DNA from: Tistrella mobilis KA081020-065 | GTDB lineage: Bacteria > Pseudomonadota > Alphaproteobacteria > Tistrellales > Tistrellaceae | Assembly (NCBI RefSeq): GCF_000264455.2 | Contig: NC_017956.1 | Coordinates: forward strand, 603,501 to 667,500 | Direction: 5' to 3' | Length of the DNA stretch: 64,000 nt | In this document: positions 1 to 64,000 of the stretch, piece by piece | Layout of the letters: each line of letters starts with the position of its first letter | Numbering within the stretch: the stretch's first letter is position 1 | The notes under the pieces: model-generated | Databases searched by the model: none | Told to the model about the DNA's origin: nothing | Seen by the model: the letters and a program-made list of their open reading frames with translations, nothing else | Program-made: the position numbers and the translations under genes

Positions 1-206
1 TGACGACGCTTAAGCCCGGTCTCTATCCCGGCCGCACCCGCCATATCCACATCCGGGTTCAGGCTCCGGGCGGGCCGGTGCTGACCACTCAGATCTATTT
101 CGCGGACGAGCCCGGCAATGATCGCGACCGGATCTTCCGGCCCGACCTGGTGATGGCCCAGGGGGCCGATGGCGGTTACGGCTTCGATGTCGTGGTGGCG
201 AAATAG
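1..206 (+). CDS. Intradiol ring-cleavage dioxygenase-like protein, C-terminal part
   Basis: Only the last 67 residues are in the window; the gene enters from the left and the reading frame starts at base 3. The peptide contains RTRHIHIRV followed by TTQIYFADEPGND. This is the histidine/arginine strand and the following beta strand that carry the last iron ligands in protocatechuate 3,4-dioxygenase and catechol dioxygenase relatives. These enzymes use non-haem Fe(III) and O2 to open catechol-type rings between the hydroxyls. The stop lies inside the 3' end of the convergent AraC gene (31 bp overlap). The substrate cannot be told from this fragment, and it could be a divergent dioxygenase-fold protein. 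Confidence 0.75.
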   Translation, partial: TTLKPGLYPGRTRHIHIRVQAPGGPVLTTQIYFADEPGNDRDRIFRPDLVMAQGADGGYGFDVVVAK

Positions 207-967
207 CGGGCGGGCGAGGTGCCGAAGCACCGTCGGAACATGGCGATGAAATTGCTCGGCCCCGCATAGCCCAGCGCATCCGAGACGATCGCCACGGGCT
301 CGCCGGCCGCGAGCATCTCCAGCGCCCGCACCAGCCGCGCCTGCCGGCGCCATTCTCCGAAGGTCATGCCGGTCTGGGTGATGAAGGCCCGGCGGGCCGT
401 GCGGGGCGACAGCCCCACCTGGCTCGCCCAGTCTTCCAGGGTTCTGTCATCGGCTGGATCGGCCGCAAGCGCGGTCGCGATCCGGGCCAGCCGCCGCTCG
501 GTCGGCATGGGCAGGTGGAGCGGTTCGGCCGGGGCGGCTGCGATCTCGTCGAGCAGCACGGCGGTCAGCCGTTCCTGGCGGGCATCCAGCCGGTCGGCCT
601 GCCACCAGCCTGCGGCACGGCGCACCAGCGCCCGCATCACCTCGCTCACCGCCAGAACCTGCGGTCCGGCCGGCAGCCCGGCGCAGGCTTCGGGTGCCAC
701 CAGCACGCTCCAGCCCGAGGTGACGCCGGTCATCGCTCCCCAATGAGGTATGCCGGGCGGCATCCATCCCGCCCGGTGAGGCGGCAGCAGCCATGAACCA
801 TGGGGCGTGCGGCTGTGCATCAGCCCGGTCTCGATGCAGATCAGCTGGCCGCGGCGGTGGGCATGCCAGTCCACTTCATGGCTGCCGAGCGGGAAATCGT
901 TCTGAAGTCCGATACCGCTCGCGAACGCGATGACCGGCGGGCCGTCGGGGCGGTCGAACGGATCCAT
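176..967 (-). CDS. AraC-family transcriptional regulator
   Basis: 263-residue protein with an N-terminal cupin-like sensing half (DWHAHRRGQLICIETGLM near residues 30-50, typical of AraC proteins that read a small ligand) and a C-terminal pair of helix-turn-helix motifs. The second HTH is clear: MLAAGEPVAIVSDALGYA followed by FIAMFRRCFGTSPARYF, the signature end of the family. I start it at the Met before DPFDRPDG because homology to cupin domains begins there; an upstream extension to 1072 is possible but looks non-coding. It converges on the dioxygenase fragment, so it may control a target outside the window. The ligand is unknown. Confidence 0.88.
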   Translation of the reverse strand: MDPFDRPDGPPVIAFASGIGLQNDFPLGSHEVDWHAHRRGQLICIETGLMHSRTPHGSWLLPPHRAGWMPPGIPHWGAMTGVTSGWSVLVAPEACAGLPAGPQVLAVSEVMRALVRRAAGWWQADRLDARQERLTAVLLDEIAAAPAEPLHLPMPTERRLARIATALAADPADDRTLEDWASQVGLSPRTARRAFITQTGMTFGEWRRQARLVRALEMLAAGEPVAIVSDALGYAGPSNFIAMFRRCFGTSPARYFATTTSKP

Positions 968-1107
968 GCGCAGCGCATCTCCCCTGCGATCTGGCAGCTT
1001 CTCAACATTTATTGTCCGGATGCGGTTACCGCTGCAAGCGCCCGGGCGTCTAGCGTGATCGTCAGGGCGCATCCGTGCCCCGATCCGTCAGAGGAGACCC
1101 TTCCGTC

Positions 1108-1518
1108 ATGTCCGCTATCCCCGGCGCCGATCTCCGGTTCATCGTTCACGACCTGTCCGCCTTCCCGCTGGTCCGCGCCCGGCCCGATGCCGTGCAGCCC
1201 GGCTATGCCGTCGCCTGGGAAGAAGAGATGCAGGCCCTGCTCGACCGCGGCACGCCTTTCGTCGTGATCTTCTCAGGCCCGCAGCCGGAAGAGACGCACG
1301 AGGACCGCAGGCGCCGGGCGCTCTGGCTCAAGCGCAGCCGCGAGGTGCTGGGCCTGATCTGCAAGGGCATGATCGTCGTCGAGGAGAGCCGCAGCCGGCG
1401 GCTGGTGATGGAGGCTCAGGCGCTGATGGCCGAGAAGGCCTTCGGTGTTCCGGCCCGGGTGGTGGCGTCGGAAGCCGGGGTCGAAGAGGCGGCGCGCGAT
1501 CTTCTCGCCCGCGGTTGA
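1108..1518 (+). CDS. Conserved small protein of unknown function
   Basis: 136 residues, preceded by a GAGGAG ribosome-binding site 12 bases before the ATG. I do not recognise the family. It is a soluble protein with no signal peptide or membrane segment. The middle has FVVIFSGPQPEETHEDRRRR followed by ALWLKRSREVLGLICKGMIVVEES, and the rest is helical and ends in alanine-rich turns. The alternation of hydrophobic strands (FVVIF, GMIVVE, ARVVAS) with helices suggests a small alpha/beta fold. It stands alone between the AraC gene (divergent) and the oxidoreductase gene (convergent), so the context gives no functional hint. Confidence 0.7.
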   Translation: MSAIPGADLRFIVHDLSAFPLVRARPDAVQPGYAVAWEEEMQALLDRGTPFVVIFSGPQPEETHEDRRRRALWLKRSREVLGLICKGMIVVEESRSRRLVMEAQALMAEKAFGVPARVVASEAGVEEAARDLLARG

Positions 1519-1532
1519 CGCGGGCGGTCGTC

Positions 1533-1581
1533 TTGCGAAGTTTGCGAAGATGGTGGCAGAAGAATTGCGAAGTTTGCGAAG
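1533..1581. repeat. Two direct copies of a 17-bp repeat
   Basis: The sequence TTGCGAAGTTTGCGAAG occurs at 1533-1549 and identically at 1565-1581, a 32-bp period (about three helical turns). Each copy is itself a tandem of TTGCGAAG, so the octamer or its core appears four times. It lies in the 134-bp gap between two convergent genes. Confidence 0.85.
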
Positions 1582-1596
1582 GTGCCGAAACGGCAA

Positions 1597-1639
1597 CCGG
1601 GATCATCCCCGCCCAAGCCGGCGGCGAGGATGATCCCGG
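1597..1639. terminator. Inverted repeat, probable bidirectional terminator
   Basis: Perfect 12-bp arms CCGGGATCATCC (1597-1608) and GGATGATCCCGG (1628-1639) enclose 19 bases. It sits between the convergent 3' ends of the small unknown gene and the oxidoreductase, the expected place for a shared terminator. There is no T-tract, so factor-independent activity is uncertain. Confidence 0.55.
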
Positions 1640-1652
1640 AGATTGACGGCGG

Positions 1653-4600
1653 TCACTCCGCGGCGGCGCGACTCGCCTCCGGCCCGGCATCGAGGCGGGC
1701 GAGGAGGCGCTTCTCCTCAACCTCGGCCGTGCGCATGGCGCTTTCCTTGATATGGCCATAGCCGCGGATCTTCTCGGGCACGGCGGCAATGTCGCGGATC
1801 AGGTCGCGATTGGCCGTGGTCAGCCGCGGCAGCAGCCCGTCGATCCGGCTGATATAGCTCTCGATCAGCGCCCGTTCGGCCCGGCGCTCCGCCGTGCGGC
1901 CGAAGGGATCGAGGGCCGTGCCGCGCAGCCGCTTCATCCGGGCGAGCAGGCGCATGGCGCTGAACATCCACGGACCGAACGTGGTCTTGCGCGGCTTGCC
2001 GGTCACCGGATCCGGTTTCGACAGGATCGGCGGTGCCAGATGCAGGGTGATCTTCCGGCCGCCGTCGAGTTCGGCCTTGAGCGCCCTGGCGAAGCTGCCG
2101 TCGGTATAGAGTCGGGCGACCTCGTATTCGTCCTTGTAGGCCATGAGCTTGTAGAGCGCGCGGGCCACTGCCCTGCTGAGGCGGAGATCGCCGCCGCCCG
2201 GCAGAAGGGCGCGCTCTGCCGCCTCCACCCGCTCCACCACCGACCGGTAGCGGGCGGCATAGGCGGCATCCTGATAGCGCACCAGTTCGTCGGCATAGAA
2301 GGCCAGGAGTTCGGGCAGGGGGGCCGTGTCCGGATCGGGCCCGCCTGTCACCTGCGGCAGGGCGGTTTCGGCGGCCGGCTGGTCGAGCCCGGCGGCCCGC
2401 AGCACCGCGGCGCGGTCGACGGCAGCCTTGCGGCCCCAGGCGAAGGCCTGCAGGTTCATCGCCACCGCCTGACCATTCAGCCGGATCGCCTCGCGCAGCG
2501 CCTCCAGCCCCACCGGCACCAGCCCCTTCTGCCAGGCGAGGCCGAGCAGGAAGGGGTTGGCATAAAGGCTGTCGCCGAACAGCGCCCGGGCGATGCGCGT
2601 GGCATCGATCCGCTCCAGCGCATCCCGGCCGATCGAGGCCTCCACCGCCATCGCGGTCGCGCCGTCGCCCAGCTTCATGTCGGGCTGGATCGCGAAAGAG
2701 GCGAGCGGCACGACATGGGTGTTGGCGACGCCGCGGGTGCGGCCGGCGGCATAGGTGGCGCGGGCTTCGGCACCGGCGGCCACGACCATGTCGGCGGCGA
2801 TCAGCGCATCGAGCGAGGCCGGCGGCACCCGTCCGCCGGGGAGCGTGGCCGTAACCGGCGCCACCCGGACATGCGAGGTGACGGCACCGTTCTTCTGGGC
2901 AAGGCCGGTCTGGTCGAGCACCGAAACCGCCCGGCCTTCGATATGGGCGGCCATGCCGATCAGCGCGCCGATGGTGACGATGCCGGTCCCGCCGATGCCG
3001 GTGACCAGGATATTGGCCCGGCCACTTGCGACCGGCGGCACCTTCGGCAGCGGCAGGCCTTCATCCGGGGCCGGGCCCTCGCTACCGGCTGCCTTGGGCT
3101 TCGGGGCCGCTGCGCGCTTCGCCGGCTTTGCACCGGTCACGGTCACGAAGCTGGGGCAGAAGCCCTCGACGCAGGAGAAATCCTTGTTGCAGCTCGACTG
3201 ATCGATCTGGCGCTTGCGCCCGAAGGCGGTCTCCAGCGGCTTCACAGACACACAGTTGGAGGTGGTGCCGCAATCGCCGCAGCCCTCGCAGACCCGGGGA
3301 TTGATGAAGGCGCGCAGATCCGGATCGGCCATGGTGCCGCGCTTGCGACGCCGGCGCTTTTCGGCGGCGCAGGTCTGGTCGTAGAGCAGCACGGTCACGC
3401 CCGGCGTCTCGCGCAGTTCGCGCTGGACCTGGTCCAGCTCGTCGCGCGGGCGGATGGTCACGCCCTCGGCCCAGGGCGTGCCGGCGGGATATTTGTCGGG
3501 CTCGTCGGTCACCACCACCACCCGGGCGGCCCCTTCGGCCGAAACCTGGCGGGTGATCTGCCAGGGCAGCAGCTGGCCGTCGACCGGCTGGCCGCCGGTC
3601 ATGGCCACCGCATCGTTGTAGAGGATCTTGTAGGTGATGTTCACCTTGGCCGCGATCGCCGCCCGGATGGCGAGCAGGCCCGAATGGAAATAGGTGCCGT
3701 CGCCCAGATTCTGGAAGATATGGCCGTCCTTCGAGAACGGCGCCTGGCCGATCCAGGCCGCCCCTTCGGCGCCCATATGGCTCCAGAGCGTGGTGCGGCG
3801 GTTGGGCATGTAGATCGCCATGCCGTGGCAGCCGATGCCTGCCAGCGCGCGGCTGCCCTCGGGCAGTTTCGTCGAGCTGTTATGGGGGCAGCCCGAGCAG
3901 AACCAGGGCGAGCGACCGGGCAGCGGCGGCTCGTTGCCGGCAGAGGCAGCCGTCCCCGCGGCGGCACCGCCGCAGGCCGCGGCGAGCGCCTTCGAGGCAT
4001 CGTCGAGCCCGAAGCGCACCGCGATGGCGCGGGCGATGGCGAGCGGGTCGAGCGCGCCATCCTGGGGGAAGAGCGGCCGGCCTTCGGCATCGGTCTTGCC
4101 CGAGAGGCGCGGGCGGTCGGCGTCGGGCAGGCCGTAGAGCAGGCGGGCGAGCTGTTCCTCGACGATCGCCTTCTTCTCTTCGACCACCAGCACCTCGTCG
4201 AGGCCGCTTGCGAAGCGCACGGCGTTGACCGGCTCCAGCGGCCAGACCAGGGCCGGCTTGTAGATGGCGATGCCATGGGCGGCAAGGCGGGCCTCGTCGA
4301 CGCCCAGAAGGTCGAGCGCCTCCAGCACGTCGCCCCAGGCCTTGCCGACCGCAACGATGCCGAAGCGGCGCCGGGGGCGTCGTGGGTGACGCGGTCGAGA
4401 CCGTTTGCCCGCACCCAGGCCTGGACCATGGGCAGCTTGTGGCGGAACTGCCGGGCTTCCTGGTCGACCGGCGGGTCGGGCCAGCGGATATGATAACCGC
4501 CGGGCGGCGGGGTCACGTCGTCGGGCAGGCGGAAGGCATGGCGCGCCGGATCGATCTCGATCGAGGCCGAGCCTTCGACCGTGTCGGCCAGCGCCTTCAC

Positions 4601-5260
4601 CCCCACCCAGCAGCCCGAGGCGCGGGAGAGGGCGAAGCCGGCGAGGATATAGTCGACCAGCTCGCCGATGGTCGCCGGGTTCAGCACCGGCACATGGGCT
4701 GCGATCAGCCCGGGTTCGGACTGATGGGCGACGGTGGAGGATTTGGCGGTATGGTCGTCGCCGAACACCGCGACCACGCCGCCGACCGGCGCCGTGCCGG
4801 CGAGATTGGCGTGCTTGATGGCATCGCCCGAGCGGTCGACGCCCGGGCCCTTGCCGTACCAGAGGCCGAAAACGCCGTCCTTGTCGGAGGTGCCGCCGCC
4901 GACATGAAGCTGCTGGGTGCCCCAGATCGAGGTCGCAGCCAGGTCTTCGTTCACACCCGGATTGAAGACGATCCCGGCCTTGTCGACATGTTTGCGTGCC
5001 TGCCAGAGCGCCTGGTCGACGCCGCCCAGCGGCGATCCGCGATAGCCCGAGACGAAGCCGCCGGTGTTCAGCCCGGCCGCACGGTCGCGTTCCGCCTGCA
5101 GCAGCAGGGCACGGACCAGGGCCTGGGTGCCGGTCACATAGATGCGGCCCTGGGGCAGCGTGTACTTGTCGTCGAGCGTCACCTTCGGCGCGGCGGTCGC
5201 GGCAGTGGTGGCGCTGGTCTCCGACCGGGCCTCTGCGGTTCCGGTATCGCTGGTCGCCAT
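1653..5260 (-). pseudogene. Indolepyruvate ferredoxin oxidoreductase (fused), single-base frameshift
   Basis: Thiamine-dependent 2-oxoacid:ferredoxin oxidoreductase that decarboxylates arylpyruvates (indolepyruvate, phenylpyruvate) to aryl-acyl-CoA. In full it would be about 1,200 residues, the usual size of the single-chain bacterial form. Order of parts: N-terminal pyrimidine-binding region (YVTGTQALVRALLLQ, then GFVSGYRGSPLGG), TPP-binding core (LGDGTYFHSG, then NDAVAMTGGQPV, about residues 520-560), a cysteine-rich [4Fe-4S] region (VCEGCGDCG plus further Cys, about 650-710), and the gamma domain (GIGGTGIVTIG, near 750). The frame breaks near 4373-4377: a run of five G (C on the coding strand) where six would join DAP to RRRFGIVAVGKAW without loss. 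The start is the ATG at 5260, with GGAGG just upstream. It may be a sequencing indel rather than a true pseudogene. Confidence 0.85.
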
Positions 5261-5467
5261 CGTCGACCCGTCCTCCCTGGGAGCTTGCGGCCGTCCGGGA
5301 AACGACAGGACGGGCGGCGGAAACCGCCACCTTACCTCTCCCTCGCGACCACTGGCACGGGACCGGCCCGGCACCGGGCGCCGGTGCACTGCCTCTTCGG
5401 TAGCGGCGGGCGGGCAGGCCTCTGGAAAAGGCATCTCCCGCCACGGACAGCTCACGACCGGTCCATA

Positions 5468-5584
5468 CATGCCATGGTGATGCGCGGCCGGCCGATGCGT
5501 CAAGTACCAGACACCGTTCGAACGCCATGTGGACCGACATACACCTGGGAGTGATCCCACCTGCAGGATATGCATGCCATGGTG
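5468..5584. promoter_or_regulatory. Divergent intergenic region with a 12-bp direct repeat
   Basis: The 458-bp gap (5261-5718) between the minus-strand oxidoreductase and the plus-strand alcohol dehydrogenase holds CATGCCATGGTG at 5468-5479 and again at 5573-5584, exactly 105 bp apart, close to ten helical turns. A 10-bp palindrome CGTTCGAACG lies between them near 5515-5524. The spacing suits a protein that binds both sites and loops the DNA. I could not place a convincing -35/-10 pair in either direction, and the rest of the gap shows nothing else I can name. Confidence 0.4.
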
Positions 5585-5718
5585 GCGCGTGCGCCAGCGA
5601 CTTGACCCGGGGGGCCGGGGCTCTCATCCTGACCGCCGGACCGGCGAGGCCTGCCGGCGCCTGATCAACGAACGAACCGCCGGCCCCGATGCCGGCTACC
5701 CCTGGGAGGTCGCCCGCC

Positions 5719-6897
5719 ATGTCGCCGCAGTCCGTACCGTCCTTCGTCTTCGAGACCACCCGCAGCATCGTCAGCGAGCCAGGGGCCTGCACCAGGCTCG
5801 GCCAGATCATGCGCGATCTCGGGGCGACGCGGGTGCTGGTCGTCACCGACCCCGGGGTGCGGAAGTTCGGCCTGACCGACGCCGCGCTCGAAAGCCTGAC
5901 CGCCGCCGGGCTGGAACCGGTGATCTTCGACCGCGTGGTCGCCGACCCGCCGGCCGAGGTGGTCGAGACCGCCGCGGCCGAGGCCCGTGATGCCGGTGTC
6001 GACGGCGTGGTCGGCCTGGGCGGCGGCAGCTCGATGGACGTGGCCAAGCTGGTGGCCTTCCTGGTCGCAACCCCTGTCGCCCTGGACACGATCTATGGCG
6101 TCGGCAATGCCAAAGGCCGCCGCCTGCCGCTGGTCCAGATCCCGACCACGGCCGGCACCGGTTCTGAAGTGACACCGATCTCGATCGTCACCACCGGGGC
6201 GGCCGAGAAGAAGGGCGTGGTCTCGCCCCTGCTGCTGCCTGATGTGGCGCTGCTGGATGCCGATCTCACGCTCGGCCTGCCGAAGAACGTGACCGCGGCG
6301 ACCGGCGTCGACGCCATGGTCCACGCGATTGAGGCCTATACCAGTGCGCACAAGAAGAACCCGCTGTCGGACGTGCTGGCGCGCGAGGCGCTGCGCCTGC
6401 TGGGCGGCGCCATCCGCCGTGCCTGCACCGATGGTCGCGACCGTGCCGCCCGTGCCGACATGATGCTGGGCGCGCTGCTTGCCGGCCAGGCCTTCGCCAA
6501 TGCCCCGGTCGCCGCGGTCCACGCGCTCGCCTATCCGCTGGGCGGCCATTTCCACGTGCCGCACGGGCTGTCGAACTCGCTGGTGCTGCCGCATGTGCTG
6601 CGCTTCAATCTGGAGAGCGAGACGGCGGCGCGGGCCTATGGCGAGCTGGCGCCGATCGTTTTCCCCGATCTCGATCGGGCCGGCGGTGACAAGGCGGTTT
6701 CGGCGCGGTTCGCCGATGCGCTGGCGGGGCTGACCGAAGAGCTTGGGCTGGAAACCCGGCTGGCCCAGGTCGGCGTCGGCCATAATCACCTGCCGCTTCT
6801 GGCCGAGGATGCGATGAAGCAGACCCGGCTGCTGGTCAACAACCCGCGCGAGGTGACGCTCGACGATGCCCGCGCGATCTATGAGGCAGCGCTCTGA
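5719..6897 (+). CDS. Iron-containing alcohol dehydrogenase
   Basis: 392-residue group III NAD(P)-dependent alcohol dehydrogenase. The dinucleotide site GLGGGSSMD is at 99-107, followed by IPTTAGTGSEVTP near 141-153. The four metal ligands expected for the family are in place: D198 and H202 (VDAMVHAIEAYTS), H268 (VHALAYPLGG) and H282 (VPHGLSN). I start at the ATG at 5719 because GGGAGG sits 11 bases upstream; an in-frame ATG at 5689 lacks a site. It is the first gene of a tightly packed run with a GST, a thioesterase and a cysteine-cluster protein, which suggests oxidation of an alcohol or hydroxyacid in a carbon-degradation route. The substrate cannot be deduced. Confidence 0.93.
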   Translation: MSPQSVPSFVFETTRSIVSEPGACTRLGQIMRDLGATRVLVVTDPGVRKFGLTDAALESLTAAGLEPVIFDRVVADPPAEVVETAAAEARDAGVDGVVGLGGGSSMDVAKLVAFLVATPVALDTIYGVGNAKGRRLPLVQIPTTAGTGSEVTPISIVTTGAAEKKGVVSPLLLPDVALLDADLTLGLPKNVTAATGVDAMVHAIEAYTSAHKKNPLSDVLAREALRLLGGAIRRACTDGRDRAARADMMLGALLAGQAFANAPVAAVHALAYPLGGHFHVPHGLSNSLVLPHVLRFNLESETAARAYGELAPIVFPDLDRAGGDKAVSARFADALAGLTEELGLETRLAQVGVGHNHLPLLAEDAMKQTRLLVNNPREVTLDDARAIYEAAL

Positions 6898-6898
6898 C

Positions 6899-7600
6899 AT
6901 GACGGATGAGGCAGCCCCGCTTACCCTGATCGGATCGCCGGGCTGTGGCTCGGCGATCGTCGAGATGGCGCTCGCTCTGCTGGGGCTGCCCCATGTCCTT
7001 GAGGATCTGCCCTATCGGGAGCCGGGGCCCGGCCGCGACCGGCTGCTGGCGCTCAACCCCACCGGCAAGGTGCCGGTGCTGGTGATCCCCGGCGCTGCAC
7101 CGGATGGCGGCGATCTGGTGATGACCGAGAGTGCCGCCATCCTGCTGCATCTGGCCGATCTGGCAGGCGCGCGCGGGGCAGAGCTGGTGCCGGCGGCGGG
7201 CGATCCGCTCCGACCGGTCTTCCTGCGCTGGCTGGTCTTCCTGGTCGCCGAAATCTATCCGGCGATTACCGTGCCCGAACATGCCGACGATACCGGGCTT
7301 GCGGGCGACCCGCTCGCCGGTTTCCGCGCCGGCATGCAGGCCCGGCGCGACGGGTTGTGGCGGATGGTGGAGGCCGCGGCCGACCCCCAGGGGCCGTGGT
7401 TCCTGGGCAGCCGCTTCTCTGCCATCGATCTTTATCTGGCCGTGATGAGCGCCTGGGCCGGCGGGCGTGCCCGCTTTGCCCGGGTAGCCCCGCATCTGGG
7501 CGCCATCGCCGGCAGGGCCCGGGCCTTGCCCCGGGTCGCGGCCGTGCTCGCCCGCCATGGCGATATCCAAGACCCGCTCCAGGACGGAGAGACCGCATGA
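6899..7600 (+). CDS. Glutathione S-transferase family protein
   Basis: 233 residues. The N-terminal thioredoxin-like domain starts [20 protein letters not shown], and the glutathione-binding turn is seen as [12 protein letters not shown] and then [12 protein letters not shown]. The all-helical C-terminal domain runs from about residue 100. A serine/cysteine pair in SPGCGS takes the place where GSTs have their catalytic Ser/Cys/Tyr. It begins one base after the stop of the alcohol dehydrogenase and overlaps the start of the thioesterase (ATGA), so the genes are almost certainly co-translated. In catabolic clusters GSTs often isomerise or detoxify an intermediate; here the role is inference. 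Confidence 0.9.
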
Positions 7601-8034
7601 CCATGCCGGCCCGCGGCACCCGCGCCGACTACCGCCATTTCCTGCCGATCACCACCCGGTGGATGGACAACGACGTCTATGGCCATGTGAACAACGTGGT
7701 CTATTACAGCTATTTCGACACGGTGGTGAACGAGTACCTGATTCGCCGCGACGCGCTCGACATCCATGGCGGCAACGTCATCGGCCTGGTCGTGGAAAGC
7801 GCCTGCCGCTATATGGCCTCGCTCGCCTTCCCCGAGCCGGTGACCGCCGGCCTGCGCGTCGGCCGGCTCGGCAACAGCTCCGTCGCCTACGAGATCGCGC
7901 TGTTCGACGGCGATGCCGATCTGGCAGCCGCCGAAGGCCGCTTCGTGCATGTCTATGTCGACCGCAGCACCCGCCGCCCGGTGCCGCTGCCGCCGGCCTT
8001 GCGGGCTGCCCTGGAACCGCTGGTGGTGAGCTGA
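7597..8034 (+). CDS. Acyl-CoA thioesterase, 4-hydroxybenzoyl-CoA thioesterase type
   Basis: 145-residue single hot-dog domain. The family signature [21 protein letters not shown] lies near residues 21-41; the Asp of [10 protein letters not shown] is the expected catalytic residue. [21 protein letters not shown] is the central beta sheet. It hydrolyses an acyl-CoA thioester to free acid and CoA; the chain type is unknown. The start codon shares four bases with the GST stop, and the stop shares one base with the next start (TGATG), so expression is coupled on both sides. Confidence 0.9.
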
Positions 8035-8495
8035 TGTCGGCAGGTGCAGCCGGTGACGGCATCCCGTTCTGGAAGGCGAAGCCGCTCGACGGGCTCAGTC
8101 CCGAGGAATGGGATGCCCTCTGCGACGGGTGCGGCAAGTGCTGCCTGGTCAAGATGGAGGACGAGGACACCGGCGCGGTGCTCTCGACCGATGTCGCCTG
8201 CCGCCTGCTCGACTGCGACAGCTGCCACTGCCGCGATTATCCGAACCGCAAGGCGATCGTGCCCGACTGCGTGGTGCTGACACCCGACAATCTGGGCGCG
8301 CTCGACTGGATGCCGGCTACCTGCGCCTACCGGCTGGTGGCGGAAGGCCGTGATCTGCCCTGGTGGCACCCGCTGGTCTCGGGCGATCCCGCTTCCGTCC
8401 GCCGTGCCGGGGTCGGCGCCCACGGCCGGGTGGTGTCGGAAGAGACGGTGGACGAGGACAGGCTGTTCGACCGGGTCGCCTCCTGGCCGGATTAA
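8034..8495 (+). CDS. YcgN-type cysteine-cluster protein
   Basis: 153-residue protein of the YcgN/UPF0260 family, widespread in proteobacteria and of unknown biochemical role. The defining eight-cysteine pattern is present: CDGCGKCC near residue 30-37, then [24 protein letters not shown], and [20 protein letters not shown]. The pattern suggests a metal or Fe-S centre. The start overlaps the stop of the thioesterase. It is probably housekeeping rather than a dedicated part of the catabolic cluster. Confidence 0.92.
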
Positions 8496-8605
8496 TTCCG
8501 CAATGCGGACATCCGGGCCGGCATCTTGACCCCTGTGATGCAGGGGCGTTCGATGGTCTCAACCATGACGCCGCGCAGAACGCGGCACCGGAGGACCGCC
8601 AGACC

Positions 8606-10216
8606 ATGCGCCGCCAGACTTTGACCGACCATATCCGCGACAACGCCGACGCCTTCCAGAACATCAGCGACGCCATCCGCGCCCATGCCGCCGAACGGCC
8701 CGGCGCACCGGCCGTCGAGGACGAGACCACCGCCCTCGACTGGCAGGGCTTCGATGCCCGGATCGATGCCATCACCGCCGCCCTTCAGCAGGACGGGATC
8801 GGTCGCGGCGACAAGGTCGCGATGCTGGCCCGCAATGCGGTCGACGTGCTGGCGCTCTATATGGCGACCTTGCGGGCCGGCGCCTGCGCGGTGCCGCTCT
8901 CGACGCTGGCGAGTGCCGAACAGCTGGCGGCGATGGTACAGGATTCCGGCGCCCGCCTGCTGGCGGTGGATGCCTATTCGCTGCCGCTGATCGAACCGGC
9001 GCTGGACCGGCTGGGCGATGTCCGGCGGATCGGCTTCGACATGGCGCCCGGCGGCGAGTGGCCCGGTGGTAACTGGACCGGCTTTGCCGACTGGCTGGCC
9101 TCTGCCCCCGCTACGCCTGCCCCAGTGGTGATCGAGGCGCTCGACCTCTTCAACATCATCTACAGCTCGGGCACCACCGGCGTGCCCAAGGGCATCGTCC
9201 ACAGCCATCAGATGCGCGGTGCGCAGACCCGGCGCATCCAGACCATGGGCTTCGGCCCCGACACCGTGTCGATCGTCTCGACCCCGATCTATTCCAACAC
9301 CACGCTGGCCGCCCTGCTGCCGACGGTGCTGTTCGGCGGGCTTGCGGTGCTGATGGCCAAGTTCGATGCCGGCCGCTTCCTGGAACTGGCCGAGGCGAAG
9401 CGGGCGACCCATGCCATGCTGGTGCCGGTGCAGTATACCCGCATCCTCGACCATGCGGATTTCGACCGCCGCGACCTGTCGTCCTTCCAGATGAAGCTGT
9501 CGACCAGTGCGCCGCTCAGGGCCGAGGTGAAGCGCGAGATCGCCCGGCGCTGGCCCGGCGGCATGATCGAGATCTACGGCCTGACCGAGGGCGGCATCTC
9601 GTGCCTGCTCGACGTCATCGCCTATCCCGACAAGCTCGATACCGTGGGTCGCCCGTCGGCCGGCGCCGAGATCCTGGTGATCGACGAAGAGGGGCGGCAA
9701 CTGCCCCCGGGGCAGATCGGTGAACTGGTCGGCCGTGGTCCCGCGATGATGAGCGGCTACCACAACCTGGACGAGAAGACCGAGGAAATGCTCTGGCATG
9801 ATGCCGAAGGCCGGGTCTTCTTCCGCTCGGGCGATATGGGTGCGATCGACGAGGACGGCTTCGTCCGCCTGCTCGACCGGCGCAAGGACATGATCATCTC
9901 GGGCGGCTTCAACATCTATGCGGTCGATCTGGAGGCGGTGCTCTTCGCCCATCCGGCCGTGGCCGATGCCGCGGTGATCGGCGTGCCCAGCCGGGAGTGG
10001 GGTGAAACCCCGCTGGGGCTGGTGGTTCTGAAGCCGGGCCGGCAGGCGACGGCCGAGGAGATCCGCGCCTGGGCCAATGAGCGGCTGGGCAAGGCGCAGC
10101 GGCTGTCGGCGGTGGAACTGCGCGACGAGCTGCCGCGCAGCCCCATCGGCAAGGTGTTGAAGCGCGAACTGCGCGAGCCCTATAAACAGGCCTTCGAGGC
10201 CCGCGCCGCCGTCTGA
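8606..10216 (+). CDS. AMP-dependent acyl-CoA synthetase/ligase
   Basis: 536-residue class I adenylate-forming enzyme. Core motifs: IIYSSGTTGVPKGIVHSH (ATP loop) near residue 180-197, IYGLTEGG near 325, FFRSGDMGAIDEDGFV near 405, RRKDMIISGGFNIYAVDLE near 420-440 and a C-terminal PRSPIGKVLKREL with the catalytic Lys. It activates a carboxylate to acyl-AMP and then acyl-CoA. The start is the ATG at 8606, with GGAGGA 15 bases upstream. An 110-bp gap separates it from the preceding genes and contains a short palindrome CCGCAATGCGG (8498-8508), so it may have its own promoter. Together with the thioesterase and alcohol dehydrogenase it fits degradation of a carboxylic acid; the actual substrate is unknown. 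Confidence 0.92.
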   Translation: MRRQTLTDHIRDNADAFQNISDAIRAHAAERPGAPAVEDETTALDWQGFDARIDAITAALQQDGIGRGDKVAMLARNAVDVLALYMATLRAGACAVPLSTLASAEQLAAMVQDSGARLLAVDAYSLPLIEPALDRLGDVRRIGFDMAPGGEWPGGNWTGFADWLASAPATPAPVVIEALDLFNIIYSSGTTGVPKGIVHSHQMRGAQTRRIQTMGFGPDTVSIVSTPIYSNTTLAALLPTVLFGGLAVLMAKFDAGRFLELAEAKRATHAMLVPVQYTRILDHADFDRRDLSSFQMKLSTSAPLRAEVKREIARRWPGGMIEIYGLTEGGISCLLDVIAYPDKLDTVGRPSAGAEILVIDEEGRQLPPGQIGELVGRGPAMMSGYHNLDEKTEEMLWHDAEGRVFFRSGDMGAIDEDGFVRLLDRRKDMIISGGFNIYAVDLEAVLFAHPAVADAAVIGVPSREWGETPLGLVVLKPGRQATAEEIRAWANERLGKAQRLSAVELRDELPRSPIGKVLKRELREPYKQAFEARAAV

Positions 10217-10360
10217 TAGACTGATCCCGCCCCCGCAGAAGCAGAATACGCCACGCCCTCTATGGTCGTTCCGGCTACGACGGCGCCCGACCTCGTGTCG
10301 ACCCCGACGTCGCCCGGGCCGCCGGGTGATGTGGTACCGCCGCTCGGATGGAGAGGGTGC

Positions 10361-12043
10361 ATGCGGAGGGTGTTGACGGTCAGGGGCACGCTGTTTGCCG
10401 TGCTTGGCCTTCTGGGTATGGTCGCGGTCCTGGTGTCGATGAACGGGCAGCGTGCCCTGGTTCGGGCGGATGCCGCGCTGGAACGGGTCTATGTCGACCG
10501 GGTGGTGCCGCTGCAGGCGCTGAAGGCGATTTCGGATGCCTATGCGGTGTCCATCGTCGATGCGGCGCACAAGCTTCGGAACGGCAATGCCGATCGTGCG
10601 ACGACCGCGGCATCGATCGATGCCGCGCGCGCGCAGATCGCCGGCCGCTGGGCGGAATACCGCGCGGGCGTCTCCGGCGGAGAGGAGGCGGAGCTGGCCG
10701 GTGCGGCCGACCGGCTGATGCGCACCGCCGATGTCGAAGTCGGCCGTCTGGCGGCGATCGTGGCGGCGGGCGACACCGCCGGTCTCGATCGTTTCGTACG
10801 CGACACCCTGTATGCGGCGATCGATCCGGTGACGGCCTCGATCGATCGTCTGATCGGCGTTCAGGTCAGGTCGGCAGACACCGTCTACCGCCAGGCGCAT
10901 GATGCACAGGCGGGGGCCCGATTGTCGTCGATGGTCCTGATCGGCCTGGCGCTGGCCTCGACGCTTGCCGGCATGCTGTTGGTGGCCTATCGGGTGATCC
11001 GCCCCTTCAACCGGCTGACCGCCACGGTCGCCGCCATTGCCGGTGGCGCTCTGGACGCCGAGGTTCCGGCCACGGCCCGGCATGATGAAATCGGCGCCTT
11101 GGCCCGGGCGGTCCTGGTGCTGCGCGACGGCAGTGCCGAGGCGGCCCGGCTGCGTGGCGAGCAGGAAAGCCGCCGCCGTCAGGCGGAGCAGGAACGGCGG
11201 GCCGAGCTGGCTGAGCTGGCCGCACGATTCGAAGCGAGCATCGGCGGGGCGATGGAGGTCGTGGCCGGCGCGACCTCGCGCATGACGGTGGTTGCAGGCA
11301 ATGTCGCCGAAGCGGCCCGCCGCACGGATGCCCAGGCTGAAGCCGCGTCGGCGGGCGCCGGACGGGCGGCCAGCCATGTGGAAACGGCTGCCGCGGCGGC
11401 CGAGGAGCTTTCGGCGTCGATCCGCGAGGTTGCAGGGCAGGTCGGGCGGGCTGCGGTGACGGCCGCCCAGGCGGTTAGCGAAGCCGATGCTACCGAGGCG
11501 CGTGTCCGCGCCCTGGTCGAGGCGTCGGCGCGCATCGACGACGTGGTCGTCCTGATTTCAGACATCGCGGCCCGGACCAATCTGCTTGCCCTCAATGCGA
11601 CGATCGAGGCGGCGCGGGCCGGCGAGGCGGGCAAGGGGTTCGCGGTGGTGGCCGGCGAGGTCAAGTCGCTCGCCAATCAGACCGCGAAGGCGACCGGCGA
11701 GATCGGCGGGCAGATCGGCGCCATACAGTCGGCCGCGAGGGAGATGGTCGAGGCGATGCATCGCATCGGCCGCGTCATCCGCGACATTCAGGGCATGTCG
11801 GCGGCCGTGGCTGCGGCGGCCGAAGAGCAGGCGACAGCCACGGCGGACATCACTCGCACGGTGGTCGAGGCCGCCCGTGCGGCAGGCGACGCCTCGACCA
11901 ATGCGCACGGTGTGGGACGTGAGGCCGCCGAAACCGGCACCAGCGCCGCAGCCCTGCTCGACGGTGCGCGCGAGGTGAACGGACAGACCGGTCGGCTGCG
12001 GGACGAAATGGCCGGGTTTCTGCGGCAGATCCGGGCCGCGTGA
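10361..12043 (+). CDS. Methyl-accepting chemotaxis protein, membrane-bound
   Basis: 560 residues. TM1 at about 8-27, a periplasmic four-helix (4HB_MCP-like) sensor at about 30-188, TM2 at about 190-210, a HAMP domain ([19 protein letters not shown] and following), then the coiled-coil signalling domain. The conserved hairpin tip is visible as [20 protein letters not shown] and [20 protein letters not shown]. It relays ligand binding to CheA/CheW. There is no C-terminal CheR-binding pentapeptide. The start at 10361 has GGAGAG upstream; an earlier Met at 10262 would add an unlikely proline-rich tail. It stands alone after the acyl-CoA ligase, convergent with the next gene and touching it with no gap. 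Confidence 0.95.
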
Positions 12044-12901
12044 TCAGGCCGTCTCGATCCGGCCTTCCATGGCGTCCATCAGGATCTCCACCGCTTCCCG
12101 CGCCGACTGGCCCTCGCGCAGGCCCAGCGCATGGGCGCGGCGGTTGACCCGGCTGACGAGGCCGTCTTCGTAGGTAGAGGCGGCTTCGCCGATCCGGGCT
12201 GTGTTGCAACTGACCACGAAGCCGGCAATGGCGCGGGCATCGAGCGCGGGCAGGCGGGTGGTGCCGGCCTCGTCGATGCCGATGCCGGCATCGTTGTAGC
12301 CGGCCGCGAAGGCGTCGGTCTTGAGCGCATTCCAGGTGTCGCCGCCGATCAGCCCGCCATGGCTGCCGGTGATGACCACCTGGCCGGCGTCTTCGGCCTT
12401 CACCAGGGCGGCGCTGTCGATCAGCACGATCCGCGGCCCCAGCGGCCCGCGCGGTGTCAGTTCCCGGCGCGCCTCGGCATAGGGGGCCGGCCGGTCGAAA
12501 GGCGGGGTGGCGGTTGCCAGGCGTTCGGCCGCCTCGGCGCAGCTCTGGCCGGGCTCGACCCCGGCTGCGATCGCGGCGACATTGGCATGAGAGATGCGAC
12601 CGCGCGCCATCATGTCGCGGCCGTCGCCGATCCGGGCGCTGTCGTGGGAAACGGTGGCGGCGGCAAGGCCGATCTTCTGGGCCAGATCCAGCCCCCCGAT
12701 CCCGGCGCGATCCAGGCCGAGCCCGGCATCGTTCAGGATCACCCCCCTGACCTTCGACACCGCCGCCAGATAGGCGGCATAGACGCCGCCATGGCTGGCG
12801 GCCACCAGCACCGCCCCTTCCGCCTCGGGGCCCAGACGGGTGACGCTGTCGGCCACGATCGGCCTGGTGGCGGCAGAAGGCGGTGTGATCGTGTCGGCCA
12901 T
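12044..12901 (-). CDS. Unknown protein with an internal duplication
   Basis: 285 residues; I cannot assign a function. The protein is a tandem of two related units. Unit 1 (about 31-124) has AASHGGVY, VILNDAGLGLDRAGIGGL, VSHDSARIGDG, SHANVAAIAAGVEPGQS; unit 2 (about 175-270) has TGSHGGLIGG, GYNDAGIGIDEAGTTRL, VSCNTARIGEA, SRVNRRAHALGLREGQS. Shared residues include SHGG, NDAG-G-D-AG, ARIG and G--GQS-EA. A pseudo-twofold fold with a site built from both SHGG loops is likely. No signal peptide or membrane segment. ATG at 12901 has GGAGAG upstream. It is divergent from the dehydrogenase/TRAP genes across a 415-bp region, so it may share their regulator. Confidence 0.8.
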   Translation of the reverse strand: MADTITPPSAATRPIVADSVTRLGPEAEGAVLVAASHGGVYAAYLAAVSKVRGVILNDAGLGLDRAGIGGLDLAQKIGLAAATVSHDSARIGDGRDMMARGRISHANVAAIAAGVEPGQSCAEAAERLATATPPFDRPAPYAEARRELTPRGPLGPRIVLIDSAALVKAEDAGQVVITGSHGGLIGGDTWNALKTDAFAAGYNDAGIGIDEAGTTRLPALDARAIAGFVVSCNTARIGEAASTYEDGLVSRVNRRAHALGLREGQSAREAVEILMDAMEGRIETA

Positions 12902-13155
12902 GCACGTCTCTCCCTGTCGTCCGGCCGGTGTCGCGGCGCGCCCGGCTTCGTGATCTTCACTTCGGGCATCATGCCCGGCAGCCACGCATCCGTCGAGGTC
13001 GGGGCGCCATGATACGGACCCGCTGCACCGGCTGGCCGACGACAGTGGCATGAAGAATGATCCATTATGTGGAACTTCTGTTGTGGCCCCTTGTGATGCC
13101 AAAGCAATCAGTCCCTGGCCGAACTTGGTCACTCCCGTAAGAAACAGCATAACAA

Positions 13156-13206
13156 GGTCCAAATATTGGACCTGAGTTTGACAGGCCTCGACTGCCGCCG
13201 TTATCG
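13156..13206 (+). promoter_or_regulatory. Sigma-70 promoter with an adjoining palindromic operator
   Basis: TTGACA at 13178-13183 and TTATCG at 13201-13206 are separated by exactly 17 bp, facing the E1-alpha gene 110 bp downstream. Five bases upstream of the -35 box is a perfect palindrome, arms GGTCCAA and TTGGACC around ATA (13156-13172). This half-site resembles the TTGGNCC-type boxes bound by GntR/FadR-family catabolic regulators, but the identity is inference. The rest of the 415-bp gap (12902-13316) shows no further motif I can defend. Confidence 0.65.
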
Positions 13207-13316
13207 TCGTTCCGTCGGCGTGGCACCATGGTGCCGCGATCCAAGAACGCGAGCCCGGGCCATCCGAGGCCGGGCAAGACGCAACCGACACCGGGACAGG
13301 GAGGAAAGGTCGGCTC

Positions 13317-14348
13317 ATGACCGGCGGGCAGGACGGCGCCCCAGCGGCGACCGCGAGCAATCACGACATTCCGCGCCTTACGGCGCTCCACGGGCTGATG
13401 GCCCGCATCCGTGCCTTCGAGCGCGCGGCCGAGACCGGGCAGAATCGCGGCCTGGTGCTGGGGGCGGTGCATCTGTCGATCGGGCAGGAGGCGGTGGCCG
13501 CGGGCGTCTGCGCGCAGCTGCGCCGCGACGACCTGCTGCTGTCCACCCATCGCGGCCATGGCCATACCCTGGCCAAGGGTGCCGATGCCCGCGCCATGAT
13601 GCTGGAGCTGCTGGGCAAGGCCGGCGGCACCTCCGATGGCCGCGGCGGATCGATGCACATCGCCGATTTCTCGGTCGGCATGTTGGGGGCGAACGGTGTC
13701 GTCTCCGCCAATATCCCGATCGCGGTGGGGGCTGCCCAGGCGATCCGGCTGAAGGGCGGCGACCAGGTCGTGGTCTGCCTGTTCGGTGACGGCGCGATCA
13801 ATCGCGGCCCGTTCATGGAAGGCCTGAACTGGGCCAAGGTTTTCAACCTGCCGGTGCTGTTCGTGTGCGAGGACAATGGCTGGTCGGCCACCACCCGCAC
13901 CTCGACCCTGACGGCCGGCGAAGGTGCCGCGGCCCGCGCCCGCTCCATGGACGTGACCGCGATCGAGATCGACGGCAACGATCTGGTGGCGGTGGACGAG
14001 GCGACCCGCGATGCCGTCGCCCGGCTGCGGGCCGGCGAGGGCCCGATCCTGATCCATGCCCGCACCTACCGGCTGCTGGGCCATACCGCCTCGGATCCGG
14101 CGGGTTATCGCCCGGCGGGCGAGGCCGAAGGCCGCTGGTCCGGCGACCCGATGCGCCGTAACCGCGCCCTGCTGGAAGCCGCAGGCGTGCCCGCGGCCGA
14201 ACTCGACGCGCTGGAACAGGCGGCGACCGACGAGATGACCGCAGCGCTGGATGCGGCCGAGGCGGCCCCCTGGGCGCCCGCGGCGCTGGCGCTCGAGGAT
14301 GTGCAGGATGCCGGTGCGCCGGCGCGCTTCTGGACCCGGGAAGGCTGA
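13317..14348 (+). CDS. Thiamine-dependent 2-oxoacid/acetoin dehydrogenase E1 component, alpha subunit
   Basis: 343 residues, the AcoA/PdhA type. The TPP-binding motif is seen as VVCLFGDGAINRGPFMEGLNWA (about residues 155-176) ending in LPVLFVCEDNGWS, and the phosphorylation-loop region as RTYRLLGHTASDPAGYR. It decarboxylates a 2-oxoacid or cleaves an acyloin on TPP and passes the aldehyde/acyl unit to a lipoyl E2. No E2 or E3 gene is in the window, so the partner must be elsewhere. GGGAGG lies 15 bases before the ATG. It is first in a set with the beta subunit, a TRAP transporter and a second TPP enzyme, which points to uptake and cleavage of one small oxo- or hydroxy-acid or acyloin. Confidence 0.9.
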   Translation: MTGGQDGAPAATASNHDIPRLTALHGLMARIRAFERAAETGQNRGLVLGAVHLSIGQEAVAAGVCAQLRRDDLLLSTHRGHGHTLAKGADARAMMLELLGKAGGTSDGRGGSMHIADFSVGMLGANGVVSANIPIAVGAAQAIRLKGGDQVVVCLFGDGAINRGPFMEGLNWAKVFNLPVLFVCEDNGWSATTRTSTLTAGEGAAARARSMDVTAIEIDGNDLVAVDEATRDAVARLRAGEGPILIHARTYRLLGHTASDPAGYRPAGEAEGRWSGDPMRRNRALLEAAGVPAAELDALEQAATDEMTAALDAAEAAPWAPAALALEDVQDAGAPARFWTREG

Positions 14349-14353
14349 GACCC

Positions 14354-15328
14354 ATGGCCGACATCACCTATCTCGAAGCCGGCCGGCTGGCGCTTGCCGA
14401 GGAAATGGACCGCGACCCGCTGGTCTGGGCGCTGGGCGAGGATCTGGGCCGCGGCGGCGTGTTCAAGCAGTATGACGGCCTCCAGGCCCGTTTCGGCGCG
14501 AACCGCATCGTCGACACCCCGATTTCGGAATCGACCATCATGGGCGCTGCCGTCGGCGCTGCGATGAGCGGCACCCGGCCGGTGGTCGAGATGCGCTTTT
14601 CCGATTTCGCGCTCTGCGCCGTCGACGAGCTGGTCAATCAGGCGGCCAAGGCCCGCTACATGTTCGGCGGCCAGACCCGCGTGCCGCTGGTGGTGCGCGA
14701 ACCGATCGGGATGTGGCGGTCATCCGCTGCCCAGCATTCGCAGTCGCTGGAAGCCTGGTACGCCCATATCCCCGGCCTGGTGGTCACCGTGCCGGCGACG
14801 CCGGCCGACAACTATGCCCTGCTCAAGGCGGCGATCCGCTCCGACGACCCGGTCGTGCATATGGAGCACAAGAACCTCTGGGCGCTGAGCGGCCCCGCGG
14901 CGGACAGCGATGCGCCGGCCGAATTCGGCCGGGGGATCGCGCGCCGGGCCGGCGCCGACATCACCCTGGTGACCTGGTCGGCGACGGTCTGGACGGCGCT
15001 CGATGCCGCTGCTGCGCTGGGGGTCGAGGGGATCAATGTCGAGGTGATCGACCTGCGTACTCTCTGGCCCTGGGACCGGGAACTGGTGCTGGAAAGCGTG
15101 TCCCGCACCCGCCGCGCCCTGGTGGTGCACGAGGCGGTCCAGGCCGGCGGTTTCGGTGCCGAGATTGCCGCGACCATTGCCGAGGAGCTGCATCACCGTC
15201 TGGAGGGGCCGGTCCGGCGCCTGGGTGCGCCGCGCGCACCGGTGCCCTATGCCCCGCCGATGGAATCCGAACTCAAGATCACCGCCGGCGACGTCTGCAA
15301 GGCGGTCAAGGTGGCCCTGGGGCGCTGA
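14354..15328 (+). CDS. 2-oxoacid/acetoin dehydrogenase E1 component, beta subunit
   Basis: 324 residues, AcoB/PdhB type, forming the alpha2-beta2 E1 tetramer with the preceding gene, from which it is separated by 5 bases. Pyrimidine-domain motifs are visible: ALGEDLGRGGVFKQYDGL, then RIVDTPISESTIMGAAVGAA, then VEMRFSDFALCAVDELVNQ and the C-terminal transketolase domain GADITLVTWSATVWTALDAA. The catalytic Glu of the SESTIMG segment is present. A small terminator-like stem follows in the gap before the TRAP binding-protein gene. Confidence 0.92.
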   Translation: MADITYLEAGRLALAEEMDRDPLVWALGEDLGRGGVFKQYDGLQARFGANRIVDTPISESTIMGAAVGAAMSGTRPVVEMRFSDFALCAVDELVNQAAKARYMFGGQTRVPLVVREPIGMWRSSAAQHSQSLEAWYAHIPGLVVTVPATPADNYALLKAAIRSDDPVVHMEHKNLWALSGPAADSDAPAEFGRGIARRAGADITLVTWSATVWTALDAAAALGVEGINVEVIDLRTLWPWDRELVLESVSRTRRALVVHEAVQAGGFGAEIAATIAEELHHRLEGPVRRLGAPRAPVPYAPPMESELKITAGDVCKAVKVALGR

Positions 15329-15431
15329 ACCCGGGCTGGGATCGACGAGGACCAACGATCGGAAAACGCGACGCGCGTCATACGTTGCGGCTTTCCCAAA
15401 GGCGCAAAGAACGCCGAGAATGGAGACCGTG

Positions 15432-15458
15432 ACGGGTGTGGTCGGGAGCTGCACCCGT
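15432..15458 (+). other. Short stem-loop before the TRAP binding-protein gene
   Basis: ACGGGTG (15432-15438) pairs with CACCCGT (15452-15458) over 13 bases. It lies 33 bases before the dctP-like start. Such a stem between an enzyme gene and a binding-protein gene often acts as a processing or stability barrier that lifts binding-protein expression; that role is inference. Confidence 0.35.
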
Positions 15459-15490
15459 TGCCGAAGAAACCCAAGGGAGGAAACGAAACG

Positions 15491-16531
15491 ATGATGATGC
15501 GTGTCTTCAAGGCGGCTGCCGGTGCGGTCGCGACCGCGGCGCTGCTGGCCACGGCCCTGAGCGGCGCCCAGGCGGCCGACTACAAGGAAGAATACAAGGT
15601 CTCGACCGTGGTGCCGGCGCCGTTCCCGTGGGGCCTTGCTGCCGAGAAGTGGGTCGAGCTGGTCCGCGAGCGCTCCGACGGTCGGATCAACATGAAGGTC
15701 TATCCGGGCGCACAGCTGGTCTCTGGCGACCAGACCAAGGAATTCTCGGCGATGCGCCAGGGCATCATCGACATGGCCGTCGGCTCGACCATCAACTGGT
15801 CGCCGCAGGTCAAGGAACTGAACATCTTCTCGATGCCGTTCCTGATGCCGGACCATGCCGCGATCGATGCCCTGACCCAGGGCCCTGTCGGCAAGGAATT
15901 GTTCGACATCATCGAGAAGCGCGGCGTGGTGCCGCTCGGCTGGGCCGAGAACGGTTTCCGCGAACTCACCAACTCGAAGCGCGACATCAAGACCCCGGCG
16001 GATCTGAACGGCCTGAAGATCCGCGTGGTCGGCTCGCCGCTCTATCTTGATACCTTCACGGCGCTTGGCGCCAACCCGACCCAGATGAGCTGGGCGGATG
16101 CCCAGCCGGCACTGGCGACCGGTGCGGTCGACGGCCAGGAGAACCCGCTCAGCATCTTCACCGTCGCCAAGCTGCAGAATGTCGGCCAGAAGCACGTCAC
16201 CCTCTGGGGCTATGTCGCCGACCCGCTGATCTTCGGCGTCAGCAAGCGGGTCTGGGACACCTTCACCCCTGAGGATCAGGATCTGCTGCGCAAGGCCGCC
16301 CAGGATGCCGGCACCTATGGCATCGAGGTCGCGCGCAAGGGCATCACCGAGAAGGACGACTCGACCTTGAAGGAGATCGAGGGTCTGGGTGTGACCATCA
16401 CCCGGCTGTCGGATGCCGAACGTCAGGCCTTCGTCGATGCCACCCGCGGCGTCTACGAGAAGTGGGCGAAGGAGATCGGTCCGGACCTCGTGAAGACGGC
16501 GGAAGAGTCGGTCGCCAACCGCAAGAAGTGA
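15491..16531 (+). CDS. TRAP transporter solute-binding protein, DctP family
   Basis: 346 residues. A cleavable signal peptide is clear: Met-Arg start, hydrophobic AAAGAVATAALLATALSG, cleavage probably after AQA at residue 28. The mature part has the DctP family pattern (WGLAAEKWVELVRERSDGRI, then YPGAQLVSGDQTKEFSAMRQG, then ELTNSKRDIKTPADLNGLK, a WADAQPALATGAVDGQENP segment with the conserved Gln/Glu/Asn). It captures a carboxylate in the periplasm for the QM permease encoded next. A strong GGGAGG site precedes the ATG at 15491. The linked E1 genes suggest the cargo is a 2-oxo- or hydroxy-acid. Confidence 0.93.
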   Translation: MMMRVFKAAAGAVATAALLATALSGAQAADYKEEYKVSTVVPAPFPWGLAAEKWVELVRERSDGRINMKVYPGAQLVSGDQTKEFSAMRQGIIDMAVGSTINWSPQVKELNIFSMPFLMPDHAAIDALTQGPVGKELFDIIEKRGVVPLGWAENGFRELTNSKRDIKTPADLNGLKIRVVGSPLYLDTFTALGANPTQMSWADAQPALATGAVDGQENPLSIFTVAKLQNVGQKHVTLWGYVADPLIFGVSKRVWDTFTPEDQDLLRKAAQDAGTYGIEVARKGITEKDDSTLKEIEGLGVTITRLSDAERQAFVDATRGVYEKWAKEIGPDLVKTAEESVANRKK

Positions 16532-16649
16532 GCCTCTGCCGGGGCGACCTCGGTGTTGCCCCGGCCTCCGGCCTCACCCGGCGGTTCTCTGCCGAAGCGG
16601 GCGTCCTGGACGCCCGCCCCTCACAGCCTTCAACCGGGGAACGACTGCC

Positions 16650-17262
16650 GTGGCCTCCAGCCCCGAGCATGACGACGTACCGGAAGCGGTCCGCGAGGTC
16701 GACCGTCCGGTCGTCAGCGGTCGTATCGAGGAATTCATTGCCGCCCTCGCGATGGCCGGAATCTGTGTGATCAGTTTCGGCAATGTGGTGGTGCGCTACG
16801 TCACCAACGCCTCTTTTGCAGCCACCGAGGAACTCTCGATCTTCCTGCTGGTGGTGATGACCATGGTCGGCGCCTCGCTGGCCTTCATCCGCGGCGGGCA
16901 TATCCGGATCACCGCCATCGTCGACCGCCTGCCCCGCCGGCCGCGCATGGGCCTGATCATGCTCACCCATCTGCTGACCGTGATCATGTTCGCCCTGGTC
17001 GCCTGGTATGGCTGGCTGCTGACGCTGGATGAGATGGAATACGGCGAAACCTCGCCGGCCCTCGGCCTATCCGAGCTGGATCTACACCATCTGGCTGCCG
17101 CTGGTTTCGATCGCGATCATCCTGCGTGTCGTCGGCCGTGCCCACCGGGAATGGCGGGCCTTCCGTACCCACGAGACGGCCGTCGACATCGCCACCGGCG
17201 ATGATGTGCTGCCGGGGGACGCCGCCGATCTTCCCGGGCCGAAGCGGGGGACGAGCTTCTGA
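16650..17262 (+). pseudogene. TRAP transporter small permease (DctQ family), frameshifted
   Basis: About 204 residues if read through one frameshift. Four membrane helices are expected; three are clear before the break (IAALAMAGICVISFGNVVVRY, LSIFLLVVMTMVGASLAFI, GLIMLTHLLTVIMFALVAWYG), with the fourth after it (WIYTIWLPLVSIAIILRVVG). The frame changes near 17066-17072: removing one C from GGCCTATCC gives the continuous ETSPALGYPSWIYTIWLP expected for the family. Its stop overlaps the start of the large permease (TGATG). Either a sequencing indel or a real inactivating mutation. If real, the transporter is dead. Confidence 0.82.
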
Positions 17263-18570
17263 TGCTGACCGCAAACGTCTTCCTCATCGGCGCCTTCCTG
17301 CTGCTGCTGCTGCTGGGCACGCCGATCGCCGTGGCGCTCGGCCTTTCGGGTGTCGCCGGCATCCTGACCGGGCTTGACCAGTACGCGCTCGGCACCGTTG
17401 GTACCAATACCTATAACAGCATCGCGAAATACCCGTTGATCGCCATCCCGCTCTTCGTGCTGACGGGGGTGATCTTTGAACGCTCGGGCGTCGCCCGGCG
17501 TCTGGTCGAATTCGCCGCCTATTTCGTCGGCCCCCGCCGGGGTGGCCTCGCCGTCGTTGCCATCCTGGTCTGCATGATCATGGGCGGCATGGCGGGGTCC
17601 GGCCCCGCCGATGCCGCCGCGGTTGCGACGGTGATGATCCCCAGCATGCGGCGCGTCGGCTATCCGGCCGCCTTCTCGGCCAGCGTCATCGCATCGGCCG
17701 CCTCCACCGCCATCCTCATCCCGCCCTCGATCGCGCTGATCGTCTATGGCGTGATGGTGCCGGGGACTGATATCCGGGCGCTCTTCGCGGCCGGTCTGAT
17801 CCCGGGCATCCTGTCGGGGCTGTTCATCGCCGTCCCCACCCTGATCATCTCGCGCCGTCAGGGCTTCGGGGCCGCCGAGGCGGGTGAACAGGGGCCGCGG
17901 CGCCGCTTCCTGGACGTGTTCGTCCAGGCGCTGCCGGGGCTGATGGCACCGGTGATCATCCTGGGCGGCCTGCGCACCGGCCTGTTCACGCCCACCGAGA
18001 CCGCGGTCGTCGCCGTGTTCTACGGCATCTTCATCGGCCTCTTCGTCTACCGGGAACTGAAGGTCCGCGACATCTACAAGGCGCTGGCCGAAAGTGCCGA
18101 AACCTCGGCGGTGATCATGCTGATCATCGCGCTGGCCGGTATCTTCGCCTGGGCCGGCGGCACGCTCGGCGCCTTCGACAGTGCAGCCCGCGGCCTGCTG
18201 GACCTCACCGACAACGGCTGGGTCATTCTGGGCATGATCATGGTGATCCTGCTCTTCGCCGGCATGGTGCTCGACGGGGTGTCGATCTATCTGATCACCC
18301 TGCCGCTGATCGTGCCGATCGCCCAGACCTATGACTGGAACCTCACCTGGCTGGGGGTGGCTGATGGCGATGAACATCGCGATCGGCCAGTTCACGCCGC
18401 CGGTCGCCGTGAACCTGATCGTGACGGCCCGCATCGCCAAGGTGCCGATCGAAGAGACGGTGCCCTGGGTGATCTGGATGGTGCTGGCCATGGTGCTGCT
18501 GCTCGCACTGCTGATGGCGGTGCCGGATCTCGCCCTCTGGCTGCCGAAAACCCTGGGCTACGTCGTCTGA
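17262..18570 (+). pseudogene. TRAP transporter large permease (DctM family), frameshifted near the 3' end
   Basis: About 436 residues when the frame is repaired, the usual DctM length. Twelve or so hydrophobic helices run through the protein, with family motifs LLLLLGTPIAVALGLSGV, MGGMAGSGPADAAAVATVMI, ASTAILIPPSIALIVYG and, after the break, MAMNIAIGQFTPPVAVNL. The shift is near 18355: dropping one G in GGGGGTGGCTGATG restores LGVLMAMN, as in homologues. The unshifted frame ends at 18584 in a meaningless arginine-rich tail. This is the second frameshift in the same transporter; see the finding on this. Confidence 0.85.
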
Positions 18571-18668
18571 CACAGCCCGCCTGAACCACGAACCCTTCCG
18601 ACACCTCCGGCCCACGGGCTGCGCCTTTCCCAGGCGCGGCCCGACGGGTGGGGTGTGCTCTGATCCCC

Positions 18669-18690
18669 ACCGATTCCCGTCGGTTTTTTT
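18669..18690 (+). terminator. Intrinsic terminator or attenuator before the TPP-enzyme gene
   Basis: ACCGA (18669-18673) pairs with TCGGT (18680-18684) around TTCCCG, followed by a run of seven T. It lies 36 bases before the next start, in the 155-bp gap after the TRAP genes. It may end the TRAP transcript or act as an attenuator of the downstream gene. The stem is short, so confidence is moderate. Confidence 0.5.
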
Positions 18691-18725
18691 CCCGACCTTC
18701 CCTGATCCATAAGGATGACCCGACA

Positions 18726-20498
18726 ATGACGACGCGCGACGCAGGCACCGCAGCCGGTGCCAATGCACTGCCCGACGGCCCGATCACCGGCGGTGAAGCG
18801 CTCGCCCGCATGCTGCTCGCCCACGGCATCGGCCCGCTCTTCGGCATGGGCGGCTTCCAGCTGCTGCCGTTCTACGATGCCTGCCGGCGGCTGGGCCTCT
18901 CGCATGCCCTGATCAATGACGAGCGCTGCGGCGCCTTCGCCGCCGATGCCTATGCCCGGGTCACCGGCCGGGTCGGCGTCTGCGATGCCACCCTCGGGCC
19001 GGGGGCCACCAATCTGGTGACGGCGCTGGTCGAGAGCTACAATGCCGGCGTGCCGATCGTCGCCATCGTCGGCGACACCCATCGCGACCATTCCTGGAAG
19101 AACATGACCCAGGAGACCCGCCAGCTCGACATCCTGCGGCCGGTGGTCAAGGAAGTGATCCGGGTGGAGCGCACCCACCGCATCCCCGAACTCGTCCGCC
19201 GCGCCTTCGCCGTCGCGACCTCGGGCCGCCCCGGCCCGGTGCTGCTCGACGTGCCGGAAGACGTCGCCCATGACGAGATCGTCTTCCAGGCCTCGGACTT
19301 CTATGCCGATCCGGCCGCCGAGGCGGCGCCCTCGCTGCGCTGCCGCCCGGCCTCGGCCGATCTGGCCCGTGCGGCTGATCTGCTGGCCAAGGCCGAGCGC
19401 CCGGTGATCCTGGCCGGGGGCGGCGTGCATCTGTCGCAGGCGGCGCCGGCGCTGGAGGCCTTCGCCCATGCCTTCGGCATTCCGGTCGCTCACACGCTTT
19501 CGGGCAAGGGCGCGATCGCCTGCACCGATCCGCTGTCGCTCGGCATCTTCGGCCGCTACAGCCGCATCGCCAACGACGTGATCGAAACCGCCGACGTGAT
19601 CCTCGCCATCGGCTGCAAGCTGGGCGAGATCGCGACCAAGCGCTACAGCGTGCCGCCCGCGGGCAAGACGCTGATCCATCTCGACATCCTGGCCGAGGAA
19701 TTCGACCGCTGCTATCCCGCGACCGTCCGGCTCTGGGGCGATGCGCGCGAAGGCATCGAGGCGCTGACGGAAAAGCTTGCGCCCACCGCCGAGGCGGCCC
19801 GGGCCGCACGTGCGGGCTATGCCACCGAGATCGATGAGCGCATGGCGAAGTGGCGGGCCGAGGTGGCGCCGAAGCTCAGCTCCGACGAGCGGCCGATCAC
19901 CATGGCGCGGCTGATGACCGAGGTGACCAAGGCTCTGCCCGCCGATGGCCTGCTGGTTGCGGATGGCGGTTTTGCGGCCCATTGGGGCGGCCTGCTGTTC
20001 GACACCAAGCGCGCCGGCCGCGGCTTCGTGCCCGATCGCGGCTTCGCCTCGATCGGCTACGGCCTGCCCGGTGCGATGGGCTGTGCGCTGGCGGCTCCGG
20101 GCCGGCCGGTGATGGCGCTGACCGGCGACGGCGGCTTCAACATGACGCTGGGCGAGCTTGAGACCGCCCTGCGCATGAACCTCGCCTTCACCCTGATCAT
20201 CGTCAACAACGCGGCGTCCGGCTATGTGAAGGCGCTGCAGCACCTGATGTACGGCACCGGCAATTACCAGTCGAGCGATCTGCGCGAGATGAACTACGCG
20301 AAGATCGCCGAGACCATGGGGGCCAAGGGCATCCGGGTCGAGAATCCGGACGACCTGTCGGGCGCGCTGGCGGCGGCGATGGCCGAGCGCGGCCGTCCGA
20401 CGGTGCTCGACGTGGTGGTCACCCGCGATCCGGCCAACATGCTGCCGGGCGTCGACAGCCGGGCGGTGAAGGCCAAGAAGGGCGACCGCGTCGCCTGA
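18726..20498 (+). CDS. Thiamine pyrophosphate enzyme, acetolactate synthase-like
   Basis: 590 residues with the three-domain layout of the acetolactate synthase/benzoylformate decarboxylase family: N-terminal domain with the TPP-activating Glu (INDERCGAFAADAYARVTG, E66), central domain (ERPVILAGGGVHLSQAAPAL), and C-terminal TPP/Mg site (LTGDGGFNMTLGELETA, then NNAASGYVKALQ). The flavin-binding features of true acetohydroxyacid synthase are not evident and there is no small subunit gene. Linkage to the E1 dehydrogenase and TRAP genes suggests a catabolic decarboxylase or carboligase, or a CoA-acylating enzyme like sulfoacetaldehyde acetyltransferase; the exact reaction is unknown. An AAGGAT site precedes the ATG. 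Confidence 0.87.
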   Translation: MTTRDAGTAAGANALPDGPITGGEALARMLLAHGIGPLFGMGGFQLLPFYDACRRLGLSHALINDERCGAFAADAYARVTGRVGVCDATLGPGATNLVTALVESYNAGVPIVAIVGDTHRDHSWKNMTQETRQLDILRPVVKEVIRVERTHRIPELVRRAFAVATSGRPGPVLLDVPEDVAHDEIVFQASDFYADPAAEAAPSLRCRPASADLARAADLLAKAERPVILAGGGVHLSQAAPALEAFAHAFGIPVAHTLSGKGAIACTDPLSLGIFGRYSRIANDVIETADVILAIGCKLGEIATKRYSVPPAGKTLIHLDILAEEFDRCYPATVRLWGDAREGIEALTEKLAPTAEAARAARAGYATEIDERMAKWRAEVAPKLSSDERPITMARLMTEVTKALPADGLLVADGGFAAHWGGLLFDTKRAGRGFVPDRGFASIGYGLPGAMGCALAAPGRPVMALTGDGGFNMTLGELETALRMNLAFTLIIVNNAASGYVKALQHLMYGTGNYQSSDLREMNYAKIAETMGAKGIRVENPDDLSGALAAAMAERGRPTVLDVVVTRDPANMLPGVDSRAVKAKKGDRVA

Positions 20499-20598
20499 TC
20501 AGGCAGCGGCCGGATCAGCAGAATACCTGATCCCGAAGGGGGCTCCGTGCTAGTCTGACGTGGTGTCATCCCATCGTCACGTGTACGGAGCCCCCATC

Positions 20599-21186
20599 AT
20601 GACCGAGACCACGCCCCGGCGCCCGCGGATCGCCGTCACCGGCAGTGCCGGCACCGGCAAGACCACGCTGGTCGATGCGCTCGGCCGCCATTTCGGCCTG
20701 CCGGTGGTGCCCGAGCACATGCGCAGCCGGATCGAGGCCGGGCTCGACCTGCACAAGCTGGAATGGCCGCAGTTCCGGGCGCTGATCCGCGAGCTGTATG
20801 ACGAACATCTGGCGGCACGCGATGCCGCGATCGCCGAAACCGGCGGCGCCGTCACCGATCGTTGCCCGCTGGACACGCTGGGCTTCTGGCTGCATTACGG
20901 CTTCGGCTCCGACGAGGCCGAAACCGATGCGCTGGCGGCGGATGCCGTCGCCCAGATGGCGCCGCTCGATCTGGTGGTGATCCTGCCCGCGGGCGCCATA
21001 CCCTTCGTCACCGACGGCGTCCGCTCGCCCAATCGCTGGCTGCAGATCAAGTTCCAGATCCTGATCGAAGGCCTGCTGGAACGCTTTACCCCCGACGTGC
21101 CGGTGCTGCGCATGCCCGCCGACGTGCTCGACCCCCAGGCCCGCATCGACGCGGTGCTGGCGGCCCTGCCCGAAGGGGTGCGGTGA
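20599..21186 (+). CDS. P-loop kinase-like AAA ATPase (NadR/Ttd14 type)
   Basis: 195 residues. Walker A GSAGTGKTT at 15-23, a DRCPLDTLGFWLHYG segment (LID/lid-Arg region) near 94-108 and a LDLVVILPAG strand. This matches the small group of nucleotide-kinase-like AAA proteins related to the NadR ribosylnicotinamide kinase domain. No other domain is attached. It could phosphorylate a nucleoside or a small metabolite, or be a GTP/ATP switch; I cannot tell. GGAG lies 12 bases before the ATG at 20599. It is convergent with prfC across a pair of hairpins. Confidence 0.75.
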   Translation: MTETTPRRPRIAVTGSAGTGKTTLVDALGRHFGLPVVPEHMRSRIEAGLDLHKLEWPQFRALIRELYDEHLAARDAAIAETGGAVTDRCPLDTLGFWLHYGFGSDEAETDALAADAVAQMAPLDLVVILPAGAIPFVTDGVRSPNRWLQIKFQILIEGLLERFTPDVPVLRMPADVLDPQARIDAVLAALPEGVR

Positions 21187-21254
21187 GGGGAGAAGAAGAA
21201 GGTGGATCCCCGCCTGCGCGGGCGTGACGGCTTCCTCTTTTTTTACAGAGAGTT

Positions 21255-21301
21255 AGCCCCGCGCAAGCGGGGTTCCCCCTGTTTCGGGCAGGAGACCTGC
21301 C
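21255..21301. terminator. Pair of stem-loops between convergent genes
   Basis: AGCCCCGC/GCGGGGTT with a GCAA loop (21255-21274) and GGCAGG-AGA-CCTGCC (21287-21301). The second stem is one base beyond the prfC stop. A T-run at 21238-21244 follows a G+C-rich stretch on the plus strand. Together they can terminate both the kinase-like gene and prfC. Confidence 0.65.
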
Positions 21302-21302
21302 T

Positions 21303-22904
<1,602 letters not shown>

Positions 22905-23179
22905 GCGCTCGGACGGGTTCGGAGGAAGGGAAGGGCTTCGTTCGGGGAACGGGCTTCGTTTCGGGAAAGGTCTCGGTTTCCCGGGGCGATAGGTAGCGCG
23001 TCCGGGCGCGATTTTCCAGGGACTTCGGTCGGATCGGGCGGCATAATCGGGCAAGCCTCCCCTGCAGGCGATGTCACGGCTGTGCCCCGTCCGCGCCGTT
23101 TGACGGACGGGAAACCGCCTTTTCGAAAGCAGCAGGCCGAAGGGTGGCGGTCGGGGGAGCAGCTAAGGGAGACGCGGTG

Positions 23180-23470
23180 ATGTCGAAGATGGATATGCGT
23201 CACGCCAGACTGTTCCGCGCCGGCCCTGATCAGGCCGTGCGGATCCCGAAGGGTTTTGAACTGCCGGGCGACGAGGTGATCATTCACCGTGAGGGCGACC
23301 GTCTGGTCATCGAACCCGTCGCCAGGCCGGGGCTGCTCGCGCTTCTGGCGACATTGGAGCCGATTGACGAAGCATTTCCCGACGTGGACGAAGGTCTGCG
23401 CGCCCGTGACACGAACCTCCGGGTGTCCTGTCAGGGGGCTGGGCTTATGGTCGAGAACCGGCTCGACTGA
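23180..23470 (+). CDS. VapB-type antitoxin, no toxin partner seen
   Basis: 96 residues. An AbrB/SpoVT swapped-hairpin DNA-binding half is recognisable: ARLFRAGPDQAVRIPKGFELPGDEVIIHREGDRLVIEPV, followed by the toxin-wrapping tail LATLEPIDEAFPDVDEGL. In VapBC pairs the antitoxin ends soon after DVDEGL-like residues and a PIN-domain gene follows at once. Here the frame runs on about 25 residues with unrelated sequence, and the next gene is a convergent hydrolase. So it looks like a solitary antitoxin or the remnant of a broken VapBC module. AAGGGA is 15 bases before the ATG. Confidence 0.8.
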   Translation: MSKMDMRHARLFRAGPDQAVRIPKGFELPGDEVIIHREGDRLVIEPVARPGLLALLATLEPIDEAFPDVDEGLRARDTNLRVSCQGAGLMVENRLD

Positions 23471-23524
23471 GCTGGAGCGCCTTCCCGGCAGCTACGCCCC
23501 TGGCGGTCACTGCCGTATGCCGCC

Positions 23525-24343
23525 TCAACATCCGACCGCCACGACCCGGGGCGGTGCCGCGGATGCCCCGGCCGCCATGTCCGGGGCGAGGTCGAGGAAG
23601 GCGAGGATGGCCGAGAGGATGGCGGCCTCGTCCTGGTCCGGCAGATCGGCGTAGTCATGCCCGCCCGGCACCGGCAGAATGCGGATGGTTCCCGAGAGGG
23701 CATAACGCCCGGCATCCACCGCCGTGCCATAGGGATCCTGATCGCCCTGGATGATCAGAAAGGGCGTATCGAGCCGGGCGAGGTGATCGGTGCGGGCCGG
23801 GTCTTCGTCCTGCAAGGGGTGCCTGAAGGGATAGCCGAAGCAGACGAGCCGCGTGATCCTGGGGTCCGCGCCGGCCAGCGAGGTCACGATCCCGCCTGCG
23901 GAATGGGTGAGGCACCAGATCCGCTTTGCCGGCAGCCCGTCGAGGAAGTCCCGCAGATCGCGGGCCGCGACGACATTCGCCCGCCTCCGTGGCCGGAGGG
24001 CATAGTCCCAGCGGTCGGGACGGGTGAGCAGGATCATCGATTTGATCAGCCGTTCGACGATCCACCCGAGAGCAGGCCACCGGCGGCGCAGCGCCCTGAC
24101 CTGCGGGCCGGCCAGGGCCTCGAACCTGCGGTCGAGCAGCTTGAAGGTCCGGGTGGTGCGCGTCTCCAGCCAGCAGACCGGGATGCCCCGGTCGTGGATC
24201 ACGCCAATGATCCGGTCGATCATCGACGAGGCCCGCCGATAATTGTTCCGGCCCATGACGATCAGCAGGGTGTCGGCCTCGGGCGACCCCAGATGGCGAA
24301 CCGGCCCGATGCCCGGTCTCGCGAAAAAATGGGAGATCGGCAT
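23525..24343 (-). CDS. Alpha/beta hydrolase
   Basis: 272 residues with an alpha/beta-hydrolase core. Nucleophile elbow THSAGG (146-151, S148), acid candidate D203 in IIQGDQDPYG and His H229 in PVPGGHDY, in the right order and spacing. The first strand/oxyanion loop is LLIVMGRNNYRR. No signal peptide. Substrate unknown; relatives are annotated as lysophospholipase-like or general esterases. It has no operon partner, and its start lies about 150 bp from the divergent DUF2442 gene. Confidence 0.8.
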   Translation of the reverse strand: MPISHFFARPGIGPVRHLGSPEADTLLIVMGRNNYRRASSMIDRIIGVIHDRGIPVCWLETRTTRTFKLLDRRFEALAGPQVRALRRRWPALGWIVERLIKSMILLTRPDRWDYALRPRRRANVVAARDLRDFLDGLPAKRIWCLTHSAGGIVTSLAGADPRITRLVCFGYPFRHPLQDEDPARTDHLARLDTPFLIIQGDQDPYGTAVDAGRYALSGTIRILPVPGGHDYADLPDQDEAAILSAILAFLDLAPDMAAGASAAPPRVVAVGC

Positions 24344-24492
24344 CGGTGGTTCACTCTGTGCGTTACTGCATATGGCAGCCTGTTTTATTGTAAGCGGGTG
24401 ATGATTGCCTCACAAGCGGGCGTGCGCCAATTCCGTGCGGGGGCAGGCGCATGAGAGCCTGAGGCATGTTCCGACCTGCGGGAGACGGATCC

Positions 24493-24798
24493 ATGGCCGA
24501 ACTGACCGATGCCGCAATCGATGCCGCCCTGGAGCGCGGCCGCCTTGCCCATGCGCAGGAACCGCGCGCCGCGGCGGCACGCTATGACCGCGGCGAGGGC
24601 CTGGTCATCGTCGATCTGGAGAATGGCTGCGTCTTCGCCTTTCCGCCGCGGCTGGTTGCGGGGCTGGATGGGGCAACCGCTGATCAGCTTGCCGCGGTCC
24701 GGATCCTCGGCAGGGGGTATGGCCTCCATTGGGAAGAACTGGATGTGGATCTGTCGCTGCCCGGGTTGATGGCGGGGCGCTTCGGTCCCGGGATCTGA
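24493..24798 (+). CDS. DUF2442 domain protein
   Basis: 101-residue protein matching the DUF2442 pattern: GLVIVDLENGCVFAFPPRLVAGL, then DQLAAVRILGRGYGLHWEELDVDLSLPGLM. This small family is often found near toxin-antitoxin genes or a DUF4160 partner and may be antitoxin-like. No DUF4160 gene is seen beside it. GGAGA precedes the ATG at 24493 by seven bases. It is convergent with the nuclease gene. Confidence 0.82.
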   Translation: MAELTDAAIDAALERGRLAHAQEPRAAAARYDRGEGLVIVDLENGCVFAFPPRLVAGLDGATADQLAAVRILGRGYGLHWEELDVDLSLPGLMAGRFGPGI

Positions 24799-24838
24799 CC
24801 GAAATGGCAGACGGAGCGGGCCCGTCCGATAGCGGGCG

Positions 24839-25324
24839 CTACTGCCGCCCGCGCTGCCGCCAGGCCTCGGGCGGCGTGAACCGGCCGGCCCACAGGCCAC
24901 GGCCGGCGGCGCGGGCGTCGGCTTCCGGTGTGAGGTAAAGGCCGGAATAGCGACGATAGGCCAGCGCCAGCCCGTCGCGCACCAGCCGGGCGCCCAGATC
25001 CTCGCCGTTCGCCTGGCAGAGGGCGAGGGCGCGCTTATAGCGGTCGCGCCCTGTCACCACGCAGACCACCTCTCGTCCCTGTATGAGTGCACGCAAAGCC
25101 TCGCTTGCGGCCGCCCCGCAGGCCCAGGGCCGGCCTTCGCCGTCGGTACAGATCTGGTCCGTCTCCTGTGCGTCGATGCCGTAAAGCCGGACCCGCTCAC
25201 CCGCAACTTCCAATGTGTCGCCGTCGATCACCCGTGCTTCGCCGGCCAGTTCCCGGGCGAGAGCATGGGGCGACGCCAACGCCACCGCCAAGGCGGCGGC
25301 GCATGCCGCTCCTGTCCTTCTCAT
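24839..25324 (-). CDS. Secreted thermonuclease-like (SNase) protein
   Basis: 161 residues. An N-terminal signal peptide (MRRTGAACAAALAVALAS, cleavage near ALA at 21-23) is followed by an SNase fold: VIDGDTLEVAGERVRLYGID (R46, D51), AQETDQIC (E54) and RDRYKRALALCQANGEDLG with the second catalytic Arg. These residues match the Arg-Glu-Arg active site of staphylococcal nuclease. Two cysteine pairs may form disulfides. It is expected to act outside the cytoplasm on DNA/RNA, although many bacterial SNase domains have uncharacterised targets. The ATG at 25324 fits the signal peptide better than a TTG 12 bases earlier. Confidence 0.88.
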   Translation of the reverse strand: MRRTGAACAAALAVALASPHALARELAGEARVIDGDTLEVAGERVRLYGIDAQETDQICTDGEGRPWACGAAASEALRALIQGREVVCVVTGRDRYKRALALCQANGEDLGARLVRDGLALAYRRYSGLYLTPEADARAAGRGLWAGRFTPPEAWRQRGRQ

Positions 25325-25425
25325 CCGGTCCACCAACTGAAGCGCAGGACGGCGCGCCCGCCGTGAGATGCGCTTGAGCTTTTGGCTTGGTGGCCGGGGT
25401 TGAGAAAACCGTCACATGAGCGGCC

Positions 25426-25535
25426 CTCGGACCTTTAGGCGGAGCCTTGGACATACGTCCGAGCCCCCGGCCGCAAGAGCCAAGATAGCCGATTCCAGTT
25501 CGGCAGACCGCATGTGAAGGGGTTTCTCACGCCCC
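25426..25535. ncRNA. Structured repeat element, copy 1 (candidate RNA)
   Basis: A 110-bp unit with three potential stems: CTCGGAC (25426-25432) with GTCCGAG (25457-25463); GCCGA (25488-25492) with TCGGC (25500-25504); GGGG (25519-25522) with CCCC (25532-25535) around TTTCTCACG. Conserved single-stranded blocks are CCCCCGGCCGCAAG after stem 1 and ACCGCATGTGAAGG before stem 3. A second copy with changed but still pairing stems is at 25840-25953. Strand and function unknown; I do not recognise it as a named riboswitch. Confidence 0.5.
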
Positions 25536-25752
25536 AGGCACCGGCTGCGTCCTCCGGTTCCCGGCTCGACAATGCCATGACGGTGGGGATAACGGAAAGG
25601 AAAACCGCTCTATGCGCGGCCCGCGCGATAAATACTGAAGGATGTCGCAGCTTTTATTATTCTAGCCGCATGGAATATCGCGGTGCGGATGTATCCGGTG
25701 CTGAAATGCGGGGAAGTCCACCGCCAGGAAAACCGGCATGAAGACGCGTTGA

Positions 25753-25770
25753 GCGGAGGCGTACCTCCGC
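25753..25770. other. Perfect hairpin between the two repeat elements
   Basis: GCGGAGG (25753-25759) and CCTCCGC (25764-25770) enclose CGTA. The stretch 25325-26112 (788 bp) holds the two structured repeats and this hairpin. I see no credible coding sequence in it; the short open frames there lack ribosome-binding sites and family features. GC content falls sharply after about 25,980. Confidence 0.5.
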
Positions 25771-25839
25771 CCTTCGGTCATCATCCTGGACTGCCGAAGC
25801 TTCGACCGGGGGTATTCAGCCGATCATGCAATATCGGCC

Positions 25840-25953
25840 CCCGAACTTTTCAGGCCACCGCCCTTGGACATCGTTCGGGCCCCCGGCCGCAAGCAGTCGT
25901 CCGGCCTGGGGCGAAAAGGCCGGATTACCGCATGTGAAGGGTTTCTCACGCCC
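25840..25953. ncRNA. Structured repeat element, copy 2 (candidate RNA)
   Basis: Stems at the same places as copy 1, but with compensating bases: CCCGAAC (25840-25846) with GTTCGGG (25873-25879); TCCGGCC (25900-25906) with GGCCGGA (25918-25924); GGG (25939-25941) with CCC (25951-25953). The loops differ in length by 2-4 bases, while the CCCCCGGCCGCAAG and ACCGCATGTGAAGGG blocks are kept. Paired changes in three stems argue for selection on RNA structure or on a cruciform. Confidence 0.5.
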
Positions 25954-26112
25954 TGAAGCAGATTGCGGCGATCAGCTTCATGAGGGAGAATAGCAGAGAA
26001 ATAATAGTTTTAAAATGAAGAATAAGACAACTTATAGGAGTGGAGGAATTTTCTGCATAACTGAAGGACTAAGCAGCTCTATTGTGCGGCAAGCCGTCAT
26101 TTTATCAAGGGA

Positions 26113-26775
26113 TTATTTGTCAAATTCAAGTTCTAATTGTTTTTTATATTGGGCAGCTTGATAGTGCCAGATAAGTGAATCAAAATCACGCCGTGAAATA
26201 TCCAGTAAGTCCGCCGCAAAATTGAAGACGTCTCGGAGATAAGCGTAGCCGTTATTCTCCAGTCCCGCGAGTTCTGCGAAATTCTGAACGTGTCGATCCA
26301 CAGCGACACAATCCATGCCAACCAAGCATGCCATATAGTCAATGGTTTTGGGCCCTATACCGTGGATTTTCTGCAAACCTGAGCAAAAAGTCTCCTCCCG
26401 TAAAGACATTAGAAGTTCGTCAGTATTCTCAATTCGAGCATTTGATATAAAAGAAACTACATTCTCAAATCGGGATATTTTTTCATTATGCGTCCACTGT
26501 AGGAATTTTGAAGTTCCTTCATCCTGCATAATTTGTATTACCGAGCCAGTGGTCGATGCGTGAGGAAATCTTTCAAGTATGTAATGGATCCGGGGCCTTA
26601 TAATTTTCTCGTAACTTAGCCCTGCCTGAAGTGTAGCATCAGCTAGTACAGCGCCCATGTGGTGATAAATAGGTCTGCAGGGGGGCCGGTTCAGCATGAT
26701 GCCAGTCTCCACAGCGCGATCAGCAACGCGTCGTGCAGCATATAGTGCATCTATATACGTTAATTTTCGCGTCAT
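26113..26775 (-). CDS. Helix-hairpin-helix DNA-glycosylase-like protein
   Basis: 220 residues, last gene of a low-GC operon. The HhH motif HGIGPKTIDYMACLVGMDC has a lysine (K143) at the position of the Schiff-base Lys of endonuclease III/OGG enzymes, and AVDRHVQNFAEL supplies an aspartate (D160) at the place of the catalytic Asp. So both active-site residues of bifunctional glycosylases appear kept. The four-cysteine Fe-S loop of EndoIII/MutY is absent and the N-terminal half is unlike standard repair glycosylases. HhH/OGG-like proteins are known ancillary factors (Cap11) of type IV CBASS beside a QueC-like protein (Cap9), as here. I use ATG 26775 (GAGGAAA just upstream). Role in base excision or base transfer is inference. 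Confidence 0.75.
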   Translation of the reverse strand: MTRKLTYIDALYAARRVADRAVETGIMLNRPPCRPIYHHMGAVLADATLQAGLSYEKIIRPRIHYILERFPHASTTGSVIQIMQDEGTSKFLQWTHNEKISRFENVVSFISNARIENTDELLMSLREETFCSGLQKIHGIGPKTIDYMACLVGMDCVAVDRHVQNFAELAGLENNGYAYLRDVFNFAADLLDISRRDFDSLIWHYQAAQYKKQLELEFDK

Positions 26776-26788
26776 TTTCCTCAACCCA

Positions 26789-27409
26789 CTACACAGTGGA
26801 CGCTTCCGCTAAGGCTTTTAATCTCTCGACGCAGTTTGGACAAGCTCCGCACGGAAACGAGCTTGAGGCCTGACAAGAGAAAGTGCGACCGATTGGCACG
26901 TTAAGTTCCAGGGCTCGTCGTATAACATCAGCTTTAGTATTTTTTCGAAACGGTGCATGGAAACGCACAGCACCCACCCCCCTGGATAGCTCATCAAGAC
27001 CATTCATAAACTCGGTACTACAGTCTATTTCTTTGGCATGATTGCTATTGATAAAACCAGAATATACATCGAGAATTCCAAGAGTCTGTGCACGGGCCGC
27101 TGCCACGGCAAAGAATAGCATGGTCCGATATGGCAGGTAAAGATCATCATCTGATACTGACTCTCTCCAAAGATCTGCCTCGCAGATCATCCGAGAGCGT
27201 GATCCAATAAAAATGTCCGAAATATTTAGACGCTCAGGTCTTAAGACTTCTGGCGGCAGTAATTCATTAACATTTTTCCACTCTATCTCAACGCAATGCT
27301 GTCCATAGTCAAAAAATATTGGCTGAATTTTAATATCCATTTTGGTGAGTAGGTAGCACACAGTGGTTGAATCTAGGCCGCCCGAGACCATTACGACAGC
27401 TTTTTTCAT
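26789..27409 (-). CDS. QueC-like 7-cyano-7-deazaguanine synthase homologue
   Basis: 206 residues. PP-loop ATP pyrophosphatase motif VSGGLDSTT (8-16), a YLPYRTMLFFAVAAARAQ helix matching the QueC substrate segment, HAPFRKNTKADVIRRALELN, and a zinc site of C179, C187, C190 and C193 (SCQASSSFPCGACPNC). QueC turns 7-carboxy-7-deazaguanine into preQ0 with ATP and ammonia. This copy is low in GC, has no queuosine-pathway neighbour and shares an operon with glycosylase-like and deoxyribosyltransferase-like genes. Specialised QueC homologues occur in defence loci (Qat, type IV CBASS). Its start overlaps the stop of the fusion gene by four bases (ATGA). It could make an amide or adenylate of a related base; that is inference. 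Confidence 0.85.
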   Translation of the reverse strand: MKKAVVMVSGGLDSTTVCYLLTKMDIKIQPIFFDYGQHCVEIEWKNVNELLPPEVLRPERLNISDIFIGSRSRMICEADLWRESVSDDDLYLPYRTMLFFAVAAARAQTLGILDVYSGFINSNHAKEIDCSTEFMNGLDELSRGVGAVRFHAPFRKNTKADVIRRALELNVPIGRTFSCQASSSFPCGACPNCVERLKALAEASTV

Positions 27410-28737
27410 GGGTTGCCAGCCTGCAATTTTGATAGGACATCAAAAAGACCATTTAAGCATATATCGAGGTTGCTTGAATAAACGGTGCTCCCCACTATTA
27501 CCATAGTGTTGGCATTTTCTTGGAGCGGATCATAGGTAACTAGAGGCTTCTTATTTGCAATGGCCACTCCCATCTCGATAAGAGTACCCGGATCGCGTCC
27601 CAAAGGTAAGGCGAATACTACGGCACACTGACTGAGAATATTTAGGTCCTCGGCGTAAATTTTATGCATATGATGCTCCGCACTGTTAGGGTTGAGTTCT
27701 CCATTTTCTTGTATCGGCCTGCGAAGTAGGAAATTATGATAATTGAGGGCATTGATAACCTCCTCAATATACGTTCGATCTATGTATGAAAAATCGGGGG
27801 CTGCAAAGTATATTGGAAAAAGCCGTCGCACGTGCCAAGATAGATTTGTTCCTCCAAGATCACGCATTTGCTCGACTGTGAGTGCCAAGCTGCGTTGAAC
27901 ATCTCTCCGAAAATCGTCAGGGTATGTAGTTTGCGCATAGCATGTCGCAGCTCTCGCCGCTTTCCATGCTGCGCCGAATACGTCTGTGCTGATCAAGTAA
28001 GTAAATACAGCGGAATAAACATCACCTACGCCCACTGAATTGGTAGTTTGACCAAGAAGGGCTGGGACTTCGTCCCCTTGATCAGTACGGAGATCAAATA
28101 CCCGACTACCACCGCGATTTTCTTTCAAGAGAACAACATCCGGAGATAGGTGACGTAGGCAATTCAGCAGCGCCGATATATCATCCGATGCTCTTTCTAA
28201 AAAAAATCTGGAGGAAGTTGACGTAATAAGAGCAGATATCTGTCCTGAAAACGGGGAGAGAATATCAATATCGGGAATGTCGTAAGCGATATCTATGCTG
28301 ATCTGCGCCTTATCAGCTAATATATTCTTTAGGTCTCCGATGTTATATTTTCCTGGAAATATCAGGCAGGAACTATAATTTTCGAGATTTGCTTCGCCAT
28401 CATTTATTTCGCAATATTTCTCTTCTAGGAGAAGATCTTCATAGTTTTGGTCTCCAATTTCGAGAGGGTCCCTAATCACCATAACATTCGGGGCCCCCTT
28501 AACTTCTCCGAGCCATATGAAATTACTGCATTGAAGTTCTTGGAGGAAGTGGCGTGCTTGATCTACTAGATATCTTGGGCAGATCGCGGCTACTGCATAG
28601 CTGGCGTTGATAGCCCAGAGACCACGTGCTGCATGTATGATGCCACCAAGCCGTAACTTACTGCTTGTACCTGTCGTGGGTAGGGTAAAATCTATGTAAA
28701 TCTCGCCGATCAGTAGAAGTGCGGAATTTTCGCTCAT
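27406..28737 (-). CDS. PfkB-type kinase fused to a nucleoside 2-deoxyribosyltransferase-like domain
   Basis: 443 residues. N-terminal half (about 1-280) is ribokinase/PfkB-like: LIGEIYIDFTLP start, the glycine pair LRLGGIIHAARGL (about 28-40) and the catalytic anion-hole motif NSVGVGDVYSAVF with base D239. C-terminal half (about 305-440) resembles nucleoside 2-deoxyribosyltransferase: FPIYFAAPDFSYID, then DLNILSQCAVVFALPLG, RDPGTLIEMGVAIANKKP with D382 and E388, the latter at the place of the nucleophilic Glu. The pairing suggests phosphorylation and glycosidic-bond chemistry on one nucleoside. Its start overlaps the small upstream gene and its stop overlaps the QueC-like gene, each by ATGA, so the three are translationally coupled. 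Codon use is AT-rich compared with neighbours outside the island. Confidence 0.8.
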   Translation of the reverse strand: MSENSALLLIGEIYIDFTLPTTGTSSKLRLGGIIHAARGLWAINASYAVAAICPRYLVDQARHFLQELQCSNFIWLGEVKGAPNVMVIRDPLEIGDQNYEDLLLEEKYCEINDGEANLENYSSCLIFPGKYNIGDLKNILADKAQISIDIAYDIPDIDILSPFSGQISALITSTSSRFFLERASDDISALLNCLRHLSPDVVLLKENRGGSRVFDLRTDQGDEVPALLGQTTNSVGVGDVYSAVFTYLISTDVFGAAWKAARAATCYAQTTYPDDFRRDVQRSLALTVEQMRDLGGTNLSWHVRRLFPIYFAAPDFSYIDRTYIEEVINALNYHNFLLRRPIQENGELNPNSAEHHMHKIYAEDLNILSQCAVVFALPLGRDPGTLIEMGVAIANKKPLVTYDPLQENANTMVIVGSTVYSSNLDICLNGLFDVLSKLQAGNP

Positions 28738-29114
28738 GGTTCACCCGGGGCAAAATCAACGCTAATAGAAGTGAATGGAGTTGATGACGATGTTACGACT
28801 CGGCCCTTATAGGTGAAGCCCGCCACAATGCAATCCGCTATGTAGTTAAATTTTGTCGGTAAGGCGCCCACGGATTCTCCATTCGCGTCCACTGTGAATA
28901 GTCTCCGCTGATGTATTATGGATAAAATTGTATTCGTAGGCGGGGCGGATTTATGTTTTAAAAAATAGGAACAAAGCTCTACCTCTTCCAAAATGCAAGA
29001 GAATGCACGTCCACAACGGTCACCTCCGCTTGCGCCGCTACCAACTTCATTACCTGTTCCTTTCGATTGAGATCCTGGGTAGTCTGTTAACCTGCCAGAA
29101 CCGCTGCTACCCAT
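28734..29114 (-). CDS. Small protein with Gly/Ser-rich N-terminal tail
   Basis: 126 residues, first gene of the island operon. The first 32 residues form a flexible tail beginning MGSSGSGRLTDYPGS and rich in Gly/Ser. A compact domain follows: RCGRAFSCILEEVELCSYFL, SIIHQRRLFTVDANGESVGA, LPTKFNYIADCIVAGFTYKG, ending in SISVDFAPGEP. Five cysteines are spread through it. I do not know a function. The exposed N-terminal glycine after Met removal, and linkage to a QueC-like enzyme, make it a candidate substrate for N-terminal conjugation or a scaffold; this is inference. A strong AAAGGAGCG site precedes ATG 29114. Confidence 0.75.
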   Translation of the reverse strand: MGSSGSGRLTDYPGSQSKGTGNEVGSGASGGDRCGRAFSCILEEVELCSYFLKHKSAPPTNTILSIIHQRRLFTVDANGESVGALPTKFNYIADCIVAGFTYKGRVVTSSSTPFTSISVDFAPGEP

Positions 29115-29144
29115 GCCAGACGCTCCTTTGGATATGGTCCTTCT

Positions 29145-29177
29145 AGTTTATTTTTGGCGATACATATTAAATTTCAA
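29145..29177 (-). promoter_or_regulatory. AT-rich promoter-like segment of the island operon
   Basis: On the minus strand, TTGAAA (29172-29177 complement) and TAAACT/AAAATA (29145-29154 complement) lie upstream of the small Gly/Ser gene. Spacing is 17 to AAAATA or 21 to TAAACT, so the -10 box is imperfect. The segment is AT-rich compared with the surrounding chromosome, as expected for a transferred promoter. Confidence 0.35.
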
Positions 29178-29240
29178 GTGCATCTTCGATCGGAAGAGAG
29201 GGTCTTGGAGATGGCTGCGTCTTCGTGTCGGTGGTGCGCA

Positions 29241-29270
29241 GCGGCCGTGGCGCTCCCGCGCCACGGCCGC
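29241..29270. terminator. Strong hairpin after katG
   Basis: Perfect 13-bp arms GCGGCCGTGGCGC (29241-29253) and GCGCCACGGCCGC (29258-29270) around TCCC. It is 11 bases beyond the katG stop. No T-tract follows. It also marks the return to high GC at the right edge of the island. Confidence 0.65.
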
Positions 29271-29280
29271 CCGCCTCACC

Positions 29281-33400
<4,120 letters not shown>

Positions 33401-33465
33401 CCGCCGATCCCGATACCCGGCCCGCCAGAGGCCGGGATCTGCAACCGATGCCCGAGGAAATCCCC

Positions 33466-34887
33466 ATGGACGAGCTGATCAGGGCGACCGCCCGCGATCT
33501 GGTCGCGCGGTTGGCGCGCGGCGAGGTGACCCCGAACGACCTGCTGGATGCGCTGGAGCGACGGGTCGAGGCGGTGGATGGCGCCGTCAACGCCGTGGTT
33601 ACCCGCGCCTTCGATCAGGCCCGCGCCGCCGCCCGACACTGGATGCCGACGACCGATCGCCGCCGTCAGCCGGGCCGGCTGCACGGGCTGCCGGTGGCGA
33701 TCAAGGATCTGACCGCGACCGCTGGCATTCGTACCACCTATGGCTCGCCGCTCTTCGCCGGGAATGTGCCGGCGCAATCGGACAACGTTGCGGCCCGACT
33801 GGAAGAGCGCGGCGGCATCATCTACGCCAAGACCAACACGCCCGAATTCGGCGCCGGCGCCCAGACCTTCAACGAGGTCTTCGGCACCACCACCAATCCG
33901 TGGAACACCAGCCTGACCCCCGGCGGCTCGTCGGGCGGCTCGGCCGTGGCACTGGCCAGCGGCACGGCCTGGCTGGCGCAGGGGTCGGATCTGGGCGGCT
34001 CGCTGCGCATTCCTGCCGCTTTTACCGGCGTTGTGGGTCTGCGCCCGACCCCGGGCCGCGTGCCCCACGGCCCCTCGGTCTCGCCCTTCTCGACGCTGTC
34101 GGTCGAGGGGCCGATGGCGCGCGACGTGGCCGATCTGGGGTTGATGCTCGATGCCATGGCCGGCCTTCATCCGCGCGATCCCCTGTCGCGCGAGGCGGAG
34201 GCGGGGCTGTTCGAAGCGGCGGCGACTGCGCCGCGCAAGCCGCGGCGGGTGGCGGTTTCCGTCGATCTGGGGATCGTGCCGGTGGCGGCGGAGGTGCGCG
34301 CCGCCTTCGGTCGCGCGGTCGACCGGCTGGCGGCCGAGGGCGTCGAGATCGTGCCGCTCGAGACCAGCTTTGCCGAGGCCGAGAGCGCCTTCAAGGCGCT
34401 CCGCGCCGGGCTGATGGCCACCCTGCACGAGGATATGCTGCAGGCCCATCGTGACCGGCTGAAGCCGGATCTGGTCTGGAATATCGAACACGGGCTGGGG
34501 CTGGATGCCGCGACGCTTGGCCGGGCCGAGCGGGCGCGGGCGAAAATGACGCTGGATCTGATCGATGAACTCTCACGCGTCGATCTGGTGCTGACCCCCA
34601 CCGTGCTGACCCCGCCCTTCCCGCACACGATCCGGGCGCTGGAGGAAATCGAGGGGCATCGGTTCGAGACCTATGTCTCGTGGCTGGCGCTCACCTTCGC
34701 GATCACGCTGACCGGCACGCCGGCAATGTCGCTGCCGGCCGGACGCATGGCGGGCGATCTGCCTTTCGGTCTGCAACTGGTCGGCCGGCCGGCGGATGAG
34801 GCAGCATTGCTGACCCATGCGGCCTGGATGGAAACGGTGTTCACACCCGTCAGGGAAGTGCCCGTAAACCCTCGGATTCCTGGCTAA
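33466..34887 (+). CDS. Amidase, amidase-signature family
   Basis: 473 residues. The Ser-cisSer-Lys machinery is visible: K80 in LPVAIKDL, the Gly/Ser-rich signature TPGGSSGGSAVALASG (about 151-166) and S179 in GSDLGGSLRIPAAF. These enzymes hydrolyse amides (and some esters); the substrate is unknown. It is not GatA, since no gatB/gatC lies nearby and the surrounding loops differ. I choose ATG 33466 with GAGGAAA seven bases upstream; starts at 33397 (TTG) or 33448 are possible. A small CTGCC/GGCAG stem follows the stop (34890-34905). Confidence 0.9.
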   Translation: MDELIRATARDLVARLARGEVTPNDLLDALERRVEAVDGAVNAVVTRAFDQARAAARHWMPTTDRRRQPGRLHGLPVAIKDLTATAGIRTTYGSPLFAGNVPAQSDNVAARLEERGGIIYAKTNTPEFGAGAQTFNEVFGTTTNPWNTSLTPGGSSGGSAVALASGTAWLAQGSDLGGSLRIPAAFTGVVGLRPTPGRVPHGPSVSPFSTLSVEGPMARDVADLGLMLDAMAGLHPRDPLSREAEAGLFEAAATAPRKPRRVAVSVDLGIVPVAAEVRAAFGRAVDRLAAEGVEIVPLETSFAEAESAFKALRAGLMATLHEDMLQAHRDRLKPDLVWNIEHGLGLDAATLGRAERARAKMTLDLIDELSRVDLVLTPTVLTPPFPHTIRALEEIEGHRFETYVSWLALTFAITLTGTPAMSLPAGRMAGDLPFGLQLVGRPADEAALLTHAAWMETVFTPVREVPVNPRIPG

Positions 34888-34942
34888 ATCTGCCTATCCG
34901 GGCAGGCAGATGAATCTCATTCCATTGTATGATTAATACCTA

Positions 34943-34977
34943 CGATAGACTGTAGAAGTCCATGTAATGGACTATCG
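34943..34977. repeat. Nested inverted repeat in the amidase-radical SAM gap
   Basis: Outer arms CGATA (34943-34947) and TATCG (34973-34977) enclose inner arms GTCCAT (34958-34963) and ATGGAC (34967-34972) around GTA. The 467-bp gap 34888-35354 is otherwise AT-richer than its surroundings, has a TAATAC box near 35187 on the plus strand and shows no coding sequence I can support. It may hold the promoter and an operator for the radical SAM cassette. Confidence 0.4.
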
Positions 34978-35354
34978 GGCGGGTCCTGCGCAGGTGTGCG
35001 CGGGTCTCGCCTTTTTCTTTGAAAAACAGGTGGTTGTGGTGCCTGATCCGTGGCGCTTGCGCCCCATGGGAGAGTTGCGCAATCCGAAACTATCCTGAAT
35101 GTGCATATGTCCAATTCCCCTTCTGCGTTCATGATGCGAAATTCGATCGCTTTTTATGTTGAGAATACATCCTGGAAGTTGCTCTAATACACGCCAGGGA
35201 TGCAATGACCCTCAATGATAGCGACAGCGGGCCGATACCGGACCCAACCCGCGCGGGGCCACCCGACCCTTTTTGATCGGGGCGACATGAACCGCTGCAT
35301 CGGTACGGCCGGCACGGCCATTGCCGGCGACGGCGGAGACAAAGGGGGACGACG

Positions 35355-36581
35355 ATGAAATCCGAGCTGCGAAAGGCCCGGTCGCGTGAACGTGTGGCAC
35401 GCATCCAGGCCCTGACGGCGGAGGACCCCGTCCTCGGGGCCCGCCTCAACCGCATCCTGACCCACGCCCGGAACGTCAGGGTCACCGAATACCACCTGAC
35501 CAACGCCTGCAACATCCGCTGCAAGGGCTGCTGGTTCTTCGAATACGGCCACGACACCGCCACCCGCGAGGTCAAGGATCTGGCGACGCTGGAGAGCTTC
35601 CTCATCGACGAGACGAAGCGCCGGCGGGTGAATGCTGCGCTGGTGATCGGCGGCGAGCCGACGCTGTTCCCGGACCGGCTGCGGCTGTTCGTGAAGCACC
35701 TGCGCTATGTGACGGTCTCGTCGAACGGTCTCAGGCGTCTGCCCTGGGACGGGTTCGAAGACGTGAACGTGATGCTGACCCTGTTCGGCGGCGGCAAGCT
35801 CGACGACGAGTTGCGCGCGATCAAGCCGAGCGGCCGGCAGTTCACCGGCCTGTTCGAGACGGTGCTCGAGAACTACCACCAGGATCCGCGGGCGAACTTC
35901 GTCTATGCGCTGACCGAGGACGGGATCGAATACATCGAGGACACCGTCCGGCGCATCGCCGAGAACGGCAACCGTCTGTCGTTCAACTTCTACAGCAAAT
36001 ACGGCACCGACGATCCGACCGCCCAGGCCCATCAGGATGCCCTGCTGGCCGAGGCGCTGAGGGTCAAGGCGCTCTATCCGGATGTGGTGCTGAGCCATCC
36101 CTATTATATCGAAGCAATGATCACCGGCCGGACCCATTGGGGCGCCGATTTCGGCTACGACGTCTGCCCGTCGATCAGCATCGATCATCCGGATCATGCC
36201 GAGCGGCTGGAGAACGGCAACCCGGTGCTGCCCTTCTTCAACACCTGGGCGGCGGACCTGAAGACGGTGAAATTCTGCTGCACCTCGGGCCATTGCGACG
36301 GCTGCCGTGACAGCCAGGCGGTGAATTCCTGGCTGATGGTCAGCATGGACCGCTTCCTGGACAGCCGCGAGATGCTGGAGACCTGGATCGGCATCGCCGA
36401 GGGCTACTGGAATCAGTTCATCTGGACGCCCTTCAACCCCTATGCCGCCGCCCATCAGACGATGAAGGCGGAGCGGGCCGGGCCGGTGGAAGAGGTCGAG
36501 GACGGTGGCCATGTGCCCGCGCGGGTGCCGCATGCACCGGCGGTCCCCGTCTCTGCTCAGTTCCAGGGCGTCGGACACTGA
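35355..36581 (+). CDS. Radical SAM protein with a C-terminal cysteine cluster
   Basis: 408 residues. The [4Fe-4S]-SAM motif is C52-x3-C56-x2-C59 (TNACNIRCKGCWFFEYG) and the SAM-binding GGEP follows at 99-102 (LVIGGEPTLF). A second cysteine group near 310 (KFCCTSGHCDGCRDS), with a further Cys in GYDVCPSIS, could hold an auxiliary cluster, as in SPASM/twitch enzymes. The C-terminal 40 residues are disordered and proline-rich. It opens a three-gene set with a hot-dog protein and a PaaA-like diiron protein. The product is unknown; it is not one of the biotin, lipoate, haem or hopanoid radical SAM families I know. Confidence 0.85.
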   Translation: MKSELRKARSRERVARIQALTAEDPVLGARLNRILTHARNVRVTEYHLTNACNIRCKGCWFFEYGHDTATREVKDLATLESFLIDETKRRRVNAALVIGGEPTLFPDRLRLFVKHLRYVTVSSNGLRRLPWDGFEDVNVMLTLFGGGKLDDELRAIKPSGRQFTGLFETVLENYHQDPRANFVYALTEDGIEYIEDTVRRIAENGNRLSFNFYSKYGTDDPTAQAHQDALLAEALRVKALYPDVVLSHPYYIEAMITGRTHWGADFGYDVCPSISIDHPDHAERLENGNPVLPFFNTWAADLKTVKFCCTSGHCDGCRDSQAVNSWLMVSMDRFLDSREMLETWIGIAEGYWNQFIWTPFNPYAAAHQTMKAERAGPVEEVEDGGHVPARVPHAPAVPVSAQFQGVGH

Positions 36582-36621
36582 TCGCCATCCTGCGGGTCGC
36601 ATCTCGCAGGAAGGAGGGGAG

Positions 36622-37062
36622 ATGACGGCTGCAGATCTGATCACGGGTCCGGAGGGGGGAACCCCCGACGCCGTGCTCACCCGCCTGAACGCGCTCGATG
36701 TGCTGGTCCATTCCGGCATCCGTGTGACCGCCGGCCCCGATGGGGCGGTGGTCGCGCGGGTGGCGGATCCGGGCCCCGAGCATGTCGAGCAGGGGGCGGC
36801 GGGACCGGTGATCAACGTGGTCATGATCATGGGGCTGGCCGATTGCGCCCTGGCCGTACCCGCCATTCTGGCGGCCGGCGGGGCGCGGTGCGCCACGCTC
36901 GAAAGCGCCATCAAGCTGGCGGAACCACTCAAGCCCGGCCCTTTCGAGGGACGGGGGCGGGTGGTCGGCCGGCAGGGCGACCTGTTCACGGTCGAGGTGA
37001 CGGTCGTCGATGATCAGGGCCGGATCGGTGCGACCGCCACGGGGCTGGTCGCCCGGATCTGA
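36622..37062 (+). CDS. PaaI-like hot-dog thioesterase
   Basis: 146 residues with a single hot-dog domain. VHSGIRVTAGPDGAVVARV, the helix VINVVMIMGLADCALAVPAI and the final strands FTVEVTVVDDQGRIGATATG are the pattern of PaaI/YigI-type acyl-CoA thioesterases. The usual HxxAxxxL start of the helix is altered (NVVMIMGLADCALA), with Asp in the catalytic area. AAGGAGG lies six bases before the ATG. It sits 40 bp after the radical SAM gene and 94 bp before the diiron gene, suggesting that the pathway runs on CoA thioesters. Confidence 0.82.
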   Translation: MTAADLITGPEGGTPDAVLTRLNALDVLVHSGIRVTAGPDGAVVARVADPGPEHVEQGAAGPVINVVMIMGLADCALAVPAILAAGGARCATLESAIKLAEPLKPGPFEGRGRVVGRQGDLFTVEVTVVDDQGRIGATATGLVARI

Positions 37063-37156
37063 TCCAACGAGCCGGCGGCCATGCACCGCCAGCCAATCGG
37101 CCTCAGGGGGTTACTGTGGCCATTTTCTCAATCACAGGTAAATCCGGAGACAGGAC

Positions 37157-37912
37157 ATGAACGAGTCCGTTGCAAGCGCCGCCGAAGCCCCCCTGATCGT
37201 CGAGGGGCCCGAGCAGTTCTACAAGATGCCGAAGGAATATCAGGATCTGGTCATCCATCAGCTTCGCGCCCATACCGAGGGCGAGCTGACCGGCGCGGAC
37301 GACTACACCCAGCTGCTCTATCCGATGGCGCCGGATCCGTATGAGCGCAAGATGTGCTGCGAGCGGGCCGCCGAAGAGGTCGACCATTTCATCCGCGGTG
37401 CCGAGGTGCTCAAGGATCTGGGCATCGACGTCTACTACATGATGGATCAGCACTTCCAGGAGCGGCAGCACTACCGCACCGATGCGGTGCGCAAGATCGA
37501 CAGCTGGGTGCAGCGCGGTCTGTTCTCGATGATCGGCGAGGGCGCCGTGCTCGCGATGATCGAGGAAATGGCCCAGTCCTCGTACAAGCCGATCGCCGAC
37601 ATGTGCATCTCGATCGTCATGGACGAGTACAACCACGTCGCCCAGGGCCGCCGCATCGTGAAGCAGTTCTGCGCGACGCCCGAGGGCCGCGCCCTGGTGC
37701 AGGCCGAGCTGGAAGGTGTGTGGTGGTCGACCATGCTCGACCTCTTCGGCCGCTCCGAGAGCGAGCGCTCGAAGCTCTACGTGAAGTGGGGCCTGCGCAA
37801 ATATACCAACGAGGAGGCCCGCCAGCGCTACTGCGCCCATATCGTGCCGCAGCTGCGTGAACTGGGCCTCGACGTGCCGGACGACTGGACCCGGGGCCGC
37901 AAGTTCCTCTGA
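37157..37912 (+). CDS. PaaA/PaaC-like ferritin-fold diiron protein
   Basis: 251 residues, related to the phenylacetyl-CoA epoxidase catalytic subunit family. Two ExxH pairs give a diiron site: E74 and H77 (AAEEVDHFI) and E157 and H160 (VMDEYNHVAQGRR), with E136/E137 nearby (AMIEEMAQSSYK). It is shorter than typical PaaA (over 300 residues), and no paaBCDE genes accompany it. So it probably works as a separate oxygenase or oxidase, perhaps on a CoA thioester given the adjacent hot-dog gene. GGAGACAGG lies before the ATG. A strong terminator follows at 37931-37962. Confidence 0.83.
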   Translation: MNESVASAAEAPLIVEGPEQFYKMPKEYQDLVIHQLRAHTEGELTGADDYTQLLYPMAPDPYERKMCCERAAEEVDHFIRGAEVLKDLGIDVYYMMDQHFQERQHYRTDAVRKIDSWVQRGLFSMIGEGAVLAMIEEMAQSSYKPIADMCISIVMDEYNHVAQGRRIVKQFCATPEGRALVQAELEGVWWSTMLDLFGRSESERSKLYVKWGLRKYTNEEARQRYCAHIVPQLRELGLDVPDDWTRGRKFL

Positions 37913-37930
37913 TCCGTCCGTCTGCATCGG

Positions 37931-37962
37931 AAGGGGCGTCGCCTGCGAGGGCGGCGCCCCTT
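37931..37962 (+). terminator. Terminator after the diiron gene
   Basis: AAGGGGCGTCGCC pairs with GGCGGCGCCCCTT (one wobble), followed by TTCGCTTTT. It starts 18 bases after the stop and closes the radical SAM cassette. Confidence 0.75.
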
Positions 37963-38113
37963 CGCTTTTGCGAGGGTGCATTGCACAATGAATGGGCGGT
38001 GCTTCCCCAGATCGGGGAGTGTCGCCTTAAAAATGTGCAGAACTGCAGCCGACAGCTGAGCAAGGGGCGGTATGTGGCCTCCAAACCCCTGCGATTCCGC
38101 CGCTTGGGAGATT

Positions 38114-38128
38114 TGGCACGGGCATTGC
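38114..38128 (+). promoter_or_regulatory. Consensus sigma-54 promoter
   Basis: TGGCAC at 38114-38119, five bases, then TTGC at 38125-38128: an exact match to the -24/-12 consensus of RpoN. Transcription should begin near 38139-38140, towards mipZ. No start codon with a ribosome-binding site and family features follows before a strong terminator at 38506, so the transcript may be non-coding. An enhancer-binding protein site was not identified. Confidence 0.7.
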
Positions 38129-38139
38129 TAATAATCCTG

Positions 38140-38551
38140 TGGACGCAGGTGACGGGGCGGGGAGCGCCCCAGTCGGATCCTGGTGATGCACAGCGCGCCA
38201 CCAGTATTCGATGTGTCGCCTGCTGGTCTTATGAAGACGAACTGGTATCGAAACTAAGAGGGCGAAAAAAAGATTTGACCGACCTAAGTAAAGTTGGTCT
38301 AATCACCTCGAAGGGACGGCTTCACGAGACTGAATGTCCTTCCGAAAGGCAGGACTGGCCGGGTTGAGGGCACGGACGGAGTGCTTGAAGCGGGGGTGAG
38401 TGCTTTCCGCTCGACCCTCAACCCGGATCGCCTCTCGAAGTTTTGGTGCCTCTTCATCCATCTTCTGCTTAGGCTCTTCGGTTACCTCTCCACACTGTCG
38501 ACTTTACGGCCGGTCGGATCCCAGGATCCGCCGGCCGTTTCTTTTTTCTGC
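38140..38551 (+). ncRNA. Candidate sigma-54-driven structured RNA
   Basis: About 410 nt between the sigma-54 promoter and an intrinsic terminator. It has a purine-rich start, an A-rich tract (GCGAAAAAAAGATT near 38262-38275), a GACCGACCT/AGTTGGTC stem near 38278-38300 and a long-range perfect stem CCGGGTTGAGGG (38359-38370) with CCCTCAACCCGG (38415-38426) that encloses a further small hairpin. Short open frames across it lack ribosome-binding sites or start upstream of the promoter. RpoN-dependent small RNAs are known (CrcZ in Pseudomonas), but I see no sequence relation. Confidence 0.5.
38506..38547 (+). terminator. Intrinsic terminator
   Basis: ACGGCCGG (38506-38513) pairs with CCGGCCGT (38531-38538); inside, CGGATCC pairs with GGATCCG; then TTTCTTTTTT. 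A textbook Rho-independent terminator that ends the candidate RNA and separates it from mipZ. Confidence 0.85.
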
Positions 38552-38626
38552 GGCCGCTTCCGACGCAGGGCAGATCATATTCCTCTGTCCCGTCTGGGAT
38601 TTTCCTGAAGCCCCGGGCAACGGGTG

Positions 38627-38655
38627 CTTGACCCGCCGTCTCACCCGGCTATCGT
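38627..38655 (+). promoter_or_regulatory. Sigma-70 promoter for mipZ
   Basis: TTGACC (38627-38632), 17 bp, TATCGT (38650-38655), about 105 bp before the mipZ start and after the intrinsic terminator. The spacing is ideal and the -10 has TAT-GT. Confidence 0.6.
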
Positions 38656-38760
38656 GCGGCGGCCTCTTCTGGGGCGGGACGTTTCAGGTCATGATGACGT
38701 CCGGACGGTGCGGAGGCGGCCGGAAGGACCGGGTTCGCGCGGGCTGAGGGGAAGCGAGGC

Positions 38761-39597
38761 ATGGGCGGTCAGATCCCTGCGCATATCATCGTGCTGGGCA
38801 ACGAGAAGGGTGGCTCCGGCAAGTCGACCACGGCGATGCATCTGGCGGTGGGGCTGATGAAGCTTGGCCAGAAGGTCGGCGTGATCGATATCGACAGCCG
38901 TCAGCGCACCATCAGCCGCTATATCGAGAACCGTGCCGCCTTTGCCCGCGAACAGCAGGCCTGGATGCCGGTGCCGGAAAGCGCGGTCATCCCGCGCTCC
39001 GACAAGCCGAGCCGGGCGGAGATGGAGGCGGATGAGCGCGAGGCCTTCGTGGGCGCGCTTGCACGGCTTGCCCGCGACAACGATGTCGTCATCATCGACA
39101 GCCCCGGCAGTGACCATTTTCTTGCCCGCCTGGCCCATTCCTTCGCCGACACGCTGATCACCCCGATCAACGACAGCTTCATCGATCTGGACGTGCTGGC
39201 CCGGGTCGACCCGGAGACGCTGAAGGTGCTGGGCCCCAGCGTCTATGCCGAGATGGTCTGGAACGAGAAGAAGACCCGGGCGATCCGTGATCGCGGCACC
39301 ATCGACTGGGTGGTGATGCGCAACCGCCTCTCGTCGACCGAAAGCCGCAACAAGCGCGATATGAGCCGGGTGGTGGAGCAGCTGTCGCGACGTGTGGGCT
39401 TCCGCGTCGCGCCGGGCTTCGGCGACCGGGTGATCTATCGCGAGCTGTTCCTGCGCGGGCTCACCATGCTCGACCTGCGCGACGTGGATGCGAACATCTC
39501 GCTGTCGATGTCGCATATCGCCGCCCGGCACGAGGTGCGCGGCCTGATCGAGGCCCTGCGGCTGCCGATGCTGGACGGCCGCGACCTGATCCTCTGA
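38761..39597 (+). CDS. mipZ: Division-plane positioning ATPase MipZ
   Basis: 278-residue ParA/MinD-type P-loop ATPase found in alphaproteobacteria that lack MinCDE. It binds ParB near the poles and blocks FtsZ there, so rings form at midcell. Deviant Walker A KGGSGKST at 16-23 (lysine at both ends), VGVIDIDSRQRTISRYIENR at the switch I region, VVIIDSPGSDHFLARLAHS at switch II, and the C-terminal RVIYRELFLRGLTMLDLRD are typical of MipZ. It has its own promoter and stands in front of two membrane/stress-type genes. Confidence 0.95.
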   Translation: MGGQIPAHIIVLGNEKGGSGKSTTAMHLAVGLMKLGQKVGVIDIDSRQRTISRYIENRAAFAREQQAWMPVPESAVIPRSDKPSRAEMEADEREAFVGALARLARDNDVVIIDSPGSDHFLARLAHSFADTLITPINDSFIDLDVLARVDPETLKVLGPSVYAEMVWNEKKTRAIRDRGTIDWVVMRNRLSSTESRNKRDMSRVVEQLSRRVGFRVAPGFGDRVIYRELFLRGLTMLDLRDVDANISLSMSHIAARHEVRGLIEALRLPMLDGRDLIL

Positions 39598-39690
39598 TCG
39601 GCCCCCTTTCCACGACGCCGCAAGCCCCCATGTAGGAAACGAGTGTGTGAAGATCCGCTTCATGCGCCGTCAGACCTGTGGGAGACCGGC

Positions 39691-40434
39691 ATGACCCGAG
39701 ACCTTCGCCCCGGCCACCCCGCGCGCCCGCCGGCCAGCTCTGCCGAGGTCGATGGCTTCCTGGCCGAGGCGCGCCGGAGCGTGCCGGCCCGGCCGGCCAC
39801 CCCCCGATCGACCACCCATGGCGGGGTCGCCGCGCGCCTGATCCTGGCGATGGACGCGACCCAGAGCCGGCAGCCCGGCTGGGATCTTGCCCAGGGGCTG
39901 CAGGGGGAGATGTTCCGCGTGGCCGGCGATGGCGGGCTTGCGGTCCAGCTGGTCTATTACCGTGGGTTCGACGAATGCCGCGCCAGCCGCTGGGCCGGCG
40001 ATGCCCTGGCCCTGGCGCGCGTGATGTCGCGGATCGACTGCCGGGCCGGTCGCACCCAGCTGGCCCGCATCCTGTCTCATGCCGTGGCCGAGGCGCGGGC
40101 CGCCCCGGTCCACGGGCTGATCTTCGTCGGCGATGCGCTGGAGGAACCGGTGGCGCCGCTGGAGGCGGGGGCGGCGGATCTGGCCATGCTGGGGGTGCGG
40201 GCCTTCATGTTCCAGGAAGGCGGCCACCCCGAGGTCGCCGCAGCCTTCGGACGGATCGCCCGGATCACCGGCGGAGCCTTGCTGCCCTTCGATCCCGCTG
40301 CCCCCGACCGGCTGCGGGCTCTGCTGGGCGCCGTCGCTGCGGTTGCAACCCGGGGGGCGGCGGCCCTGGAGCGGCCGGGCCGGGCCGATCCCAAGGCGCT
40401 CAGCCTGCTGATCGGGCGCATGGGCGAGAGGTGA
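39691..40434 (+). CDS. vWA-domain-like protein
   Basis: 247 residues. After a proline-rich, likely disordered N-terminus (1-40), a von Willebrand A-like core begins with LILAMDATQSRQPGW. Its D55-x-T57-x-S59 triad resembles a MIDAS metal site (D-x-S/T-x-S order). FVGDALEEPVAPLEAGAADL and ITGGALLPFDPAAPDRL are the later strands. No signal peptide. The pairing of such a vWA protein with a small membrane J-domain gene, which starts 16 bases on, recurs in alphaproteobacteria as far as I recall. Function unknown. Confidence 0.75.
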   Translation: MTRDLRPGHPARPPASSAEVDGFLAEARRSVPARPATPRSTTHGGVAARLILAMDATQSRQPGWDLAQGLQGEMFRVAGDGGLAVQLVYYRGFDECRASRWAGDALALARVMSRIDCRAGRTQLARILSHAVAEARAAPVHGLIFVGDALEEPVAPLEAGAADLAMLGVRAFMFQEGGHPEVAAAFGRIARITGGALLPFDPAAPDRLRALLGAVAAVATRGAAALERPGRADPKALSLLIGRMGER

Positions 40435-40450
40435 GCGTTATGGGGGTGAG

Positions 40451-41227
40451 GTGGTGATCTGGGCCCTGCTTGCCGGTTTCGTCAGCCTGATTGCCGTGCT
40501 GACCCTGGGCGGACGTCTGGGGCGGGTGGATCGGGCCGTGCTGAAGCGCATCGGCCTGTGGAGCCTGGTGGTGCTGGCGGCGGTTGCTGCCGTTCTGCTT
40601 GCCGTAACCGGCAAATGGCCGGCCGTTGCCGCCGTGGCGGCGGCGACCCTGCCGGTGGTGATGCGGCTGGCGCGCACCGCCCTCGGGCTTGTGCCCGTCT
40701 GGCACCTGTTTCGCCGGGCCCGGCCCCAGGGCGGGGCGGGGCTCGGGACGGCAGGCACGGCCCGCAGCCGCCTGCGCACGATCGAGACCCGCAGCCTGCG
40801 CATGACGCTGGAGACCGATACCGGCGCCATGTCGGGCGTGGTCCTGGACGGGCCGGAGCGGGGGCAGGGCCTTGAGGAGTTGCGCGTCGAGACGCTGATC
40901 GCGCTGCTGCGGCGGTTGCGGGTGGAGGATCCGGACGGCGCCCGTCTGCTGGAAAACTGGGGGGAGCGGACCTATGGGCCGGGCTGGTCCGACCCTTCTC
41001 CGGGCAGCGCCGGTACCGGGAACGATGCTACGGCTGCGGACGAGATGTCCGAGGCCGAGGCGCGCGCCATTCTGGGGGTGGAGGCCGGTGCCGGGGCCGC
41101 CGAGATCACCGCCGCGTGGCGACGGATGATGGCCCGGGTGCACCCCGATCATGGGGGCAGTGCAGCTCTTGCAGCGCGGGTAAATGCCGCCCGCGATCGC
41201 CTTCTGGGCACCCGGTCGCGTGCGTGA
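40451..41227 (+). CDS. Membrane-anchored DnaJ-domain protein
   Basis: 258 residues. Two hydrophobic helices at the N-terminus (WALLAGFVSLIAVLTLGG, then WSLVVLAAVAAVLLAVTG), a basic linker, and a C-terminal J domain with the HPD triad in ARVHPDHGGS. The J domain stimulates Hsp70 ATPase, so this is a membrane co-chaperone of DjlA/Tim14 style. The start is a GTG (40451 or 40454). It follows the vWA gene closely and is probably co-expressed. Confidence 0.85.
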   Translation: MVIWALLAGFVSLIAVLTLGGRLGRVDRAVLKRIGLWSLVVLAAVAAVLLAVTGKWPAVAAVAAATLPVVMRLARTALGLVPVWHLFRRARPQGGAGLGTAGTARSRLRTIETRSLRMTLETDTGAMSGVVLDGPERGQGLEELRVETLIALLRRLRVEDPDGARLLENWGERTYGPGWSDPSPGSAGTGNDATAADEMSEAEARAILGVEAGAGAAEITAAWRRMMARVHPDHGGSAALAARVNAARDRLLGTRSRA

Positions 41228-41381
41228 TCCGGGGGCGGCCGCCCCTTCCGCCCGCGGGCTGCGATTTGCGTCTGCGGCCGTTCAAGGCTATAAGTTGTGC
41301 CGTTCGTCGGTCAGACATGTGACCATCGATGCCGTGAGATCGCCTCTGGTGACAAATTGGGGGCAGGTCAAAATAGGCGTC

Positions 41382-41403
41382 GCATCGTGTTCTGTTGCGA
41401 TGC
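41382..41403. other. Inverted repeat upstream of galU
   Basis: GCATCG (41382-41387) and CGATGC (41398-41403) flank ten bases, just before AATATATG. The 349-bp gap 41228-41576 is AT-richer in this part and probably carries the galU promoter, with this repeat as a possible operator. Nothing else is evident in the gap. Confidence 0.35.
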
Positions 41404-41576
41404 AATATATGTAGGGTCGATCGGCGGATCGACGGTGCGCCTGCCCGAGGCGAGGCAGTGCCGTGCATCCGCTGCGGACCATGTGGGCAGCATGAGCCGC
41501 GATATCGAATGACACGTGACCGGTCGGACGATCGTTCCGAAGAACGCCTCAAGAATTCGATCCAGCGATTAGGTCC

Positions 41577-42476
41577 ATGAGCAACACCAAGCCCGTTCGC
41601 AAAGCCGTCTTCCCCGTCGGTGGCCTGGGCACGCGCTTCCTTCCGGCCACCAAGGCCATGCCCAAGGAAATGCTGCCGGTCGTCGACAAGCCGCTGATCC
41701 AGTACGCCGTGGAAGAGGCGCGTGCCGCCGGCATCGAAGAGCTGATCTTCGTCACCGGCCGGAACAAGACCGCCATCGAAGACCATTTCGACCAGTCGTT
41801 TGAACTGGAGTGGACGCTGCAGGAGCGCGGCAAGCACGACCAGCTGACCCAGCTGCGCCGCTGGCTGCCGAAGGCCGGCAATGTGTCCTATACCCGCCAG
41901 CAGGAGCCGATGGGCCTGGGCCATGCCGTGTGGTGCGCCCGGCATCTGGTCGGCAACGAGCCCTTCGCCGTGCTGCTGGCCGACGATCTGGTCCTTGCCG
42001 ACCGCCCGTGCCTCAGCCAGATGGTCGAGGTCTACGAGCAGAAGGGCGGCAATGTCGTGGCTGCGATGGATGTCGCCCCTGAGCACACCTCGCGCTATGG
42101 CATCATCGACATCGCCCAGGATGATGGCCGTCTGGTCACCGCCCGCGGCATGGTCGAGAAGCCGAAATCCGACGAGGCGCCTTCGCGCACCGCAGTGATC
42201 GGTCGCTACATCCTGCAGCCCGAGATCTTCGATCATCTGGGCCGCCACGAGCGCGGTTCGGGCGGCGAGATCCAGCTGACCGACGCGATCCGCGCCATGG
42301 TCGAAAGCCACCCCTTCCATGCGGTGCGCTTCGATGGCGAGCGCTTCGATTGCGGCGACAAGGCCGGCTTCATCCAGGCGAATATCGCCTTCTCGCTGGC
42401 CCGCGTCGATCTGCGCGACCAGGTGAAGGACTTCCTGGCCGAGCGCCTTTCGACCTACCGCGACGCCGCCCAGTAA
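41577..42476 (+). CDS. galU: UTP-glucose-1-phosphate uridylyltransferase
   Basis: 299 residues. Makes UDP-glucose from glucose-1-phosphate and UTP for polysaccharides and lipopolysaccharide. Nucleotide-binding start FPVGGLGTRFLPATKAMPKEM (about 12-32), the VLLADDLV metal strand, GRYILQPEIFDHL and FDCGDKAGFIQANIAF at the end are standard GalU. It heads the sugar-nucleotide set galU-ugd-phosphohexomutase, all in one direction. Confidence 0.96.
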   Translation: MSNTKPVRKAVFPVGGLGTRFLPATKAMPKEMLPVVDKPLIQYAVEEARAAGIEELIFVTGRNKTAIEDHFDQSFELEWTLQERGKHDQLTQLRRWLPKAGNVSYTRQQEPMGLGHAVWCARHLVGNEPFAVLLADDLVLADRPCLSQMVEVYEQKGGNVVAAMDVAPEHTSRYGIIDIAQDDGRLVTARGMVEKPKSDEAPSRTAVIGRYILQPEIFDHLGRHERGSGGEIQLTDAIRAMVESHPFHAVRFDGERFDCGDKAGFIQANIAFSLARVDLRDQVKDFLAERLSTYRDAAQ

Positions 42477-42487
42477 GGCTATAGTTC

Positions 42488-42545
42488 GGCGCGCAGGGCC
42501 CGCGATCCCGTCCTCCAGGGGGCAGGATCGGGGGCTTTGCGCGCC
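42488..42545 (+). terminator. Large imperfect stem-loop between galU and ugd
   Basis: GGCGCGCA (42488-42495) pairs with TGCGCGCC (42538-42545), and inside it CGATCC (42503-42508) pairs with GGATCG (42525-42530). It may partly terminate the galU transcript or stabilise its 3' end. No clean T-run follows. Confidence 0.45.
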
Positions 42546-42577
42546 GTTCGCGCTCACTGGCAAAGGAATTGGCTTCC

Positions 42578-43897
42578 ATGCGCGTCGCGATGATCGGCAC
42601 GGGCTATGTCGGCCTTGTGTCGGGCACCTGCTTCTCCGAATTCGGCCATTCGGTCGTCTGTGTCGACAATGACCGGTCGAAGATCGAGCGGCTGCTCGGC
42701 GGCGAGATCCCGATTTACGAGCCCGGCCTCGACGATCTGGTCGCCCGCAATGTGCGCTCGGGCCATCTGGGCTTCACCACCGATCTGGCCCAGGCCGTGC
42801 GCGATGCCGAGGTCGTGTTCATCGCGGTCGGCACGCCCAGCCGCCGCGGCGACGGCCATGCCGATCTCAGTTATGTTTTCGAGGCCGTGCGCCAGGTGGC
42901 GATGGCTGCCGACGGCTACCGGCTGGTGGTCACCAAGTCCACCGTGCCGGTCGGCACCGGTGCCAAAGTGAAGGCGCTTCTGGCCGAAACCCGTCCGGAT
43001 CTTCCCTTCGACGTCGCCTCGAACCCCGAATTCCTGCGGGAAGGCTCGGCGATCGAAGACTTCATGCGCCCCGATCGCGTGGTGGTCGGTACCGAAACCG
43101 CGCGGGCGCGCGAATTGATGACCGAACTCTACCGGCCGCTCTTCCTGGCGGAGACGCCGATCGTCCACACCACGATCGAGAGCGCCGAGCTGATCAAATA
43201 TGCCGCCAACGCCTTCCTCGCCACCAAGATCACCTTCATCAACGAAGTGGCGGATCTGTGCGAGAAGGTGGGCGCGAATGTGCAGGACATCGCCCGCGGC
43301 ATCGGCCTGGACGGCCGCATCGGCCGCAAATTCCTGCATGCCGGCCCGGGCTTTGGCGGATCCTGCTTCCCCAAGGACACCCGCGCCCTGGTCTCGTCCG
43401 CCCAGGAATACAACGCGCCTCTCTCGCTGGTGGAGCAGGTCGTGGCGTCCAACGAGGCCCGCAAGCGCCGCATGGCCGACCGGGTGATCGCCGCCGCCGG
43501 CGGCAGCCTTGCCGGCAAGACCGTGGGCGTGCTGGGCCTGACCTTCAAGCCCAACACCGACGACATGCGCGAGGCGCCGAGCCTGGACATCGTGCCGGCG
43601 CTGATCCGCGCCGGCGCCACCGTCCGGGCCTATGATCCCGAAGGCATGGCCGAGGCGCGCCGCCTGCTCGACCGTGTGGTCTGGGCCGAGGATGCCTATG
43701 ATGCCGTCACCGGCGCCGATGTCGCGGTGCTCGTCACCGAGTGGAACCAGTTCCGGGCGCTCGACCTTGACCGGGTCAAGGCGGCGATGAAGGCTCCGGT
43801 CATGGTCGATCTGCGCAATGTCTACAAGCCGGAAGAGATGGCCGCCCGCGGCTTCGCCTACAGCTCGATCGGCCGCCCGGCCGCAGGGCTTGGCTGA
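42578..43897 (+). CDS. ugd: UDP-glucose 6-dehydrogenase
   Basis: 439 residues. Oxidises UDP-glucose to UDP-glucuronate with two NAD+. Rossmann start VAMIGTGYVGLVSGTCFSEF, FIAVGTPSRRGDGHADLSYV, SNPEFLREGSAIEDFMRPDR, the central ELIKYAANAFLATKITFINE and the catalytic cysteine in GFGGSCFPKDTRAL (about C262). The ATG at 42578 has AAAGGA ten bases upstream; the in-frame TTG nine bases earlier is less likely. It consumes the GalU product. Confidence 0.97.
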   Translation: MRVAMIGTGYVGLVSGTCFSEFGHSVVCVDNDRSKIERLLGGEIPIYEPGLDDLVARNVRSGHLGFTTDLAQAVRDAEVVFIAVGTPSRRGDGHADLSYVFEAVRQVAMAADGYRLVVTKSTVPVGTGAKVKALLAETRPDLPFDVASNPEFLREGSAIEDFMRPDRVVVGTETARARELMTELYRPLFLAETPIVHTTIESAELIKYAANAFLATKITFINEVADLCEKVGANVQDIARGIGLDGRIGRKFLHAGPGFGGSCFPKDTRALVSSAQEYNAPLSLVEQVVASNEARKRRMADRVIAAAGGSLAGKTVGVLGLTFKPNTDDMREAPSLDIVPALIRAGATVRAYDPEGMAEARRLLDRVVWAEDAYDAVTGADVAVLVTEWNQFRALDLDRVKAAMKAPVMVDLRNVYKPEEMAARGFAYSSIGRPAAGLG

Positions 43898-43962
43898 ACC
43901 GGTGGCCGCTGCCATTCTCTACCCCCGAGCCGTTCTTCAAAACCGACCCTGAGAGGCCGTTC

Positions 43963-45372
43963 GTGACCAAGCTCGTCCACCGCTTCCATCCGACCGTGCT
44001 GCGCGAATACGATATCCGCGGCATCATCGGCGAGACCCTGGGGACCGAGGACGCCTATGCCATCGGGCGGGTCTTCGCCTATATGCTGAAGGCCCGCGGC
44101 GGCGCGTCCGCTGCCGTCGGTCGCGATGGCCGGGTGAGTTCGCCCGATCTGGAAGCGGCGCTGGTGCGCGGGCTGACCGAAGGCGGCGTCGACGTGATCC
44201 GCGTGGGCCTGGGCCCCACCCCGATGCTCTATTACGCCGCCCAGACCCGCGGCGTGGACGGCGGCATCATGGTCACCGGCTCGCACAACCCGCCGGACCA
44301 GAACGGCTTCAAGATGGTCATGCTCGGCAAGCCCTTCTTCGGCGAGGACATCCGCGAGATGGGCCGCATCGCCGCCGAAGGCGAGCTTCTGCCGGCACCG
44401 GCGACGGGGGCCGACAACGACGCGCCCGACGTGCTGTCGGCTTATGTCGCCCGGCTGACCGAGGGGCTGTTCAAGACGGTCGCCCGCGAACCCGTGGTGG
44501 TCTGGGATGCCGGCAATGGTGCGGCGGGTGAGGCGCTGACCATGGTGGCGCGCAACCTTCCCGGCCGCCATGTGCTGCTCTATGCCGATATCGACGGCAC
44601 CTTCCCGAACCATCACCCCGACCCGACCGAGCCGCACACCCTGGTCGACCTGATCGCGAAGGTGGCCGAGGAAGGTGCGGATCTGGGCATCGCCTTCGAC
44701 GGCGACGGCGACCGCATCGGCGTGGTCGACGGCAAGGGGCGCATCCTGTGGGGTGATCAGCTGCTGATGATCCTGGCCCGCCCGATCATCGACCGCATCC
44801 CCGGCGCCACCATCATCGCCGATGTGAAGGCGAGTCAGGCGCTGTTCGACGAGATCGCCCGCCTGGGCGGCACGCCGGTGATGTGGAAGACCGGCCATTC
44901 GCTGATCAAGACCAAGATGAAGGAGACGGCAAGCCCGCTCGCCGGCGAGATGAGCGGTCACGTCTTCTTCGCCGACGGCTACTACGGCTATGACGATGCG
45001 CTCTATGCCGCGGTCCGCCTGCTCGACCAGCTGGCGACCACCGGCGAGAGCATCACGGCCATTCGTGACGGCCTGCCCGAGATGGTCAACACGCCTGAGA
45101 TCCGCATTCCCTGCGCCGACGACCGCAAGTTTCAGGTGGTTACCGATATCGCCGCCAAGCTGGCGGCCGAGGGCGCCCAGGTCGACCGGACCGACGGCGT
45201 GCGGGTGAAGGTCGATGGCGGCTGGTGGCTGCTGCGCGCCTCCAACACCCAGGCGGTGCTGGTGGCCCGTGCCGAGGCGGCCGACGATGCCCGGCTGGCG
45301 GCGCTGAAGGGCGAACTGGCCCGGGTGCTGACGGCGGCCGGCGTCGAGGTGCCGGCGGCCCTCGCAGTCTGA
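43963..45372 (+). CDS. Phosphomannomutase/phosphoglucomutase
   Basis: 469 residues, AlgC/ManB type alpha-D-phosphohexomutase. Active-site serine S107 in VTGSHNPPDQNGFK, metal loop FDGDGDRIGV near 245-254, sugar loop SPLAGEMSGHVFF and phosphate loop LLRASNTQAVLVARAEA. It interconverts hexose 6- and 1-phosphates and so supplies glucose-1-phosphate to GalU or mannose-1-phosphate to GDP-mannose. It starts with GTG at 43963 after GAGAGG. A clear terminator follows. Confidence 0.93.
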   Translation: MTKLVHRFHPTVLREYDIRGIIGETLGTEDAYAIGRVFAYMLKARGGASAAVGRDGRVSSPDLEAALVRGLTEGGVDVIRVGLGPTPMLYYAAQTRGVDGGIMVTGSHNPPDQNGFKMVMLGKPFFGEDIREMGRIAAEGELLPAPATGADNDAPDVLSAYVARLTEGLFKTVAREPVVVWDAGNGAAGEALTMVARNLPGRHVLLYADIDGTFPNHHPDPTEPHTLVDLIAKVAEEGADLGIAFDGDGDRIGVVDGKGRILWGDQLLMILARPIIDRIPGATIIADVKASQALFDEIARLGGTPVMWKTGHSLIKTKMKETASPLAGEMSGHVFFADGYYGYDDALYAAVRLLDQLATTGESITAIRDGLPEMVNTPEIRIPCADDRKFQVVTDIAAKLAAEGAQVDRTDGVRVKVDGGWWLLRASNTQAVLVARAEAADDARLAALKGELARVLTAAGVEVPAALAV

Positions 45373-45396
45373 TCCGCCTGCCGTCTTCCTATATGG

Positions 45397-45433
45397 AAAG
45401 GGCCGCTCCCGGTTGGGGCGGCCCTTTTCTTTG
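45397..45433 (+). terminator. Intrinsic terminator after the phosphohexomutase gene
   Basis: AAAGGGCCGCTCC pairs with GGGGCGGCCCTTT around CGGTT, followed by TTCTTT. It ends the galU-ugd-mutase set and lies between convergent genes (TerC is on the other strand), so it may work both ways. Confidence 0.85.
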
Positions 45434-45457
45434 CGTCGGCGGCAGGGAGGGCGGTGG

Positions 45458-46138
45458 TCAGAAGCCGGCGCCGGCTGCGTGCATCACCTCGTTGCTGCCG
45501 CGCCAGATCATGTCGAGCGCCACATAGCTGATGATGGCGAGGCCGACATAGGCCAGCCAATGATGGCGTTCCAGCAGCTTGGCGACATAGTTCGCCGCCA
45601 GGCCCATCAGCGCGATCGACAGCACCAGACCGATGATCAGCACCTCCATGTGATGACGCGCGGCGCCGGCCACCGCCAGCACGTTGTCGAGCGACATCGA
45701 TACGTCGGCGATGATGATGGCGGTCAGTGCCTGACGCATGGTCTTGGGCGCCGCCGCCTTTTCTTCCGGCAGTTCGTCGACGCCGTCGGCAGGGGCGCTG
45801 CCTGGGGCGGATGCTGCGGCCGCCGCCTCGGCGGCTGCGGCCTTGCGGGCCTGGCGCAGTTCCTGCCACATCTTCCAGGCGACCCAGAGCAGCAGAATGC
45901 CGCCGGCCAGCGTCAGGCCGATGATTTCGAGCAGTTCGACGGTCACGGCGGCGAAGGTGATGCGCAGAACCGTGGCCGCCAGGATGCCGTAGATGATCGC
46001 CTTGCGGCGAAGGGCTGCCGGCAGGCCGGCTGCGGCCATGCCGATGATCACCGCATTGTCGCCCGACATCACGACGTCGATCATGATGACGGTCAGAAGC
46101 GCGCCGAGGCCGTCGGCGGAGACGAGGAATTCGGGCAA
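45458..46138 (-). CDS. TerC/YjbE-family integral membrane protein
   Basis: 226 residues, about seven membrane helices with a charged, Ala-rich cytoplasmic loop near 95-130. The two family signatures with paired Asp-Asn are IDVVMSGDNAVIIGMAA (helix 1) and ADVSMSLDNVLAVAGAA (after the loop). TerC relatives export or handle metal ions, notably Mn2+, and help load exoenzymes. The start appears to be TTG at 46138, because the family's first helix begins right there; no ATG fits. I looked for a yybP-ykoY manganese riboswitch in the 300-bp region upstream (46139-46438) and did not find one. Confidence 0.88.
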   Translation of the reverse strand: MPEFLVSADGLGALLTVIMIDVVMSGDNAVIIGMAAAGLPAALRRKAIIYGILAATVLRITFAAVTVELLEIIGLTLAGGILLLWVAWKMWQELRQARKAAAAEAAAAASAPGSAPADGVDELPEEKAAAPKTMRQALTAIIIADVSMSLDNVLAVAGAARHHMEVLIIGLVLSIALMGLAANYVAKLLERHHWLAYVGLAIISYVALDMIWRGSNEVMHAAGAGF

Positions 46139-46438
46139 GATCCCAACCTTCGTGCAGCGGCCCGGATGATGAGAGGGGGAGGGGGCCGCGGGAGACGGGC
46201 GTCCCTCGGGTGCAGGGGGCGCGCCCTTGTTCTATGCCTGCCCAACCGCCTTCACAAGCCCCGCCCCGCAGCCCGGCGCCCGGCCCGCCCCCTCTGTTAC
46301 CCCCGACCTTGGTCCCTGGGCCTTTGCCATCGGGAGCGGCAGACTGGCACGAACGGTATAGTTGCGACATCATGGCGGAAAGAATGCGTGCAAAGCGCAT
46401 CAAGCCGTATGGGGGCGCCGAATCCTGGGGAGGCATAG

Positions 46439-47863
46439 ATGACCGCAATGACCATGAAGGATCACTCTGCCCATGGTGACGGCCTGTCGATGAGCGATAC
46501 GATCGCCCGGCTGGCCGACCGGGCCGGAGGGCTGGGGGTGCGGATTGCCGACATCGTCGGCAAGGTGGACGAGGTTGCCCGCGCCCTGCGTGGCCAGTCT
46601 GACGGTCTGGGCGGGCTGACCGGCCTGGTCGACCGCATGGCCGAAGACAACCGGGCGATCGATCAGGCGGCCCGGACCGCCGACGAGCGGGCGGCGGAGG
46701 CAGCCCGGCAGGCCGCAAGCTCTCGTGCCGAAGCGGCACAGACGCTGGACGAGATCCGCGAGCTGACCGGCAGCGTGGCCGACATCGCCCGCCGGCTGGA
46801 TGTGCTTGCCCAGGCGCTGGACCGGGTCGGCAAGGTCTCGAGCCAGATCGATGGCATCGCCAAACAGACCAACCTGCTTGCGCTCAATGCCACGATCGAG
46901 GCGGCGCGGGCGGGAGAGGCCGGCCGGGGCTTCGCCGTCGTGGCCGGAGAGGTCAAAAGCCTTGCCCGGTCCACCCAGGAAGCCACCGCCCAGATCTCCC
47001 AGACCCTGGGCGAGCTGGGCCTGGAGGTGCGGGCCCTGGTCGATGCCAGCGGCCGGACACTCGGCAAGGCGGAGCATGTGCGCGAGGGCACCGGGCGGAT
47101 CGGCGGCGTCATCGACGGGCTGGCCGATGCGGTGGGCATGATCGGCGGCGAGGTCGGGCGGATTGCCGGTCAGGCCGCCTCCAACACCACCGTCTGCAAC
47201 CAGGTCAGCGCCGAAATGCGGGAGCTGAACACCGGTGTCGCCCAGTCGCGTACCCGCCTCGACGAGGCCGATGCGCGCCTGGTGGAGCTGCTCGATCTGT
47301 CCGAGAACCTGATCGAGCTGACGGCCGGGGCCGGGGCGGAGACGGTCGACACGCCGTTCATCGCGGCCGCAACCCGGGCTGCGGCGCAGGCGACCGAGGC
47401 GTTCGAAGCGGCACTGGCGGCCGGTCGGATCGATATGGCCGGCCTGTTCGACGAAAGCTATCGGCCGGTCCAGGGATCGGATCCGGTGCAGTACACAACC
47501 CGCTTCACCGAGCTGTGCGACCGGGTCCTGCCGGCGATTCAGGAGCCGGTTCTGGCGATCAATCCCGGGATCGTGTTCTGTGCCGCGGTGGACCGCAACG
47601 GCTATCTGCCCACCCACAACGCGAAGTTCTCGAAACCCCAGGGGCGCGACGCGGTCTGGAATGCGGCCAATGCCCGCAATCGCCGCAAGTTCGACGACCG
47701 CACGGGATTGCGTGCGGCGCGTAGCACCAAACGCTTTCTGCTGCAGACCTATCGTCGCGACATGGGCGGCGGGCAGTTCGCGTTGATGAAGGATCTGGCG
47801 GTGCCGATCACGATCCGCGGCCGCCATTGGGGGGCGATCCGCCTGGCCTATCGCGCGGAATGA
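46439..47863 (+). CDS. Soluble methyl-accepting chemotaxis protein
   Basis: 474 residues, no membrane segment. The signalling domain comes first: coiled coil from about 60, hairpin tip [20 protein letters not shown] and [22 protein letters not shown]-terminal sensor-like domain (about 330-474) has [40 protein letters not shown] and [20 protein letters not shown], resembling a Cache/PAS fold. This reversed order is typical of cytoplasmic receptors that read internal energy or redox state. GGGAGG lies before ATG 46439. It ends one base before the convergent ribokinase gene. Confidence 0.92.
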
Positions 47864-48883
47864 TCAGCTGACCGGGGCAAGGGGGATGCGGTGTGCGGCC
47901 GGCAGGGCCGCCGCTGCCCTGCGGATCGCCGCGGCATCGGGGGTGGCGGCGCGCGCCCCCAGGGCGGCACAGGCGAGCCCGCCGGCTGCCACCCCCTCGG
48001 CCAGGGCCCGGGCTGCCTCCGCGCCACGGGCGAGGGCGGCGGCATAGGCGCCGACGAAGGCGTCGCCCGCTCCGGTGCTGTCGACCACGGCGACAGGGGC
48101 CGATGGCTGGCGCACCAGAGTGGCTGCGTCTGCGATCAGCGCACCGGCGGCCCCCAGGGTCATGACCACCAGCTGATCCGGCCGCAGCCCGGCGGCGCTG
48201 CGGCCGGACCGGATGGCGGCGGCCAGGGCCGCATCGGGCGCATCGGGATCGAGTGTCGCACCGGCGAAGGCCGCCCATTCGGTTTCGTTGACCACCAGAT
48301 GGTTTACCGGCGCCATCGGCAGGTCATCCGCCCCACGGGCCGGGGCGGCATTGTGGACGACCACGGCCCCCGATGCCGCCGCCCGGGCGTGCAGACGGCC
48401 GATACCGGCGGCGGGGGTTTCGTTCTGGGTGACCAGTACGGCATTTGCGAGCAGCGCATCGGCCACCGCCGCATCGTCCAGATCGTCATTGGCGCCCGGG
48501 GAGACGATGATCTGGTTGTCGGTGCGATCATCCCCCGCCCGGCGCGGCCCGACGGCGACGATTGCGAGGCCCGTGGGGCGATGCGTGCGGATCACGCCGG
48601 ACATGTCGCAACCGGCGGCGGCCAGGCCGCCCAGGGCAATATCGGCCGCTGCATCGTCGCCGACCGCGGCAATCAGAGAGACGCGGGCACCGGCACGGGC
48701 GGCGGCGAAGGCCTGGTTGCCGCCCTTGCCGCCCGGCAGATGCAGCGGGTCGCGGGCGGCGACAGTCTCTCCCGCCGTCGGCAGATGCCGGCAGGCGAGC
48801 ACCAGATCCTGATTGACCGAGCCGAAGACCAGCACGCGCCCATCCGGTTCGGGGGCTCTCTGCGTCGCGGAGGGGGTGTTCAT
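47864..48883 (-). CDS. rbsK: Ribokinase
   Basis: 339 residues, PfkB family. FGSVNQDLVLACRHLPTAGET and LPGGKGGNQAFAAARAGA are the sugar-binding N-terminal motifs of ribokinase, VVNETEWAAFAGA lies in the middle, and the catalytic VVDSTGAGDAFVGAYAAALA has the GAGD base. It phosphorylates D-ribose at O5. There is no rbs transporter nearby. It is followed after 33 bases by a tiny membrane-protein gene further upstream on the same strand. Confidence 0.92.
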   Translation of the reverse strand: MNTPSATQRAPEPDGRVLVFGSVNQDLVLACRHLPTAGETVAARDPLHLPGGKGGNQAFAAARAGARVSLIAAVGDDAAADIALGGLAAAGCDMSGVIRTHRPTGLAIVAVGPRRAGDDRTDNQIIVSPGANDDLDDAAVADALLANAVLVTQNETPAAGIGRLHARAAASGAVVVHNAAPARGADDLPMAPVNHLVVNETEWAAFAGATLDPDAPDAALAAAIRSGRSAAGLRPDQLVVMTLGAAGALIADAATLVRQPSAPVAVVDSTGAGDAFVGAYAAALARGAEAARALAEGVAAGGLACAALGARAATPDAAAIRRAAAALPAAHRIPLAPVS

Positions 48884-48916
48884 AGTCGGGGGGCCCCGCA
48901 GGTCAGTGATCGGATG

Positions 48917-49072
48917 TCAGCGTCGGGGCCGGTACCACATGGTGAAGGCGAAGAGCACGGTCATGATCGCCACCACCACCACGACCGACAGCCAGTCGAC
49001 CGCGCCCACCGAAAGCCCGAGCAACAGGATGCCGAGCAGCACCGGGGCCATGACGATCAGATAGGTTTTCAT
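48917..49072 (-). CDS. Small membrane protein, 51 residues
   Basis: Begins MKTYLIVMAPVLLGILLLGL and ends TMWYRPRR. Two hydrophobic helices (about 4-22 and 28-44) are joined by VGAVDW. The frame is closed by an ATG and TGA, ends 33 bases before the ribokinase start on the same strand, and its codon positions show strong G/C at third bases. No family recognised. It could be a regulatory microprotein or a small membrane anchor. Too short for certainty. Confidence 0.6.
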   Translation of the reverse strand: MKTYLIVMAPVLLGILLLGLSVGAVDWLSVVVVVAIMTVLFAFTMWYRPRR

Positions 49073-49201
49073 GCGGGTGTGCATCCTGTCGGCCGGCGCC
49101 CCGGGGAACCGGTTGGCGTGAAGGGAGGGTCAAGGGTGGCGTCGGCCGCAGCGCCGGTCAAGGGGCGGGAGCCGCCCCTCGACCCGCCGGGCATGCCCAC
49201 A

Positions 49202-49236
49202 AAAAAAGGCGCCCGGCCGGAGGCCGGGCGCCTTTT
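49202..49236. terminator. Bidirectional intrinsic terminator
   Basis: AAAAGGCGCCCGGCC pairs with GGCCGGGCGCCTTTT around a GGAG loop, with A-run on one side and T-run on the other. It follows the carboxypeptidase stop (49257, minus strand). Confidence 0.9.
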
Positions 49237-49256
49237 GATATCGCGATGCAGACGGA

Positions 49257-50831
49257 TCAGCCGGCGGCGGACAGCGCCGTGATCGGCGGCACCAGGATGC
49301 AGGCGATGCCGCGCTTGTCGAGCAGGGCGCAGGCCTGGCGGGCCGGGCGCTCGCCCTCGAAACCCATCATGCGGGCGCGGTAGATATAGCGGCCGCCGAT
49401 TGCGTGCGGCTCCACCGCGGTCTGCGCGCCGCCCCGCAGATCGGCCGGCAGCAGATCCTGGGCGCGGGTCACCAGCCCCTGGGCGGCATCGACCCGGCCG
49501 AAGGCGCCGAACTGGATGCCCCAGCGACCCTGGGTGTCGAAGACCCGCGGCTTCGGGGCGATGGCGGCATACTGGGTGTCGCCCTGGGCGACCGGCTGCG
49601 GCGCGGGGGCCGCGGCCACGGCCGCAACCGGCGTCGCGGCAACCGGGGCTGCTGCAACCGGGGCTGCTGCCGGAACCTCGAGCGCTGCGGTCTGGACTGT
49701 CGCCTGGGGAGCGGCATCGCTGCCGAACTCGGCATCGTCCTCATCGACGGCGGCGATTGCGGCCTCGCCGGTCATCTCGCGTTCGGCCGCCCTCACCTGG
49801 GCGTCGCTGATCGAGGCGACCTTGACCGAGGCCCCGCCGATATCGTCGAGGTCACGCTCCAGCTTGGCGATCTGCAGTTCGCCGCGGGCGCGGGCCTGGG
49901 CGATGGCGCGCTGACGCTCGGCCGGGCTTTCCGCTGCCAGGCGGACGAAGGCCTTGTCCAGCAGCCCGGCCACCGCCTGATCGCGGGAGGCTGCGCTGGA
50001 GCCGCCGAAGATCACGCCGATCAGCCGGTGATCGTCGCGCACCGCCGAGACCACGATGTTGAAGCCCGAAGCGCGGGTATAGCCGGTCTTGATCCCGTCG
50101 GTGCCGGTGTAAGAGCTGAGCATCCGGTTGTGGTTGCGCAGGGCCTGGCCCTTGTAGCTGTACGACTTGGTCGAGAACATGGCGTATTCCCGCGGGAAGT
50201 CGTTCATCAGATGCACGGCCAGCGTCGCCATGTCGCGGGCGGTGGAGAACTGATGCCGGTTGGGCAGGCCGTTGGCGTTCTGGAAGGTGGTCTTGTCCAT
50301 GCCCAGCTTGCGGGCCTTGGCGGTCATCATGCGCGCGAAAGCGATTTCACTGCCGCCCAGCGCCTCGGCCAGCACCACGGCCGCGTCATTGGCCGATTTG
50401 GTGATCAGGCCGTAGATCGCATCCTCGACCCTGATGGTCTGGCCGGCGCGCAGGCCCAGCTTGGTGGGCGCCATGCCGGCGGCGCGGGCCGAAACCGGCA
50501 GCGCCTGATCCATGGTCAGCCGCTTTGCCTTCAGCGCTTCGAAGGTCATGTACAGCGTCATCATCTTGGTGAGCGACGCCGGGTAGTTGCGCACGTCGGC
50601 ATTCTTCGCATAGAGCACGCGGCCGGTTTCGGCCTCCACGATCAATGCGGCATAGCCGGCGGCGGCCGTGCGGGCGAAGCCGGTGCCGGCGATCAGCGCC
50701 ACCAGCAGCACCATCATCAGCCGGACCAGGCCGATGGCGGGCAGAGCGGCGGGCCGACGGGCAAAGGCGCCAGGCCGGGCGCATCCGTCGGGCAGGGCAA
50801 TCCGCAGCCGGCTGTTGCGACCGAATGTCAT
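49257..50831 (-). CDS. D-alanyl-D-alanine carboxypeptidase with SPOR domain
   Basis: 524 residues. A long, basic leader ends in a membrane/signal helix (LMMVLLVALIAGTGFARTAA, about 39-58). The S11 penicillin-binding core has S86-x-x-K89 (ASLTKMM), S146-A-N148 and K248-T-G250 (GIKTGYTRASG), all catalytic residues present. A Pro/Ala-rich linker (about 400-440, with repeated VAAAPVAATP) leads to a C-terminal SPOR domain (WGIQFGAFGRVDAAQGLVTR) that binds denuded glycan at the septum. It trims the terminal D-Ala of peptidoglycan pentapeptides. The N-terminal 30 residues look longer than needed, so a later start is possible. Confidence 0.93.
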   Translation of the reverse strand: MTFGRNSRLRIALPDGCARPGAFARRPAALPAIGLVRLMMVLLVALIAGTGFARTAAAGYAALIVEAETGRVLYAKNADVRNYPASLTKMMTLYMTFEALKAKRLTMDQALPVSARAAGMAPTKLGLRAGQTIRVEDAIYGLITKSANDAAVVLAEALGGSEIAFARMMTAKARKLGMDKTTFQNANGLPNRHQFSTARDMATLAVHLMNDFPREYAMFSTKSYSYKGQALRNHNRMLSSYTGTDGIKTGYTRASGFNIVVSAVRDDHRLIGVIFGGSSAASRDQAVAGLLDKAFVRLAAESPAERQRAIAQARARGELQIAKLERDLDDIGGASVKVASISDAQVRAAEREMTGEAAIAAVDEDDAEFGSDAAPQATVQTAALEVPAAAPVAAAPVAATPVAAVAAAPAPQPVAQGDTQYAAIAPKPRVFDTQGRWGIQFGAFGRVDAAQGLVTRAQDLLPADLRGGAQTAVEPHAIGGRYIYRARMMGFEGERPARQACALLDKRGIACILVPPITALSAAG

Positions 50832-51211
50832 AGCGTCCGTCCCCGTCGTTTTCGCCCGGACCGTGCGTCCCGGTCGGGCTGGAACCATTGATCTCCGCGT
50901 CCCGGATCCCGACCTTATCGCCCGAGGGCAGACCGCCCGGCCTCCCGTGGGCCGGCCGGTCTGCACGAAGGCACGACCGCAGGTTTCACGCGTCTGGTGG
51001 AACATCCGCGCGCAACCCGTCCGCATCCGCCGCATCCGGACCCGTTCCGTCGGCGGAAGGGTGCAACCCGGCATGATGTGGTGGATGAACGGCTGTTAAT
51101 CCGTGGACTCGCATCCTAGCCATGCCCGGGTGGTTGCGGCAACCTGAAAATTCTTGTTGTGTATGGGCTTAATTCTGTTTCCTCGCCCAGGGTGTGACCG
51201 AAGGAGCGCGT

Positions 51212-51967
51212 ATGTCAGGAAAGATGCCCCCGAAGCCCGCCGCCCGCCGCGACATGCGGCCCCGGCGGTTCGCCTGGTTCGCGGCGGCGGTGGTGGCGCT
51301 CGTCACCTCAGGTTGTGCGGCCACCGGGCCCGCGGGCGATCCGATCACCCGCAGCTTCACCTGGTTCGACTATGTCGGCGGCGGCGAGTTGGCGCGCAGC
51401 TGCATGATCGGGGCGCCCGACCGCTATCGGCTGGTCTATAATGCCGTCTTCCCCGAGCAGGTCCGCACCTATGATCTGGTCGTCCTCCGCGACAGCCGGG
51501 CCCGCATCTCGGGGTCTGAACTCACCACCAATGTCTGGCAGCGCGCGGATCTGACGCGGATCCAGGTGCCGCAGCTGGGGGCACCCTGGGCGCCGGTGGA
51601 GGCGCGGGTGCGTCTGGATGCCGCACAGACCGCCGCGATCCTGGACCGGTTTGCGTCAGGCGGTGCCTTCGCGCCGGCCCCGGCGGGGGAACGGCTGCAT
51701 TCGCTGGGTTTCTACTGGACGGTGGCGCGTTGCGTGGACGGCCGGTTCGGTTTCTGGGCGGCCGAATATCCGGACCCGGCGTTCCAGGCTTTTCACCCCC
51801 AGATCCTGTTCTCCGTGGACGGCAACCCGGTGCCGCCCAGGGAACCGCGGCCGACGGTGACCAACCCGCCGACGCGGTCGCGGGACGGTGGCATGGTCGA
51901 CGGGCATTCGCCCTTCACCCTGACCGTGGTGGAAAACGGCCTCGCCGGGGTCGATTACGGTCGCTGA
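51212..51967 (+). CDS. Lipoprotein of unknown function
   Basis: 251 residues. A basic start (RRDMRPRR), a hydrophobic helix (FAWFAAAVVALVTSG) and a lipobox VTSGC with C35 mark an exported lipoprotein. The mature part has WFDYVGGGELARSCMIGAPD, YRLVYNAVFPEQVRTYDLVV and FYWTVARCVDGRFGFWAAEY. Two other Cys could form a disulfide. I do not recognise the family. AAGGAG lies six bases before the ATG at 51212. It is divergent from the carboxypeptidase across 380 bp (50832-51211), where I see an AT-rich patch near 51148-51180 but no sure promoter. Confidence 0.75.
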   Translation: MSGKMPPKPAARRDMRPRRFAWFAAAVVALVTSGCAATGPAGDPITRSFTWFDYVGGGELARSCMIGAPDRYRLVYNAVFPEQVRTYDLVVLRDSRARISGSELTTNVWQRADLTRIQVPQLGAPWAPVEARVRLDAAQTAAILDRFASGGAFAPAPAGERLHSLGFYWTVARCVDGRFGFWAAEYPDPAFQAFHPQILFSVDGNPVPPREPRPTVTNPPTRSRDGGMVDGHSPFTLTVVENGLAGVDYGR

Positions 51968-51994
51968 CGGCTGCACCGCGAGAGCCGGACCGGC

Positions 51995-52038
51995 TTGACC
52001 TGAGTGGTATGAAGGCGTTAAGTTATGTTGCAGCGCAG
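51995..52038 (+). promoter_or_regulatory. Phasin promoter with a PhaR-like site
   Basis: TTGACC (51995-52000), 18 bp, TAAGTT (52019-52024), facing the phasin gene. Directly after it, at 52028-52038, TTGCAGCGCAG contains TGC-N3-GCA, like the TGC-rich sites reported for the polyhydroxyalkanoate repressor PhaR. Regulator identity is inference. Confidence 0.5.
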
Positions 52039-52201
52039 CATGGCCAGGGCGACTGCATGCCCCGGCCTCGCTGTCCGGTTTCATTGTTCCGCAGCCCCAC
52101 CGCCCCGGCCGTTTGCCCGGGGCCGATCGGACACAGGGACCCGCGCTTCGCCGCCCAGGATCGGCAGCCCGCTCCACGCGGAACCGAACGGAGAGAGACG
52201 C

Positions 52202-53041
52202 ATGACCACCCGCAAGACTCCCGGCACCGGCACCCGTGGCCGGACCACCCGCGGCACCGCGTCCGACGCGACCGGTACCGCCACGCCCAAGGTCGCCGCA
52301 ACCAAGGCAGCCCCCGTTGAGGCCGCCGCCGAAGCGACTAAGGCCGCGACCGATACCGCCGCTGAAACGGTGAAGACGGCAACCGATACCGCTGTCGAGA
52401 CGGTGACGGCAACCACCGAGGCAGCGGCAGAGGCCGCAGCCGACGTAACCGAGACCGTGGTGGAGGCGCCGGTTCCGGCGCCCGCATCTCCGGCCGTCCC
52501 CGCGATGAAGAGCGGGGCCGAGCTGATGGAAGAGATGGCGGCGATGGCGGCCGCCACCACCGCAGCCGACATCGCCGCCGAGGCGGTGCGCACCGCCAGC
52601 GCCATCGCCGAACGCTCGGCCAAGGCGGCCATGGAGGTGTTCGACGGCGTGAAGAAGTCGGTCGCGCCCGAGGGCATGGCCGACGGTACCGTGATGCTCG
52701 ACGAGGCAAACCGGCTTCGTGAACGTGCGGTCGAGGATCTGATGGAGGCCTCGAACGAGACCGCCAAGGCGCTGAGCGACGCCACGGACGGCATCATCGC
52801 CTTCACCCAGGCCCGGATCGATTTCGGCGTCAACACGGCGCGCGAGGCCTTTGCCGCGCAGTCCTTCGAAGAGATGGCGGCGGTGCAGGAGCGCTATGCC
52901 CGCGGGCTGGTCGATCTTTATGTCGAGCACGCGGCCAAGATGTCCGAGGTCGGCATTCGTCTGGCGGGCGCGGCACTCGCCCCTCTGAACCGGCAGTGGC
53001 AGAACGCTTTTACTCCGCCGTCCGCCCGGCCGCGGGTCTGA
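52202..53041 (+). CDS. Phasin family protein
   Basis: 279 residues. The N-terminal 105 residues are Ala/Thr/Glu-rich with heptad-like repeats (AAEATKAATDTAAETVKTAT), much like a disordered or coiled tail. The C-terminal part is the phasin domain: SAKAAMEVFDGVKKSVAP, ANRLRERAVEDLMEASNETA and AFAAQSFEEMAAVQERYARG, ending RLAGAALAPLNRQWQNAF. Phasins coat polyhydroxyalkanoate granules and set their size. A GAGAGAGACG site precedes the ATG. A terminator follows at 53103-53134. Confidence 0.9.
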   Translation: MTTRKTPGTGTRGRTTRGTASDATGTATPKVAATKAAPVEAAAEATKAATDTAAETVKTATDTAVETVTATTEAAAEAAADVTETVVEAPVPAPASPAVPAMKSGAELMEEMAAMAAATTAADIAAEAVRTASAIAERSAKAAMEVFDGVKKSVAPEGMADGTVMLDEANRLRERAVEDLMEASNETAKALSDATDGIIAFTQARIDFGVNTAREAFAAQSFEEMAAVQERYARGLVDLYVEHAAKMSEVGIRLAGAALAPLNRQWQNAFTPPSARPRV

Positions 53042-53102
53042 CCGCGTCACAGCCTTCGAAGCCCGGATGCCGGGGCTCCAGGGGCCCGGTGTGCCATCGT
53101 CC

Positions 53103-53134
53103 AGACCCGCAGCCGGCACGCCGGTTGCGGGTCT
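53103..53134 (+). terminator. Terminator after the phasin gene
   Basis: AGACCCGCAGCCGG pairs with CCGGTTGCGGGTCT around CACG with one G-T wobble, followed by TTCGTCGTT. Confidence 0.7.
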
Positions 53135-53301
53135 TCGTCGTTGCAGGGAAGCGACACCGGCGGGCGTGGTGAAAATTTCTCGGGCAGGGCTTGCGCCGAT
53201 AGGGCGACGCATCACTGTTTTCAAGGTCTTTTCCTCTCCGGGGCGAATCCAATATCCTCATTCCGAGGAAGGGTGCCAGGAACCTGATCGATTGCGACGG
53301 A

Positions 53302-53663
53302 ATGGCCGAACACGACGGAATGGGCATGAGCGGCGAACGCAGATCCGATGACGACCGTCCCGGCTTCGGGACGGTGACGGAGGTCGCGACCCGACCGAAG
53401 GCGGCGACCCGAAAGCCGTCGATGTACAAGGTTTTGCTGCTGAACGACGATTACACGCCGATGGAGTTCGTGATCGACGTTCTGCAGCGCTTCTTCAGCA
53501 AGGGTGCGGAGGAAGCGACCCGCATCATGCTGCACGTTCACAACCACGGCGTCGGTGTCTGCGGCGTGTTTCCGTTCGAGGTGGCCGAAACCAAGGTCAA
53601 CCAGGTGATGGATTACGCCCGCCGCAACCAGCATCCGCTCCAGTGCACGATGGAAAAGGACTG

Positions 53664-53664
<1 letters not shown>
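53302..53664 (+). CDS. clpS: ATP-dependent Clp protease adaptor ClpS
   Basis: 120 residues. Binds N-degron substrates and delivers them to ClpAP. The core motif [20 protein letters not shown] has the Asn-Asp-Asp pocket residues, followed by [20 protein letters not shown] (hydrophobic pocket His) and [19 protein letters not shown]. The first 38 residues are a variable tail; other Met starts at 53320-53326 are possible. The stop overlaps the clpA start (TGATG), so synthesis is coupled. Confidence 0.97.
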
Positions 53665-56069
<2,405 letters not shown>

Positions 56070-56095
56070 CATCTCCGGTGCCTCTCTGAAAGCTG

Positions 56096-56124
56096 CACGG
56101 CCGCATGCGACGCATGCGGCCGTG
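56096..56124 (+). terminator. Terminator after clpA
   Basis: Perfect 14-bp arms CACGGCCGCATGCG (56096-56109) and CGCATGCGGCCGTG (56111-56124) with one unpaired A at the centre, followed by TTTG. Confidence 0.75.
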
Positions 56125-56179
56125 TTTGCGTTCAGGGCCATGGCCCGCCAGTTGTCGACGCCGGATCGCGGGGAAAGAC

Positions 56180-56228
56180 TTGACCCGGCGGTCATTTGTC
56201 CAATAACCTATAGTAGAAAAATATCTAC
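56180..56228 (+). promoter_or_regulatory. Promoter-like segment before the unknown gene at 56318
   Basis: TTGACC (56180-56185), 18 bp, TAACCT (56204-56209). Immediately downstream GTAGA (56213-56217) and TCTAC (56224-56228) form an inverted repeat around AAAATA, a possible operator at the start site. Confidence 0.45.
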
Positions 56229-56317
56229 ACGGATGAACGTGTGACAGCGGCGTGCCCGATCGCCGGCGGGGCATGCCGGGCCAGACCGCCGGGACCGTCG
56301 TCAGATCGGCACACCCC

Positions 56318-56959
56318 ATGATTCCTGCGATCACCGCCGAAGATCCGCGTCTCGGCGACCCGCTGCCCCCCGGGCCCTATCGCCGCGCCGTCGTCCGGGC
56401 GGCCATTGCGGCCGGGCCGCCGGCGCCGGTGCTTGTGCCGGCCCATGACAGTCGCGCCGCCGCACTCGTCTGGGCGGCGGAGGAGGTGCGGCATCTGGCA
56501 CATCAGATCCGCGCCTCGGCGCTGCCCTGTGCGCCGATTCCGCTCGATCTCAAGCTGGCCAGGCTGGCGGCGGAACTCGACCGGATTTCGGCGGTGCTGG
56601 ATCCGGAGGGGGTCGATCAGATGCCCCCGGCCGGGGGGCCCACGCTCTGCAGCGAGGGGCTGCTCGTCGCCAGCATGGTCCGGCTCAGCCTGCCGATCAC
56701 TGGCATCCTGCTGCGCCTCGAGGGTATCTCGGGGCCCGAGGTGGCGATGGCGTCAGAGACCCTGCGGGCAGGGCTTGGTCTGACACTTCTGGTCATCGGT
56801 CCCGCCATGGAAGGCGGGCTCGGCCCCTTCGTCGAAAACGTGCTGCGCGAAACCCTCACGGCCGCCAGAAGCCCGGCCTGGCGGCGGCCGGTCAGCGTCG
56901 CTGCGACGGCGGCATCACGGTCGGACGGGCTGCCGGGGCCGGCGTCGGGCCGGGCTTGA
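56318..56959 (+). CDS. Protein of unknown function
   Basis: 213 residues, Ala/Leu/Pro-rich, no signal peptide. Segments such as ALVWAAEEVRHLAHQIRASA, LARLAAELDRISAVLDPEG and VASMVRLSLPITGILLRLEG suggest a helical protein. No family recognised. I take ATG 56318; no strong ribosome-binding site precedes it, although the promoter-like region at 56180 supports transcription. Its last 68 bp overlap the end of the convergent oxygenase gene, so either the true C-terminus is shorter in function or one of the two ends is unusual. Confidence 0.55.
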   Translation: MIPAITAEDPRLGDPLPPGPYRRAVVRAAIAAGPPAPVLVPAHDSRAAALVWAAEEVRHLAHQIRASALPCAPIPLDLKLARLAAELDRISAVLDPEGVDQMPPAGGPTLCSEGLLVASMVRLSLPITGILLRLEGISGPEVAMASETLRAGLGLTLLVIGPAMEGGLGPFVENVLRETLTAARSPAWRRPVSVAATAASRSDGLPGPASGRA

Positions 56960-57560
56960 AGAACAGGATCTGGACCAGCCGGCCGTTTTCGGGGGCATCG
57001 CCGAAATCCACCCCGCTGGTGTGCCACAGCCAGGGGCGGAACAGGATCAGCCGGTTGAACTTCATCGGCAGAACCGTGATCTGCTCCCATTTCGACCGGT
57101 CGCGGCCGTCCTGCTTCAGCACGGTATCCAGCACGGCCTCGCGGGTCGGCAGGCCGAACTTCTCCTGCGCCTCCTGATCGCTCAACGGTGCCCTGTCGCT
57201 GCCGCTGGCCTTGTGGCGGAAGAATTCCGTCCCGCCCTGCGCATGCTCGTCGAGGCTGAGAAACACGATCCCGGCCCAGGCGCAGCCCGGGTCGATATGG
57301 ACCACCCCGGCGCGGGTATCCGAGGCAAAGGACAGCCGGCACTTGCCATGCGCCATATCGCGATTGCCGATCACCGGCTCGCGCAGGATGTAGCTGAACA
57401 TGCGGTCGCTGTCGGGCGGCAGCATGAACTGCTTCGAATTCCGGCCCGGATAATAGATCTCGGGTCCCGACAGATGCGGATAGTCGAGCTTGAGCGCCTG
57501 CGCCCGCACTTCGAGCGGGTTCTCGTAAAAGTCGTCGACGACGATCATCGACTGATGCAT
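56892..57560 (-). CDS. DUF6445-type protein, 2OG-Fe(II) oxygenase-like fold
   Basis: 222 residues. It begins SMIVVDDFYENPLEVRAQAL, as in DUF6445/prolyl-hydroxylase-like proteins, and has an iron-site pattern: H88-x-D90 (GVVHIDPGCAWAGIVFLSLD), a GGTEFFRH turn, then NRLILFRPWLWHTSG with distal H180. Together these are the HxD...H facial triad of cupin-fold oxygenases, so it may hydroxylate a peptide or small molecule. A Gly/Pro-rich tail follows. It is the last gene of a minus-strand run that starts with two leader-peptide-like genes, which could be its substrates. ATG 57560 is chosen because the domain starts at once. Confidence 0.72.
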   Translation of the reverse strand: MHQSMIVVDDFYENPLEVRAQALKLDYPHLSGPEIYYPGRNSKQFMLPPDSDRMFSYILREPVIGNRDMAHGKCRLSFASDTRAGVVHIDPGCAWAGIVFLSLDEHAQGGTEFFRHKASGSDRAPLSDQEAQEKFGLPTREAVLDTVLKQDGRDRSKWEQITVLPMKFNRLILFRPWLWHTSGVDFGDAPENGRLVQILFFKPGPTPAPAARPTVMPPSQRR

Positions 57561-57633
57561 GGCATGCGCTCCGCTGAAGCTTCCGGTTCGCGCGCATTCC
57601 ACCATGCCCGCGAACCGGCTTCAACCCGCTCGC

Positions 57634-57903
57634 TCAGCCGCCGAACGTCCAGCCGCCCGGCAGGATCATCGCGGCCGAGGCGGCGCCCCCGGCCACGCCT
57701 TCCAGGGCGGCGTCATCGAGTGCGGCATCATCCGTCCGGCGCCTCAGCCGGGGGATCAGGGCGCGCCAGTCGAATTTGAAGCCGCGGGCTTCGCCGGTTT
57801 CGCCCAGGATGCGGGCGGCCTCTTCCGGGGTCATGGCGGCGATCAGCGCTGCGGCGGTGGCCGGGTCGCTGGCAAGCGCCATCAGCTGCGAAGTCGAGAT
57901 CAT
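57634..57903 (-). CDS. Nif11-like leader peptide, candidate RiPP precursor A
   Basis: 89 residues. The leader (1-73) has ISTSQLMALASDPATAAALI, MTPEEAARILGETGEARGFK and the double-Gly end DDAALEGVAGG, as in Nif11/NHLP-type precursors whose leader is cut after GG by a C39-peptidase transporter. The remaining 16 residues, AASAAMILPGGWTFGG, would be the core. It lies in tandem with a paralogue 16 bp away. GGAG precedes ATG 57903. No transporter or modifying enzyme other than the DUF6445 protein is in the window. It could also be a non-RiPP small regulator. Confidence 0.65.
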   Translation of the reverse strand: MISTSQLMALASDPATAAALIAAMTPEEAARILGETGEARGFKFDWRALIPRLRRRTDDAALDDAALEGVAGGAASAAMILPGGWTFGG

Positions 57904-57919
57904 CGTCGGGCTCCGCCGC

Positions 57920-58198
57920 TCAGTTGCCGGAAATCATCCAGCCGCCACCCAGCGGCATATAGGCGCCGTTCACCGCGACACCGCCGGCCACGCCTTCCAG
58001 CGCCGCATCGTCGATCTCGGTATCTTCCGACCGGCGCTTGAGCCGGGGGATCAGCGAGCGCCAGTCGAATTTGAAGCCCTTGGCTTCACCGGCATCGCCC
58101 AGCACCTTGGCAGCCTCTTCGGCAGAGATGGCAGAGGCGAGTGCCCAGGCGACGGTCGGATCGGAGGTCAGCATCAGCAGGTGAGAGGTGGGCACCAT
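57920..58198 (-). CDS. Nif11-like leader peptide, candidate RiPP precursor B
   Basis: 92 residues and collinear with the peptide gene next to it. Leader segments match position by position: AEEAAKVLGDAGEAKGFKFD, WRSLIPRLKRRSEDTEIDDA, ALEGVAGG with GG at 72-73. The putative core is the last 19 residues, VAVNGAYMPLGGGWMISGN. It shares GGW with the core of peptide A, but is otherwise different, so leader conservation with core divergence is seen, the mark of precursor families. Start ATG 58198; a longer upstream frame is non-coding in look. Confidence 0.65.
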   Translation of the reverse strand: MVPTSHLLMLTSDPTVAWALASAISAEEAAKVLGDAGEAKGFKFDWRSLIPRLKRRSEDTEIDDAALEGVAGGVAVNGAYMPLGGGWMISGN

Positions 58199-58295
58199 GG
58201 CGGCGGCTCCATCGGCGGTGGCGGATCGTGAGGCAGAGCATGCGCCTGATCGCCGCTGCTGCCCAGCCTGTCCGTCGCCCGGCGTTGCCCGTCGT

Positions 58296-59468
58296 TTATT
58301 CTGCGGAGGTCTGATCCCGTCTGAAGGGCAGATGCTCGCCAAGCGCCTCGGCCTCGGCATCGACGGCGGCCCGTTCGCGGTCCAGGAAGTCCTTCACGGC
58401 ATGGGCAAGCCGCGGATCGGCCAGCCAGTGGGCCGAGCGGGTGGTGACGGGTTCGTAGCCGCGCAGCAGCTTGTGACCGCCCTGCGCGCCGGCTTCGACC
58501 CGCGCCAGGCCGCGGTCGATGGCGACCTCCATGGCCTGGTAGTAGCAGGTTTCGAAATGCAGGAAGGGCAGGTCGACCACCGCCCCCCAATTGCGGCCGT
58601 AGAGCGTGTCCTTGCCGACCAGGTTGAGCGCGCCGGCCACCGGGCGGTCGCCGTCATATGCCATGATCAGCACCACCCGGTCGGCCATGGTCTCGCCCAG
58701 CCGGTCGAAAAAGCTGCGGGTGAGATAGGCCTCGCCCCATTTGCGATCGACCGTGGCGCGGTAGAAGCGGTGGAAGGCATCCCAGGCCGCGGGGGTGATG
58801 TCCGCGCCCGACAGCGCCCGGAAGACCAGGCCGCTGTCGCGGACCTTCTCGCGCTCCTTGCGGATCATCTTGCGCTTGCGGGCGGACAGCGCCGCCAGGA
58901 AGTCGTCGAAACTGCCATAGCCGCGATTGTGCCAGTGGAACTGGACGTCATGCCGCGCCATGAAGCCCGCCATGGCGAGCGGGGCCACGTCTTCGGGGGC
59001 GAGGAAGGTCACATGCACGCCCGAGACGTCGAGGCTGCCCGCCACCGCCGCCAGCCCCTCGGCCAGGGTGCGGCGGATGGCGGGGGCATCGGGGCCGTTG
59101 CCGGCCAGCAGGCGCGGGCCAGGTACCGGCGTGAAGGGCACGGCGGCCTGGAGCTTGGGATAATAGGCGCCGCCGGCCTGTTCATAGGCGCGCGCCCAGG
59201 CCTGATCGAAGACGTATTCGCCCCAGGAATGAGCCTTGAGGTAGAGCGGCACCGCGCCGATCAGCCGCCCGTCGGCGGTGCTGAGCAGCAGATGACGCGG
59301 CAGCCAGCCGGTGCGCTCCGACACCGATCCCGAGGTTTCCAGGGCGTGCAGGAAGGCGTGCGACGGGAACGGGTTGTCCGGGCCGGCAAGGGCGTTCCAC
59401 GCCTCGGGGGCGATCTCTGCCATGCTTTCTGCGGTGGTCAGGGTCAGGCGCTGGTCCTGGTCGGTCAT
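58296..59468 (-). CDS. COG3146/DUF482-type acyltransferase
   Basis: 390 residues of the family often annotated as GNAT or peptidogalycan-like N-acyltransferases (FemAB superfamily). Markers: NPFPSHAFLHALETSGSVSE, HLLLSTADGRLIGAVPLYLK, SWGEYVFDQAWARAYEQAGG, YYPKLQAAVPFTPVPGPRLL and the C-terminal LHFETCYYQAMEVAIDRGLA with GAQGGHKLLRGYEPVTTRSA. The fold transfers an acyl or aminoacyl group; the real substrate is not established for the family. It is common in alphaproteobacteria, so its place in this biosynthetic-looking region may be chance. Confidence 0.85.
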   Translation of the reverse strand: MTDQDQRLTLTTAESMAEIAPEAWNALAGPDNPFPSHAFLHALETSGSVSERTGWLPRHLLLSTADGRLIGAVPLYLKAHSWGEYVFDQAWARAYEQAGGAYYPKLQAAVPFTPVPGPRLLAGNGPDAPAIRRTLAEGLAAVAGSLDVSGVHVTFLAPEDVAPLAMAGFMARHDVQFHWHNRGYGSFDDFLAALSARKRKMIRKEREKVRDSGLVFRALSGADITPAAWDAFHRFYRATVDRKWGEAYLTRSFFDRLGETMADRVVLIMAYDGDRPVAGALNLVGKDTLYGRNWGAVVDLPFLHFETCYYQAMEVAIDRGLARVEAGAQGGHKLLRGYEPVTTRSAHWLADPRLAHAVKDFLDRERAAVDAEAEALGEHLPFRRDQTSAE

Positions 59469-59507
59469 CGGCTCCGGTTCCGGCGGATCGGGTGGGCGGC
59501 GGCCCTC

Positions 59508-59906
59508 CTATACTTGGCGCCCGGCCGGCGATGGACAAGTCTCTCGCGCGACCGCGGCCCGCCGTGCCCGGACATAGACGGTGCAGAACACCAGTCCGAT
59601 GCCATAGGAGGGCGCGATGGTGGCCAGCACATGGGGCGTGCCTGCCAGGGCATGTGCCGTGGCAAAGACCACGGCCAGCAGGGTGATCGGCACCACCGCC
59701 GCCACGATTGCGCCGGCCCGCAGCCGTCGCGCCAGGATCGCATCCATGGCGAGCGTGAGCACGGCGGTCGCGCCGAAGCTCAGCAGGAACTGAACCGCGG
59801 CGGCCCTGAGCCCCGCAGGCATCCCCGCGCCGTGATTGGCGAAGAACGCCCAGCCGCCATAGAGCAGGCCGGAGGCGGTGCCCAGGACGAGCGCCCGCCG
59901 GTTCAA
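59508..59906 (-). CDS. Small multi-helix membrane protein
   Basis: 132 residues, about four hydrophobic helices (GTASGLLYGGWAFFANHG; AVQFLLSFGATAVLTLAMDA; AIVAAVVPITLLAVVFATAH; APSYGIGLVFCTVYVRARRA). No family assignment. The start is a TTG that overlaps the acyl carrier protein stop (TTGA), so it is probably translated with it. A role in export or in a lipid-linked step of the NRPS/ACP product is possible but unproven. Confidence 0.65.
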   Translation of the reverse strand: MNRRALVLGTASGLLYGGWAFFANHGAGMPAGLRAAAVQFLLSFGATAVLTLAMDAILARRLRAGAIVAAVVPITLLAVVFATAHALAGTPHVLATIAPSYGIGLVFCTVYVRARRAAVARETCPSPAGRQV

Positions 59907-60238
59907 GAGGCGGCCGCCTGCAAAGGCGTGTCGGCGCCGTCGGCCTCGGCGATCTCTTCCATCACGAAGCCGGTCAGGGCCTCGACGCTGGCAAAGGGGC
60001 TGACCTTGCGCGACACGGCCTTTTCCGAGGTCAGCGACACGGTGACGCCCAAGTCATCCTCGAGCTTTTCCTCGACCGTGGTCAGGAAGTTGACCAGCCC
60101 CATGCTGTCGAACACGCCGCCGCTGCCGTAGAGGATGAGCGCGGGCCCCGGGGCAAGATCGAAGGGTTCCTCGCGTTCCTCGTTCACCTCGGCGAGGGTG
60201 GCCAGGATCATGTCGCGGATTGCTGCTTCATCGGCCAT
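59903..60238 (-). CDS. Acyl carrier protein
   Basis: 111 residues with a 4'-phosphopantetheine site at S45 (GVFDSMGLVNFLTTVEEKLE; the usual DSL reads DSM). Helix IRDMILATLAEVNEEREEPF comes first. It is longer than housekeeping ACP (about 78 residues) owing to an extended N-terminal loop and a C-terminal tail, so it is a dedicated carrier. GAGGAGG precedes the ATG. It begins 42 bases after the NRPS stop on the same strand and likely works with it, carrying an acyl or aminoacyl unit. Confidence 0.87.
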   Translation of the reverse strand: MADEAAIRDMILATLAEVNEEREEPFDLAPGPALILYGSGGVFDSMGLVNFLTTVEEKLEDDLGVTVSLTSEKAVSRKVSPFASVEALTGFVMEEIAEADGADTPLQAAAS

Positions 60239-60280
60239 CTTCGGGCCTCCTCTGTCTTGGGCGGGGTCTGTGGCGAAGGG

Positions 60281-63200
60281 TCAGGCGGGGACCGGTTCGG
60301 GGGCTGGCGCCAGCGCCCGGACCAGATCCGGCATCATCCGGTCCGACAGCAGATCGAAATGGCCGGCATCCAGCCCGATCAGCCGGAAGCGGCCGGTGGT
60401 ATGGGCGGCCCAGCGTTCGGGACGGCGTTCTGCCGGGTCGCGCCGGGCGGTGATCATGGTGATGTCGCCGTGGATGACGCCGCGAGCCCGCCAGCCGGTG
60501 GTGGCCCGGGCATTGCGCAGCACCCGCGCCTTCAGCCGTGCCACCGCCGGCCGGCCGAGACCGGCGGCAAGGCGGCCCATGGCATCCGTACTGTCGGCCG
60601 CGGCCCGGGCGAATTCGCGGTCGAACTTGGCCGCGACCGCATCGGGATGCATCGGCACCGGCTCGGCCGAGGTGTCGAGCAGCACCAGATCGACCCGGCC
60701 GCCGGTCTCGGCCTCGATCAGCCGGGCGGCATCGAAGGCCGCCATGCCGCCCAGCGAATAGCCGATCAGCCGCCAGGGTCCGCGGGGTGCGATCTCCAGC
60801 ACCGTGCGGGCAAGATGGCGGGCGAATTCCGGCAGGCCCGCGGCCGGATGCGCCGGGAAGCGCAGCCCCCAGGCGGTCTGGCCGAGCCGCGCTGCAAGAT
60901 CGAGGAAGATGGCCGGCTCTCCGGCGACCGGCGGGATCAGGAAGACCGGCGCGGTTCGCCCCGTCCCTGGCAGCCCCGACGCTGGCTGCCCCGACGCTGG
61001 CCGGAACAGCGGCAGCGGCCCGTCATCCTCGTGATCGCCGGCGGCGATGCGGGCCTGATCCAGCGCCGCCGCCAGCAGCCGCGGCGTCGGGTTGAGGAAC
61101 AGCTGCTTCAGGTCCGTCTCGAGACCGGTCGCCGCGCGGATCTCGGCGGTGAGCCGGAGCGCGGTCAGCGAATGCCCGCCGGCCAGGAAGAAGTCGGTGG
61201 CGGCGTCCACGGCTACCCCGTCCAGTACCCGGGCGAAGGCGCCGGCGATGGCGGCTTCAAGGGCTGTCGCCGGGGCGGTGCGGACCGGCCCTTCGGCGAG
61301 GGCGGGCACCGGCAGGGCTGCGGCGTCCAGCTTGCCGTTGGGCCGGCGTGGCAGCTGGTCCAGGCGGGTGAGCACGGCGGGCACCATCCAGCCGGGCAGG
61401 CGCCCGGCGGCCCAGCTCCGCAGCTCGGCCGGGGAGACGCCCTCGCCGACATACCAGCCGGCCAGCCTTGGGCCGCGGGGGCCGGTGATGGCCCGGACGG
61501 CCGCCTCCTGCACGGCGGGATGGCCGGCCAGGCGTGCCGCGACCTCGCCCGGCTCCACCCGCGCACCATCGATCTTCACCTGATCATCCAGCCGGCCCAG
61601 ATAGAGGAAGACCCCGTCCGGCGTCAGCAGTGCCTCGTCACCGGTGCGGTAGAGTCGGGCCCCCGGGTTTGCCGGATCCTCGGGAAAGCGTTCGGCCGAC
61701 AGCTCCGGCCGGCCCAGATAGCCGCGGGCGAGCTGAACGCCGCCGATCACCAGCTCTCCGGGGCGGCCGACCGCGACTGGTTGCAGTGTGTCGGGATCAA
61801 CAACTAGAAGCTGCGTGTTCCAGACCGGCCGGCCGATCGGCACCACCGTCTCTTCGGGATCGGCATCATGGCGGGCGACGTCGATCGCGGCCTCTGTCGG
61901 CCCGTAGAGATTGACGATCCGGACACCCGGCCAGCGGGCCGCGACCCGGCGCACCGTTTCGGCCCTTAAGGCCTCGCCGCTGGTCACGATCAGCCGCAGC
62001 CGTGACAGGCGCTCGTCATCGCCGGCGGGCAGGCCGGCCAGCATGGCATCCAGGGCGCCGGGCACGAAATGCAGGCAGGCGACGCCCCGCGCCTCGATCA
62101 ACCGGGCCAGCGCCTGCGGGTGATGGGCGGTCACCGCCGGGCAGAGCACCATGGGCGCGCCCATGGCGGGGGGCATCAGCATCTCCCAGACCGAGACGTC
62201 GAAGCTGGCGGTCGTGCGGTGCAGGATCGGCTCGTGGTGCCGGTGGCCCAGGGCATGCCATTGCCAGACCAGCCGGTTGAGCAGGGCGGCATGGTCGACC
62301 ATCACCCCCTTCGGCCGCCCGGTGGTGCCGGAGGTATAGAGCAGATAGGCCAGATGGTCGGGGGCCGGATCCGATAGTGTCACTTCGGGCGCGTCGAGCG
62401 CACCCGCGTCATCCATCACCAGCAGCGGCCGGCTCGTCGCGATGGCAGCGAAATCCCGGCAGGTGATCACGGTGATCGCCTCGCCATCCGCGGCAATCTC
62501 CGTCAGCCGCGCCGCCGGCAGGGCGGGGTCGAGCGGCAGGAAAGCCGCCCCGGATTTGAGCACGCCCAGAACCGCCGCAATCATCGCGGGCCGCCGGTCG
62601 ATCATCACGCCCACGATCCGCCCGGGGCCGGCCCCGCGGGCGATCAGGGCCCGGGCGACCCTGTCGGACCAGAGATCGAGGGCCGCAAAGCTCGTGACTT
62701 CTCCCGCCGCGGTCACCAGGGCGGGATCGGCGGATCTGAGACGCGCGGTGTCGCGGATCAGCTCCACGACGCTCGCGGCGCCGCCGGCCCGCCCCGGCAG
62801 TGGCCGGGCCGTGTCGTTCACCCGCGCGATCAGGGCCCGTTCGGCCGCGGGCATGGGCGGGATCAGGTGTGCCAGCGGCGTGTCCGGGGTCGCCCGCTCC
62901 AGCGCCTCCAACATCGGCCCCAGCCGGTCCACCACCGGTGCGGCACCCAGCGGGTCCCAATGGGCAGCATCCAACGCCAGATCGAAATCGACCGGCCCCT
63001 CTCCGCCCAGATCGCGGACATGCAGGGCGAGGGCGTATTTGTCGCCCTCGTGACTGACCGGGTGGAGCAGGGTGCGGCAGCCGGCGAAGCCCTGTGTGGC
63101 CTGCCGGGTCTCGAAGGAGAACAGCACATCGCCGAGCATGGCATCGCCGGCGCCGGGCCTGCGGCCGAGTGCCTTGCCGATCGCGCCCATGGGCAGGCGC

Positions 63201-64000
63201 TGATGACGGAAGCCACGGCGCATTGCCGCCTGAACCGCGGCTGCGGCCTCCCCAAGGGAGGTGGCAGGGTCGATCTGCAGGCCAAGCGGCATCAGCCGCA
63301 CGAAGGGGGCGATGGCCGCACGTTCGGCCGCGGTCATCCGGTTGCGGACCGGGGTGGCGACGATCATCGCCGCCCGGCCGGTCAATTCGTGGACCAGGGT
63401 CGCGAACAGGGTGAGCAGCAGGGCCGGCAGGGGAACGCCGGCCGCAGCGGCGACCGCCTCGATCCGGGCAAAGGCCGCCCGGTCGCGGGTGATCCGGGCC
63501 TTGAGCGACGGCCCGAAGGGGGGGCGGCGCAGAAAGGCCCGGGCGGGCAGATCGCCCAGCTCGCGGGCCCAGAAGGCGCTGTCTTCGGCCGCCTTCGGGC
63601 TCTGGATCCAGGCATGTTCGGCGGCCGGATCGGGCAGCGGTGCCGGGTCGGGCAGCGGCGTCCCGCCGGCCAGGATCGTGTCATAGGCCCGGCGGAAACG
63701 ATCGAAGAGCGCGAGCCCGGCCCAGCCGTCGACGATCAGATGATGGCAGCGGAACAGAATGGTCCGCCGGTCCGGTGCCGCCTTCAGGATCCACATGTCG
63801 TGCATGACCCGGCCGTCCTCGGGACGGATCGGCTCGGCCCAGAGGGCGGCTGCCCGGGCGGCGACGCTCATCCCGGGTTCGGCGTCGGCGCTGAAATCTT
63901 CCAGCCGGAACGGGATGGGACCTGCGTCGTCGGGCGGGGCCACCGCCAGCATCGGCTGATGATCCCGCAGTACCAGGCGGGCCCGCATGGCCGCCACGTC
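60281..64000 (-). CDS. Nonribosomal peptide synthetase, C-A-PCP-TE module (5' end outside window)
   Basis: The gene runs off the right edge; about 1,239 residues are visible. A condensation domain begins just inside the edge, with HHLIVDG at about nt 63725-63745. The adenylation domain shows LLYTSGTTGRPKGVMVDH, FDVSVWEMLMPP, HFVPGALDAML, LIVTSGEALRAE, NLYGPTEAAIDVA and PRRPNGKLDAAAL. Reading the pocket residues by alignment to EntF gives D-V-W-H-V-S-L-I-D, very close to serine codes. PCP: FFLAGGHSLTALRL. Thioesterase: LIPPVAGEPAIFLDLAARLG, GYSLGGMAAFDAARL with nucleophilic Ser, and GLDAGHFDLL with His. The order matches EntF-like termination modules, so a serine-containing product such as a siderophore is possible. 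Confidence 0.92.
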   Translation of the reverse strand, partial: DVAAMRARLVLRDHQPMLAVAPPDDAGPIPFRLEDFSADAEPGMSVAARAAALWAEPIRPEDGRVMHDMWILKAAPDRRTILFRCHHLIVDGWAGLALFDRFRRAYDTILAGGTPLPDPAPLPDPAAEHAWIQSPKAAEDSAFWARELGDLPARAFLRRPPFGPSLKARITRDRAAFARIEAVAAAAGVPLPALLLTLFATLVHELTGRAAMIVATPVRNRMTAAERAAIAPFVRLMPLGLQIDPATSLGEAAAAVQAAMRRGFRHQRLPMGAIGKALGRRPGAGDAMLGDVLFSFETRQATQGFAGCRTLLHPVSHEGDKYALALHVRDLGGEGPVDFDLALDAAHWDPLGAAPVVDRLGPMLEALERATPDTPLAHLIPPMPAAERALIARVNDTARPLPGRAGGAASVVELIRDTARLRSADPALVTAAGEVTSFAALDLWSDRVARALIARGAGPGRIVGVMIDRRPAMIAAVLGVLKSGAAFLPLDPALPAARLTEIAADGEAITVITCRDFAAIATSRPLLVMDDAGALDAPEVTLSDPAPDHLAYLLYTSGTTGRPKGVMVDHAALLNRLVWQWHALGHRHHEPILHRTTASFDVSVWEMLMPPAMGAPMVLCPAVTAHHPQALARLIEARGVACLHFVPGALDAMLAGLPAGDDERLSRLRLIVTSGEALRAETVRRVAARWPGVRIVNLYGPTEAAIDVARHDADPEETVVPIGRPVWNTQLLVVDPDTLQPVAVGRPGELVIGGVQLARGYLGRPELSAERFPEDPANPGARLYRTGDEALLTPDGVFLYLGRLDDQVKIDGARVEPGEVAARLAGHPAVQEAAVRAITGPRGPRLAGWYVGEGVSPAELRSWAAGRLPGWMVPAVLTRLDQLPRRPNGKLDAAALPVPALAEGPVRTAPATALEAAIAGAFARVLDGVAVDAATDFFLAGGHSLTALRLTAEIRAATGLETDLKQLFLNPTPRLLAAALDQARIAAGDHEDDGPLPLFRPASGQPASGLPGTGRTAPVFLIPPVAGEPAIFLDLAARLGQTAWGLRFPAHPAAGLPEFARHLARTVLEIAPRGPWRLIGYSLGGMAAFDAARLIEAETGGRVDLVLLDTSAEPVPMHPDAVAAKFDREFARAAADSTDAMGRLAAGLGRPAVARLKARVLRNARATTGWRARGVIHGDITMITARRDPAERRPERWAAHTTGRFRLIGLDAGHFDLLSDRMMPDLVRALAPAPEPVPA

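What the first reader, a model, noticed from the sequence alone, without database searches (positions are those of the whole stretch)
26113..29114. Candidate new nucleobase-handling defence or modification system in a low-GC island
Seen: four minus-strand genes with overlapping or near-touching ends (ATGA at 28734-28737 and 27406-27409, then 13 bp), clearly lower in GC than the flanks. They encode a Gly/Ser-tailed small protein, a PfkB-NDT fusion, a QueC-like enzyme and a HhH glycosylase-like protein. Established: QueC-like proteins occur in the Qat system and, with TGT-like and HhH/OGG-like partners, in type IV CBASS (Cap9, Cap10, Cap11). Seen: no cyclase, TGT, QatA ATPase or TatD gene is here. 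Inference: a self-contained system that makes, moves or attaches a deazapurine-like base, possibly anti-phage.
Basis: partly seen in the sequence, partly recalled or inferred. Interest (0 to 1): 0.92.

Follow-up and report, generated by a model that had tools for sequence, protein, structure and literature searches.

The report
QueC-like protein-tagging operon, candidate phage defence
A mobile four-gene unit, found in the same form in dozens of unrelated bacteria and often next to phage-defence genes, appears to chemically tag the free end of a small HIRAN-fold (DNA-binding-type) protein with an enzyme borrowed from queuosine synthesis; if confirmed it would be a third QueC-based immune system, possibly using a different chemical tag.

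Summary
In detail: four tightly packed minus-strand genes (26113-29114, 44% GC in mostly 63-70% GC), absent from a sister species. They are a true unit. In 104 loci with the PfkB-NDT gene, the QueC-like gene is in 103, the small protein in 103 (exceptions are cut contigs) and the HhH gene in 95. The small protein, without Pfam match, is the key: a disordered N-terminus with a nearly invariant tag (MGS[ST]GSGx[FL][ST]DYxG) on a HIRAN fold. That is the layout of the two known QueC-partner immune proteins (CD-NTase MGGS, QatB MGTS). All three enzymes keep their catalytic residues. Flanking genes match 302 PADLOC models against 6 in background; related operons add dGTPase, Mrr nuclease, patatin or SagB-like genes. 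Best reading: a third QueC-family protein-modification defence system, neither CBASS nor Qat. A published survey saw the QueC/PfkB-NDT pair (Cluster 4) and proposed purine salvage; the window's clade lacks that signature. Against simple copying of Cap9: 14 of 49 carrier genomes lack QueE and canonical QueC (11 also QueD), so CDG is not made there, and the base-stacking Tyr is lost. The substrate is probably not CDG, or is imported. No phage test exists.

The parts
28734..29114 (-). SM: small protein, disordered N-terminal tag plus HIRAN-fold domain; proposed protein substrate
   Evidence: ORF; relative beside the PfkB-NDT gene in 103 of 104 loci; HIRAN fold
29025..29114 (-). N-terminal tag region of SM (residues 1-30, MGSSGSGRLTDYPGS...)
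   Evidence: low pLDDT but G2, D11, Y12 100% and S3, G5, S6, G7, G14 93-97% conserved in 29 clade-A representatives
28737..29012 (-). HIRAN-fold domain of SM (residues 35-126)
   Evidence: Foldseek HLTF HIRAN E 4.6e-4, prob 1.00; VIA Z 9.6-10 over 84-85 residues, rmsd 1.8-2.1
27406..28737 (-). PN: ribokinase (PfkB)-fold domain fused to a nucleoside 2-deoxyribosyltransferase domain
27853..28737 (-). ribokinase-fold domain of PN (residues 1-295), GxGD239 kept in at least 98% of relatives
   Evidence: model pLDDT 91.4, Z about 25 to ribokinases and nucleoside kinases, invariants
27514..27813 (-). NDT domain of PN (residues 309-408), nucleophile E388 kept in at least 98% of relatives
   Evidence: PF05014 E 1.5e-14, invariants
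26789..27409 (-). QC: QueC-like ATP-dependent ligase with SGGxDS, YGQ, PxR and Zn-type cysteines
   Evidence: PF06508 E 2.5e-31; PADLOC QueC 8.4e-27; below QueC equivalog cut-off, 90.6 against 150.3 bits
26113..26784 (-). HH: HhH/OGG-like DNA glycosylase-type protein with K146 and D163
   Evidence: PADLOC OGG 4.2e-7; K146, D163 and H165 invariant in 95 relatives
25054..29280 (.). segment absent from same-genus genome G001, replaced there by about 112 bp
   Evidence: blastn of the window against the G001 region

Best explanation
A mobile defence operon of the QueC protein-modification kind. Shown: four linked genes; SM has a conserved disordered N-terminal tag on a HIRAN fold; QC, PN and HH keep their catalytic residues; the unit sits among defence genes and mobile elements. 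Inferred: after Met removal, QC adenylates a carboxylated substrate on its SGGxDS/Zn core and joins it to the N-terminal amine (Gly2) of SM, as Cap9 does to its CD-NTase. PN, strictly paired with SM, then reads or extends the tag: NDT transfers deoxyribose to or from the attached base and the kinase phosphorylates it, a role parallel to the TGT-like reader Cap10 of type IV CBASS. The HIRAN domain directs tagged SM to DNA (ends or damage); HH, with an OGG1-type Lys/Asp pair, excises a base or nicks DNA. In some relatives a dGTPase, Mrr nuclease or patatin may act as extra effector. Outcome: block of phage or plasmid DNA.
For: Linkage in 104 loci: QC 103, SM 103, HH 95. Tag conservation matching the MGGS and MGTS layouts proven or required in CBASS and Qat (PMC11996544, PMC13279940). 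HIRAN fold. Catalytic residues kept in 95-104 relatives. PN ribokinase fold. Cap9-like Cys spacing in 57 of 58 clade-A QC. Two SM-PN pairs around one QC in several loci, so SM pairs with PN. Flank PADLOC models 302 against 6 in background. Partner genes dGTPase, Mrr, patatin, SagB-like. Patchy spread: diverse bacteria, Haloarcula, plasmids, 15 viral contigs.
Against: No experiment. 14 of 49 carrier genomes lack QueE and canonical QueC, and 11 of these also QueD, so the Cap9 substrate CDG is not made there. The stacking Tyr of YPDC is absent in all 103 QC. Clade-B SM mostly begins with Ser, not Gly. The usual HIRAN NPxD sequence is not evident in SM, so DNA-end binding is unproven. The order of PN and HH action is a guess.
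Confidence: 0.55

Rival explanations
1. The NDT domain of PN is the toxic effector: it hydrolyses NAD+ or nucleotides during infection (abortive infection), and the QC-modified SM tag is only its switch or inhibitor.
For: NDT-like domains are retron effectors, and the title of Carabias 2024 (cited in PMC12548924) reports NAD+-hydrolysing filaments for Retron-Eco1; NDT domains are fused to Abi modules (PMC3710099); SM-PN pairing is strict.
Against: The fused kinase domain keeps its catalytic GxGD, which a pure NADase would not need; HH is unexplained.
Confidence: 0.15
2. Nucleobase DNA modification or restriction: QC makes a base, PN turns it into a nucleotide, and HH removes it from or cuts unmodified or modified DNA.
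For: PN looks like a nucleoside-to-nucleotide module; HH has OGG1-type catalytic residues; Mrr nuclease or dGTPase in some loci.
Against: No polymerase-, TGT- or DpdA-like DNA inserter seen; gives no reason for the invariant N-terminal tag of SM.
Confidence: 0.12
3. Purine salvage, as proposed for QueC Cluster 4 (PMC13329287).
For: QueC-like plus PfkB-NDT pairing; a VUT transporter in three loci.
Against: Patchy mobile distribution, defence-island flanks, strict link to SM, and variable nuclease, patatin or dGTPase partners.
Confidence: 0.1
4. A peptide-maturation (RiPP-like) pathway with SM as precursor.
For: SagB-like nitroreductase in many clade-B loci (TIGR03605 E 1.4e-10, below its cut-off); Gly/Ser-rich conserved N-terminus.
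Against: No YcaO, protease or exporter seen; SagB-like gene missing from clade A including the window; the conserved part of SM includes a folded domain.
Confidence: 0.05

Closest known systems
Type IV CBASS (CD-NTase, Cap9 QueC-like, Cap10 TGT-like, OGG/HhH protein)
   Same: QueC-like ligase plus an OGG/HhH protein; partner with a Gly-Ser N-terminus; Cap9-like Cys spacing in the window's clade; PADLOC OGG and QueC models match.
   Different: No CD-NTase in the loci and no TGT near the window operon; acceptor is a HIRAN-fold protein; PfkB-NDT present; stacking Tyr of the CDG pocket lost.
qatABCD (QatB-QatC core)
   Same: QueC-family enzyme linked to a protein with a disordered N-terminus and conserved start (MGTS); also a remodelled substrate pocket.
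   Different: QatB is helical, SM is HIRAN; QatC is about 400 aa with extensions, QC about 206 aa; no QatA or QatD; NCBIfam QatC only 16.4 bits against 280.
QueC family Cluster 4 of Libby et al. 2026 (PMC13329287)
   Same: QueC-like gene beside a PfkB-NDT fusion; clade B carries the CH(x)5CxxCxGCxK signature in 44 of 45.
   Different: Window clade A has it in 0 of 58 and C[EQ](x)6CxxCxxC in 57 of 58; the text read does not mention the HIRAN protein or HhH gene, or propose defence for this cluster; purine salvage was proposed.
HIRAN domains (HLTF, Rad5, Hachiman HamB C-terminal domain)
   Same: Fold of SM residues 35-126.
   Different: Stand-alone, with a conserved N-terminal tag; DNA-end pocket sequence not evident.

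Membership tests
Type IV CBASS | CD-NTase in the operon | tested here: not met
   PF18144 in 50 carrier genomes: 12 have one; none in the operon by place, nearest about 7.8 kb away in G184; in the window genome it is on another contig
Type IV CBASS | Cap10 TGT-like gene | tested here: not met
   the only TGT match of the window genome is at C1:1746431, about 1.1 Mb away; not searched in the other carriers
Type IV CBASS | Cap9-type QueC with Tyr/Asp CDG pocket | tested here: not met
   Asp129 kept in 103 QC but Tyr replaced (KEIDC or HxDG)
qatABCD | QatC with N- and C-terminal extensions | tested here: not met
   206 aa; NCBIfam QatC 16.4 bits against cut-off 280
qatABCD | QatA ATPase and QatD nuclease | tested here: not met
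   clade A unit is SM-PN-QC-HH with no other constant gene
QueC-family N-terminal protein modification (shared mechanism) | partner with disordered N-terminus and conserved Gly2 motif | tested here: met
   clade A: G2 in all 29 representatives, disordered in the model; clade B mostly Ser2
QueC-family N-terminal protein modification (shared mechanism) | covalent base on the N-terminal amine | not testable with these tools
   needs mass spectrometry
QueC-family N-terminal protein modification (shared mechanism) | CDG available in the cell | tested here: inconclusive
   present in the window host (queE-queD-queC), but 14 of 49 carriers lack QueE and canonical QueC, 11 of them also QueD; import is not excluded
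Canonical QueC (preQ0 synthase) | YxQRHxxE and YPDC motifs, equivalog score | tested here: not met
   0 of 103 for either motif; TIGR00364 90.6 bits against 150.3
HIRAN domain | HIRAN fold | tested here: met
HIRAN domain | 3' DNA-end binding pocket | tested here: inconclusive
   no NPxD-like sequence seen in SM by eye; no residue-level structural comparison was possible
Known or catalogued defence systems (PADLOC 2023) | match of all genes to one system | tested here: not met
   only QueC and OGG models match; PN and SM none

The most novel reading that the evidence does not exclude
QC joins a carboxylated base other than CDG to the N-terminus of the HIRAN protein, and PN then adds deoxyribose and phosphate, making a protein-linked nucleotide: a new kind of protein modification that could be joined into or compete at DNA ends, with HH as its eraser or trigger.
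Probability: 0.18. Interest if true: 0.92.

Novelty: new variant of a known kind. Interest (0 to 1): 0.74.

Why it matters
It would show that N-terminal conjugation by QueC-family enzymes is a general immune strategy, not a quirk of two systems, and would supply a HIRAN-fold (DNA-related) acceptor for it. It turns an open question in the qat work, what QueC-family enzymes attach when the CDG pocket is altered, into a direct test: many carrier genomes appear unable to make CDG at all. It also offers an alternative to the published purine-salvage reading of QueC Cluster 4.

Tried and rejected
Ordinary CBASS: no CD-NTase in the loci. Host queuosine gene: the host has its own queE-queD-queC cluster. 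Pfam and PDB sequence searches for SM gave nothing useful; only the fold search did. A search for type IV CBASS loci through PADLOC OGG found other OGG-like loci without QueC, so no Cap9 tree could be built. Scoring Cap9 fragments against QC and canonical QueC profiles was indecisive, 57-60 bits each. The annotated phage collection has no PN match, and the E. coli genomes no match to the Kosakonia operon. The class-wide PN profile search was flooded by housekeeping PfkB and NDT genes; full-length high scores were seen only in G000 and G040, with partial ones in G001 and G572 that have no SM or QC in the roughly 4 kb fetched. The PADLOC flank comparison counts models, not proteins, and redundant models inflate it; the direction is clear, the ratio is not exact. 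The genome-contig scan used one PfkB motif, so numbers and spread are a sample. In the QueE test one of eight control genomes (G168), which has canonical QueC, gave no QueE, so absence calls are not perfect.

Full report
Observation. GC falls to 44% in 26-29 kb, against mostly 63-70% around. In a same-genus genome the window segment 25054-29280 is missing and about 112 bp stand in its place, consistent with a recent gain. The host has a separate queE-queD-queC cluster, so the QueC-like gene is not its queuosine enzyme.

Is it a unit? A scan of public genomes and viral contigs with the PfkB-NDT protein (PN), plus plasmid hits, gave 104 loci with PN. The QueC-like gene (QC) is in 103, the small protein (SM) in 103 and the HhH gene (HH) in 95. 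The loci without SM or QC are cut by contig ends (L027, L051). Clade A, including the window, has the fixed order SM-PN-QC-HH with nothing else constant. Clade B, 20-30% identical, has HH-SM-PN-QC or SM-PN-QC with HH opposite, often plus a fifth gene, and in several loci a second SM-PN pair. Carriers range from Proteobacteria to Spirochaetes, Planctomycetes, Verrucomicrobia, Bacteroidetes and a Haloarcula plasmid.

The small protein. It has no Pfam match. An AlphaFold2 model from 76 sequences has a poorly ordered first 30 residues and a confident core, and the core is a HIRAN fold: the best Foldseek matches are HLTF HIRAN structures (E 4.6e-4, probability 1.00), confirmed by VIA-align (Z 9.6-10 over 84-85 residues; lp_0118 Z 11.9; Rad5 9.0; Hachiman HamB 7.8). 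The disordered N-terminus is as conserved as the core: in 29 clade-A representatives G2, D11 and Y12 are invariant and S3, G5, S6, G7 and G14 are 93-97% kept. Clade B mostly begins MSG[SG]GG or similar.

The enzymes. In essentially all QC the ATP loop, YGQ, PxR, Asp129 and the Zn-type cysteines are kept. In HH the lysine and aspartate at the positions of OGG1 Lys249 and Asp268 (assignment from established knowledge of OGG1) are invariant. In PN the kinase GxGD and the NDT nucleophile Glu388 are kept. The first domain of PN is a ribokinase fold with Z about 25.

What it works like. Cap9 of type IV CBASS joins CDG to the N-terminal glycine of its CD-NTase (PMC11996544 and PMC13279940). In qatABCD the QatB N-terminal MGTS glycine and the QatC active site are required for defence (PMC13279940). 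A QueC-family enzyme beside a protein with a disordered, conserved Gly-Ser N-terminus is the same layout, so N-terminal modification of SM by QC is the best inference. The partner protein, the companion enzymes and the QC subgroup all differ from both systems, so it is not filed as a member of either.

The substrate problem. Of 49 carrier genomes, 14 have no canonical QueC and no QueE, and 11 of these also no QueD; 7 of 8 control genomes with canonical QueC did show QueE. The Tyr that stacks on the base in QueC and Cap9 is absent in all 103 QC, while the Asp that reads the guanine edge is kept (residue roles from PMC13279940). Either the substrate is not CDG or it is imported. In three clade-B loci a VUT-family (queuosine-salvage annotated) transporter gene follows the operon, which keeps a deazaguanine link possible.

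Defence? There is no functional test. Context favours it: 122 flanking proteins of clade A match 302 PADLOC models at E <= 1e-10, including Septu PtuA/PtuB and dGTPase, while 120 background proteins match 6. Prophage genes (DUF6441, phage capsid) are frequent neighbours, and 15 loci lie in viral contigs. In clade B a dGTPase, Mrr nuclease, patatin or SagB-like nitroreductase follows the core.

Literature. Libby et al. 2026 (PMC13329287) describe Cluster 4, QueC-like proteins next to PfkB-NDT, and suggest purine salvage. Clade B carries their Cys signature (44 of 45) but the window's clade does not (0 of 58); it has the Cap9-like spacing (57 of 58). In the text read I found no mention of the HIRAN protein or the HhH gene, and no proposal of defence for this cluster. 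The supplements were not available, most subscription papers are not in the library, and a combined term search gave nothing, so prior description elsewhere cannot be excluded.

Verdict. A real, widespread, mobile four-gene unit, most likely a QueC-type protein-modification defence system (about 0.55), with chemistry that may differ from the known deazaguanylation.

Noticed in passing
L159:4740-6346, L160:5521-7105, L161:4587-6226: A repeated three-gene unit: integrase-like protein of about 195 aa, a protein of about 120 aa and an OGG-like protein of about 200 aa, in three genomes of one family. Looks like another uncharacterised OGG-linked element.
   Followed up: no
L060, L067, L069, L070, L074, L075, L077, L090: Loci with two SM-PN pairs, most sharing one QueC-like gene; the two SM proteins have different N-terminal starts.
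   Followed up: partly
L011:6895-7536, L063:7895-8536, L065:7895-8536: VUT-family transporter gene (queuosine-salvage annotated) after the SagB-like gene in three Rhodobacterales loci.
   Followed up: partly
L028:3599-5083, L029:8731-10149: HD-domain dGTPase-type genes facing the clade-A operon, each beside a second similar-sized gene.
   Followed up: partly
window 25456-26078: Three short direct repeats spaced 416-426 bp apart just beyond the HhH end of the operon, as if a short segment had been duplicated.
   Followed up: no
L165, L166 (G001:C4:279651, G572:C3:193708): Relatives of PN in the same genus and species without SM or QC in the fetched stretch; the same-species genome G572 shows no full-length PN like the window's.
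   Followed up: no

Follow-up and report, generated by a model that had tools for sequence, protein, structure and literature searches.

Two small adjacent genes, referred to here as A and B, lie on the minus strand of the window (the whole stretch of 64,000 nucleotides analysed). They encode peptides with similar long leaders and different short tails, and are followed by the gene of a predicted oxygenase. This arrangement raised the question of whether A and B are precursors of ribosomally synthesized peptides and, if so, by which proteins they would be modified, cleaved and exported.

Layout and conservation of genes A and B

The coordinates and open reading frames were re-derived (Table 1). 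They confirmed the description in the first-pass annotation of two adjacent minus-strand paralogues with collinear leaders of 73 residues, both ending in DDAALEGVAGG and followed by tails of 16 and 19 residues. The leaders aligned without gaps and were identical at 47 of the 73 positions. The paralogy of A and B was well beyond chance (E 2.7e-30 in a search of their own genome, which comprises a main contig of 3.92 Mb and four further contigs). A GGAG ribosome-binding site preceded both starts, and four co-directional genes followed one another on the minus strand in the order FemAB_like, B, A and DUF6445.

Table 1. Features of the A/B locus, with positions numbered from the first letter of the window.
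Feature	Position	Strand	Parts and evidence
DUF6445 protein, predicted 2OG-Fe(II) oxygenase, 222 aa	56892..57560	-	PF20043, E 1.2e-15
RNA hairpin	57573..57625	-	17 bp helix with a bulge and a short inner stem; lies in the gap from A to the DUF6445 gene, up to the ribosome-binding site of the latter
Precursor A, 89 aa	57634..57903	-	Leader 57903-57685; core 57684-57637, AASAAMILPGGWTFGG, 16 residues; GGAG at 57911-57914
Precursor B, 92 aa	57920..58198	-	Leader 58198-57980; core 57979-57923, VAVNGAYMPLGGGWMISGN, 19 residues; GGAG at 58207-58210
FemAB_like GNAT-fold protein, upstream neighbour	58296..59468	-	PF04339, 526 bits

The order B-A-DUF6445 was the same in three Tistrella-group genomes. 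Since Tistrella was the sole genus of its order in the genome sample, gene order was compared within the genus. B was conserved in G001 and G002, and the genes and cores of both A and B were kept across the three genomes, with mainly synonymous change. When the genome was compared with G002, the leader of A carried 12 synonymous and 3 non-synonymous codon changes and its core 4 synonymous and 0 non-synonymous ones; no non-synonymous change was seen in this core in the three genomes. Purifying selection acts on both genes in the three Tistrella-group genomes.

Leader family and cores

The designation of A and B as Nif11-like precursor peptides was upheld by their alignment to TIGR03798 (leader_Nif11) up to the Gly-Gly, by a family profile and by relatives linked to LanM or to an exporter. 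TIGR03798 matched A with an E of 0.007 (16.6 bits, model positions 13-68 of 68), B with 0.072 (13.4 bits, positions 16-68 of 68) and a third paralogue of the same genome (C1:3540396-3540683) with 18.3 bits over positions 1-68 of 68. These scores (13-18 bits) were all under the curated cut-off of 32.3 bits, and the Gly-Gly of the three peptides always fell on the last model position, 68. The LanM-linked relatives reached 23.5-32.4 bits, one of them just above the cut-off. The Pfam matches of A and B to DUF3253 and RNA12 were weak and below the cut-off, and were disregarded.

A profile search of the PDB placed 9zn4 (the MppE Nif11 leader, the only Nif11-leader structure seen there) first of 177,635 sequences, at E 0.14. 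With the AlphaFold model of B (pLDDT 76), Foldseek returned 9zn4 at rank 3 (E 0.82), and VIA gave it a Z of 4.8 over 64 residues, which was the highest of the chains compared and under the safe level of the tool. None of these structure matches was significant alone; jointly, they point toward a Nif11-type leader.

The family profile was built from six sequences (A, B, their orthologues and the third paralogue) and searched in 372 genomes of the class. It matched tandem Nif11 precursors adjoining LanM in two other alphaproteobacteria (G136 and G317), orphan precursors in G136 as well, and a tandem set behind genes resembling an NHLM exporter in G108. A wider profile recovered, at 7.5e-12, the LanM-linked precursor of Tistrella (L197:9120-9401), whose core is SPYCIFTKGCYCIFTK. 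The leader of this precursor ends in VAGAG and not in Gly-Gly, which means that the cleavage motif varies within the genome. Its relative in G002 (L198) also ends in VAGAG, and the relatives in G136 and G317, with similar cores, end in VSGG.

Several other hits were set aside. Matches in G116 and several further profile matches looked like chance frames, the G116 reading frame reading as an unrelated protein. Class-wide matches from single-protein searches (E 0.001-0.01) lay mostly inside long open frames and were superseded by the profile search. No match to B was found in the plasmid collection, and protein matches on C2 of the same genome were weak (E 0.76-0.85). Additionally, three NHLP-type leader peptides were observed on contig C3 of the same genome (L025:9366-10435), two of them by TIGR03793 and the third by reading of its sequence. 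An orphan Nif11-type precursor of another alphaproteobacterium (L188:9932-10219) carried a Cys-free core of 13 residues ending in FFVPDWFA.

One leader profile thus covered quite different cores in Tistrella, G136, G317 and G108, the conserved leader and variable core of a precursor family, and the cores of A and B by themselves still aligned. The earlier statement that these two tails share only a GGW was too strong, because they had 8 identities over 16 aligned residues, with a score equalled in 94 of 20,000 shuffles (p about 0.005). Furthermore, tails and leaders were equally conserved between orthologues. Together with the alignable paralogue tails and the lack of a maturase or exporter linked to A and B, this would suit peptides that act whole, as regulatory or structural small proteins with a Nif11 domain, and not as precursors. 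We regard such a role as quite improbable, since the Gly-Gly marks the boundary between leader and tail, the leader of the family carries different cores in its relatives, these relatives are linked to LanM or to an exporter, and the genome encodes two NHLM exporters. A and B are new orphan members of the known Nif11-type precursor family.

Neither core contains Cys, as lanthipeptide cores do, which rules out lanthionine rings; the action of LanM in trans on A and B was rejected for this reason. Lys and Arg are likewise lacking in both core sequences.

The predicted oxygenase gene and the upstream genes

The first-pass annotation had taken the nearest enzyme, a DUF6445 oxygenase, as a hint of a new class of modification. 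The product of this gene is plausibly a 2OG-Fe(II) oxygenase. Residues H88, D90, H180 and R194 were invariant in 45 sequences, and the HxD...H facial triad, the 2OG-binding Arg and the double-stranded beta-helix of such enzymes were all found. The AlphaFold model had a pLDDT of 90, and its best PDB matches were 2OG oxygenases (E down to 3.7e-6), including GriE, OGFOD1 and prolyl hydroxylases. The start at 57560 was inferred from a GGAG at 57569-57572 and from the relatives, which begin there. The hairpin upstream of this start was unusually stable: the 86-nt stretch had an MFE of -47 kcal/mol (z -4.6; none of 200 shuffles as good), and its stem was found in G002 too. It may lower the expression of the DUF6445 gene or protect the transcript.

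Recognition of the leader by this enzyme, followed by hydroxylation of the cores before export (at a Pro, Leu or Trp close to the GGW, for instance), would be in keeping with several observations. The gene is co-directional, lies 73 bp downstream of A and keeps this order in three genomes; its conserved triad and Arg go with a fold that resembles those of amino-acid and prolyl hydroxylases; and the hairpin sits between A and the enzyme gene. In addition, femAB often adjoins clpA in other alphaproteobacteria, such genes not lying between them, so B-A-DUF6445 may be a single inserted block. However, the relatives of the oxygenase (38-60% identity) are widespread in alpha- and gammaproteobacteria in varied contexts, and in G136 the Nif11-type leaders and DUF6445 are on separate contigs. 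Co-occurrence with such leaders in other genomes was tested at 80 named loci and at those from a sample of 385 genomes of the class. A profile was run against about 9,300 ORFs from 136 loci, roughly 95 of which were DUF6445 loci outside Tistrella. At none of the latter did it detect a Nif11-type leader beside DUF6445, in neighbourhoods that came from simple ORF calls, which may miss small genes, and with several short flanks (1.5 kb or contig end).

Hence, a new class of modification by DUF6445 is unsupported, and its role as a dedicated RiPP enzyme was rejected. Its link to the A and B peptides is adjacency only; an oxygenase beside a leader peptide is no evidence for a new RiPP class before co-occurrence is tested. 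Most likely, the oxygenase gene is an independent gene that lies downstream of A by chance, and hydroxylation of the cores has a smaller chance, which we rate as unlikely. That A, B and DUF6445 form a lineage-specific RiPP system, with 2OG hydroxylation of Cys-free Gly/Trp cores on Nif11 leaders, is correspondingly doubtful. If true, hydroxylation by DUF6445 would be a class of modification without a description in the literature searched, which also contained no mention of DUF6445.

Matches to the upstream FemAB_like gene occurred in 140 of 240 alphaproteobacterial genomes, almost always as one copy per genome and mostly at 45-64% identity; the gene was often flanked there by RidA or ClpA. 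In the genome of A and B, RidA is separated from FemAB by an NRPS/halogenase block, and FemAB from ClpA by B-A-DUF6445. FemAB_like is a class-wide gene and probably not part of the A/B system. The minus-strand biosynthetic block (window 60281-64000, continuing in L029 to about 5.5 kb beyond the window) comprises genes for an SDR, an AMP ligase, a CmlS-type FAD halogenase, a serine hydrolase, a single-module NRPS (C-A-T-TE), an acyl carrier protein and a small membrane protein. In several other alphaproteobacteria, RidA adjoins FemAB. The genes that separate the block from RidA include those for an M48 peptidase and a DUF898 protein.

The NRPS, the acyl carrier protein, the halogenase, the AMP ligase and the FemAB-like GNAT might act on the peptides and give a hybrid of the goadvionin or selidamide kind, acylated or halogenated. 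The halogenase, ligase, carrier protein, NRPS and GNAT fold are all upstream on the same strand, and GNATs lipidate some Nif11-leader peptides (PMC13060382). Nevertheless, we consider such a product very improbable. The GNAT is class-wide, no Nif11 leader was found beside the FemAB-like relatives examined, and the cores offer no Lys or Arg for side-chain acylation. Moreover, since FemAB is often next to RidA elsewhere, the NRPS block appears to have been inserted separately between the two. The FemAB-like GNAT as a peptide acyltransferase was therefore rejected as the main reading.

Elsewhere in the window, a low-GC stretch (26113-29114; 0.44 in 26-28 kb vs about 0.69) encodes a QueC-like protein and a protein with a nucleoside 2-deoxyribosyltransferase domain, and is possibly a foreign island of nucleotide metabolism or defence.

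Probable processing in trans and comparison with known systems

The absence of the usual maturases, also put forward in the first-pass annotation, held for the neighbourhood but not for the genome. No LanM, YcaO or C39 gene was found in the A/B neighbourhood and no exporter, peptidase or immunity gene in the cluster, so the locus has no linked maturase (LanM, YcaO or radical SAM) or NHLM exporter. Elsewhere in the genome, a single LanM (C1:2688 kb), a single YcaO and three C39-peptidase domains are encoded. Within the window itself, a weak match to radical SAM was seen 21 kb from A and B. This match, just under the Pfam cut-off, was observed at 35355-37912 in a row with a thioesterase-fold protein and a PaaA/PaaC-like protein. 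The proposed search for C39-peptidase transporters did find two NHLM export systems, not in the cluster but about 1 Mb away on the same chromosome (TIGR03794, TIGR03796 and TIGR03797). Two of the three C39 domains sit in these sets, each with an HlyD and two ABC proteins; the C39 exporter genes lie at C1:1681 kb and C1:1621 kb. The first set was above all three NCBIfam cut-offs; in the second, HlyD passed and both ABC proteins were under the cut-off (850.8 vs 853.3 and 567.6 vs 709.4 bits).

Since NHLM peptidase/exporter systems are encoded elsewhere in the genome and none nearby, cleavage and export in trans are the best reading. We consider it fairly probable that A and B are adjacent Nif11-type (N11P) precursors, cleaved by a C39 peptidase at the Gly-Gly and exported in trans by NHLM, to yield two short peptides that are unmodified or slightly modified. 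A and B would probably be co-transcribed. The C39 domain of an NHLM-type ABC exporter, working in trans, would recognize their leader, which is helical and has the acidic end DDAALEGVAGG. Cutting after the Gly-Gly by this domain would release two short Cys-free peptides containing glycine and Trp, which probably work as a matched pair in antimicrobial action or signalling. Neither lanthionine nor azole chemistry would be needed, and any modification would be minor. On this reading, the Nif11 leader family also includes Cys-free orphan pairs that have no adjoining maturase, and NHLM exporters in trans are their likely processing route.

When compared with known systems, the downstream enzyme is a clear member of the DUF6445 (PF20043) proteins, which elsewhere occur without Nif11 leaders. 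Class IIb two-peptide bacteriocins are unmodified tandem peptides with Gly-Gly leaders, glycine-containing cores and no maturation enzymes. A and B resemble them in the tandem arrangement, the Gly-Gly leaders, the glycine-containing cores and the lack of adjoining maturation enzymes, but the known class IIb bacteriocins have shorter leaders and longer cores, and A and B differ in the lack of an immunity or transporter gene in the cluster and in their alphaproteobacterial host. The cores of prochlorosins are varied. Prochlorosins share the Nif11 leader with A and B and show that a single promiscuous enzyme can serve Nif11 precursors (PMC10783134); unlike A and B, which are unable to form lanthionines, they have lanthionine cores.

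N11P peptides (TIGR03798; Haft, Basu and Mitchell 2010), for which a link to NHLM has been described (PMC2887384), share with A and B the Gly-Gly end, the short suffix (23 residues in N11P) and the presence of paralogues within one genome. Their leader has 69 residues vs 73 in A and B, and their motif is ELSDEELEAVAGG vs DDAALEGVAGG. A and B differ from them in scoring under the curated cut-off, in having no linked cyclodehydratase, LanM or exporter, and in their Cys-free cores. Finally, the LanM-linked Nif11 precursors of Tistrella, G136 and G317, with SPYCIFTKGCYCIFTK and similar cores, differ from A and B in their Cys-containing cores and adjoining LanM, and the Tistrella one in its VAGAG vs VAGG end. 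They belong to the same leader family by profile and carry DDxALxxV near the leader end, and one of them shares its genome with A and B.
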